A stretch of DNA of 33,921 nucleotides from a virus. The DNA is taken from positions 1-33,921 of IMG/VR virus record IMGVR_UViG_3300042309_000244; one strand, 5' to 3'. Positions 1 through 33,921 of the stretch are shown here, one piece after another. The position numbers were made by a program, and so were the translations under genes. The stretch's first letter is position 1. Each line of letters opens with the position of its first letter. A model generated the notes under the pieces. It did not search any database, had not been told where the DNA came from, and saw nothing but the letters and a program-made list of their open reading frames with translations.

Positions 1-1670
1 TGGCCGTAGGGGCTCTGACTGCGTCGCTGCTGGTTCAGCGCGGCGTGCTGACGTTCAACACCATCGCGTTCGCGGCCAAGACGGTGGCGGTCAACGCCTA
101 TGTTGCCAGCGCCCTTGCGGCCCGTGCCGCTTCGCTGGCTCTGGCGACGGCCATGCGGGCCATTCCCGTGGTGGCGCTCGCCACGGGCGTCTACATGCTC
201 GGTGACGCCTGGTTCCGCGTGCTGCAGGAGCAGACGAAGGTGTCCACCTCCACGGCCACCGTGAACGGCAAGATCCTTGAGGGCGTGCAGGTCGTGGGCA
301 ATGCCCGCAACGCCAACAACATCTACGCGCAGTCCCTGCAGGCTGCCGCAGGTGGCGGTCGGGCTGCAGCCAACGCCCTCTCGGGCACGGTGTCCTCGGC
401 CCTGTCTCTGGGCAAGACGCTGCCGACGCTGACGGACAAGACGTACGACGCTGCTGACGCAGCCAGCACGGCAGCCAAGTCCTACATTGACATGTGGACG
501 GCGATCATCGCGGCACAGCGGCAGTCCCGCGACATGGCAACGACCTCGGGCACGGTCACGTCCGCCATCGCTGAGGGCGTGGCCAAGGGTGCCGACCTGA
601 CCGCAGAGCGCCTCGCTGAGATCCGCGCAGGGCTTGAGGGCGTGACCCGCGCTGCCCGAGGTGGCGGGTCGGCCGCCAAGGAGCAGGTCGAGAAGGTCGC
701 CGAGCTGCGCCGCGAGTGGCGTGCCACGACCAGTGCGATCACGGCCGACGTTGAGGGCCTGTACATCACCTTGTCCACGAGGGGCGAGGAGATGAGCACG
801 GCGATGGCCGAGCAGTTCCGGTCGCGGCTGGACGTGTTCCGTGGCGTCGTCACCGAGCAGCAGCAGATCATCAACCAGGCGCAGGCTGCGCTGGACTCGT
901 ACTCCAAGTCCGTCGTCGACACCATCCTCGGCGGCGTCAGGATCAGCACCGAGGACGCGGAGGGCAACGCCCTCACCCCTGAGCAGATCGTCACGGCGCT
1001 GTTCGGTGGCGTGGAGAACCAGAGGAAGGCCGTCGAGGCGGTTGCCGCTATTGCGACCAAGGTGCCGCAGGCACTCGCGCAGCAGCTCATCTCACTGACC
1101 TCCACTGACCCGCAGGGCGCCATCGCGCTGGCTAACTACCTGGCGAACAACCCGGCGCAGGTGGAGCAGTTGACGGCCAACTACAACGCCCTCAGCGAGT
1201 TCACCAAGACAGCCCTCGGTGATCCGATGGCGCTCGCGTTCGCGCAGGTGGGCGATGAGTCGGCCACCTCGATGATTGCCAGTGCTCGTCAGAAGATCAA
1301 GGACGAGGCCGAGGCCTTCCAGAAGTGGGTGGCGTCCAAGCTCAAGTCCCGCGTGGTGGTCGAGGTCGAGTACCGGACCATCAACACCCCGCCGGTGGGG
1401 GCTCGAGCCGCTGGCGGCCCCGTCATGGGTGGCTCGCCCTACATCGTCGGTGAGCGCGGCCCTGAGCTGTTCGTGCCGAACGTGTCGGGCACCATCGTGC
1501 CCAACCATGACCTTCGGTCAGGTGGTGGCAGCGGGGTCGGTGGCTCAGTCGTCATCAACGTCAACGCAGGCATGGGCACCGATGGTGCCGAGGTCGGCCG
1601 CCAGGTGGTGGACGCACTCAAGGCCTACTCGCGGCGCAACGGCCCGCTGCCGCTGGCGGTGGCGTCGTGA
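1..1670 (+). CDS. Tape measure protein, C-terminal part (5' end outside window)
   Basis: This is the C-terminal 555 residues of the protein that sets tail length and lines the tail tube. The frame is open from base 3 with no start, so it is partial. Seen: an Ala-rich hydrophobic stretch in the first ~65 residues, long Ala/Gln-rich helical regions, then near the C-terminus (about 1400-1490) the GGPVMGGSPYIVGERGPELF signature common at the end of siphovirus tape measures. Its TGA overlaps the GTG of the minor tail gene, so the tail operon is translationally coupled. The N-terminus of the same kind of protein starts at 33587, so both window ends lie in one gene. The role follows from family and position. 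Confidence 0.9.
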   Translation, partial: AVGALTASLLVQRGVLTFNTIAFAAKTVAVNAYVASALAARAASLALATAMRAIPVVALATGVYMLGDAWFRVLQEQTKVSTSTATVNGKILEGVQVVGNARNANNIYAQSLQAAAGGGRAAANALSGTVSSALSLGKTLPTLTDKTYDAADAASTAAKSYIDMWTAIIAAQRQSRDMATTSGTVTSAIAEGVAKGADLTAERLAEIRAGLEGVTRAARGGGSAAKEQVEKVAELRREWRATTSAITADVEGLYITLSTRGEEMSTAMAEQFRSRLDVFRGVVTEQQQIINQAQAALDSYSKSVVDTILGGVRISTEDAEGNALTPEQIVTALFGGVENQRKAVEAVAAIATKVPQALAQQLISLTSTDPQGAIALANYLANNPAQVEQLTANYNALSEFTKTALGDPMALAFAQVGDESATSMIASARQKIKDEAEAFQKWVASKLKSRVVVEVEYRTINTPPVGARAAGGPVMGGSPYIVGERGPELFVPNVSGTIVPNHDLRSGGGSGVGGSVVINVNAGMGTDGAEVGRQVVDALKAYSRRNGPLPLAVAS

Positions 1671-2878
1671 CGCTGCAGGTCCAGTTTGCCTTCGATGCTG
1701 GGGCCAGTGCCGACACCAACTTCTTCGTCCTCGGGGACTCCGGCCGTGGCGTCATCGGCTCCACGCTGTACACCCTCGGCGGCGATCAGGCCCTGACGGA
1801 CGTGACGCAGTACGTCCGCAGCGTGTCGGTGTCCCGTGGCCGGTCCCGGCAGCTGGACAAGGTGCAGACCGGCAGCGCGTCCATCGTGCTCGACAACCGG
1901 GCGCGCCTGTTCGACCCCACTGCCGGCACGGCCGTCAGCCCGTATGCCTCCAGCATCAAGCCTCGCCGCAACGTGGTCATCGCCGCGCAGGGCCACCCCA
2001 TCTTCACCGGGCTGGTGGAGGACTGGGACCTCGACTTCACCCTCGACGACTCCACCACCACGGCGGCCTGCGCTGACGGCTTCCTGGTCGTCGCACAGGG
2101 CAAGGTGACAGCAGGCACGCAGTCGCCAGAGCTGTCCGGTACGCGCGTGGGCTCGGTGCTCACCGAGATCGACTGGCCGACATCCAAGCGCGATCTGGAC
2201 ACCGGTCAGGTCACCCTGCAGGCCGATGTCGTCGGCGACAACGTCAACGTGCTGGAGTACCTGCAGACCGTGGCGCAGACCGAGTACGGCGCGCTGTTCA
2301 TGGACCGGCAGGGACGGGTCGCGTACCGCGACCGCGACTCAGTGCAGTCCTTCACCGAGTCTCTGGAGTTCGGCGGCACCGCGATCCCCTACTCGGCGAT
2401 TACCGTGGGCTACGGCTCGGACCTGCTCTACAACCAGATCACCCTGACCCGCAACGGCGGTGGCACGGCCATCGCCTCGGGCACCGCCTCGCAGGCCGAG
2501 TACGGCATCGCCGAGTTCTCGGCCTCGGGCTACCTGCACGGCAGCGACACCGCCACGCAGGCGCTTGCCGACTACCTGCTGACGATCTACCAGCAGCCCA
2601 CCTTCCGCCTGACCGGCCTGACCATCCTCATGGATGGCCTGAGCACGGCCCAGCGTGAGGACGTGTGCGCCCTCGACATCACCGACGCCGTGAAGGTGAC
2701 GCACACCCCGAGCGTGGGCGCGCCCATCGTGCAGTACGCCCGCATTGACAGGATCGCGCACTCGATCACGCCTGCGCGCCATGAGGTGACGCTGGAGTTC
2801 TCGCAGGCCACGCCGTCCTTCAGCCTCGGCCACGCGGTGTTCGGCGTCATCGGTTCAAGCTACGGAATGGGGCTGTGA
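1667..2878 (+). CDS. Minor tail protein (distal-tail/tail-associated type)
   Basis: 403 aa, GTG start overlapping the tape-measure stop by three bases. Seen: a beta-rich sequence with a typical N-terminal phrase (DVTQYVRSVSVSRGRSRQLD) and a later VFTGLVEDW-like segment (IFTGLVEDWDLDF), which resemble actinophage minor tail proteins encoded directly after the tape measure. In this position the protein normally forms the tail-tip hub joining the tube to receptor-binding proteins. I infer that role from order and composition. I cannot separate a distal-tail from a tail-associated assignment without a structure or profile search. Confidence 0.8.
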   Translation: MTLQVQFAFDAGASADTNFFVLGDSGRGVIGSTLYTLGGDQALTDVTQYVRSVSVSRGRSRQLDKVQTGSASIVLDNRARLFDPTAGTAVSPYASSIKPRRNVVIAAQGHPIFTGLVEDWDLDFTLDDSTTTAACADGFLVVAQGKVTAGTQSPELSGTRVGSVLTEIDWPTSKRDLDTGQVTLQADVVGDNVNVLEYLQTVAQTEYGALFMDRQGRVAYRDRDSVQSFTESLEFGGTAIPYSAITVGYGSDLLYNQITLTRNGGGTAIASGTASQAEYGIAEFSASGYLHGSDTATQALADYLLTIYQQPTFRLTGLTILMDGLSTAQREDVCALDITDAVKVTHTPSVGAPIVQYARIDRIAHSITPARHEVTLEFSQATPSFSLGHAVFGVIGSSYGMGL

Positions 2879-3111
2879 TGGCTGGAGCAGGCCGCAAGGT
2901 GTTCGCGCCAGGTGACCGGGTGACCGAGCCTGACTTCCTCGACACCTACCTGATGCACCAGAAGGTGATGTGCTTCCCGGCTGGCACCGCTGCCGCAGGC
3001 TCGGCCATCGGCACTGCCGTGGCCGAGGGCATGGTGATCTACGCAGGCACCGCGACCGGTGGCTCTGCTGGCCTCTACTACTACGACGGCACCGAGTGGA
3101 AGGCGATCTGA
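2878..3111 (+). CDS. Small tail protein, stand-alone copy of the adhesin N-terminal module
   Basis: 77 aa. ATG at 2878 shares its A with the preceding stop (TGATG); an in-frame GTG one codon earlier is less likely. It is recognisably related to residues 1-70 of the next gene: both run G-x-K-x-F, then DxYLM, V-M-x-F, TEGMV or AEGMVxY, and end with a YDG(T/S)(E/D)W motif. The shared module is probably a virion-attachment or trimerisation domain used twice, once alone and once fused to the glycine-rich adhesin. The YDG-W ending is common in phage tail fibre N-terminal or neck domains. The exact job is inferred. Confidence 0.75.
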   Translation: MAGAGRKVFAPGDRVTEPDFLDTYLMHQKVMCFPAGTAAAGSAIGTAVAEGMVIYAGTATGGSAGLYYYDGTEWKAI

Positions 3112-4976
3112 TGGCTGGTGGCGGGTACAAGAACTTCACGACGGGCGAGGTCCTGACGGCTGACGACGTGCAGGACTACCTGATGGATCAGTCCGTCATG
3201 GTGTTCGCGTCGTCGGCCGCTCGCAGCTCGGCGATCCCCTCGCCCACCGAGGGCATGGTCACCTACCTGTCCGACGATGATGCGGTCGAGTTCTACGACG
3301 GCAGCGACTGGACAGCCCTTGCTGGCGCGCTCGCTGGTGCCGCGATCTCCAACACCCCCACCGGGAACTACACCTCGGGCGGCATCACCTTCGATTACTG
3401 GGTCTTCAATTCCAGCTCCACGCTCAATGTCTCAACGGCAGGGCTGGTTGATGTGCTGGTGGTTGGCGGCGGCGGTGGCGGCGGCGAGCTCGTTGCAGGT
3501 GGAGGTGGTGCGGGTGGCTGTCTATCAGTAACCAATCACTACTTTTCTTCTGGAACCGTCACCATCACGGTGGGCGCGGGCGGAGCCGGAGCCACAGCAC
3601 AAACCAGCGGACTGAATGGAACAGCATCACGCGCAGGCTCACTCTTCGCCTTCGGCGGCGGCGGCGGCGGCTCTAACCGCGCCTACGCTGGCAATGGCAT
3701 CTTGGGTGGCTCTGGCGGCGGTGGTGGCGATCCCGACTCAACAGGTGGAAACGCTGGCGGGTCTGGCACATCGGGCCAAGGCAACAATGGCGGGAACGGC
3801 TGTGCCGCTGGTGGTGACGATAACTCGCAGGGCGGCGGTGGCGGCGGTGGCGCAAGTGCGGCCGGTGCTGCCGCCGTACAGGGTGTCTCCGGTGGTAATG
3901 GTGGCGCTGGACTAGCTTCCTCCATCACGGGAACGTCAGTGACTTACGCTGGTGGTGGCGGTGGCGCTACCGGGACCAGTAGTTCTGGATCTGCCGGGAC
4001 CGGTGGCTCTGGCGGCGGTGGTAACGGCCAGAAGGGCTCAGGTACTGCTGCGCAAAGCGGTTCAGCAAACACAGGTGGCGGTGGCGGTGGCGGTCAGGCC
4101 GGTGACGGTGGAGCAGGCGGTTCCGGCGTCGTCATCGTGCGCTCGGCTCGCCCGTACACCCCGGTCGCTGGCGCGGCCAGCATCGGCAACACCGCGACGG
4201 GTTCCTACACCAGCGGCGGGGCGAGCTACTCCTACGTCACTTTCACGGCGTCGGGCACGCTGACCGTCAACGCTGCGGGCTTTGCTGACGTGCTGGTGGT
4301 CGGTGGGGGTGCCGGTGGTGGTGCCACCACATCAGGCAACGGCTCCGGTGGTGGCGGCGGCGGCGCTGGTGCGTACTTGGCGGGGCAGATATACCTGACC
4401 GCAGGCACACAGACGGTAACCGTTGGTGGCGGTGGCGCCGGCAACTCTCAGGCACAGGGCAGCGACGGCAACGTGTCACGTTTGGCCTTGAATCTGCTGC
4501 CCGGTGGCGGCGGCGGTGGTGGCGAGCCACCGGCCGGACGCAATGGCGGCTCGGGCGGCGGCGCAGGCTACTTTGGCGCGTCAGGCACAGGCATCACGGA
4601 CTTTGGCAATGCCGGAGGCACCAATGCGGGACTAGGCAGCAGGATTGGCGGCAACGGCGGCGGCGGCGCTGGCGGCGCTGGTGTCGATGGCTCAGGGGCT
4701 GGCAACAACAACGGCAGTGCTGGCGGCGCTGGTCAGAGTTCCTCAATCACTGGCTCGGCCGTGACTCGTGCTGGCGGCGGCGGCGGTGGTGGCTCAAGCG
4801 GCACTGGAGGAACCGCCAGCGGCGGCGGCGGCGCTGGTGGCGGCTCCTCGACTAACGGCACCGCAGGAACGGCAAACACCGGCGGCGGCGGTGGTGGCGC
4901 TGGCGGTGGTGGCGCTGGCCGCATCGGCGGCAACGGCGGGTCCGGCGTCGTCATCGTCGCTTGGCGCACCGCCTAA
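3111..4976 (+). CDS. Glycine-rich tail protein / probable receptor-binding adhesin with two tandem modules
   Basis: 621 aa, ATG overlapping the previous stop. Layout seen: N-terminal anchor (about 1-75, related to the preceding 77-aa protein); module 1 (about 77-350); module 2 (about 356-621). Each module starts with a beta segment (TxTGxYTSGG), then ADVLVVGGGxGGG, continues with long Gly runs broken by Asn/Ser/Thr/Ala, and closes with GGSGVVIV. Polyglycine-rich domains of this kind form flat adhesive tips in several phage tail proteins, so receptor binding is a reasonable inference. Wobble positions in the Gly codons vary (GGC/GGT), so this is not a simple DNA repeat. It is the last large tail gene before the lysis genes. 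Confidence 0.8.
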   Translation: MAGGGYKNFTTGEVLTADDVQDYLMDQSVMVFASSAARSSAIPSPTEGMVTYLSDDDAVEFYDGSDWTALAGALAGAAISNTPTGNYTSGGITFDYWVFNSSSTLNVSTAGLVDVLVVGGGGGGGELVAGGGGAGGCLSVTNHYFSSGTVTITVGAGGAGATAQTSGLNGTASRAGSLFAFGGGGGGSNRAYAGNGILGGSGGGGGDPDSTGGNAGGSGTSGQGNNGGNGCAAGGDDNSQGGGGGGGASAAGAAAVQGVSGGNGGAGLASSITGTSVTYAGGGGGATGTSSSGSAGTGGSGGGGNGQKGSGTAAQSGSANTGGGGGGGQAGDGGAGGSGVVIVRSARPYTPVAGAASIGNTATGSYTSGGASYSYVTFTASGTLTVNAAGFADVLVVGGGAGGGATTSGNGSGGGGGGAGAYLAGQIYLTAGTQTVTVGGGGAGNSQAQGSDGNVSRLALNLLPGGGGGGGEPPAGRNGGSGGGAGYFGASGTGITDFGNAGGTNAGLGSRIGGNGGGGAGGAGVDGSGAGNNNGSAGGAGQSSSITGSAVTRAGGGGGGGSSGTGGTASGGGGAGGGSSTNGTAGTANTGGGGGGAGGGGAGRIGGNGGSGVVIVAWRTA

Positions 4977-5004
4977 TCCCTGACAACTCTTAGGAAGGAT
5001 CATC

Positions 5005-5262
5005 ATGGCTTCAGAGAACGCGCACGCAGCGAAGGTCGAGAACGGTGTCGTGACGCAGGTCATCGTCATCCCTCGCCAGGAGAATGACGACGACGCACTC
5101 ATCACGGCCTACTGCAACGGCATCGGCCTGCCGGGGACGTGGCTGGACACCAGCTACCTCGGCGCACGTCGCGGCAAGTACGCAGGGATCGGCGACCGCT
5201 ACGACGCCGAGGCCGACGAGTTCGTCGGGCCGGAGCCTGTCGAGTCCGACCCTGCCGCCTAG
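5005..5262 (+). CDS. Small conserved phage protein (KYAGIGD type), function unknown
   Basis: 85 aa with a good AGGAAGG ribosome site. The sequence has an AKVENGVVTQVIVI start, a central LPGTW(L/V)xTSY segment and an RGKYAGIGDRYDAEADEFV motif. I recognise this pattern from small proteins frequent in marine and freshwater phages, where it lies beside tail fibre genes; no function is established that I know of. Its place directly after the adhesin suggests a tail-fibre accessory or structural role (inference). It may hint at an aquatic host. Confidence 0.7.
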   Translation: MASENAHAAKVENGVVTQVIVIPRQENDDDALITAYCNGIGLPGTWLDTSYLGARRGKYAGIGDRYDAEADEFVGPEPVESDPAA

Positions 5263-5294
5263 TTCCCCCGAACCCTGCGCCCTCAGGAGCCGAC

Positions 5295-5597
5295 ATGCCC
5301 AACGTCGAGATCACGCCGCAGCAGATGTACGACCTGCTGCTCAAGGTAGACAGGACGGTGACGCAGATGGCCTCAGCGCAGGAGTCGCAGGCCAAGCAGC
5401 TGTCCGACCATGAGGAGCGGCTGCGCGTGATCGAGGCCGAGGAGGACTTCGGTCGCCGGTTCGGCGACCTGGAGACCGACATCAAGGCCTTGCGCGAGCA
5501 GGTGTCCGAGCTTCAGCGCAAGGTGTGGGCGATCCCCGGTGCGGCAACCGCGATTGCGGCCGGGGCGCTCATCTTCACGCTCGTCCGAACGTACTGA
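5295..5597 (+). CDS. Coiled-coil protein with one C-terminal membrane segment (XhlA-like holin accessory candidate)
   Basis: 100 aa; ATG 8 bases after an AGGAG site. Residues ~10-75 are a charged heptad-like coiled coil (QLSDHEERLRVIEAE, LETDIKALREQVSELQRKV). Residues ~78-98 form one hydrophobic segment ending LIFTLVRTY. This architecture (coiled coil, one C-terminal transmembrane helix, about 100 aa, just before a holin and an amidase) matches the XhlA-like group of lysis accessory proteins. The assignment is by architecture and position only. A terminator follows directly, separating it from the holin-amidase pair. Confidence 0.7.
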   Translation: MPNVEITPQQMYDLLLKVDRTVTQMASAQESQAKQLSDHEERLRVIEAEEDFGRRFGDLETDIKALREQVSELQRKVWAIPGAATAIAAGALIFTLVRTY

Positions 5598-5611
5598 CGC
5601 ACCACGCCGCA

Positions 5612-5637
5612 GCCCCCGCCACCTGGCGGGGGCTTTT
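5612..5637 (+). terminator. Intrinsic terminator between tail and lysis genes
   Basis: A perfect 9-bp G/C stem (5612-5620 with 5625-5633), loop ACCT, followed by TTTT. It lies 14 bp after the coiled-coil membrane protein gene and before the holin gene, so it could end or attenuate the late tail transcript ahead of lysis. Confidence 0.8.
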
Positions 5638-5654
5638 CTGCATGAGGAGGCAGC

Positions 5655-5861
5655 ATGCCCGCCATTCCCGCCAAGTACCGACGCTGGCTGTACGCCGTCG
5701 GCATCGCGCTCGTGCCCGTGCTGGTCGCCTTCGGCTGGCTTGAGGACTCCATTGCCCCAGCGATCCTCGGCCTGCTCTACGCGGTGTTCATGGGCGGCAT
5801 GGCCGCCGCCAACGTGACACCCGAGGCGGCCCAGCCCGAGCCTGAGGATGCAGCCGAATGA
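5655..5861 (+). CDS. Holin, two membrane segments
   Basis: 68 aa with an AGGAGG ribosome site. Two hydrophobic helices are visible (about 10-29, WLYAVGIALVPVLVAFGWL; about 34-52, AILGLLYAVFMGGMAAANV) and an acidic, Pro/Glu-rich C-terminal tail. Size, topology and a 4-base ATGA overlap with the amidase gene fit a phage holin, which permeabilises the cytoplasmic membrane so the endolysin reaches the peptidoglycan. The function is inferred from architecture and coupling to the endolysin. Confidence 0.8.
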   Translation: MPAIPAKYRRWLYAVGIALVPVLVAFGWLEDSIAPAILGLLYAVFMGGMAAANVTPEAAQPEPEDAAE

Positions 5862-6520
5862 AGGTCTCCCCGAGCAGGCTGCGGTCCAAGCTCGACAAGT
5901 ACGCGGTGCCCTACCGGCTGGTCAAGGGCTGGGACTCTCCGGCCATCGACCCCTACAAGGGCCGCAATGACATGCAGGGCGTGATCCTGCATCACACCGC
6001 GGGCCGAGACTCGCTGCGCTACATCGTGTCCGGCAACCCTTACGCGCCCGTGCGGGCCTGCCACTTCCTTGTGGACCGTGACGGCATGGTCCAAGTGGTC
6101 AGCGGCTCCGGCGCGTACCACGCCGGTCAGGGCGGCCCGTGGAAGGTCACCAAGACGGTGACCCTTGGCCGGGATTCGGCCAACAGCCGCACCTACGGCA
6201 TCGAGATCGAGTCCCTCGGCACCTCCCCCAAGATCGACGGCAGCGACAAGGGCATGACCGTGGATCAGGTGACCTCGACCGCGCTGCTGGTCGTCGCCCT
6301 GCTGGACGCCATGGCACCGGACCCGCTGGTCTACCGCGTCGGCCGGGTCATCCGTCACCGCGACTGGACGCCCCGCAAGATCGACGTGCAGCAGGATCTC
6401 GGCTGGTGGCACGACGTGATCGGCATTGCCCGCAGCAACCGCAAGGACACCGCGAAGGCCGTCCGGCTGATCCGCGACTACATCGCCGCCCATCCCAAGG
6501 GCCAGTCCCCGAAGGGGTAA
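5858..6520 (+). CDS. Endolysin, N-acetylmuramoyl-L-alanine amidase (amidase_2/PGRP fold)
   Basis: 220 aa; starts inside the holin stop (ATGA). Amidases of this family are zinc enzymes that cut the bond between MurNAc and L-Ala. Seen: GVILHHTAGR (His45/His46, first zinc ligand region), ACHFLVDRDG, the GAYHAG segment (~86-90), TYGIEIE (~112-118) and HRDWTPRKID (His167, Lys174, Asp176), which is the usual second zinc-ligand and catalytic segment. No clear cell-wall-binding repeat; the last ~30 residues are basic. Family length for single-domain forms is ~150-220 aa, so it looks complete. No signal peptide, consistent with holin-dependent release. Confidence 0.92.
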   Translation: MKVSPSRLRSKLDKYAVPYRLVKGWDSPAIDPYKGRNDMQGVILHHTAGRDSLRYIVSGNPYAPVRACHFLVDRDGMVQVVSGSGAYHAGQGGPWKVTKTVTLGRDSANSRTYGIEIESLGTSPKIDGSDKGMTVDQVTSTALLVVALLDAMAPDPLVYRVGRVIRHRDWTPRKIDVQQDLGWWHDVIGIARSNRKDTAKAVRLIRDYIAAHPKGQSPKG

Positions 6521-6523
6521 ACC

Positions 6524-6763
6524 ATGTCCCTTGCTGCCTCCCTCCGGCACGAGAAGGCAACAGGCATCAGGAAAGGACCGCCCTGTCAGGTCTGCCTGCT
6601 GCTGGACACCCTGACCGGCGAGGATCTCGCCGAGCTGCAGGACGCCCTCGCCGATCCTGCTGTGGCGCACTCCCAGATCGGCAGGGCGCTGCGCGCGGAG
6701 GGTTACAAGGTGCTCAACAACACCATCAGCCGTCACCGCAAGAGCGAGTGCCAGGGCCGATGA
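6524..6763 (+). CDS. Small conserved actinophage protein, possible DNA binding
   Basis: 79 aa. It has GPPCQVCLLLDTL (CxxC at ~20-23), a central acidic helix, then IGRALRAEGYKVLNNTISRHRKSEC. The C-terminal half reads like a helix-turn-helix: a short helix, GY turn, then a recognition-like helix rich in Arg/His and a final Cys. I have seen this CxxC...RHR..EC layout in small actinophage proteins without known function. It overlaps the exonuclease start (ATGA), so the two are co-translated and may act together on DNA. Function unknown; DNA binding is inference. Confidence 0.65.
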   Translation: MSLAASLRHEKATGIRKGPPCQVCLLLDTLTGEDLAELQDALADPAVAHSQIGRALRAEGYKVLNNTISRHRKSECQGR

Positions 6764-7521
6764 GCCTCGCCTCACGGCTGCGGGACCTCAAGCCCGAGCC
6801 CGCGAAGGTGCTGGTCCTCGATATCGAGACCGCACCGGCCACTGCCTATGTCTGGGGCCTGCGCGACCAGAACATTTCGCCCGGTCAGGTGATCTCGCAG
6901 CCTCGCGTGCTGTGCTTCGCCGCCAAGTGGGAGCACGAGCGCACCGTGCAGTTCTACAGCGAGCGGCAAGGCCGCACGGCCATGGTCGAGGCTGCCTGGC
7001 GGCTGCTGGACGAGGCCGACGTGGTCGTCACCTACAACGGGCCGAAATTCGACATCCCGCACGTGCAGCGCGAGATGGTCGAGCTGGGCTACGGCCCGCC
7101 GAGCGGCTGGACGAACGTAGACCTGCTGGCGGTGGTGCGCCGGCAGTTCCGCTTCCTGTCCAACAAGCTCGGCAGCGTGGTGGACGTGCTCAACCTCGGG
7201 GCCAAGGACGACTCCGGTGGCTTCGACACTTGGCGCGGCGTGCTCGCGGGCGATGACAAGGCTTGGAAGCGCATGGAGCGCTATAACCGGCAAGACTGCG
7301 TCATCACCAGCGAGTTACTGGCGTACGTCAGGCCATGGGTCAACCTGCCTCACGCGGGCTTGTTCACCGGCGACATGAAGGCCTGCGCTGACTGCGGCTC
7401 ATCCTCGCTGACCCCTGACGGCATCTCCCGCACCACGGTCAATGCGTGGCTGCGGCTGCTGTGCCAAGACTGTGGGGCGCACCTGCGCCTGCTGGACAAC
7501 GGGCAGACGAGGAGGGCCTAA
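6760..7521 (+). CDS. DnaQ/RNase H-fold 3'-5' exonuclease-like protein with C-terminal zinc ribbon
   Basis: 253 aa, ATG overlapping the previous TGA. The three DEDD exonuclease motifs are visible: ExoI LDIET (Asp21, Glu23), ExoII TYNGPKFDIP (Asp98) and ExoIII YNRQDC (Asp179, with Tyr175 four residues before, so DEDDy type). After the nuclease domain come two CxxC pairs (Cys209/212 and Cys235/238) forming a likely zinc ribbon. No polymerase domain is attached. The family cleaves single-stranded DNA or RNA 3' ends; a role in phage replication or host nucleic acid breakdown is inferred. Its stop overlaps that of the convergent gene. Confidence 0.85.
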   Translation: MSLASRLRDLKPEPAKVLVLDIETAPATAYVWGLRDQNISPGQVISQPRVLCFAAKWEHERTVQFYSERQGRTAMVEAAWRLLDEADVVVTYNGPKFDIPHVQREMVELGYGPPSGWTNVDLLAVVRRQFRFLSNKLGSVVDVLNLGAKDDSGGFDTWRGVLAGDDKAWKRMERYNRQDCVITSELLAYVRPWVNLPHAGLFTGDMKACADCGSSSLTPDGISRTTVNAWLRLLCQDCGAHLRLLDNGQTRRA

Positions 7522-7709
7522 AGCTTGCCCAGCGCCCTTCGCACGGTCATTCGGTCGCAGCCCGCCAACTTGGCTGCTGCGACCTCCGAGCCGCCCTCGG
7601 TGATGAACTCTCGGATGGCTTGATACAGGTCTGAGGCCCGCTCGCGCTCTAGGTGGCGGGCCTCAGTCCAAGCGGCACCAGCGGCTTGGAGTCTTTCGTC
7701 GGCGCTCAT
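7518..7709 (-). CDS. Small helix-turn-helix protein, candidate regulator
   Basis: 63 aa, leftward. The N-terminal half is a charged helix (WTEARHLERERASDLYQAI). The C-terminal half, GGSEVAAAKLAGCDRMTVRRALGKL, looks like a helix-turn-helix: AAAKLAG is helix 2, the CDR turn follows, and MTVRRALGK is the recognition helix. Second gene of a two-gene leftward operon (ATGA overlap with the upstream gene) driven from the control region at 7928-8043. A DNA-binding or control role is likely; whether it is the repressor, a Cro-like protein or an excisionase cannot be told. Confidence 0.7.
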   Translation of the reverse strand: MSADERLQAAGAAWTEARHLERERASDLYQAIREFITEGGSEVAAAKLAGCDRMTVRRALGKL

Positions 7710-7927
7710 GCGACCCCCTCCTCGTCGACCAACTTGTGCCAGTAGATCTCACGCTCAAGGTAGCTTCGGATTGCGCCGCCGGTCTTGGTCTCCCAGCCAC
7801 AGGAGCAAGTCACGTCGAAGCCCCAAGACCCGCGCATGTCGTGCGTGCGCCGAATCTTGTCAGTGTTGCCGAGTCCGTCGTGAGCGTAGGCCCACCACTG
7901 GATGCGGTGGATGGTGTTGCTGGCCAT
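7706..7927 (-). CDS. Hypothetical protein with CxC motif, first gene of leftward operon
   Basis: 73 aa. I start it at the ATG at 7927 because a strong AAGGGGGG site lies 5 bases upstream; an in-frame ATG nine codons earlier has no such site. Sequence: Trp-rich N-terminus (IQWWAYAHDGLGN), DMRGSWGFDVTCSCGWETKTGG with a TCSCGW (CxC) centre, and a C-terminal helix with a WH pair. Related small proteins with a CSCGW core occur in actinophages. Metal binding is possible. Function unknown. Confidence 0.7.
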   Translation of the reverse strand: MASNTIHRIQWWAYAHDGLGNTDKIRRTHDMRGSWGFDVTCSCGWETKTGGAIRSYLEREIYWHKLVDEEGVA

Positions 7928-8043
7928 TTGAGCCCCCCTTACCAGCCGGACCATCCGGCCTTATGTAGAGAACTCTACAGGTACCTGTAGACCTGTCAAC
8001 ACATACGCCCAAGATTCTTGGAACAACTTTTTGGGAGGGCCTA
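7928..8043. promoter_or_regulatory. Divergent control region with leftward promoter and palindromic operators
   Basis: This 116-bp gap separates the leftward pair from the rightward DUF6378-type gene. Leftward promoter candidate: TTGACA on the minus strand (7999-7994), 16-bp spacer, TAGAGT (7977-7972). An 18-bp perfect palindrome, TCTACAGGTACCTGTAGA (7974-7991), lies between the two promoter boxes and overlaps a second inverted repeat, TGTAGAG-AA-CTCTACA (7964-7979). Further right is CCAAGATTCTTGG (8009-8021). The TGTCAA-N9-CCAAGATTCTTGG unit recurs exactly at 11982-12009. Repressor binding is the natural reading (inference). Confidence 0.7.
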
Positions 8044-8274
8044 GTGGGCATCGTCGAGCAGCGCGCCCAGCACTATGGATCAGGCCACGAGAACCTCACC
8101 CGCATCGCTGATCTCTGGTCGGCCTACCTCGGCGTGGAGATCACGGCCAGCGAGGTCTGCTGGATGATGGTGCTTTTGAAGGCCAGCAGAGCCAAGGTCA
8201 CTGGCGGCTCCGAGCACCTCGACAATTACTTGGACGCCCACGGCTACCTCGACCTCGCCGAGCGCCTGCGATGA
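8044..8274 (+). CDS. DUF6378-like small phage protein
   Basis: 76 aa, GTG start after a GGGAGGG site. The pattern YGSGHENLTRIADLWSAYLG, then V(C)WMMVLLKASR and a closing DNYLDAHGYLDLAERL matches the DUF6378 group of small phage proteins, whose function is not known. The motif set is complete for the family. It is the first gene rightward from the shared-operator control region, so it is probably early and repressible. Coupled to the next gene by ATGA overlap. Confidence 0.75.
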   Translation: MGIVEQRAQHYGSGHENLTRIADLWSAYLGVEITASEVCWMMVLLKASRAKVTGGSEHLDNYLDAHGYLDLAERLR

Positions 8275-8483
8275 AGGTCATCATCAAGGTGAACGAAGTC
8301 TCCGTGACCCTTGACGGCCTTGACCTTGACCGCAGTCAGGTTCGGCGGCTGCTGATGGACTGCGCCGGGATCGCGGCCACGCTGGCGCCGGAGGCCGAGA
8401 CCTCGGCCCCCATAGGCTTCACAGCCCACATGGAGCGCCTGCCCGAGGACATGGCGGGCGTGGAGTACGAGGACGAGGACTAG
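8271..8483 (+). CDS. Hypothetical acidic protein
   Basis: 70 aa, ATGA overlap with the upstream gene. N-terminal beta-like stretch (MKVIIKVNEVSVTLDGLDL), a central helix and a very acidic tail (VEYEDED). I do not recognise it. Its TAG and the TAG of the convergent integrase gene are the two strands of the same CTAG at 8480-8483, so no terminator can lie between them. Confidence 0.6.
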   Translation: MKVIIKVNEVSVTLDGLDLDRSQVRRLLMDCAGIAATLAPEAETSAPIGFTAHMERLPEDMAGVEYEDED

Positions 8484-9292
8484 AGCCCCACAATCGCCGC
8501 AAACGGCGCGTCGTCTGCGACGGCAGCGTAGCGTTGCGTGGTCGCCACGCTGGCGTGCCGGCACAGGTCCGCCACGACCAGCAGCGGCACCCCCTGACGG
8601 GTGAGCCGCGTGGCGAACGTGTGGCGCAGCTGGTGGAACGTCCGCCCGGTCACCCCGACGCTCTTGGCGCCCCGCTTCCAGCTCTTGATGGCGTTCTGTG
8701 GCCAGATCGGCCACAGCGGCTCGTCGATGTCGACGAACGGCTCCAGCACCCTGATCACCTTGGGATGGGCGGGCACCTCGGCGGTGACCCCTCCCTTGCC
8801 GGTGACCCGCAGCACTGGGCCGTGATCGGTGTCGGTCAGCCACGTCCCGCGCAGGGCCAGCACCTCCGAGATCCTCAGCCCGGCATACGCGCCGAGGATC
8901 GTGAAGGCGTAGGCCCGCGGCCGAGACTCCTCCATCGACTCCAGCCGGGCCAGCTCCTCCTCGGTGATCGGTCGAGGGCGGCGCCTGGGCGTGCGTGGCG
9001 TCCGCAAGGTGACCAGCGGGTCGGCGTCCACGATCCCTGCGCGGATCAGGTCCGCGAAGGTGGCCCGCAGGACCGTGATGTAGGTGGCCTTGGACGACTG
9101 GGACAGGTCGCGGTTGTTGATCAGGGCCACGATGTCGGCGGCCGTGATGTCGGCCGGGTCCTTGCCCAAGCCGCGCAGCAGGTAGACCCGCTGCCTGATG
9201 GTCTCCGGTGACAGCCCCTCGGCTGCCATGTAGGCGAGGAATCGGTCCTCGGTCGGTGTCTGCGGCGTCGGCACCGCGTGGCGCTTGCTCAC
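8480..9292 (-). CDS. int: Tyrosine-type site-specific integrase
   Basis: 270 aa from a GTG at 9292, chosen because GGGGAGA lies 4 bases upstream; in-frame ATGs further upstream (e.g. 9307) lack a ribosome site. Catalyses phage integration and excision between attP and a host tRNA-gene attB. Seen: N-terminal SAM-like core-binding domain (about 10-95) and catalytic domain with all key residues: Arg140 in YAGLRISE, Lys166 in VTGKGG, HQLR (His220, Arg223), CRHAS (His246) and TTQRY with Tyr255 nucleophile. At 270 aa it is short: there is little room for an arm-binding N-terminal domain. It sits beside attP with transcription directed away from it. Confidence 0.93.
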   Translation of the reverse strand: MSKRHAVPTPQTPTEDRFLAYMAAEGLSPETIRQRVYLLRGLGKDPADITAADIVALINNRDLSQSSKATYITVLRATFADLIRAGIVDADPLVTLRTPRTPRRRPRPITEEELARLESMEESRPRAYAFTILGAYAGLRISEVLALRGTWLTDTDHGPVLRVTGKGGVTAEVPAHPKVIRVLEPFVDIDEPLWPIWPQNAIKSWKRGAKSVGVTGRTFHQLRHTFATRLTRQGVPLLVVADLCRHASVATTQRYAAVADDAPFAAIVGL

Positions 9293-9499
9293 TGTTCTCC
9301 CCGTCATCTGTGAGGAATACAGCGTGCTAGCAACCCGACCGTCTTGTCCGGCAATAGGCCGAAATGGGTCTATCAGTCGTGAAATTTCCGGCAATTTCTG
9401 GCGTGTCGCTGGCGCAGTCGACGTGGGCATGACTAAATTCCCCCTCGCTAGGTTCGTTGCTGACGAACCTCCTGCTAGGGGAAACTGGGATTCAGTTAG

Positions 9500-9523
9500 G
9501 GTTCGAATCCCTCCCGGGGCACA
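9500..9523 (+). other. attP core resembling a tRNA 3' end
   Basis: The core contains GGTTCGAATCCCT (T-arm with TTCGAAT loop) followed by CCCGGGGC and ACA, i.e. the 3' strand of an acceptor stem plus discriminator. The D and anticodon arms are absent upstream, so this is not a tRNA gene but the usual phage copy of a host tRNA 3' end used for integration. Lies 208 bp from the integrase start. Flanked by 11-bp inverted copies (9464-9474 and 9542-9552). The host tRNA identity is unresolved; it would have a 5' acceptor strand near GCCCCGG. Confidence 0.75.
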
Positions 9524-9680
9524 AACCCGGGCTTTCCTGCGCAGGAGGTTCGCCAGCCAGAAGGCTGGGAGACCTTCGTGGCTATTAGCCCACACCCCGC
9601 ACCGGGTGTCCCCCATCGGGGGGTCATTGTCCGGTCACACATCCACCAGACCGCCGCGCATCTCCCCTTGGCGCGGCTTG

Positions 9681-9730
9681 CCCCGTCCTCACCGTGTGCC
9701 CCCGTGCGCGGTGAGGGCGGGGCCTTTGTG
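9681..9730 (+). terminator. Terminator-like hairpin right of attP
   Basis: A 14-bp stem (9681-9694 with 9709-9722, one T-G pair), 14-nt loop, then CCTTTGTGCTTT. The T-tract is weak, so termination is plausible but not certain. It would insulate the downstream accessory operon from transcription entering across attP. Confidence 0.5.
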
Positions 9731-9744
9731 CTTTGGGAGAAGCC

Positions 9745-9948
9745 ATGACCGACTACCTGCTCATCCTCGCGGCGTGCCTGTCGGCCGCGACCACGCTGGC
9801 CACCGTCCTCGTCTATGACCGGGAGGTGCGCCGCCTGCGCGCCGAGCGCGAGGAACTCCTTGACGACAACGACCTCGCCATTGAGCTGCTGACTGAGGCG
9901 CTCAACCGTCACCCCGCCAACAAGCCCAGCCTGCGGCGCGTCAAGTGA
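9745..9948 (+). CDS. Small membrane protein with coiled coil
   Basis: 67 aa; ATG 9745 has a GGGAGAAG site. An N-terminal hydrophobic helix (YLLILAACLSAATTLATVLV) is followed by a charged coiled-coil-like helix (YDREVRRLRAEREELLDDND) and a basic end. Overlaps the next membrane protein gene by four bases (GTGA). Paired one-helix membrane proteins followed by a cell-wall hydrolase suggest an envelope function (spanin-like, lysis accessory or superinfection related), but this is inference; I do not recognise the family. Confidence 0.6.
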   Translation: MTDYLLILAACLSAATTLATVLVYDREVRRLRAEREELLDDNDLAIELLTEALNRHPANKPSLRRVK

Positions 9949-10145
9949 CGGCCGCGACATGGGTCGCGGCTGGAGTCTGCGCGCTGTTCTGCGCCCTTCT
10001 TCTGGGCTGGGGCTTGCGCTGGCTGCTCATCGACGCCCACGAACGCAAGTTGGAGAAGCAAGCCGCTGACCGCTACCTGGCGCACCAGCGGGCCCTGCGC
10101 TCGGACAACCGACGCCTGCGCTCCATTGAAGGAGACCCCGAATGA
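9945..10145 (+). CDS. Second small membrane protein
   Basis: 66 aa, GTG start overlapping the previous stop. An N-terminal transmembrane helix (about 4-27, WVAAGVCALFCALLLGWGL) then a basic, charged helix (ERKLEKQAADRYLAHQRAL). Same topology as its upstream partner. Its stop overlaps the ATG of the transglycosylase-like gene, so all three are translationally coupled. Function not recognised. Confidence 0.6.
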   Translation: MTAATWVAAGVCALFCALLLGWGLRWLLIDAHERKLEKQAADRYLAHQRALRSDNRRLRSIEGDPE

Positions 10146-10609
10146 TCGACACCCTGATCGGCGCAGCCATTGAGCTGGCCCACGACGACCGACAGGTCAA
10201 CCTGCAGCAGCCCTCCCGCTCGGTCGCGGCCGTGCGTGAGGCCGCGACCGTCCCTGCCCGCTGGCGAGCGTTCGCACAGTGCGTGCTGCGCCGCGAGAGC
10301 GGCGGTGCGCTGGGCAACTGGCAGTCGCGGGAGACCGCGCGCAACGCATCATCATCGGCCTCCGGCCGCTGGCAGATGCTGGACGCCTCCGGCTGGCGTG
10401 CCGGTGGCGCGTGGCTGGTCTACAAGCGACTGCGCTCAGTCGGCGTGCTCAAGGCCGACGCGCACCGGGTGCGCGAGTACCTGACGGCCACGCCCATCCA
10501 TCGCTGGGATGGCGGCTTCCAGGACATGGCCTTCATCCAGTCCGTGCTGGAGGGCGGCTGGTTCCACTGGCGCAACGGCGGCCCCTGCGACGGGCTGGTG
10601 CCGCGATGA
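10142..10609 (+). CDS. Transglycosylase/Rpf-like peptidoglycan hydrolase
   Basis: 155 aa, ATGA overlap. The phrase RWRAFAQCVLRRESGGALGNWQ (about 40-61) resembles the lysozyme-like fold of resuscitation-promoting factor/lytic transglycosylases, with Glu52 of RRESGG as the likely catalytic acid; a later GRWQML segment (about 75-80) fits the family's second half. No signal peptide, so export needs another route. It is separate from the amidase-holin cassette and follows two membrane protein genes. It may be a second lysis enzyme or a prophage-expressed envelope modifier (inference). Confidence 0.7.
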   Translation: MIDTLIGAAIELAHDDRQVNLQQPSRSVAAVREAATVPARWRAFAQCVLRRESGGALGNWQSRETARNASSSASGRWQMLDASGWRAGGAWLVYKRLRSVGVLKADAHRVREYLTATPIHRWDGGFQDMAFIQSVLEGGWFHWRNGGPCDGLVPR

Positions 10610-10767
10610 GGTGCATGGACTGCCAGCTGCCCATCGACCCGTGGGAGCACCCGACCGAGGCCGGTGACGTGGCCGTTCACCACGACTGCGACATCGACGC
10701 CGTCATCGCTGCCCGCGAGGCATCCATCGAGGCCGAGGTCGACCGCATGAGAGAGGAGCGCATCTGA
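10606..10767 (+). CDS. CxxC miniprotein
   Basis: 53 aa, ATGA overlap with the upstream gene. Begins MRCMDCQLPID, giving a CxxC pair at residues 3 and 6, then VHHDCD that can supply His/Cys ligands, and a charged C-terminal helix (EAEVDRMREERI). A single zinc-binding knuckle is likely. Function unknown. Member of a run of short Cys-rich genes. Confidence 0.6.
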   Translation: MRCMDCQLPIDPWEHPTEAGDVAVHHDCDIDAVIAAREASIEAEVDRMREERI

Positions 10768-10883
10768 TGTGGATGTTCTACTGCCGCGCCTGCGGCGATC
10801 TGATCGGCCCTGACGTGCATGTGCCCATCCCGGGCGGCCGGTACGTCCACGCCTTCTGCGCGGACGGATACCTCCATGGGTGA
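10767..10883 (+). CDS. CxxC miniprotein
   Basis: 38 aa, ATG sharing its A with the previous stop (TGATG). MWMFYCRACGDLIGP provides a CxxC pair; VHAFC supplies His and Cys near the end. Too short for most gene callers, but it fits exactly between two coupled genes and overlaps the next start by eight bases. Likely a zinc-binding miniprotein of unknown function. Confidence 0.5.
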   Translation: MWMFYCRACGDLIGPDVHVPIPGGRYVHAFCADGYLHG

Positions 10884-11025
10884 TGACTTCCGCATTCTGG
10901 AGCCGGTGCTCATGCACGGCGAGCAGTGCAAATACTGCGGCAAGGTGGCGCGCTTCCACGACCCCGAGGCCTTCGACGGCTGGGAGATCGAGCACCGCAA
11001 GGTCTGCCCGGCGGTGGTGCGCTGA
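10876..11025 (+). CDS. CxxC miniprotein
   Basis: 49 aa from the ATG at 10876. CKYCGKVARFHD (CxxC plus His) and a C-terminal IEHRKVCP segment give a possible C2HC zinc site. Overlaps both neighbours, TGATG with the next gene. The zinc-knuckle layout recurs in the neighbouring short genes but with little other similarity. Function unknown. Confidence 0.55.
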   Translation: MGDDFRILEPVLMHGEQCKYCGKVARFHDPEAFDGWEIEHRKVCPAVVR

Positions 11026-11252
11026 TGCCCGTCATCCTGCCCACGCCTGACGAGTTCTCGGCCCTGCCGTGGCGCTCGCGTGACAAGGCACTCATGGCCG
11101 CTCGCAGCCTGCTGCGCGGGTACGGCGGCATGGCTGGCATCGACCTGACTGCCGACGCCTACCGCACGCGACGAGATCGCATCAAGGCCGAGGACATCGC
11201 CTTCGGTGAGCGCGTGCGCGCTGAGGCACGAGCGATGGAGGGGCGCCGATGA
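11025..11252 (+). CDS. Hypothetical helical protein ending the accessory operon
   Basis: 75 aa, ATG shares one base with the previous stop. Highly charged and helical: LPTPDEFSALPWRSRDKALMAARSLLRGYGG, then YRTRRDRIKAEDIAFGERVRAEARAM. Similar small actinophage proteins starting with LP(T)xxEFxxLPWRxR are known to me without function. Last rightward gene before the convergent operon and its terminator. Confidence 0.6.
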   Translation: MPVILPTPDEFSALPWRSRDKALMAARSLLRGYGGMAGIDLTADAYRTRRDRIKAEDIAFGERVRAEARAMEGRR

Positions 11253-11254
11253 GC

Positions 11255-11280
11255 ATGACAAAGCCCCGCCGTAGCGGGGC
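11255..11280 (-). terminator. Terminator of the leftward operon
   Basis: Stem GCCCCGC (11263-11269) with GCGGGGC (11274-11280), loop CGTA. Read leftward it is followed by TTTGTCAT, so it best ends the leftward RHH operon. Read rightward it is not followed by a T-run, but the hairpin may still reduce read-through from the accessory operon. Confidence 0.7.
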
Positions 11281-11295
11281 CATGTCGGGATGCGG

Positions 11296-11430
11296 TCAGC
11301 GCTTGACGTACCGCTCTAGCGCCTTCACGACCACGTCAGTCAGCGTGCGGCCTTCGGCCTGCGCCTTCTCCAGCGCAGCGGCCCACAGGTCGTCAGGGAT
11401 GCGCAGGGACTTGGGGCGGGTGTCAGGCAT
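11296..11430 (-). CDS. Ribbon-helix-helix (Arc/CopG-type) DNA-binding protein
   Basis: 44 aa from an internal ATG at 11430; longer in-frame starts would overlap most of the upstream gene. The sequence KSLRIPDDLWAAALEKAQAEGRTLTDVVVKALERYVK is a textbook ribbon-helix-helix: strand (KSLRIPD), helix A, turn GRTLTD, helix B. Such dimers bind short palindromes. It is the third gene of the leftward operon whose control region carries palindromes, so autoregulation is plausible. Could also be an antitoxin partner of the upstream gene; no toxin family is recognised there. Confidence 0.75.
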   Translation of the reverse strand: MPDTRPKSLRIPDDLWAAALEKAQAEGRTLTDVVVKALERYVKR

Positions 11431-11770
11431 TGGAGGTCTCCGTTGCCTCGCACCACGTCCAGCCGCCGCCGTAGGTGTCCCACAGTCGGATGCCATCAAC
11501 CATGATGGGCGTGGCGAAGGGAACCATCTCGCCCTCGGGAGTCACTTCGTAGACGACTTCATCATCGCCGCTGCCTTCAATGCTGAGAATCCAGTCGGCA
11601 TCAAAGCCAGCGACATCCTCAACGATGCGCTCCATCACCTCGTCAGTGAAGTAGCACACGCGCCAGCCATTCCATGTGCGGGTCGCGTGGGCGAAGCCTT
11701 CGTAGGCCAGATCCTCGTCGGCGGTCCAGAGACCCTTGACGAGATCCGTCATGGCAAGCGTTGCGGTCAT
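11423..11770 (-). CDS. Hypothetical protein, leftward operon
   Basis: 115 aa. Soluble, acidic, with several Trp residues (TWNGWRVCYFTDEVMERIVEDVAG, DADWILSIEGSGDDEVVYEV, LWDTYGGGWTWCEATETS). Alternating strands and helices suggest a compact alpha/beta fold. I do not recognise a family. It overlaps the RHH gene by eight bases and follows the zinc-ribbon gene by three, so the three form one operon. Confidence 0.6.
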   Translation of the reverse strand: MTATLAMTDLVKGLWTADEDLAYEGFAHATRTWNGWRVCYFTDEVMERIVEDVAGFDADWILSIEGSGDDEVVYEVTPEGEMVPFATPIMVDGIRLWDTYGGGWTWCEATETSNA

Positions 11771-11773
11771 GGT

Positions 11774-11926
11774 CTAGACCTCCGTGTCGTAGAAGTAGAT
11801 ACCGCCGTCTTCGCATCTGGGGCAGGTCCCGTCAACCTCAAGCAGGATGCGAAGAACTTTGGGGTTAATGGTCGAGAAGCCGCAAGCGATGCAAGTGGCC
11901 TTGTAGATGTTGGCTGTGTCGCTCAA
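11774..11926 (-). CDS. Zinc-ribbon miniprotein, first gene of leftward operon
   Basis: 50 aa from a TTG at 11926, which has a strong GGAGGACACC ribosome site; no ATG/GTG alternative retains the N-terminus. Two CxxC pairs, CIAC (12-15) and CPRC (35-38), spaced 19 residues apart, form a clear zinc ribbon, followed by GGIYFYDTEV. Such ribbons bind nucleic acid or protein. It is the promoter-proximal gene after the second shared-operator control region. Confidence 0.65.
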   Translation of the reverse strand: MSDTANIYKATCIACGFSTINPKVLRILLEVDGTCPRCEDGGIYFYDTEV

Positions 11927-12018
11927 GGTGTCCTCCTAGGTCGCTGGTCTGTATCTACATACTTTCAAACCGTAGATACAGTGTCAAGCCAATCCGCCAA
12001 GATTCTTGGCGGCGTGTC
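11927..12018. promoter_or_regulatory. Second divergent control region with the shared bipartite operator
   Basis: Separates the leftward zinc-ribbon operon from the rightward methyltransferase. Contains CTGTATCTAC (11949-11958) and its inverted copy GTAGATACAG (11972-11981), 13-bp spacing; then TGTCAA (11982-11987; TTGACA on the minus strand, a perfect leftward -35 box); then CCAAGATTCTTGG (11997-12009), here extended to 9-bp arms by flanking CCG/CGG. A leftward -10 is not clear (17-bp spacing gives AAGTAT). Matches the TGTCAA-N9-CCAAGATTCTTGG layout of the 7.9-kb region exactly. Confidence 0.7.
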
Positions 12019-12972
<954 letters not shown>

Positions 12973-12978
12973 TCGTCC

Positions 12979-13407
12979 ATGAATGACGCCTACACCAAGT
13001 CCCGCCGTGCGGCCAATGACCAGGACTACGAGACATGGAAGCGGGGGGGGGTGGCTCCAACCTTGAACGCCTTTGACAACGCCACTGAATCACGGGCCAC
13101 GGTTGTGAAGGTCGTCGGATTCAACTGGCAGAACGGCGGCGGTTACGGCAACGCCAATCCCGGTCTCGGAATTACGAACGAAGGGACGGGTCCGTTGTCT
13201 ACGTCACAGGTTCCAGCCGTTGCCGGAGAAGGCGTTGGCGTCCGACGCCTGACTCCAGTCGAGTGCGAACGCCTGCAGGGATTCCCTGACGGCTGGACCG
13301 ATGGTCAGTCGGACTCGGCTCGTTACCGCCAGCTCGGCAACGCGGTCACCGTGCCTGTGGCCGAATGGATTGGCCATCGACTGATAGAGGCGGCCTCCGA
13401 TGCCTAG
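12979..13407 (+). pseudogene. DNA (cytosine-5) methyltransferase, C-terminal part
   Basis: 142 aa open from an ATG at 12979, but the ATG is probably not a true start: the family sequence resumes at about DAYTKSRRA (12985). Contains GGVAPTLNAFDN, then RRLTPVECERLQGFPDGWTD and RYRQLGNAV, which are methyltransferase motifs IX and X, including the Asn-Ala-Val of motif X. This part contributes target recognition and SAM-site closure, so neither half alone should be active unless they assemble in trans. Correcting one missing base near 12887 and one extra base near 12984 would give one continuous enzyme of about 460 aa. The G9 tract is in frame here. Confidence 0.8.
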
Positions 13408-13783
13408 CCAACACCGCAAGCATCGCGGCTACGCCTCCCAGCGCATCGTCGCGGACTGGTTCCGCGAGCACGGCTGGCCCTATGCCGAGCCTGTCGGCGC
13501 GGGACGTGATGGCAGCGACATCACCGGCCTGCTGGACATCGACGTGGAGGTCAAGGCCCGTCGAGGGTTCAACCCCAAGGCGGCGATGGACCAGCAGGCC
13601 GACCGCGCTGACGCGCGCCTGGCGTTCGCTGTCCTGCGCCTGGACGGCCAAGGCCCGGCCAGCATCGGCGCGTGGCCGGTGGTGCTGCGACTGGATGCCT
13701 TCACCGAGCTGCTGCGCGAGGCGGGCTACGGCACACCGCCCCCGGGTGGCTACGACCCGAGTGCATCGGACAACCGGCCATGA
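13400..13783 (+). CDS. PD-(D/E)XK nuclease, Holliday-junction-resolvase-like
   Basis: 127 aa; ATG overlaps the methyltransferase stop. Layout: basic N-terminal helix (RKHRGYASQRIVADWFREHGW), then GAGRDGSDITGLLDIDVEVKARRG with Asp40, Glu50 and Lys52 in the D-x9-ExK spacing of PD-(D/E)XK nucleases. This resembles archaeal Hjc-type resolvases and small phage resolvases that cut branched DNA before packaging. The N-terminal region may supply the extra Glu of the family. Location within the DNA metabolism operon agrees. Substrate is inferred. Confidence 0.75.
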   Translation: MPSQHRKHRGYASQRIVADWFREHGWPYAEPVGAGRDGSDITGLLDIDVEVKARRGFNPKAAMDQQADRADARLAFAVLRLDGQGPASIGAWPVVLRLDAFTELLREAGYGTPPPGGYDPSASDNRP

Positions 13784-13896
13784 CCCACGAGCGCGCCGTC
13801 GTGGCCTACCGCTACTCGATCACCGACATTGACCGCTGGCCTGACGCGGTCGTGCGCATCTTCTACACCCACCTGCAAGCAAAGGAACAAGCATGA
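13780..13896 (+). CDS. Hypothetical miniprotein
   Basis: 38 aa, linked by ATGA overlaps to both the nuclease and the PP-loop gene, which is the best evidence that it is translated. Sequence: RAVVAYRYSITDIDRWPDAV then RIFYTHLQAKEQA. No recognised family. The 3' end of its coding sequence is also the repeated start-associated sequence (13870-13898). Confidence 0.5.
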   Translation: MTHERAVVAYRYSITDIDRWPDAVVRIFYTHLQAKEQA

Positions 13897-13898
13897 GC
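13870..13898 (+). repeat. Start-associated repeat, copy A
   Basis: 29 bp beginning CACCTGCAAGCAAAGGAACA and ending AAGCATGAGC (overlapping ends), identical to 14714-14742 at 28 of 29 positions. It holds the ribosome site (AAAGGAA) and start codon of the PP-loop gene. A related element lies at 16091-16121. The identity extends ~17 bp upstream of the ribosome site, beyond what translation alone requires. Confidence 0.8.
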
Positions 13899-14708
13899 CT
13901 GACGACCATCAGCTACGGCGGTGGCGTGCAGTCCACGGCCATGCTCGTGCTAGCCGCGCAGGGACGGCTCGGCTACGACGTGGATGCGGCCCTGTTTGCC
14001 AACGTCGGCGATGACAGCGAGCATCCGGCGACCCTTGAGTACGTCCGCAACGTAGCCATGCCGTGGGCTGCCGAGCGAGGCATCACGGTGCATGAGTTGC
14101 AGCGCATCAAGCGCGACGGCAGCACCGAGACCTTGATGGGTCGGCTCACGCGCGAAGGGTCGCGCAGCCTGCCCATCCCTGTGCGCATGGACAACGGGGC
14201 GCCGGGCAACCGCTCCTGCACAGCGGACTTCAAGATCAGGGTCGTCGGCAAGTGGCTCAAGGCCAACGGAGCCAGCGCAGACGACCCGGCCACCGTCTGC
14301 ATCGGCATCAGCACCGACGAGATCACCCGCGTGTCCAACAAGCGAGCCATGCCCTATGAGCGGCCCGTTTACCCGCTGATTGACCTCGGCCTTGACCGCA
14401 GTGCGTGCCAGACGGTCATCGCTGAGGCAGGCCTGCCGGTGCCGCCCAAGTCGTCCTGCTACTTCTGCCCCTTCCACCGGCCGCAGATGTGGGCCGAGAT
14501 GCGCAGGGATGAGCCCGAGCTGTTCTGGAAGTCAGCCGAACTAGAGGCGACGCTCATTGCTCGACGCAAGACGCTTGGCAAGGACCCGGTGTACCTCACC
14601 CGCTTTGCCAAGCCGTTAGCCGAGGCCATCCCCGAGGCCCAAGACATGCTGCCCGGCTTTGAGATGCCAGGCGGCGAGGGCTGCGACTCGGGCTACTGCT
14701 GGACATGA
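13893..14708 (+). CDS. PP-loop (PAPS-reductase/DndC-like) ATP pyrophosphatase family enzyme
   Basis: 271 aa. The N-terminal ISYGGGVQSTAML (6-18) is a PP-loop that binds ATP for adenylation, as in PAPS reductase, DndC and tRNA-thiolation enzymes. Further marks: GNRSCTADFKIR (~107-118) and SSCYFCPFHRPQ with Cys189/Cys192, plus GCDSGYC at the C-terminus; the Cys residues could hold a metal or an Fe-S cluster. Phage members are often labelled PAPS reductase, but assimilatory reduction is unlikely here; nucleotide or nucleic-acid modification is an alternative. Lies between a resolvase and a RecB-like nuclease. Substrate unknown. Confidence 0.8.
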   Translation: MSLTTISYGGGVQSTAMLVLAAQGRLGYDVDAALFANVGDDSEHPATLEYVRNVAMPWAAERGITVHELQRIKRDGSTETLMGRLTREGSRSLPIPVRMDNGAPGNRSCTADFKIRVVGKWLKANGASADDPATVCIGISTDEITRVSNKRAMPYERPVYPLIDLGLDRSACQTVIAEAGLPVPPKSSCYFCPFHRPQMWAEMRRDEPELFWKSAELEATLIARRKTLGKDPVYLTRFAKPLAEAIPEAQDMLPGFEMPGGEGCDSGYCWT

Positions 14709-14713
14709 CCCAT

Positions 14714-14742
14714 CACCTGCGAGCAAAGGAACAAGCATGAGC
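14714..14742 (+). repeat. Start-associated repeat, copy B
   Basis: Near-perfect second copy (one A/G difference) of 13870-13898, again ending in the start codon, here of the RecB/Cas4-like nuclease gene (ATG 14737). It sits in a 28-bp gap after the PP-loop gene, so it is not constrained by an overlapping gene. Confidence 0.8.
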
Positions 14743-15540
14743 ATCACCTTCGCCACCGACGCCCCCGACGTTGAGCGCGACCGCTGGGGCCGACCCCTCA
14801 TCGTCCCCGCCGATGGCGGCAAGCCGCTGCCCTACACCCGCATCAGCACGCTGGCCAAGACGCTCGACTCCAAGGAAGGGCTGATGGAGTGGAAGCAGCG
14901 CATGGTCGCCCTCGGCATCGGCAAGCGTCCCGACCTGGCACAACTGGCTGCCGTCACCGCGCCTGACGACAAGCGCAAGCTGCGCGAGCTGATCGACGCG
15001 GCGATGGCTGCCGCCGAGAGCGACAAGGCCGCCAACACTGGCACCGTGCTGCACTCCCTGACCGAGGCCTTTGACCGGGGCACGCTGGACCACATCCCCG
15101 AGGTGCACTACCGCGACCTCGACGCCTACGAGCAGGCGACCAAGGGACTGGTCATGCGCGCCATCGAGGGCTTCGTGGTCAACGACGCGCTGGAGGCCGC
15201 CGGCACGTTCGACCGGCTGGTGCAACTGCCCGATGGCCGCATCGTTGTGGCTGACCTCAAGACCGGACAGGACGAGCCGAAGTACCCGCACGGGGTCGTC
15301 ACGCAGTGCGCCATCTACGCGCACTCCCACATCTACGACATCCCCACCAACACCCGCACCGGCTACCTGCCCGACTTGGGCGTGTCCACCGACACCGGGC
15401 TGCTGATCCACCTGCCTGCAGGCAAGGCCACCTGCGACCTGTACCTGCTCGACCTGACCATCGGCTGGTCGCTGGCGCAGACAGCAGTCGCCGTGCGGCA
15501 GGTCTACAAGAGCAAGCCGCTTGCCCCCTACGCCCCCTGA
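14737..15540 (+). CDS. RecB/Cas4-like PD-(D/E)XK exonuclease
   Basis: 267 aa from ATG 14737, placed by the repeated ribosome site. Seen: GTVLHSLTEAF (His106), GTFDRLVQL (Asp159), VVADLKTG (Asp173, Lys175) and QCAIYAH (Gln190, Tyr194), i.e. the H-D-(D/E)xK-QxxxY pattern of RecB-family nucleases. No Cys cluster, so it lacks the Fe-S site of true Cas4. Actinophages commonly carry such a gene beside a single-strand-binding or recombination protein and the primase; a role in end resection during recombination or replication is inferred. Confidence 0.85.
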   Translation: MSITFATDAPDVERDRWGRPLIVPADGGKPLPYTRISTLAKTLDSKEGLMEWKQRMVALGIGKRPDLAQLAAVTAPDDKRKLRELIDAAMAAAESDKAANTGTVLHSLTEAFDRGTLDHIPEVHYRDLDAYEQATKGLVMRAIEGFVVNDALEAAGTFDRLVQLPDGRIVVADLKTGQDEPKYPHGVVTQCAIYAHSHIYDIPTNTRTGYLPDLGVSTDTGLLIHLPAGKATCDLYLLDLTIGWSLAQTAVAVRQVYKSKPLAPYAP

Positions 15541-15581
15541 CGCGCCCTGCGCCAGGTCAACACAGAAAGAAGGACAGACAG

Positions 15582-16037
15582 ATGGAGTTCTCATCCCCTG
15601 CAAGCGGCGGCGAGGGCCTCTCGGCCGCCGAGCTCAACGGCCACCTGCTCGTCGTCGAGCCAGTCGCCTACGAGACAGGCGTCACCACGGTCCACGGACC
15701 CAAGGACGCCGTGCGCTGCACCGTGCATGACATCACCGACCAGCGCACCGTCGAGGGCTGCCTGTGGTTCGGCGGCTACCTCGTCGGCTCACTCAAGGGC
15801 CGCATCGGTCAGCGCGTGCTGGCTGTCATGGGTCAGGGATCGGCCAAGCCCGGCCAGTCCGCGCCATGGGTCCTGACCGACGCCTCCGGTGTACCGGAGG
15901 CCGTGCAGGCAGCCACCGCCTACCTGACAGGTCAGGTGGCGGCGTCCATGGCCCCTGCGGCGCCCAAGGCTGACCCGCAGGCCGACGCCCTCGCTGCCGC
16001 GCTCGGCAACCTCACGGCCGCTGGGCTGACCAAGTAA
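15582..16037 (+). CDS. Hypothetical DNA-metabolism protein (possible OB-fold)
   Basis: 151 aa from ATG 15582 after AAGAAGGA. Residues ~15-115 are strand-rich (GHLLVVEPVAYETGVTTVHG, AVRCTVHDI, GCLWFGGYLVGSLKGRIGQRVLAVMGQG, PWVLTDAS), compatible with an OB-fold. The C-terminus is Ala/Pro-rich and flexible (PAAPKADPQADALAAALG). Position between a RecB-like nuclease and a primase-helicase suggests single-strand DNA binding, but there is no diagnostic motif. Function inferred only. Confidence 0.65.
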   Translation: MEFSSPASGGEGLSAAELNGHLLVVEPVAYETGVTTVHGPKDAVRCTVHDITDQRTVEGCLWFGGYLVGSLKGRIGQRVLAVMGQGSAKPGQSAPWVLTDASGVPEAVQAATAYLTGQVAASMAPAAPKADPQADALAAALGNLTAAGLTK

Positions 16038-16042
16038 CGAGC

Positions 16043-16084
16043 GCCCCGGCGGCGTCCCACCTGCGAAGTGACCGCCGCCGGGGC
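16043..16084 (+). promoter_or_regulatory. Strong hairpin before the primase-helicase gene
   Basis: A perfect 12-bp G/C stem (16043-16054 with 16073-16084) with an 18-nt loop that contains CCACCTGCGAA; the same 11 bases recur just after the stem at 16090-16100. No T-run follows, so it is more likely an RNA-structure or binding site than a terminator. Confidence 0.6.
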
Positions 16085-16117
16085 AGCTCCCCACCTGCGA
16101 ACAGAAGGAAGCAAGAC

Positions 16118-16150
16118 GTGACACTAGCGACGCCAGGAGCGGGCGAGTGA
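16118..16150 (+). CDS. Possible 10-codon leader peptide
   Basis: GTG at 16118 preceded by AGAAGGAAG reads VTLATPGAGE and stops with a TGA that overlaps the GTG start of the primase-helicase (GTGA). The upstream sequence CACCTGCGAACAGAAGGAAG is a diverged copy of the start-associated repeat. Translation of the leader could couple or regulate the primase-helicase start. Real expression is uncertain. Confidence 0.35.
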   Translation: MTLATPGAGE

Positions 16151-18144
16151 CCATGCCCACTCCCGCCGACCACCCCCTGCTGACCGCCGCGCGCGACTGG
16201 TTCGACGCCGGGTTCGCTGTCATCCCCAGCCATGAGGACGGCGGCAAGCGCCCGTTCGGGCCGTGGAAGCAGTACCAAGCGCAGCGACCGACATGGGCCG
16301 AGATCGAGGGCTGGCTGGCCACCGGCCGGTTCACCGGCATCGGCGTGCTCACCGGCCATGCCTCCGGCAACGTCGAGATGGTCGAGATCGAGGGACCAAC
16401 CGAGGCGGCAGCGGTCGCCATCGGCAGGGTCAAGGCCAAGGCCGACGAGCTGGGCTGCGCCGACCTGATGGACCGCGTGTTCTCCGGCTGCATCTCGCGC
16501 AGCGCTGGTGATGGCCTGCATGTGTTCGTGCGCGTGGCCGATGGTCCCGCCAAGGGCAACACCAAGCTGGCAATGAGCGCCGATGGTCAGGTGATCGCCG
16601 AGACCAGAGGCGAGGGCGGGTTCGTCATCGTCGCCCCCACGCCCGGCAGGAAAGGCCACCGCGAGGGCGCGGTCTATGCGTTCATCGCGTCCAGCAACCC
16701 TGCGCGCACCGTCGACATCAGCAGCGCCGAGCGCGACCAGCTGCACGCAGTGTTCACTGCCGCACTCGATGAGGCGCCCGCAGTCGTGACGCCCGAGCGG
16801 CCGATGCTGCAGGCCGTCACCTACGACGCGCCCAGCCCCTTGGACGAGTACCGCGAGCACGTCACCTGGCGGTCCATCCTTGAGCCCCTCGGCTGGCGGC
16901 ACTCCCACCACGACGGGCAGCGCGACCACTGGATTCGCCCCGGCAAGGACCCACGGGAAGGCACCAGCGCCACCACCATCGAGGACGGCCCGCTGTACTG
17001 CTTCTCCACCAACGCGGGCCTGCCCGCCGAGGTCGGGCTGTCCAAGGCGCAGGTGTACGCACACCTGCATCACGGTGGCGACCTCAGCGCCGCCAGCCGT
17101 GCCCTGCGCGCTGCAGGCTACGGGGAGGACGTGGTGGCCGCGCTAGCGGCGTGGGAGGTCGACCTGCCGACCGACGCCGACCCCGACGACGTGGCACAGG
17201 CGCGTGACTCATGGGTGCGCGAGAACCTGCCACTGCTGGACTGGCACGCCTTGTGGGAGGACGAGACACAGGAGGAGTGGCTGGTCGAGCCGCTGCTGGC
17301 CGCACGGCGGCTCGTGGCCCTTTACAGCGCCCCCAAGGTCGGCAAGTCCCTGCTCATGCTGGAGATCGCGGCCGGAATCGCGGCCGGGCGCGAGGTGCTA
17401 GGCAACCCGGCCAGGCAGCCGGTGCGCGTGCTGTACGTCGACTTTGAGAACGATCCGCGCGGGGACATCCGGCGCCGCCTTGACGACATGGACTACACCC
17501 CCGACGACCTCGGCAACCTGTGCTACCTGACCTTCCCCACCATGGCGTCGCTGGACTCCGAGCCCGGTTCCCAGCAACTCGCCGCTGCGGTCGATACCTA
17601 CGGCTGCCAAGTCGTCGTCATCGACACCGTGTCCCGCGCCATCAAGGGCGAGGAGAATGAGAACGACACGTGGCTGTCGTTCTACCGGCACACCGGCCTG
17701 AAGATGAAGCAGCGCGGCGTTGCCATGATCCGCCTCGACCACGCCGGCAAGGACGAGACCAAGGGCCAGCGAGGCGGGTCGGCCAAGTCCGGCGACGTGG
17801 ATGCCGTCTGGCGCATGAGCAAGAAGTCCGAGGATGTCTACGAGCTCATTTGCGAGGCCAAGCGCTTCCCCATTGCTGAGGGCTCCCTGACCATCAAGCG
17901 CCAGGACTCACCGCTGCGGCACCACGTCGACAGCAACGCCATCAAGGAGCTGCGCGAGCAGGTCATGGACTGGATGACCGATGCGCGCATCCCCAAGGAC
18001 GGCAGCCTGTCCATGAAGGACGTGCAGAAGACGCTGCGGGAGGCAGGCCACACCTTCGCCAACGGGGTCGTCAGCAAGGCCGTCTACGAGGCCTACTGCA
18101 AGCGCGTGTCGACGTGGGTCGCCAGCCAGGTGGAGGCCGGATGA
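16147..18144 (+). CDS. Bifunctional primase-helicase (prim-pol N-terminus, RecA-like helicase C-terminus)
   Basis: 665 aa from GTG 16147 (ATG 16153 possible). N-terminal ~1-200 resembles the bifunctional primase/polymerase domain: AARDWFDAGFAVIPSHEDGGKRPFGPWKQYQ, GIGVLTGHASGN, VEMVEIEG and a SAGDGLHVFVRV segment. The centre is a linker with a CHC2-free basic region. The C-terminal half has Walker A SAPKVGKS (~394-401), VLYVDFEND, Walker B VVVIDTVSRA (~490) and a LDHAGKD segment, as in AAA_25/RepA-like helicases. It would prime and unwind phage DNA; the adjacent iteron array supports an initiator-helicase role (inference). Confidence 0.9.
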   Translation: MTMPTPADHPLLTAARDWFDAGFAVIPSHEDGGKRPFGPWKQYQAQRPTWAEIEGWLATGRFTGIGVLTGHASGNVEMVEIEGPTEAAAVAIGRVKAKADELGCADLMDRVFSGCISRSAGDGLHVFVRVADGPAKGNTKLAMSADGQVIAETRGEGGFVIVAPTPGRKGHREGAVYAFIASSNPARTVDISSAERDQLHAVFTAALDEAPAVVTPERPMLQAVTYDAPSPLDEYREHVTWRSILEPLGWRHSHHDGQRDHWIRPGKDPREGTSATTIEDGPLYCFSTNAGLPAEVGLSKAQVYAHLHHGGDLSAASRALRAAGYGEDVVAALAAWEVDLPTDADPDDVAQARDSWVRENLPLLDWHALWEDETQEEWLVEPLLAARRLVALYSAPKVGKSLLMLEIAAGIAAGREVLGNPARQPVRVLYVDFENDPRGDIRRRLDDMDYTPDDLGNLCYLTFPTMASLDSEPGSQQLAAAVDTYGCQVVVIDTVSRAIKGEENENDTWLSFYRHTGLKMKQRGVAMIRLDHAGKDETKGQRGGSAKSGDVDAVWRMSKKSEDVYELICEAKRFPIAEGSLTIKRQDSPLRHHVDSNAIKELREQVMDWMTDARIPKDGSLSMKDVQKTLREAGHTFANGVVSKAVYEAYCKRVSTWVASQVEAG

Positions 18145-18662
18145 TGCACGCCCTCTACCGCTTCTACAACGCCTGCGACGAGCTGCTGTACGTCGGCATC
18201 ACTAACAACCCGGCCGCTCGGTTCCGGCAGCATGCCGACGCCAAGGACTGGTGGGCCGAGGTCGCGACCATCCGCATTGAGCAGCACGGCAGCCGCGAGG
18301 CGTTGATGGACGCCGAGAGGCAGGCCATCAAGGCCGAGCAGCCTGCCTACAACGTGGTCCACAACGACCCCTCAGTGATCCGCAAGTCCCGTCCCCATGG
18401 GCTCAAGGTCGGCGCCTTCGTTGCCGTGGGGATGGTCGACGGCCGGTGCCCAGTGGGCGAGGTGGTCGCCCTTGACGAGTCGTGGCTGACGATCAGGGGC
18501 AAGGACTGGCTGACAGGCCTGTACTGCCTGCCCGAGCGGGCGCTCAGGCTTGTGGATATCTCCGAGGTGTTCTTCGCTGATCGGGGCCGTGACGGGGTCG
18601 TTCTGGACCACCATCTGGCCGACATTCAGGCCTTCGTCAAGTGTCGCGGAGCGGTCCGATGA
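18141..18662 (+). CDS. GIY-YIG endonuclease domain protein
   Basis: 173 aa, ATGA overlap. The N-terminal ~90 residues carry the GIY-YIG signatures: LYRFYNACDELLYVGITNNP (the two half-motifs as LYR and YVG), then AARFRQHADAKDWW with the conserved Arg, and AERQAIKAEQPAYNV with Glu and Asn. The C-terminal ~80 residues (GLKVGAFVAVGMVDGRCPVGE, ESWLTIRGKDWL) are strand-rich, perhaps a small DNA-binding barrel. Could be a free-standing homing-type or repair nuclease. It sits directly between the replication helicase and the iteron array, so an origin-linked role cannot be excluded. Confidence 0.85.
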   Translation: MMHALYRFYNACDELLYVGITNNPAARFRQHADAKDWWAEVATIRIEQHGSREALMDAERQAIKAEQPAYNVVHNDPSVIRKSRPHGLKVGAFVAVGMVDGRCPVGEVVALDESWLTIRGKDWLTGLYCLPERALRLVDISEVFFADRGRDGVVLDHHLADIQAFVKCRGAVR

Positions 18663-18832
18663 GGCACGGATCGCCCACGGATCGCGCCCGCCCTGCGATC
18701 CGTCGATCCGTGGCGATCCGTGGGCGATCCGTGAGGGAATCCGCGACGATCCGCCTTCAGGGGCACTGCGATCCGTGCGATCCGTTCTATAGAACGGATC
18801 GCGGAGCGCCACGGATTCCGGACGGCTCATGA
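18659..18832 (+). CDS. Coupled mini-ORF lying entirely in the iteron array
   Basis: 57 codons from an ATG overlapping the GIY-YIG stop (ATGA) to a TGA overlapping the next start (ATGA). The product is Arg/Ile/Ser repetitive because it is translated from the CGATCCGT repeats (AIRRSVAIRGRSVRESATIR). Its exact fit supports translation for ribosome traffic, but the peptide looks like a by-product of the DNA repeats rather than a folded protein. Confidence 0.4.
   Translation: MRHGSPTDRARPAIRRSVAIRGRSVRESATIRLQGHCDPCDPFYRTDRGAPRIPDGS
18666..18802. repeat. Iteron-like array with central palindrome, candidate replication origin
   Basis: Within 137 bp there are nine exact CGATCCGT octamers plus one CGATCCGC. 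Forward copies start at 18696, 18704, 18714, 18725, 18769 and 18778 (variant at 18747); inverted copies ACGGATCG start at 18666, 18677 and 18794. The copies at 18778 and 18794 form the arms of a perfect 26-bp palindrome (18777-18802) centred on TTCTATAGAA, the only A/T-rich spot in the array. Repeats of this density beside a primase-helicase gene look like an origin or a cluster of operator sites. Confidence 0.75.
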
Positions 18833-19167
18833 ACCGCCGAGCAACCCCTACTCGCTGCCGGTGCGGAGTCGACATCCTGACCGGCCTTGACGGTGACCGA
18901 GCCGCCCTTCTGGTGACTGTGGATAACTCACCGATCACGGCACAGGCCGAGGTCACCGCCCTGACCGGTCGCAGGCGCACCTACGAGCTGCGGCTCGGAG
19001 CCCTCGACCTGCGGAACCGCTGGACGATCCCGGGCCGACCACCGAGCCCGTCCCGGCCCGTGCTCGTCGAGCACGACTGCGCCCAGCCGGTGCCGCGCAC
19101 CTGGCTGCTGCCACCTGAGCCCATCCCCGCCCCGCCCATCCTTGTCGACCAGGAGGTCCCGTTCTGA
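18829..19167 (+). CDS. Hypothetical protein with CxC motif
   Basis: 112 aa, ATGA overlap with the mini-ORF and one-base overlap with WhiB. N-terminus TRCRCGVDILTGLDGDRAA, a strand-rich middle (YELRLGALDLRNRW), then a Pro-rich C-terminus with EHDCAQP that may complete a metal site. Recurrent in actinophage replication regions as a small protein of unknown function; I cannot assign a role. Confidence 0.6.
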   Translation: MNRRATPTRCRCGVDILTGLDGDRAALLVTVDNSPITAQAEVTALTGRRRTYELRLGALDLRNRWTIPGRPPSPSRPVLVEHDCAQPVPRTWLLPPEPIPAPPILVDQEVPF

Positions 19168-19436
19168 TGCGTCACCAGCACTGGCTGCCGTCCCTGCCGC
19201 CTCCGGCCGAGTGGATGGAGCAATCCGCCTGCAAGGACAGCGACCCCGACCTGTTCTTCACCGAGGGCAACACCGCCCGCCACTACCGCGACCAGCGGCA
19301 TGCCCACCTGATCTGCGCGGTGTGCCCGGTGTCAGCCGAGTGCCTGGCCTACGCGCTGGAGCACGACGAGCGGTTCGGGATCTGGGGCGGCCTGTCAGCC
19401 GCCGACCGTCAAGGGATGAAGCGAGGATCAGCATGA
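19167..19436 (+). CDS. WhiB-family Fe-S transcriptional regulator
   Basis: 89 aa. WhiB proteins are actinobacteria-specific [4Fe-4S] regulators that bind the main sigma factor. All four Cys ligands are present: Cys22, Cys50, Cys53 and Cys59 (AC...CAVCPVSAEC), followed by the GIWGGLS turn (about residues 72-78) and a basic end. N-terminal DPDLFF is also typical. Phage WhiB copies are known to interfere with host WhiB networks and can affect superinfection; which applies here is unknown. This gene is a strong marker for an actinobacterial host. Confidence 0.92.
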   Translation: MRHQHWLPSLPPPAEWMEQSACKDSDPDLFFTEGNTARHYRDQRHAHLICAVCPVSAECLAYALEHDERFGIWGGLSAADRQGMKRGSA

Positions 19437-20269
19437 GCGGTGATTGGGTCAACTCCTGCCTGCTGTGCGCCCGGTTCGCGCGCACGACCCGGCTCAAGCA
19501 CGGGCACTGCTGCGCTGACTGCGCCGACCGGCTGGCCGCCGACGTGCGCCGCATCCTCAACCTCGCGGATATGGCCAGCGCGGAGCCGGTGCGCAGCTCG
19601 GGCCTGACCTCCGGCGTCTACGGTTCCCGACCGCCGGTCAACGTCGCCGGGCTGGACCCCGAGAACGCACTGGTCGGCCCTGCCCCTGCGCCGACCGTGC
19701 TGGACGTGCTGGAGTCATGGGTGCGCATGGTGCGCGAGGACCGTGAGATGGCGCCCTACGGCCCGTGGAGCGCCGCTGAGGGCTCGAAAGTCCAAGGGCA
19801 GGCAACGGCTGCCAACGCCACCCTGACGGTGCTGGTGCGCTTTCTGGTCACGCAGAACGAGTACATCGTCGCCACGCCTGACTTCCCGCTGGAGGACTAC
19901 CGCGCCGAGATCAGTCAGTGCGTGCAAGCGCTGCGCCGCTGGGATGCCGACGCCCAGCGCGTCGGCACCATGGTGCCCTGCCCGACGATGACCGATGACG
20001 GCGAGTGCGGCTACCGGCTGCACTACGAGGACCTAGACGACTCCGTGCAGTGTCGTCGGTGCAAGGTCACGCGCGATGCGTCAACGCTCGCGGCTGTCGC
20101 CATGTCCGATGGCCGCGAGGTGTGGCTCGACCCTGAGGCTGCAGCTGGTTGGCTTGGCATCAGCGAGCCGACATTGCGACGCATGGCACGTCGCGGCGAG
20201 ATCGTGCGCAGTCATGGTCGATACCTGATCCGGCATTCGGCTGGTGTCCTTGACTCAACCGCAGTTTGA
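19433..20269 (+). CDS. Zinc-ribbon and helix-turn-helix DNA-binding protein
   Basis: 278 aa, ATG overlapping the WhiB stop. N-terminal Cys cluster (Cys9, Cys12, Cys26, Cys27, Cys30), a helical centre with LESWVRMVREDREMAPYGPW, a zinc-ribbon-like CPTMTDDGECG...CRRC region (about 183-212), then a C-terminal excisionase/MerR-type HTH: DPEAAAGWLGISEPTLRRMARRGEI and HGRYLIRH. Similar multi-part proteins are common next to WhiB in actinophages. A transcription or replication regulator is likely (inference). A promoter and terminator follow directly. Confidence 0.75.
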   Translation: MSGDWVNSCLLCARFARTTRLKHGHCCADCADRLAADVRRILNLADMASAEPVRSSGLTSGVYGSRPPVNVAGLDPENALVGPAPAPTVLDVLESWVRMVREDREMAPYGPWSAAEGSKVQGQATAANATLTVLVRFLVTQNEYIVATPDFPLEDYRAEISQCVQALRRWDADAQRVGTMVPCPTMTDDGECGYRLHYEDLDDSVQCRRCKVTRDASTLAAVAMSDGREVWLDPEAAAGWLGISEPTLRRMARRGEIVRSHGRYLIRHSAGVLDSTAV

Positions 20270-20278
20270 CCGCACAAT
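20250..20278 (+). promoter_or_regulatory. Sigma-70-like promoter candidate
   Basis: TTGACT (20250-20255), 17-bp spacer, CACAAT (20273-20278): five of six -35 and four to five of six -10 positions match. It lies at the very end of the zinc-ribbon/HTH gene. A transcript would start near 20285 and meet the terminator at 20310-20333 at once. Confidence 0.55.
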
Positions 20279-20309
20279 AGGCGTAGCGTTCTGTGAACTA
20301 TGCAGAACA

Positions 20310-20333
20310 GCCCCGCCGAACCGGCGGGGCTTT
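20310..20333 (+). terminator. Intrinsic terminator after the replication operon
   Basis: Eight-bp stem GCCCCGCC (20310-20317) with GGCGGGGC (20323-20330), loop GAACC, then TTTCGT. Ends the long 12-20 kb rightward operon, or acts as an attenuator for the promoter just upstream. Confidence 0.75.
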
Positions 20334-20351
20334 CGTCATTCAGGAGACCAG

Positions 20352-20510
20352 ATGCCCACGCTTCCCGAGGTGGATGAGGCACTGCGGCACCTGTCTGCCG
20401 TCCCGAAGGACCAGCGCGGCGCGGCCTGGCACGCATATGCCGATGCCGTACTCACCGAGCGAGACCTAGCACTGCTGCTGGGCGACGAGGAGAGCGATGA
20501 ACAAGGCTGA
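20352..20510 (+). CDS. Hypothetical small protein
   Basis: 52 aa from ATG 20352, preceded by CAGGAG. Fully helical appearance: PEVDEALRHLSAVPKDQRGAAW then HAYADAVLTERDLALLLG and an acidic end. Overlaps the next gene by 14 bases. No family recognised. Confidence 0.55.
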   Translation: MPTLPEVDEALRHLSAVPKDQRGAAWHAYADAVLTERDLALLLGDEESDEQG

Positions 20511-20664
20511 CCTGCGCGCGATCATCGACGGCGTCACCGGGGACCCCACCAACGGGGCGGTTGCCGAGGTTGTGCCCGCCATCGTCGACGCACTCGACGC
20601 GGCGCTCAACGGGGGGCCTGCCAAGCCTGAGCAGCGAATCATTTCCGCTGACGAGATCCGGTAG
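20497..20664 (+). CDS. Hypothetical small protein
   Basis: 55 aa from ATG 20497 (CGAGGAGAG site 5 bases upstream). Sequence NKADLRAIIDGVTGDPTNGA followed by VAEVVPAIVDALDAALNGG and an IISADEIR end. Acidic, helical; the arrangement resembles small phage proteins encoded before HNH/terminase genes, with no known function. Confidence 0.5.
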   Translation: MNKADLRAIIDGVTGDPTNGAVAEVVPAIVDALDAALNGGPAKPEQRIISADEIR

Positions 20665-20777
20665 TCATTGACGGCCGGGGCATCTGACCCGGCGCCGTCC
20701 GCACGACCGCAGCCACACCAGGACAGACGACAGGCTGCACGCTCGACCATCAACCGCACGCTGCGTCAAGGATCGCC

Positions 20778-21083
20778 GTGATTCGCAAACCATGCCTGGA
20801 CTGCGGGCGGCTAGGAACTGGCTCTCGATGCGATGAGTGCGCCCAGCTCGTAGCCAGAGCACGCGAGCGAGCGCGACCGCCACGCATACGACCGCATTAC
20901 GCAGGTGACTACCGCAGGAGAGCTAAGGCCGTCCGCGAGTCAACCGTGGCGTGCTGGATATGCGGCGAGGGAGCACGCCCCGACGACCCATGGCAAGCCG
21001 ATCACGTCGTGCCTGGTGACCCCTCCTCCCCCCTGCTAGGAGCGCACCGCTCGTGCAACGCACGACGAGGCAATCGCGTCTGA
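20778..21083 (+). CDS. HNH endonuclease
   Basis: 101 aa, GTG start (AAGGATC upstream). Two N-terminal CxxC pairs (CLDCG, CDEC) precede the HNH core: CWICGEGARPDDPWQADHVVPGDPS (Asp-His of the first motif) and HRSCNARRGNRV (second His, Cys, Asn). HNH proteins encoded beside terminase stimulate terminase cutting in cos-type phages, which is the likely role here: it is the last rightward gene before the packaging module. A homing-type activity is the alternative. Confidence 0.85.
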   Translation: MIRKPCLDCGRLGTGSRCDECAQLVARARERARPPRIRPHYAGDYRRRAKAVRESTVACWICGEGARPDDPWQADHVVPGDPSSPLLGAHRSCNARRGNRV

Positions 21084-21194
21084 CGTGCTCGCCATGCACG
21101 GGAGGGACGGGGGAAAGTCCTCGGGGTGGGGTCAAACTTGCGAGGTCGCCCGGCCGGTGACCCGCATAGTCCCCCCATTCGCTGTGTGTGCAGG
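21084..21194. other. Non-coding gap, candidate cos/packaging region
   Basis: 111 bp between the HNH gene and a convergent gene. Contains G-runs (ACGGGAGGGACGGGGGAAAG), GCGAGGTCGCCCGGCCGGTG (21143-21162) with the GGCCGG/CCGGCC palindrome core, and CATAGTCCCCCCATT. Placement between HNH and small terminase is the usual position of a cohesive end. No direct proof of cleavage can be read from sequence. Confidence 0.45.
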
Positions 21195-21590
21195 TTACAG
21201 AATGCGGGCTCGTGCGTAGGCCGTTTGCCGCTCGGTCACGGTGACGATGACGCGAGCTGACTGGCCGTCGCTGGCGCGTAGGACTTCAACAGCGTTGGGC
21301 AATGACGTGGTTGTCAGGTCTCCGATGCGTCGTCCGTTGACTCGCGCGGAGACCGAGGACCCGTTGTTCTCGATGGTGCCCTTGTACTCACCGGGCGCGA
21401 GTGTCTGGCTGCGTCCGTCAATGCCCATCATGACGACGGTGTCGTCGTTGAGGTAGATGTCGGCGGGTATGCCAGCCCAAGCCTTGGCTTCGTCGAGCGT
21501 GACCGGCTGGGCTTTCTTGATGACCACCGGCGGTGGCGCTGGCTGAACCGGCGCCGGCGTCGCGGTGCTCTGACTCTTGCGCTTCCACAT
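21195..21590 (-). CDS. Hypothetical leftward protein (strand-rich, Pro-rich N-terminus)
   Basis: 131 aa; start at ATG 21590 with AGGGGG upstream. A longer open frame exists upstream but overlaps the small terminase gene and has no codon logic. N-terminus WKRKSQSTATPAPVQPAPPP is basic then Pro-rich; the rest is strand-rich (DIYLNDDTVVMMGIDGRSQT, GEYKGTIENNGSSVSARVNG, RVIVTVTERQTAY). It opposes all neighbours and sits next to the probable genome end, as prophage-expressed (lysogenic conversion) genes often do. Function unknown. Confidence 0.6.
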   Translation of the reverse strand: MWKRKSQSTATPAPVQPAPPPVVIKKAQPVTLDEAKAWAGIPADIYLNDDTVVMMGIDGRSQTLAPGEYKGTIENNGSSVSARVNGRRIGDLTTTSLPNAVEVLRASDGQSARVIVTVTERQTAYARARIL

Positions 21591-21659
21591 AGCGATGCCC
21601 CCTGTGTTCCCCCCGAATTCCCCCAGTCCTGTGAGAATACCCGAAGGCGAGGCGCCAAG

Positions 21660-22097
21660 ATGCCTGGTCGAGGTCCTGCGCCCAAGGCCGAGCGATCCCG
21701 CCCGAACGACACCGCTCGCCGTCAGGCCGAGATGACGCTCGTCGCGGCCGATGGCGACCTTCGTGGTCCTGACCTGCCTGACGGCGCGTGGCATCCCCGC
21801 ACGCTGGACTGGTGGGACACCTGGCGGCGCTCGGCGCAAGCGCAGATGCTGACGCCGACCGACTGGGACGTGCTCATGGAGACCGCCCTTCTGCACACCG
21901 AGCTGTGGAACGGTGACACCAAGGTCGCCCCCGAGTTGCGGCTCCGCGTGGCGAAGTTCGGTGCCACTGTCGAGGACCGCCTGCGTCTGAAGCTGCAGGT
22001 CGACTCCGAAGTCAAGCAGGCTGCGCCTGTCGCGCCAGCCGCGAAGGCTGATCGCCGCAAGCGGCTGCTCAAGGCCGTGGCTGATGGCGCCGCGTAG
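21660..22097 (+). CDS. Terminase small subunit
   Basis: 145 aa. MPGRGPAPKAERSRPN is the typical start of P27-like actinophage small terminases; helices follow (WHPRTLDWWDTWRRSAQAQM, TPTDWDVLMETALLHTELW) and a Lys/Arg-rich tail. It recognises the packaging site and loads the large subunit. Overlaps the large-subunit gene by 14 bases. Confidence 0.85.
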   Translation: MPGRGPAPKAERSRPNDTARRQAEMTLVAADGDLRGPDLPDGAWHPRTLDWWDTWRRSAQAQMLTPTDWDVLMETALLHTELWNGDTKVAPELRLRVAKFGATVEDRLRLKLQVDSEVKQAAPVAPAAKADRRKRLLKAVADGAA

Positions 22098-23664
22098 ACC
22101 GAAGGTCATCACTCTCGGCTTCTCGGCCATTGCGTGGATTGAGCACTACCTAATTCACGGACCGGGCGATGTTGAGGGCCAGCCGGTTGAGCTTGACGAT
22201 GAGTTCGCCGCGTTCATCCTGCGCTGCTACGAGCTCAACGCTGACGGCTCGCGCAAGGTACGTCGAGGCACGATCAGCCGCCCGAAGGGGCGCGCGAAGT
22301 CAGAGCTGGCGGCGTTCATCTCTTGCTTTGAGGCACTCGGCCCGGCGCGGTTCGATCACTTCGCCAAGCGCGGCGAGGTGTCGCCGTGGGGCTACGCCTA
22401 CGCGGTCGGTGAGCCTGTCGGTGTTCCGGTCAAGCGCCCAATGGTGTCGTGCTTCGCCACCGAGCTGGGCCAGTCCGGCAACACCTACGACGCGATCCGC
22501 TACATGCTCGACCCCGACACCGCCTCGGACGCACTGCTGGCCGACTACGGCCGGATTGACAGCGGCCTGACCCGCATCATTCTGCCGCAGGGCGGCAGCA
22601 TTGAGCCGGAGACCGCGAAGGACTCCAGCAAGGACGGCGGCAAGGAAACCTTTGTCGTGTTCGACGAGACTCACCTGTGGACTCTCCCAGCCCTGAAGCG
22701 CCTGCACCAGACGGTGATCCGCAACCTGCTGAAGCGCAAGGTCGCCTCGGGCTGGGCGATGGAGACCACGACGATGTACGCCCCTGGCGAGGACTCGGTC
22801 GCTGAGGGCACGCACGCCTACGCGCAAGCAGTGGCCGAGGGTCGCGTGCAGGCGCAGGGCATGGTGTTCGATCACCGCCAGGCGCCGCCGCAGTGCGACG
22901 CCACCAAGCGGCGCGACCGCATCGTCGGGCTGCAGGCTGTCTACGGACCGGCATCGGCGTGGATGGACCTTGAGGCCATCGCCGACTCATACGACGACCC
23001 GCAGACTTCTCCGGCTCAGTGGGAGCGCTACTGGTTCAACCGTCCGGTAAGCATTCAGGGCGCGTGGCTGTCGCAGTCGGCGTGGGATGAGTGCCGGGTT
23101 GCGCGCCCGATCCCTGACGGGTCGGACGTGGTGCTCGCGCTTGACGGTTCGTTCTCGGGCGACTGCACCGCGCTCATGGTGGTGCAGCTGGGCGAGTTCC
23201 CGCACATGGTCGTCGGCGGCCTGTGGGAGTCCGATGGCTCGCCTGACTGGCGCGTGAACTACGGCGACGTCGAGGAACACATCCGCGCGCTGTGCCGCCG
23301 CTGGCGGGTCGCTGAGATCACGGCTGACCCGTACCGCTGGGCACGCTCGCTGGAGGTGCTGGCGGCCGATGGGCTGCCGGTGACAGAGTTTCCGCAGTCT
23401 GCTGCGCGCATGACACCCGCGACGCAGCGCATGTCCGACATGGTCAACACCCGCGCACTGAGCCATGACGGCGATCCTCGACTGGCTCGACACCTGTCCA
23501 ATGCCGTGCTCAAGCAGGACTCGCGCGGCACGCGGCTGCAGAAGGAGACCAAGAACTCCAGCCGCAAGATCGACCTCGCCGTGGCGGCGGTGATGGCTCT
23601 AGAGCGAGCCATGAATCAGGACCCCGCGCTGCCGCCTCTGCCGGTCCCCATGTTCTTCAGTTAG
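22084..23664 (+). CDS. Terminase large subunit (ATPase and nuclease)
   Basis: 526 aa. Drives DNA translocation into the prohead and cuts the concatemer. Seen: a noncanonical Walker A region GTISRPKGRAKSELAAF (~60-76), Walker B FVVFDETHLW (~189-198) with Asp-Glu, a nuclease domain beginning LALDGSFSGDCTALMVVQ (~350-367, first catalytic Asp), a DPYRW segment (~417) and a last acidic motif KIDLAVAAVMALERA (~495). Length is usual for the family. The SRPKGRAKS form of Walker A is common in actinophage terminases. Confidence 0.92.
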   Translation: MAPRRPKVITLGFSAIAWIEHYLIHGPGDVEGQPVELDDEFAAFILRCYELNADGSRKVRRGTISRPKGRAKSELAAFISCFEALGPARFDHFAKRGEVSPWGYAYAVGEPVGVPVKRPMVSCFATELGQSGNTYDAIRYMLDPDTASDALLADYGRIDSGLTRIILPQGGSIEPETAKDSSKDGGKETFVVFDETHLWTLPALKRLHQTVIRNLLKRKVASGWAMETTTMYAPGEDSVAEGTHAYAQAVAEGRVQAQGMVFDHRQAPPQCDATKRRDRIVGLQAVYGPASAWMDLEAIADSYDDPQTSPAQWERYWFNRPVSIQGAWLSQSAWDECRVARPIPDGSDVVLALDGSFSGDCTALMVVQLGEFPHMVVGGLWESDGSPDWRVNYGDVEEHIRALCRRWRVAEITADPYRWARSLEVLAADGLPVTEFPQSAARMTPATQRMSDMVNTRALSHDGDPRLARHLSNAVLKQDSRGTRLQKETKNSSRKIDLAVAAVMALERAMNQDPALPPLPVPMFFS

Positions 23665-23672
23665 GAGCCCTC

Positions 23673-23807
23673 ATGCTGTCCACGATCCTCCAGATCGCAG
23701 GCTTGGCCGCGATCACCGTGGGCGCAGGGCTGCTGTTCATCCCCGCTGGCATCGTCGTCGGCGGCATCTGTCTGGTTGCCCTCGGCATGAGTCTGGAGCG
23801 TGAGTGA
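23673..23807 (+). CDS. Small membrane protein between terminase and portal
   Basis: 44 aa with a TTAGGAG site; stop overlaps the portal start by one base. Almost entirely hydrophobic: ILQIAGLAAITVGAGLLFIP and AGIVVGGICLVALGM, two short helices separated by a Pro-Ala-Gly turn. Tiny transmembrane ORFs in this position occur in other actinophages; function unknown. Confidence 0.6.
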   Translation: MLSTILQIAGLAAITVGAGLLFIPAGIVVGGICLVALGMSLERE

Positions 23808-25336
23808 TGCTGCGACGACTCATCAGCGGGGGCGAGGAGCGCGCCGTCACGGCCGCCTCGCTGTTCGCCTCGGGCTCGGAGTTCCCGCGCCGCACGCTGG
23901 CCGGTGTCTCAATCACCGAGGACAACTCGCTGCGCATTGCGACCGCCTATGCGGCGGTGCGGCTGATCGCTGACTCGGTGTCGATGCTGCCCATGGATAC
24001 CTATGTGCGCATCAACGGTGAGCGCCGACCCTACCGGCCCAAGCCGGGCTGGGTGGAGTTCCCGGACGTGGACGGCCGTCCTCGGCAGGCGTTCCTGCAG
24101 CAGTGGCTGGTGTCCAAGCTTGTCAGCCACGCGGCGTGCATCCGCATCCTGCGCAATGACGGCGGCGACATCGTCGGTTTCAGTGCGCTGGACCCGCAGC
24201 GGGTCGAGCCCAAGCGCAACGCGGCTGGGCAGGTGTTCTACGTCGTTGACCATGGCGCGTACACCGTGAATGCGCCGGACATGATCTACGACGCTGAGCT
24301 GATCCGGCCCGGCTCGATCAAGGGCTCGGGGCGCGTTGACGAGATGCGCGAGACCTTCGGCCTGACGAAGGCGCTGACCGACTGGTCGGCCACGTTCTTC
24401 GGCAACGGGTCGAGTGCTGCCGGCATCATCGAGGTGCCCGGCGAGATGACGCGCGAGCAGGCGCAGGGCTTGCAGGATGCGTGGGAGAGCGGGCACCGCG
24501 GACTGCGCAAGGCTCACCGGCCGGGCATCCTGTCCGGTGGTGCGAAGTGGCAGCAGACCTCGGTTGATCCTGACAAGGCCCAGGCGCTGCAGGCGCGTGA
24601 GTTCGCGGTCGAGGAAGTCGCACGAATCTTCCGCATCCCTCCCGCGATGCTGCAGTCCACGAAGCCGGGCACGATGTCCTACGCCTCGCGCGAGCAGGAC
24701 GCCATCCAGTTCGTCACGTTCACGCTGCTGCCGTACCTGACGGCCATTGAGGCGCACCTGTCGCGTCTGCTGCCCGGCGACGTGTTCGTGAAGTTCAACG
24801 TGGACGGCCTGCTGCGCGCATCTCTGCAGGACCGCTATGCGGCGTACAGCCAGGGCATCCAAGCGGGCTTCCTGAGCATCAACGACATCCACCGGCTGGA
24901 GGACATGCGCCCCGTCGATGGCGGCGACGTGTACCGGGTGCCGCTGGCGAATGTGAACCTGTCGGCTGCGAACGTGGTGGAGCAGGACCTGCTGGTCGGC
25001 ATGGCCACGAAGCTGATCAACGTGGGCTTTGCCCCTGAGCAGGTTATGTCCGCGCTCGGCCTGCCGGTCGTGCCGCACACTGGCCTGCCCAGCGTGCAGC
25101 TGCAGAACGCTGCCGCGCAGGCCGAGGTCAACGCTGACCCCACGGCCGCTGACACGTCCAACGAGTACCCCGCCAGCCGGTCGGTCGACCCTGAGGAGAT
25201 CGCTGCCGCGATCTCGGGCGCCATCTCGCAGATGCCTGCGCCGGTTGTCAATGTGTCCATGCCCGAGTCTGCTGCCCGATCCAAGCGCGTTGAGCGCGAC
25301 GACGACGGCAACATCACGGCGATCATCGAGGAGTAG
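23807..25336 (+). CDS. Portal protein, HK97 family
   Basis: 509 aa from ATG 23807 (a GTG one codon earlier overlaps less tightly). Forms the dodecameric ring at the capsid vertex through which DNA passes. Typical phrases: NSLRIATAYAAVRLIADSVS (wing start), QWLVSKLVSHAACIRILRNDGG, FGNGSSAAGIIEVPGEMT, AREFAVEEVARIFRIPPAML and SYASREQDAIQFVTFTLLPY (clip and stem). The last ~100 residues are a variable acidic tail. Overlap with the upstream miniprotein and a 2-base gap to the next gene show one operon. Confidence 0.93.
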   Translation: MLRRLISGGEERAVTAASLFASGSEFPRRTLAGVSITEDNSLRIATAYAAVRLIADSVSMLPMDTYVRINGERRPYRPKPGWVEFPDVDGRPRQAFLQQWLVSKLVSHAACIRILRNDGGDIVGFSALDPQRVEPKRNAAGQVFYVVDHGAYTVNAPDMIYDAELIRPGSIKGSGRVDEMRETFGLTKALTDWSATFFGNGSSAAGIIEVPGEMTREQAQGLQDAWESGHRGLRKAHRPGILSGGAKWQQTSVDPDKAQALQAREFAVEEVARIFRIPPAMLQSTKPGTMSYASREQDAIQFVTFTLLPYLTAIEAHLSRLLPGDVFVKFNVDGLLRASLQDRYAAYSQGIQAGFLSINDIHRLEDMRPVDGGDVYRVPLANVNLSAANVVEQDLLVGMATKLINVGFAPEQVMSALGLPVVPHTGLPSVQLQNAAAQAEVNADPTAADTSNEYPASRSVDPEEIAAAISGAISQMPAPVVNVSMPESAARSKRVERDDDGNITAIIEE

Positions 25337-25338
25337 AG

Positions 25339-25695
25339 ATGGCCGGACTTGTCGCAGCGGGCCGCAACCTGATGCTGAACGGCTTTGCCGCCTCAGCCAC
25401 GCATGTGTCCTTGCACACCGCTGACCCCAGCACCAACGGCGCCAGCGAGGTCACTGGCGGGTCCTACACGCGCGAGAGTGCTGCGTGGGGCTCGGCCTCC
25501 AACGGCAACGTGACCAACGGCTCCAACATCGTCTTCGACGTTCCCGGGTCCACCACGATCACGCACCTGGGCTACTGGTCGGCGTCCTCGGGCGGCACGT
25601 TCTACGGCTCGCGGGCGCTGGACGCCTCGCAGACCTACGCCACGGCTGGCACCTACACCATCTCGGCAGGGAACCTGTCTGAGTCTGTGAGCTGA
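25339..25695 (+). CDS. Virion fibre/decoration-like beta protein
   Basis: 118 aa. N-terminus GLVAAGRNLMLNGFAASATH, then VSLHTADPSTNGASEVTGGSY and a strand-rich core ending GYWSASSGGTFYGSRALDA, TISAGNLS. I recognise this as a family of phage beta-rich proteins (VSLHTADP...G..EVTGG...FDVP..TTITHLG.WS) often annotated as tail-fibre or head-fibre components. Location between portal and protease favours a head-surface protein. Role inferred. Confidence 0.65.
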   Translation: MAGLVAAGRNLMLNGFAASATHVSLHTADPSTNGASEVTGGSYTRESAAWGSASNGNVTNGSNIVFDVPGSTTITHLGYWSASSGGTFYGSRALDASQTYATAGTYTISAGNLSESVS

Positions 25696-25697
25696 CC

Positions 25698-26411
25698 ATG
25701 GCGGGCCTGTTCACGCTGAACAGCGCCACGCTGGGCGTCATCGGCGTCAATGTGCTCGGTGGCTTCGGCACCGGGTTCGTGGATGCCACCTCGACCACGA
25801 CCGGCTCGGTCGCTGGTGCGCAGGGGTTCAGCGGTTCGGCCAGCGGGTCGACATCGACCAGTGGCACGGCCGCCGGTTCGCCGGGCCTGTCCGGCTCGGC
25901 CACCGGTGCGGTGACATCTGCCGGCTCGGTCACCGGCGTCGAGGGCGACCAGGGCGTCATCTCCGGCTCGTCGACCTCGACGGGATCGGCGACGGGCTCA
26001 CCCGCTCTCCAAGGCGCCGCTGAGGGCAGTTCGACCACCAGTGCATCGCTGGCGGGTTCGCCAAGCCTGACGGGCTCAACCTCAGGCACCAGCGAGTCGA
26101 CTGGCACGGCAACGGGCTCGACGCCGACGCCGACGCCGCCTAACCCGCCACTGCCGCCGATGTCCGGTGGCGGTGTCTATCCCGCGACAAGGCCTCGGCC
26201 ACGTCCAGCACTAAGCCTGGCGGGTCGCGTTGCTGGGCTGTCTGTGGGCTCTGGGCGCGTGTCTGGTGTCTGTGGCCACAGCGGCTCCGTCAGGGGCTCA
26301 GTGGCCGCGACAGGGACGTGTAGCGGCATCCGGTGGCCCAGCGATGACGTGCTGCGCATGTGGCGCAGGCAAGCGGCTGAAGACGAGCTTCTCGCGCTGG
26401 ACGCGTTCTAG
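25698..26411 (+). CDS. Gly/Ser/Thr repeat protein, possible head fibre
   Basis: 237 aa. Short N-terminal beta region (LFTLNSATLGVIGVNVLGG), then about 120 residues of imperfect repeats with the pattern GSxxGSTSTSGTAxGSPxLxG (unit about 17-20 aa, some six copies), a Pro-rich hinge (PTPTPPNPPLPP) and a basic C-terminal segment ending DVLRMWRRQAAEDELLALDAF. Low complexity with collagen-like spacing suggests an extended fibre. It is between portal and protease, so it may decorate the head. Function unknown. Confidence 0.6.
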   Translation: MAGLFTLNSATLGVIGVNVLGGFGTGFVDATSTTTGSVAGAQGFSGSASGSTSTSGTAAGSPGLSGSATGAVTSAGSVTGVEGDQGVISGSSTSTGSATGSPALQGAAEGSSTTSASLAGSPSLTGSTSGTSESTGTATGSTPTPTPPNPPLPPMSGGGVYPATRPRPRPALSLAGRVAGLSVGSGRVSGVCGHSGSVRGSVAATGTCSGIRWPSDDVLRMWRRQAAEDELLALDAF

Positions 26412-26431
26412 CGAGACAGGAAGGTAATGCG

Positions 26432-27139
26432 ATGAGTGACATCGAGATCAGGTCGCTGGACTCTGAACCACTGGAGTTGCGCGCCTCGTCGACCGGCGAC
26501 GGTATGAGCTTCGCCGGTTACGCCTGGCGGTACGACTCCCCCAGCCTGCCCTTGCCCTTCACTGAGCGCATCGCGCCCGGTGCGTTCACACGCACCCTCA
26601 AGTCTCGCAATGACGTGCGCGCCTACGTCAACCACGACGAGCGCCTTGTCATCGGCTCCACGCGCGCCAAGACGCTGCGCATTGAGGACCGCCCCGATGG
26701 TGGCTACGTTGAGATCGACCTGCCGGACACCACTTACGCGCGCGACCTGTCGGCCTCGATCAAGCGGGGCGACGTGCGCACGATGAGCTTTGGCTTCTCC
26801 ACGGTCAAGGATGCGTGGAGCGCTGACGGCCAGGACCGCACACTCAAGGAAGTCCGGTTGCATGAAGTGTCCGTAGTCACGGGAACAGCGGCGTACCCCA
26901 GCACAACGGCCAGCGTGCGCAACCTGCGCGCGCTCGCGTACCGCACCGAGACTGACGCCGAGGCGCTCGCCGATGCGATCAGCGCGCTGGAGTCCGGCGC
27001 CGAGCTGTCCGACGCGCAGGCCGACGTGCTCATGCAGGTGGTTGACCGCTCACGGCCCGCAGGTGATGCCGAGCCTGAACTGGTCGTGCCGCTGTCAATC
27101 TTGTCGAAGCAGATTGACCTTCTGGCCAAGCAGGTCTAG
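26432..27139 (+). CDS. Prohead protease, HK97 U35 family
   Basis: 235 aa with an AGGAAGG site. Cleaves the scaffold region of the capsid protein and then itself. Seen: FAGYAWRYDSPS, FTERIAPGAFTRTL, the catalytic VNHDERLVIGS (His68), RTMSFGFS (Ser119) and LHEVSVVT (Glu145), and AYPSTTASVRN. The His-Ser-Glu set is complete. Acidic helical C-terminus (about 165-235) may act as part of the scaffold. Confidence 0.92.
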   Translation: MSDIEIRSLDSEPLELRASSTGDGMSFAGYAWRYDSPSLPLPFTERIAPGAFTRTLKSRNDVRAYVNHDERLVIGSTRAKTLRIEDRPDGGYVEIDLPDTTYARDLSASIKRGDVRTMSFGFSTVKDAWSADGQDRTLKEVRLHEVSVVTGTAAYPSTTASVRNLRALAYRTETDAEALADAISALESGAELSDAQADVLMQVVDRSRPAGDAEPELVVPLSILSKQIDLLAKQV

Positions 27140-27155
27140 GCCACCCCCAAGTCCA

Positions 27156-27201
27156 CCCCGTGCGCGGAGCCGCGCCGGGGTTGTTGTCGCGGAGCCGCGA
27201 C
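27156..27201 (+). promoter_or_regulatory. Two tandem hairpins before the capsid gene
   Basis: Hairpin 1 (27156-27180) and hairpin 2 (27186-27201) carry the same GCGGAGCCGC core, each closing a GAGC loop. They lie in the 112-bp gap between protease and major capsid genes. No T-run after hairpin 2; TTGTTGT lies between the two. A partial terminator, RNA processing or stabilising site for capsid mRNA are all possible. Confidence 0.55.
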
Positions 27202-27251
27202 GCCGTAACCCCCTGCGCATTTCCCTCTCACTGTCCAGAAAGGACAACACC

Positions 27252-28439
27252 ATGGAGTACCTCAAGCAGCAGATTGAGGCCCGCCAGCAGGCGTGGCACG
27301 CTGCCAAGAGCCTCCTCGACGCGGCTGCCGCAGAGAAGCGCGAGCTGTCGTCCGAGGAGGAGCAGTCCTACGCCCGCATGATGGCTGACATCGACGAGCG
27401 CGGCGTGAAGATCAAGGACCTGCAGGCTGCCGAGCAGCGTGCGGCCGAGATCGAGTCCGCGATGGAGCGCGCCCCCGAGGTTCGCGCCATCCGCGAGGTC
27501 AAGCCCGAGACTGCAGCCGACCAGCTGCGCTCGCTGCTCAACGGTGAGGTTCGCTCGATCAAGTTCGAGCGCCGCGACCTCAACACCAGCGACGATGCGG
27601 CACTCGTGCCGACTGACTTCCTGGGCGAGATCCAGCGCATCATGACCACGGTCGGCCCGATGACCGATCCGAACGTCGTGCGCGTCATCAACACCGCTGG
27701 CGGCAACGACCTTGAGGTTCCGGTCCAGGCGACTCGCCCGGCCGCAACCGCCATTGCCGAGGGCACCGAGATCACGGCTCTCGATCCGACGTTCACCACC
27801 GTCACGATGAAGGCGCAGAAGGTCGCCGTGCTGACCAAGGTCAGCCGCGAGCTGCTCGCCGACGAGGGCGTCGACATCGAGGCCTTCCTTGCTGAGGACC
27901 TCGGCATCGCGCTCGGTGTCAAGGTGAACAGCCTGCTGACCATCGGCACGGGCAATGCGGTTCAGCCGAACGGCATCGTGACCGCCGCTGGCTCGGGTGT
28001 CACGGGCGGCACCGGTGTTGCCGGCGCCTTCACGGCCGACAACCTCATCGACCTGGCTCACTCCGTGGACGGCGCGTACGTCCGCAACGGTGCTGGCTGG
28101 CTGATGCGGCGCTCCACCATCGGCGCTGTCCGCAAGCTCAAGGACGGCAACGGTTCGTACCTGTTCGCTCCGGCGGCCACGGTCGGTGCTCCCGACCAGC
28201 TGCTCGGCGCGCCGATCTACGACAACCCCGATGTGGTCGCCACGGCCCTCGGTGCGAAGTCGGTGCTGTTCGGCGGGCTGCGCAACTACATGGTCCGCGT
28301 GGCTGGCGGCCTGGAGATCGCACGCTCGGACGACGCGTACTTCGCGTCCGATGAGGTCGGCATCCGCGCCACCATCCGCGTCTGGGGCGACATCGGCCAG
28401 TCGGCGGCGATCAAGTACTTCGTCGGCAACGCGGCCTAG
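27252..28439 (+). CDS. Major capsid protein, HK97 fold
   Basis: 395 aa from ATG 27252, with AGAAAGGACAAC upstream. Residues 1-75 are a long charged coiled coil (the delta/scaffold domain: QIEARQQAWHAAKSLLDAA, EEEQSYARMMADIDERG) removed by the protease. The coat region includes LVPTDFLGEIQRIMT, AEGTEITALDPTFTTVTMKA (E-loop), KVSRELLADEGVDIEAFLAE, GWLMRRSTIGAVRKLKDGNG and a typical FGGLRNYMVRVAGGLEIARS end. Length is standard for the fold. Followed by a strong terminator and then glycosyltransferase genes. Confidence 0.95.
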   Translation: MEYLKQQIEARQQAWHAAKSLLDAAAAEKRELSSEEEQSYARMMADIDERGVKIKDLQAAEQRAAEIESAMERAPEVRAIREVKPETAADQLRSLLNGEVRSIKFERRDLNTSDDAALVPTDFLGEIQRIMTTVGPMTDPNVVRVINTAGGNDLEVPVQATRPAATAIAEGTEITALDPTFTTVTMKAQKVAVLTKVSRELLADEGVDIEAFLAEDLGIALGVKVNSLLTIGTGNAVQPNGIVTAAGSGVTGGTGVAGAFTADNLIDLAHSVDGAYVRNGAGWLMRRSTIGAVRKLKDGNGSYLFAPAATVGAPDQLLGAPIYDNPDVVATALGAKSVLFGGLRNYMVRVAGGLEIARSDDAYFASDEVGIRATIRVWGDIGQSAAIKYFVGNAA

Positions 28440-28457
28440 CCCTTAGGGCGAATGACC

Positions 28458-28500
28458 CCCGAGGGGGCGCTGGGCGCAGGACAGCGCCCCCTCGGGTTCC
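28458..28500 (+). terminator. Strong terminator after the capsid gene
   Basis: Perfect 15-bp stem (28458-28472 with 28482-28496), 9-nt loop, then TTCCCC. The T-run is weak but the stem is very stable. Such hairpins after the capsid gene set capsid expression above that of downstream genes. Confidence 0.7.
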
Positions 28501-28537
28501 CCTGCGAATTCCTGCGCACCATCCTGCGGAGACACCT

Positions 28538-29722
28538 GTGCCCAACAAGCTCGCCGTGCTTGCCGTCAGCAACGCCCCTTGGGCGCCGACGGGGTACGGA
28601 ACACAGATCAAGCAGCTTGCGCTGCGCATGCGCGATGACGGCCACCATGTCGCCATCGCCGCCAACTACGGGCTGGAAGCCACGCAGACGACGTGGGAGG
28701 GCATCGAGGTCCTACCCAAGGGCTTCGACGCCTACAGCAACGACATCGTCGTCGCCTACGCCAAGGACTGGGCGCGTCAGCATCCTGACGCCACGCCCAT
28801 CGTGCTGACCCTGTACGACGTATGGGTGTTCGCGCAGCATCCATCGTGGGACAAGCTCGACATGCCCGTCGTGTCGTGGGTGCCCATCGACCACCTGCCT
28901 GTGCCGCCCAAGGTCGCCGACTGGTGCCGGCGGCCCAACGTCACCCCGGTGGCCATGAGCCACTACGGCGCCGACCAACTGGCCAAGGCCGGGATTGAGC
29001 ATCACTGCATCCCGCACGGCATTGAGACCTCGCTCTACAAGCCGACGCCGAGTACGACTGACGCCAGCGGCCGTGAGCGCACCGGCCGCGAACTGATGCG
29101 CGTGCCGGAAGACGCGCACGTCACCAGCATCGTGAACGCGAACAAGGGCACCTCGCCCGTGCGCAAGGCCTTCGCCGAGCAGCTCATGGCGTGGGCGATG
29201 TTCGCCCAAGACAAACCCGACGCCTGGCTGTACCTGCACACCGAGACCGGCGGCGCCATGGGCGGCATCCCGCTGATGCCGCTACTGGAAGCGGTCGGCG
29301 CACCGATGGATCGCGTCAGCATCGTCAACCAGTACCAGTACCGCCTGAGCATCCCTGATGAGGCGATGGCCGCGATCTACAGTGGAACAGATGTCCTTAT
29401 GGCTCCTACGCTGGGCGAGGGCTACGGCTTGACGGTGGCCGAGGCGGCCTCATGCGAGACCCGCAGCATCGTCCAGGACTTCACCGCCCAGCCCGAGCTG
29501 GTCAGCGACGGCTGGAAGGTCAGCGGCCAGCCACTGTGGGACCCGGCGCAGACGGCATGGTTCTCGGTCCCCAGCGTGCACGACATCGTTGACGCGTTGC
29601 AGCAGTCCTACTCCGACCGGCGACGCTCGCCGGGTTCGCGTGCGCACATCTGTGCGCACTACGACGCCGACCGGCTCTACACCACCGGCTGGCGGCCGCT
29701 GCTCAAGGGGCTCGCGTCGTGA
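28538..29722 (+). CDS. Glycosyltransferase, GT4-like (GT-B fold)
   Basis: 394 aa, GTG start (GCGGAGACACCT upstream). N-terminal Rossmann-like half: LAVSNAPWAPTGYGTQIKQL, GHHVAIAANYGLEA, then VPIDHLPVPPKV. C-terminal sugar-nucleotide half: SIVNANKGTSPVRKAFAEQL, AMAAIYSGTDVLMAPTLGEG and EGYGLTVAEAASC (about 293-305), which is the E-x7-E nucleotide-sugar binding motif of GT4 enzymes. First gene of a three-gene cassette after the capsid gene. Substrate unknown; virion protein glycosylation is the leading inference. Confidence 0.85.
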   Translation: MPNKLAVLAVSNAPWAPTGYGTQIKQLALRMRDDGHHVAIAANYGLEATQTTWEGIEVLPKGFDAYSNDIVVAYAKDWARQHPDATPIVLTLYDVWVFAQHPSWDKLDMPVVSWVPIDHLPVPPKVADWCRRPNVTPVAMSHYGADQLAKAGIEHHCIPHGIETSLYKPTPSTTDASGRERTGRELMRVPEDAHVTSIVNANKGTSPVRKAFAEQLMAWAMFAQDKPDAWLYLHTETGGAMGGIPLMPLLEAVGAPMDRVSIVNQYQYRLSIPDEAMAAIYSGTDVLMAPTLGEGYGLTVAEAASCETRSIVQDFTAQPELVSDGWKVSGQPLWDPAQTAWFSVPSVHDIVDALQQSYSDRRRSPGSRAHICAHYDADRLYTTGWRPLLKGLAS

Positions 29723-30366
29723 TCCCGGCCATGATCGTGCCGATCCTGACCGGCGCTGACCTGCTTGACCAGATGCTCGGCACGATCGACTGTGAGGTCG
29801 GCACGCTCGTCGTCATCGACAACGGGCACTGCCTGCCCGGTGACTTCGCCCAGCGTGACTGGGCGCGCAGCGCGTACCTCGTCAGGTCGCCCAGCAATCT
29901 TGGCGTGGCCACGAGCTGGAACCTTGGCATCAAGATGACGCCGTTCGCGCCGTGGTGGCTCATCGCCAACTACGACGTGACCTGGCCTGCCGGATCGCTG
30001 GCGCAGTTCGACACCGAGGACGCCTCCCGCGTCCTGCGACTGTCGATGGCCTCGCCACCGTGGAGCGCGTTCACCATCGGTGAGGACGTGGTCAGGTCGG
30101 TCGGCCTGTTCGACGAGGCCTTCCATCCGGCCTACTGGGAGGACACCGACTACCAGCGGCGCTGTGAGGCCGCTGGAGCGCCTGTCATCCAGTCCGAGAT
30201 ACCGGTAGAGCACCGAGGCTCATCAACGCTGCAGTCGGGCTACAGGGGCGCCAATGATCGCACCTTCCCAGCCAACGCGGCCTACCACGCCGCCAAGCAG
30301 TTTCGGGGCGATCTGACCGAGGGGCGCTGGAGCCTCAAGCGGCGTCGGGAGCAGTCATGGGACTGA
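29719..30366 (+). CDS. Glycosyltransferase, GT2-like (GT-A fold)
   Basis: 215 aa, GTG overlapping the previous stop. Seen: IVPILTGADLLDQMLGTI, GTLVVIDNGHC, the SPSNLGVATSWNLGI segment typical of rhamnosyltransferase-like GT2 enzymes, WWLIANYDVTWP (DxD-like NYDV) and GLFDEAFHPAYWEDTDYQRR (the ED acceptor/base motif). A small single-domain enzyme with no membrane anchor. Co-translated with both neighbours of the cassette. Confidence 0.85.
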   Translation: MIPAMIVPILTGADLLDQMLGTIDCEVGTLVVIDNGHCLPGDFAQRDWARSAYLVRSPSNLGVATSWNLGIKMTPFAPWWLIANYDVTWPAGSLAQFDTEDASRVLRLSMASPPWSAFTIGEDVVRSVGLFDEAFHPAYWEDTDYQRRCEAAGAPVIQSEIPVEHRGSSTLQSGYRGANDRTFPANAAYHAAKQFRGDLTEGRWSLKRRREQSWD

Positions 30367-31025
30367 CCGCCTTGCTGAACACCCTGCAGGACTACAGGGG
30401 CCGCCACAGCGGCCAGACCGCATGGGTGATCGGTTCGGGCGCCAGCCTCAATCACGTCCCGCGCGGGTTCTGGGACGGCAAGCTTGTGGTCTGCACCAAC
30501 TTCGTCGGTTCACGCCTCGGGCTGGACGACTACTACTCGGTCACGCACTACCACTGCGACGCAGCTGTGCTGGCAGCCTCGCGCCCTGACCTGCCGGTCA
30601 TCACCCCCGTGGTCGACCAAGGCGGTCCGGCTGCGATCCCTGATCCGCCGCAGGCGCCGTGCATCTACTTCGCCGAGACAGCCTCGCAGCAGTACTCGTC
30701 TTTCAACACTGACCAGCACTGGCCGACCGATCCCGACCATCTGGTCGTCGGGCCGACGAGCCTGCACATGACCATGCACTTCGCTGCCTACCTCGGCGCC
30801 GCGCACATCGTGCTCGCGGGCGCGGACTGCGGGCGCCTTGATGACGAGATCAACTTCAGCACCTACGCGCCCGGCACGTTCCCGCTGGACGTGTGGGAGT
30901 CCTCGCTGCGCCAGGTGGCAGCACGGCTGCGCCACGACGGGGTCAGCGTGATGAGCCTCAACCCGTTCGCCAACTTCGCTTTGGAGGGCCACGCCTTCCG
31001 AGGCCCGACAGTGAGCATCAACTAG
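30357..31025 (+). CDS. DUF115/Maf-like sugar transferase family protein (tentative)
   Basis: 222 aa, overlapping the GT2 gene by 10 bases. AWVIGSGASLNHVPRGFWDG is a nucleotide-binding Rossmann start like that of DUF115 and related sugar-transferase proteins; then VVCTNFVGSRLGLDDYYSVT, SLHMTMHFAAYLGAAHIVLAGADCG and SVMSLNPFANFALEG. These patterns occur in sialyl- or nonulosonate-transferase-like proteins. Placement with two glycosyltransferases supports a sugar transfer or sugar-handling role. Family assignment is by pattern only. Confidence 0.6.
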   Translation: MGLTALLNTLQDYRGRHSGQTAWVIGSGASLNHVPRGFWDGKLVVCTNFVGSRLGLDDYYSVTHYHCDAAVLAASRPDLPVITPVVDQGGPAAIPDPPQAPCIYFAETASQQYSSFNTDQHWPTDPDHLVVGPTSLHMTMHFAAYLGAAHIVLAGADCGRLDDEINFSTYAPGTFPLDVWESSLRQVAARLRHDGVSVMSLNPFANFALEGHAFRGPTVSIN

Positions 31026-31144
31026 TGACCGGACTGTGCGCGGTGTGCGGCATGCACTGCGCTGACCTGCACCTAGAAGCGCAGCAGCCCACCGAAACTT
31101 CGACACCCCAGGAGGAGCCGTGGCAATTACCAACGGCTATGTGA
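31025..31144 (+). CDS. CxxC miniprotein before the connector
   Basis: 39 aa from a GTG that overlaps the previous stop. TGLCAVCGMHCADLHLEA gives Cys4, Cys7 and Cys11, a possible zinc knuckle; the rest is polar. Its 3' end overlaps the connector gene by 25 bases. Marginal but consistent with other Cys-rich miniproteins in this genome. Confidence 0.4.
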   Translation: MTGLCAVCGMHCADLHLEAQQPTETSTPQEEPWQLPTAM

Positions 31145-31722
31145 CCCTGTCCGAGGTGAAGGCTGCGGCCCGCATCACCGACTCTGTTGACGACACCCTG
31201 CTGGAAGCCAGCATCGAGGCATCCTCGCGGCTGATCGACGGGTACGCCGAGCGCCGGTTCTACACCGCCGGCACAGAGGTGCGCTACTACGCCGCCTCCG
31301 ATCACTACTGGCTGGACGTGGACGACATCGCCAGCGCGACCATCACGCTGGAGACTGCCAGCGACCTCGACGGCGTGTTTGACCAGACGTGGCAGACCAG
31401 CGACTACCAGCTTGAGCCCCTGAACCGCACCGCCAGCGGGCTGTCATTCCCGACCACGCGCATCCGCGCTGTCGGTGACTACCTGTTCCCGGTCGACCCC
31501 GAGGTCGGCGTGAAGGTGACCGGCGTGTTCGGCTTCGGCACGGCCGTGCCGACTGCCGTGAAGCAGGCCTGCCTGATCATGAGCCTGCGCCAGTTCAAGC
31601 GCTACGACTCCCCGCTGGGCATCACGTTCAGCGAGCTGGGCGGCATGCGCGTCACGCGGATGGACCCTGATGTCGAGGCGCTGCTGCGCCCCTACCGCAA
31701 GAGCGCGGTCGGCATCGCATGA
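31120..31722 (+). CDS. Head-to-tail connector (gp6/adaptor type)
   Basis: 200 aa, GTG with CAGGAGGAG site. Helical N-terminus (TLSEVKAAARITDSVDDTLLEASIEASSRLIDGYAERRFY) matches head-tail adaptor proteins that bind beneath the portal; then strands (TEVRYYAASDHYWLDVDDIA) and a C-terminal KQACLIMSLRQFKRYDSPLG helix. Starts the neck module after the glycosylation cassette. Confidence 0.85.
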   Translation: MAITNGYVTLSEVKAAARITDSVDDTLLEASIEASSRLIDGYAERRFYTAGTEVRYYAASDHYWLDVDDIASATITLETASDLDGVFDQTWQTSDYQLEPLNRTASGLSFPTTRIRAVGDYLFPVDPEVGVKVTGVFGFGTAVPTAVKQACLIMSLRQFKRYDSPLGITFSELGGMRVTRMDPDVEALLRPYRKSAVGIA

Positions 31723-32123
31723 CCAGCATCTCCGCGATCCGCACCGGGCTGGCCACGCGCCTGGGCACCATCTCCGGCCTGCGCACTGCTGCCACCGTGC
31801 CGGACGATCCCAAGCCCCCCGTTGCCATCGTCATGCCGCCGACTGTCACCTACGACACCGCGATGGGTCGCGGGCTCGACACCTACGAGTTCACCATCCT
31901 CGTCATGGTCGGTCGGCTCTCGGAGCGCACCGCGCAGGCGTCGCTCGACGGCTACGCCAACCCCTCGGGCGCGGGCAGCATCAAGACGGCCATTGAGGCC
32001 GACAGGACTCTCGGCGGTGCTGCCAGCACCTGCCGAGTGACGGACATGCGGAACGTGGGACCCATGTCCATTGCAGAAAACACCTACCTGACCGCGGAAT
32101 TCGTGGTCACGGTCTACGCATAA
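31719..32123 (+). CDS. Tail terminator / neck protein
   Basis: 134 aa, ATGA overlap. N-terminal helix (SAIRTGLATRLGTISGLRT), then strands (VAIVMPPTVTYDTAMGRGLD, TYEFTILVMVGRLSERTAQA) and a final AENTYLTAEFVVTVYA strand. This fold order is that of siphovirus tail terminator proteins capping the tail tube. It directly precedes the major tail gene, as usual. Confidence 0.75.
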   Translation: MTSISAIRTGLATRLGTISGLRTAATVPDDPKPPVAIVMPPTVTYDTAMGRGLDTYEFTILVMVGRLSERTAQASLDGYANPSGAGSIKTAIEADRTLGGAASTCRVTDMRNVGPMSIAENTYLTAEFVVTVYA

Positions 32124-32132
32124 GGAGCCACC

Positions 32133-32549
32133 ATGGCCAAGTTCGTCCTCACTAACCCGGTGGTTGTGTTCGCCGGGTCCACGGTCACGACCTCCGTCGC
32201 GTCCGTGACCATCTCGCTGGAGTCCGATGACGTGGAGACCACGGCCTTCGGTGGGTCCGGCTGGCGCTCGCGCGTCACGGGGCTGAAGTCCGGCACGTTC
32301 GACATGGAGATCCATCAGGACTTCGCGTCCTCGGCAATCGACTCGGTGATCTACACCGCGTTCGAGGCTGGCACCGCTGCCGTCACGGTCATCCCCGGCG
32401 GCACGGCGGCCGTCAGCGCCACCAACCCGTCCTTCAGCTTCGCCGTCGCGGTTACCAGCTACACCCCGGTCGACGGCGCTGTCGGCGACCTGGCGACCGC
32501 GTCCTACAGCTTCCCGATCTCGGGCGCTGTCACCCGCGCCACCGCCTAG
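32133..32549 (+). CDS. Major tail protein
   Basis: 138 aa, AAGGAGCC site. Strand-rich: VFAGSTVTTSVASVTISLES, DDVETTAFGGSGWRSRVTGL, SGTFDMEIHQDF, GGTAAVSATNPSFSFAVAVT, TASYSFPISGAVTR. Matches small actinophage tail-tube proteins. Forms the stacked hexamer tube; likely among the most expressed tail genes. Confidence 0.88.
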   Translation: MAKFVLTNPVVVFAGSTVTTSVASVTISLESDDVETTAFGGSGWRSRVTGLKSGTFDMEIHQDFASSAIDSVIYTAFEAGTAAVTVIPGGTAAVSATNPSFSFAVAVTSYTPVDGAVGDLATASYSFPISGAVTRATA

Positions 32550-32623
32550 TTCCACCTGCTCCACCCTCCTGCGCCTCCGATCTCGGGGGCTCCTACCTGT
32601 GACCCTGTGAAAGGGGTAGTCCC

Positions 32624-32911
32624 ATGATGCGGATCGCTCTCAAGGTTGAGTACGACGATGGATCGGAGGCGGCGGTGGTTGCCGCCGCCCCCGATCTCAT
32701 CGCATTCGAGCGGCACTTCGACAAGCCGATGACGGTGTTCGCGGACTCGCCGCGCGTGGAGTGGATGCTGTGGCTGGCATGGACCGCCCTGCATCGTCAA
32801 AGCAAGACGGCCGACGCCTTCGACCCGTGGACCGAGAAGGTCAGCGGCATCGTGTTCGGTGAGCAGCAGGGCGACATCGTCCCTTTGGAGAGCAGTCAGC
32901 CCACTGGCTGA
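32624..32911 (+). CDS. Tail assembly chaperone, short form (G-like)
   Basis: 95 aa; GAAAGGGG site, ATG ATG start. Contains ALKVEYDDGSEAAVVAAAPD, AFERHFDKPMTVFADSPRVE and WMLWLAWTALHRQSKTADAF (the LWxAWxAL-R-x helix typical of the family). Helps tail protein polymerise on the tape measure. A slippery heptamer near its end gives a longer product. Confidence 0.85.
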   Translation: MMRIALKVEYDDGSEAAVVAAAPDLIAFERHFDKPMTVFADSPRVEWMLWLAWTALHRQSKTADAFDPWTEKVSGIVFGEQQGDIVPLESSQPTG

Positions 32912-33051
32912 TGGTTCACCTCGCCTACGAATGGCGAGTGCTGCCCGACGAGCTTGACCGGCTCTCGCCTCGCATGCTCGCCACGATGTACAGATACCTG
33001 ACCTGGCGTCAGATCCAGCTCCAGAAGGCCAGCAAGGAAGGGCGGCGGTGA
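32624..33051 (+). CDS. Tail assembly chaperone, -1 frameshift product (G-T-like)
   Basis: 142 aa if the ribosome slips by -1 on CCCTTTG (32881-32887), which lies in exact X-XXY-YYZ register (C CCT TTG in the zero frame). Downstream reading continues GEQSAHWLMVHLAYEWRVLP then DELDRLSPRMLATMYRYLTW and ends at 33051, overlapping the next start. The second part alone could start at ATG 32911 (TGATG) but T-like domains are normally made only as fusions. Position between major tail and tape-measure genes is canonical. Confidence 0.8.
32881..32887 (+). promoter_or_regulatory. Programmed -1 frameshift slippery site
   Basis: CCCTTTG aligned as C CCT TTG in the short-form frame, 22 bases before its stop. 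Slippage puts CCC and TTT in the P and A sites, and the -1 frame is open to 33051. Confidence 0.75.
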
Positions 33052-33587
33052 TGTATCAGGTCGAGTTCGAGCACGACATCGCCGCCTTCATCAACCGGTT
33101 GGAGAAGTTCGACAAGGACGTGTCCAAGGAACTCAAGGCACAGCTGCGTCGCGGAGCCAACGACGTGGCCTACAACGCCCGTGCGCGCGTCGCCTCAGTT
33201 GGAGTTCCGTTGTCCAATTGGGCCAAGTCGTGGCAAGAGCAGGACCGTGACGCTGGTCGCCAGATCAACTACGACGCTGCCCGCGCTAGCAAGCAGATCA
33301 AGGTGCGCAACTACCGAGTGCGCGCACGCGGTCGCGTGACGGCGTTCGGCGTGCAGGTCGTCAACATGGATCCGGCCGCCAGCATCTTTGAGTTGGCCGG
33401 GTCCAAGAACTCGACATCGAGGTCAGGGCGTGGCGGTTCGTACACGTTCAACCAGAACCTGATCAACCGGTTCGGCAAGGACCGATACCCGCGGATTCTC
33501 TATCCGTCGTACTACGCCGGGATCAAGAGCGCCCGTCGAGCCATTGAGAACGCTGTGATGGACGCGGCGAGGAAGGTGGGCCTGTAA
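33051..33587 (+). CDS. HK97-gp10-like neck/tail protein (tentative)
   Basis: 178 aa from ATG 33051. N-terminal helix FEHDIAAFINRLEKFDKDVSKELKAQLRRGANDVAYNARARV resembles the start of HK97 gp10-like proteins; then WAKSWQEQDRDAGRQINYDA, YRVRARGRVTAFGVQVVNMD, IFELAGSKNS and a C-terminal SARRAIENAVMDAARKV helix. gp10-like genes usually precede the major tail gene; here it is between chaperone and tape measure. Alternatives: a distinct tail protein. Its stop overlaps the tape-measure start. Confidence 0.6.
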   Translation: MYQVEFEHDIAAFINRLEKFDKDVSKELKAQLRRGANDVAYNARARVASVGVPLSNWAKSWQEQDRDAGRQINYDAARASKQIKVRNYRVRARGRVTAFGVQVVNMDPAASIFELAGSKNSTSRSGRGGSYTFNQNLINRFGKDRYPRILYPSYYAGIKSARRAIENAVMDAARKVGL

Positions 33588-33921
33588 TGGCGCGTGACGG
33601 CATCAGAGTCCACATCTATGGCGACTACGACGACAAGGACATCCGCAAAGCCCAGAGAGACCTAGAGTCCCTGAAGAAGGGCAGCGGGGACACCACCACG
33701 TCCTTCGCTGGACTGGCCAAGGGTGCGCTCGGCCTCGGTGCTGCTCTCGGCGTGGGCTTTGCTGGCGTCCAGGCGGTTGCTGACTTTATGCGCGACTCGT
33801 TCGCCGAGGCGCAGGAATCCATCAAGGCCACCGCCGCCACGGCGCAGATCATCCAGTCCACCGGTGGCGCTGCCAAGGTCACCGCGCAGCAGGTCGGCGA
33901 TCTGGCCAACCGCATCAGCGA
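33587..33921 (+). CDS. Tape measure protein, N-terminal part (cut by window end)
   Basis: 111 complete codons from an ATG overlapping the previous stop. MARDGIRVHIYGDYDDKDIR, then KAQRDLESLKKGSGDTTTSF, a Gly/Ala hydrophobic segment (GALGLGAALGVGFAGVQAVA) and SFAEAQESIKATAATAQIIQ followed by TGGAAKVTAQQVGDLANRIS. The wording is that of actinophage tape measures. The frame differs from that of the C-terminal part at the window start, so some sequence is missing between them. Confidence 0.88.
   Translation, partial: MARDGIRVHIYGDYDDKDIRKAQRDLESLKKGSGDTTTSFAGLAKGALGLGAALGVGFAGVQAVADFMRDSFAEAQESIKATAATAQIIQSTGGAAKVTAQQVGDLANRIS

Follow-up and report, generated by a model that had tools for sequence, protein, structure and literature searches.

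A candidate replication origin of re-spelled octamers beside a phage primase-helicase, likely read by the helicase C-terminal domain

In a viral genome, one octamer recurs in both orientations next to a palindrome, within a run of genes whose ends overlap and through which a coupled reading frame passes, raising the questions of what this element is for and which protein reads it. The locus belongs to a 33.9-kb IMG/VR record with terminase, portal, head protease and tail genes (the whole stretch analysed, 33,921 nucleotides, is referred to as the window). The original prediction, made from the letters alone, offered a replication origin bound by a phage initiator or a cluster of operators. Based on comparisons with related loci, we propose, at a probability of roughly 80%, that 18666-18802 is an origin, where the primase-helicase would bind its own iterons via its C-terminal domain (CTD), open the DNA near the palindrome centre and start replication. 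Of the two predicted options, binding by the initiator is supported through co-variation of octamer and CTD, and an operator function may be a second role.

The array and its neighbours in the window

The octamer CGATCCGT occurs nine times exactly within 136 bp (18666-18801), six times forward and three times inverted, accompanied by the one-mismatch copy CGATCCGC at 18747, confirming the predicted nine copies and one variant (Table 1). Two weaker look-alikes are found, GAATCCGC near 18739 and, inverted, GAATCCGT near 18811, and a single distant exact copy lies at 12298. By chance, 1.6 copies are expected in the whole window, and the largest count in 100 shuffles was five; in a 600-bp test stretch the top octamer occurs nine times, compared to a shuffle maximum averaging 2.3 and reaching 4 at most. 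The 26-bp palindrome predicted at 18777-18802 is indeed perfect, with TTCTATAGAA at its centre. Many short repeats and a putative opening site beside an initiator gene, as found here, are features of iteron-type origins. GC skew, suggested as a check, displays no clear switch at the array and is uninformative.

The primase-helicase gene is followed by that of the GIY-YIG nuclease and then by the array, beyond which lie a gene for a CxxC-type protein (phrog_16156) and, as the second gene downstream, one for a WhiB-like regulator (19167-19436). Residues 341-665 of the primase-helicase are modelled as a RecA/KaiC/RadA-type core (AlphaFold2/Foldseek). For the CTD, AlphaFold2 predicts three helices (598-612, 623-632 and 644-652; pLDDT of about 82-94 per 10-residue block), and no significant Pfam family or PDB-fold match was found (Foldseek, Pfam); we label it HTH-like from the modelled helix pattern alone. 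The array had been described as lying directly after the primase-helicase and GIY-YIG genes; in the relatives the primase-helicase gene immediately precedes it, whereas in the window the GIY-YIG gene (18141-18662) fits exactly into the space from the stop codon of the primase-helicase to the beginning of the array, joined by an ATGA overlap at either end and presumably leaving origin function unharmed. DNA of this gene is about 68-70% identical to GIY-YIG genes in Mycobacterium phages. Elsewhere in the window, a run of GA dinucleotide repeats is present in the DNA C5-methyltransferase gene region (12751-12781), and two glycosyltransferase/galactosyltransferase family matches lie downstream of the head genes (28538-30366). 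Primase-helicase relatives in named bacterial genomes are mainly from Actinomycetota (Arthrobacter, Agrococcus, Mobilicoccus, Nocardioides), and hence an actinobacterium is the likely host, as judged from sequence relationships.

Table 1 Features of the proposed origin region (positions in the window)
Feature	Position	Strand	Remark
Primase-helicase gene	16147..18144	+	PrimPol (PF09250) N-domain, RecA/RepA-like AAA_25 helicase (PF13481), C-terminal domain
Codons of C-terminal three-helix domain (CTD)	17938..18102	+	Residues 598-652; proposed iteron reader
GIY-YIG nuclease gene	18141..18662	+	Between primase-helicase and array; absent there in relatives
57-codon ORF threading array	18659..18832	+	No Pfam/PHROGs match
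Iteron CGATCCGT	18666..18673	-	
Iteron CGATCCGT	18677..18684	-	
Iteron CGATCCGT	18696..18703	+	
Iteron CGATCCGT	18704..18711	+	
Iteron CGATCCGT	18714..18721	+	
Iteron CGATCCGT	18725..18732	+	
Variant iteron CGATCCGC	18747..18754	+	Slot ~40 bp left of palindrome centre
Iteron CGATCCGT	18769..18776	+	Most conserved slot, ~-19 from centre
26-bp perfect palindrome	18777..18802	.	Centre TTCTATAGAA; proposed opening site
Iteron CGATCCGT, palindrome left arm	18778..18785	+	
Iteron CGATCCGT, palindrome right arm	18794..18801	-	
CxxC-type small protein gene (phrog_16156)	18829..19167	+	Adjoins array in most relatives

Arrays in related loci

Searches with the primase-helicase recovered about 30 separate loci, with identities mostly of 45-64%, and later scans returned almost only known loci; therefore the family appears small in this collection. 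The loci L035, L037 and L038 come from sequenced isolates. Nearly all relatives have an equally dense octamer array just after the gene, usually of another octamer (CGGTTCCC, ATATGCCC, GTGTCCCG, GTGTGCCG, TGATTCCC, CGTGCCCC, CCTGTCCC, CGTGCCGC, GGTGACCG and others), and most possess 4-10 copies of their own octamer, compared to shuffle maxima averaging about 2.2. Conservation of the octamers had been proposed as a check: the location and density of the array are retained, as are the spacing of its slots and its palindrome centre, whereas the octamer itself differs and is shared only by L025, in a CGATCCGT-like form. In L008, L010, L036, L037 and L038 the array begins within the last helicase codons, the iterons partly spelling the protein tail. 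The N-terminal primase module varies among loci (PrimPol, Toprim/CHC2-like or none detected) while the array stays; it is present in L011, where a Toprim/CHC2-type N-terminus replaces PrimPol, in L010 and L038, where PrimPol is undetected, and in L006, which has a DUF3987 helicase instead. CTATAG is found in 11 of 28 array regions, compared to an expectation of 0.0065 per 300 bp derived from the rest of the loci, and other array regions contain near forms such as CCATAGG or CTAGGAG. A compact AT-rich element with few iterons and a perfect 28-bp palindrome, GTATGTATTCCCTATAGGGAATACATAC, was observed at L007:9046-9140.

The layout recurs together with the centre. Most iterons are on the left side of the palindrome centre, which is AT-rich and 10 bp long; as a rule, one to three inverted copies are found on its right. 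A forward iteron near -19 from the centre is present in 12 of the 15 loci compared, and further recurrent slots are located near -41 and +9. Several loci with different octamers have more slots in common than expected from random placement, with palindrome centres assigned by eye from a first pass: L010 and L035 share 8 of 13 (p 0.0025) and the window and L019 share 6 of 10 (p 0.015), while sharing between the window and L004, L015 or L010 is not significant. Spacings near 10 and 22 bp suggest that the iterons are placed on one face of the helix.

No clear array was seen in L033, L064 and L065. The only helicases gained from a sample of 395 genomes were distant ones (L062-L065), and at L062 and L063, too, searches for repeats revealed no array. 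Phage mu1/6 is the closest isolated phage and the only close one, and its checked region lacks an array of this kind; none is present near gp40-gp44 of BFK20, querying isolated-phage DNA with the array retrieved nothing relevant, and a plasmid homologue of the primase-helicase was not found. Scanning viral contigs for three CGATCCGT copies within 30-bp gaps returned 54 stretches, none with a related helicase or a comparable array, and the prediction that the same octamer accompanies a similar CTD consequently has L025 as its single case. We note that the viral contigs L074, L090, L095, L100, L101 and L103 have in common three CGATCCGT copies spaced by 8 and 20 bp, with no related helicase nearby; these may represent another repeat family using the same octamer, or related sequences.

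Which protein reads the octamer

Two binders had been put forward, the primase-helicase and the zinc/HTH protein, taken here as the downstream CxxC-type protein. Across 22 loci, octamer similarity follows CTD identity when the helicase core is controlled for (partial Mantel r 0.29, p 0.0005; seeds and motif regions were hand-chosen per locus and represent few independent lineages), and does not follow core identity when the CTD is controlled for (p 0.80). The correlation over all loci is modest, and among the 11 PrimPol loci alone that of motif and CTD is not significant (p 0.21). In a sliding window along the helicase, the octamer signal stems mainly from residues 601-660, and neither the CxxC protein nor the PrimPol domain tracks the octamer. 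The CTD closest to that of the window belongs to L025 (38% identity), which also has the closest octamer. Conversely, the CxxC proteins of L019 and L025 differ at only 3 of 95 residues, yet their octamers are unrelated, which disfavours this protein as the reader. Of the two candidates, co-variation of octamer and CTD favours the primase-helicase, and its CTD is the likely iteron reader.

Near-identical loci serve as natural experiments. The proteins of L016 and L018 are 90% identical, and in 10 of 10 slots the two loci differ at iteron position 5, where one has C and the other a different base (G in nine slots). In contrast, the other seven iteron positions differ at 2 of 70 sites, the spacers at 21 of 94 and the 5' flank at 1 of 62. 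This pair has one dense block of protein changes, located in the CTD (residues ~655-681 of that ORF), where DNA identity falls to 46%. Similarly, a G/C difference in the final iteron base separates L031 from L049 at their shared slots, and the CTD changes too. These single-base switches favour stepwise change.

In L019, L020, L021 and L025 the helicase cores are 94-98% identical. L019 and L020 have the octamer TGATTCCC in common and CTDs that are 81% identical, whereas L021 uses CGTGCCCC and L025 a CGATCCGT-like octamer, with CTDs only 33-40% identical to the others. Although re-spelled, the slots are in register, and the palindrome GTTCCCCCCC-CATAGG-GGGGAAC is kept. The CTD and the array change together in an island of ~360 bp with flanks that are mostly 80-98% identical. 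A comparison of L019 with L025 gives a DNA identity as low as 48-66% only in the stretch between about -200 and +160 relative to the stop codon; the remaining compared part of the helicase gene is 80-98% identical and the DNA downstream mostly 88-100%. Such an abrupt profile favours exchange with a sibling lineage.

Origin model, alternatives and known systems

In the proposed mechanism, the primase-helicase, encoded by the gene to the left of the array, would bind the octamers as double-stranded iterons through its CTD and assemble on the array. The DNA would then open at or near the TTCTATAGAA palindromic centre, the primase-helicase would load as a ring helicase, and its own PrimPol domain would supply the primers. 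Initiator and origin may thereby constitute a private lock-and-key pair, with relatives using another octamer and a matching CTD while slots, spacing and palindrome are kept, and we infer that incompatibility or escape from parasites drives the divergence. An extension to which we grant somewhat less than even chances is that the ~360-bp island is a specificity-switching origin cassette, i.e. that the reading domain and about ten slots change as a unit between otherwise near-identical phages under diversifying selection. New spellings would then appear in all slots, in register, with the palindrome centre and flanking genes left in place; the pressure would come from incompatibility with co-infecting relatives, or from satellites or defences that use the origin and have to be evaded.

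Autoregulation is frequent among iteron initiators, and the array lies inside an operon with translational coupling, as would fit a cluster of operators through which the CTD, or another regulator, chiefly adjusts how strongly the replication operon is transcribed. We consider this improbable, as no sigma-70-like promoter or terminator-like site was detected in 18500-19000 (a search confined to these types), as the co-varying putative reader is attached to a replicative helicase, and as a conserved palindrome centre and a defined slot skeleton are located downstream of the gene. Arrays with palindromes resembling iterons can also act as centromeres or resolution sites; nevertheless, a role in partition, packaging or resolution has little to commend it, since the array position is tied to an initiator-type helicase rather than to a terminase or partition gene, and the octamer co-varies with the helicase CTD. 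It is similarly very unlikely that the octamers are start sequences at which PrimPol synthesizes primers on single-stranded DNA. Such preferences exist in some primase-polymerases, and priming by CCPol-MP maps to the SCCmec iterons (PMC7581432), but the fixed slots hold both orientations, and the idea was rejected because arrays persist without PrimPol and the octamer follows the CTD rather than the PrimPol sequence.

The coupled frame suggests another product. As predicted, a 57-aa ORF (18659-18832) threads the array, with ATGA overlaps to the GIY-YIG stop and to the start of the next gene. Among 19 loci, a count that includes near relatives and hence not 19 independent cases, the frame coupled through ATGA crosses the array uninterrupted in 15, compared to 6 for each of the other frames and 7.8 expected, as would agree with the peptide, or an RNA structure, being the selected product and the repeats by-products. 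However, the frame is closed inside the array in L006, L019, L020 and L025, and the peptides are unrelated among relatives and altered at most iterons between L016 and L018; conservation of the peptide in place of the repeats, named in the original prediction as evidence against a DNA element, is thus not observed. In addition, octamers are present in either orientation, and their sequence changes with that of a protein domain. With peptides not conserved and no Rfam match, both a peptide and an RNA product were rejected as exceedingly improbable. In L016, L018, L021, L022 and L031 the coupled frame continues into the CxxC protein as its N-terminus. As the peptides are not conserved and the frame is fused in these five loci, the role of the open frame is probably in translating the gene that follows, not in making a functional peptide. 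The coupling, described as unusual, is special only in part: the frame is preferentially open, but no conserved peptide lies behind it.

Returning to the origin reading, a close functional parallel, and by analogy the best reading of the array, is the Rep-ori of SaPIs/PICIs. There, as at the Cch2 origin of SCCmec, an initiator helicase, sometimes primase-fused, has its origin directly 3' of the gene, with short iterons near an AT-rich opening site, and the helicase C-terminal domain reads the iterons, as shown for Cch2 and stated for SaPI Rep (PMC7581432, PMC6092414). An origin placed 3' of an initiator helicase and read by its C-terminal domain is thus already known. Likewise, the array here is directly 3' of the primase-helicase in nearly all relatives, with the GIY-YIG gene intervening in the window. 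The octamer co-varies with the helicase CTD and nothing else tested, and the CTD may thus be the reader. In contrast to the phage-dependent SaPI/PICI satellites, the window is a full phage genome (terminase, portal, protease and tail genes), and its protein combines PrimPol with a RecA-type AAA_25 helicase. Moreover, two iteron sets flank an AT-rich stretch in the known systems, whereas here the iterons are mostly on one side of a short CTATAG-like centre, and the array is often inside an open coupled frame.

Other systems share parts of the arrangement. Lambda has longer iterons, placed inside the coding sequence of O. Lambdoid O and ori resemble the present locus in having a phage initiator, nearby iterons with an opening site and an origin in translated sequence (PMC7466680), although O is not a helicase. 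In the pRN1/BIP-1 system, the PrimPol-helicase carries a DNA-binding domain at its C terminus, and an indispensable origin element follows immediately downstream; this element diverges in sequence among pRN plasmids while its flanks are conserved (PMC4234260). However, it uses an SF3 helicase with a winged helix and one long (~100-nt) stem-loop, an octamer array not being described, as opposed to the RecA-type AAA_25 helicase and octamer array found here. In geminiviruses, iteron positions and repeat pattern are kept while the sequence differs in close relatives and is thought to match the cognate Rep, an essential role of the exact iteron being questioned (PMC12548392); their few iterons serve rolling-circle replication with unrelated proteins. 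The literature searched contained no match for this phage family, for slot-by-slot re-spelling between near-identical genomes, or for a joint CTD-array island.

In conclusion, we here mark a likely replication origin and its initiator for a family of mostly uncultured phages, and provide natural swaps between near-isogenic genomes that alter the origin word jointly with the proposed reading domain. These raise testable questions of how a small helicase tail domain may read an origin, and of why phages keep changing their origin code. If the cassette reading is true, these phages would offer a readable helix-to-octamer recognition code.
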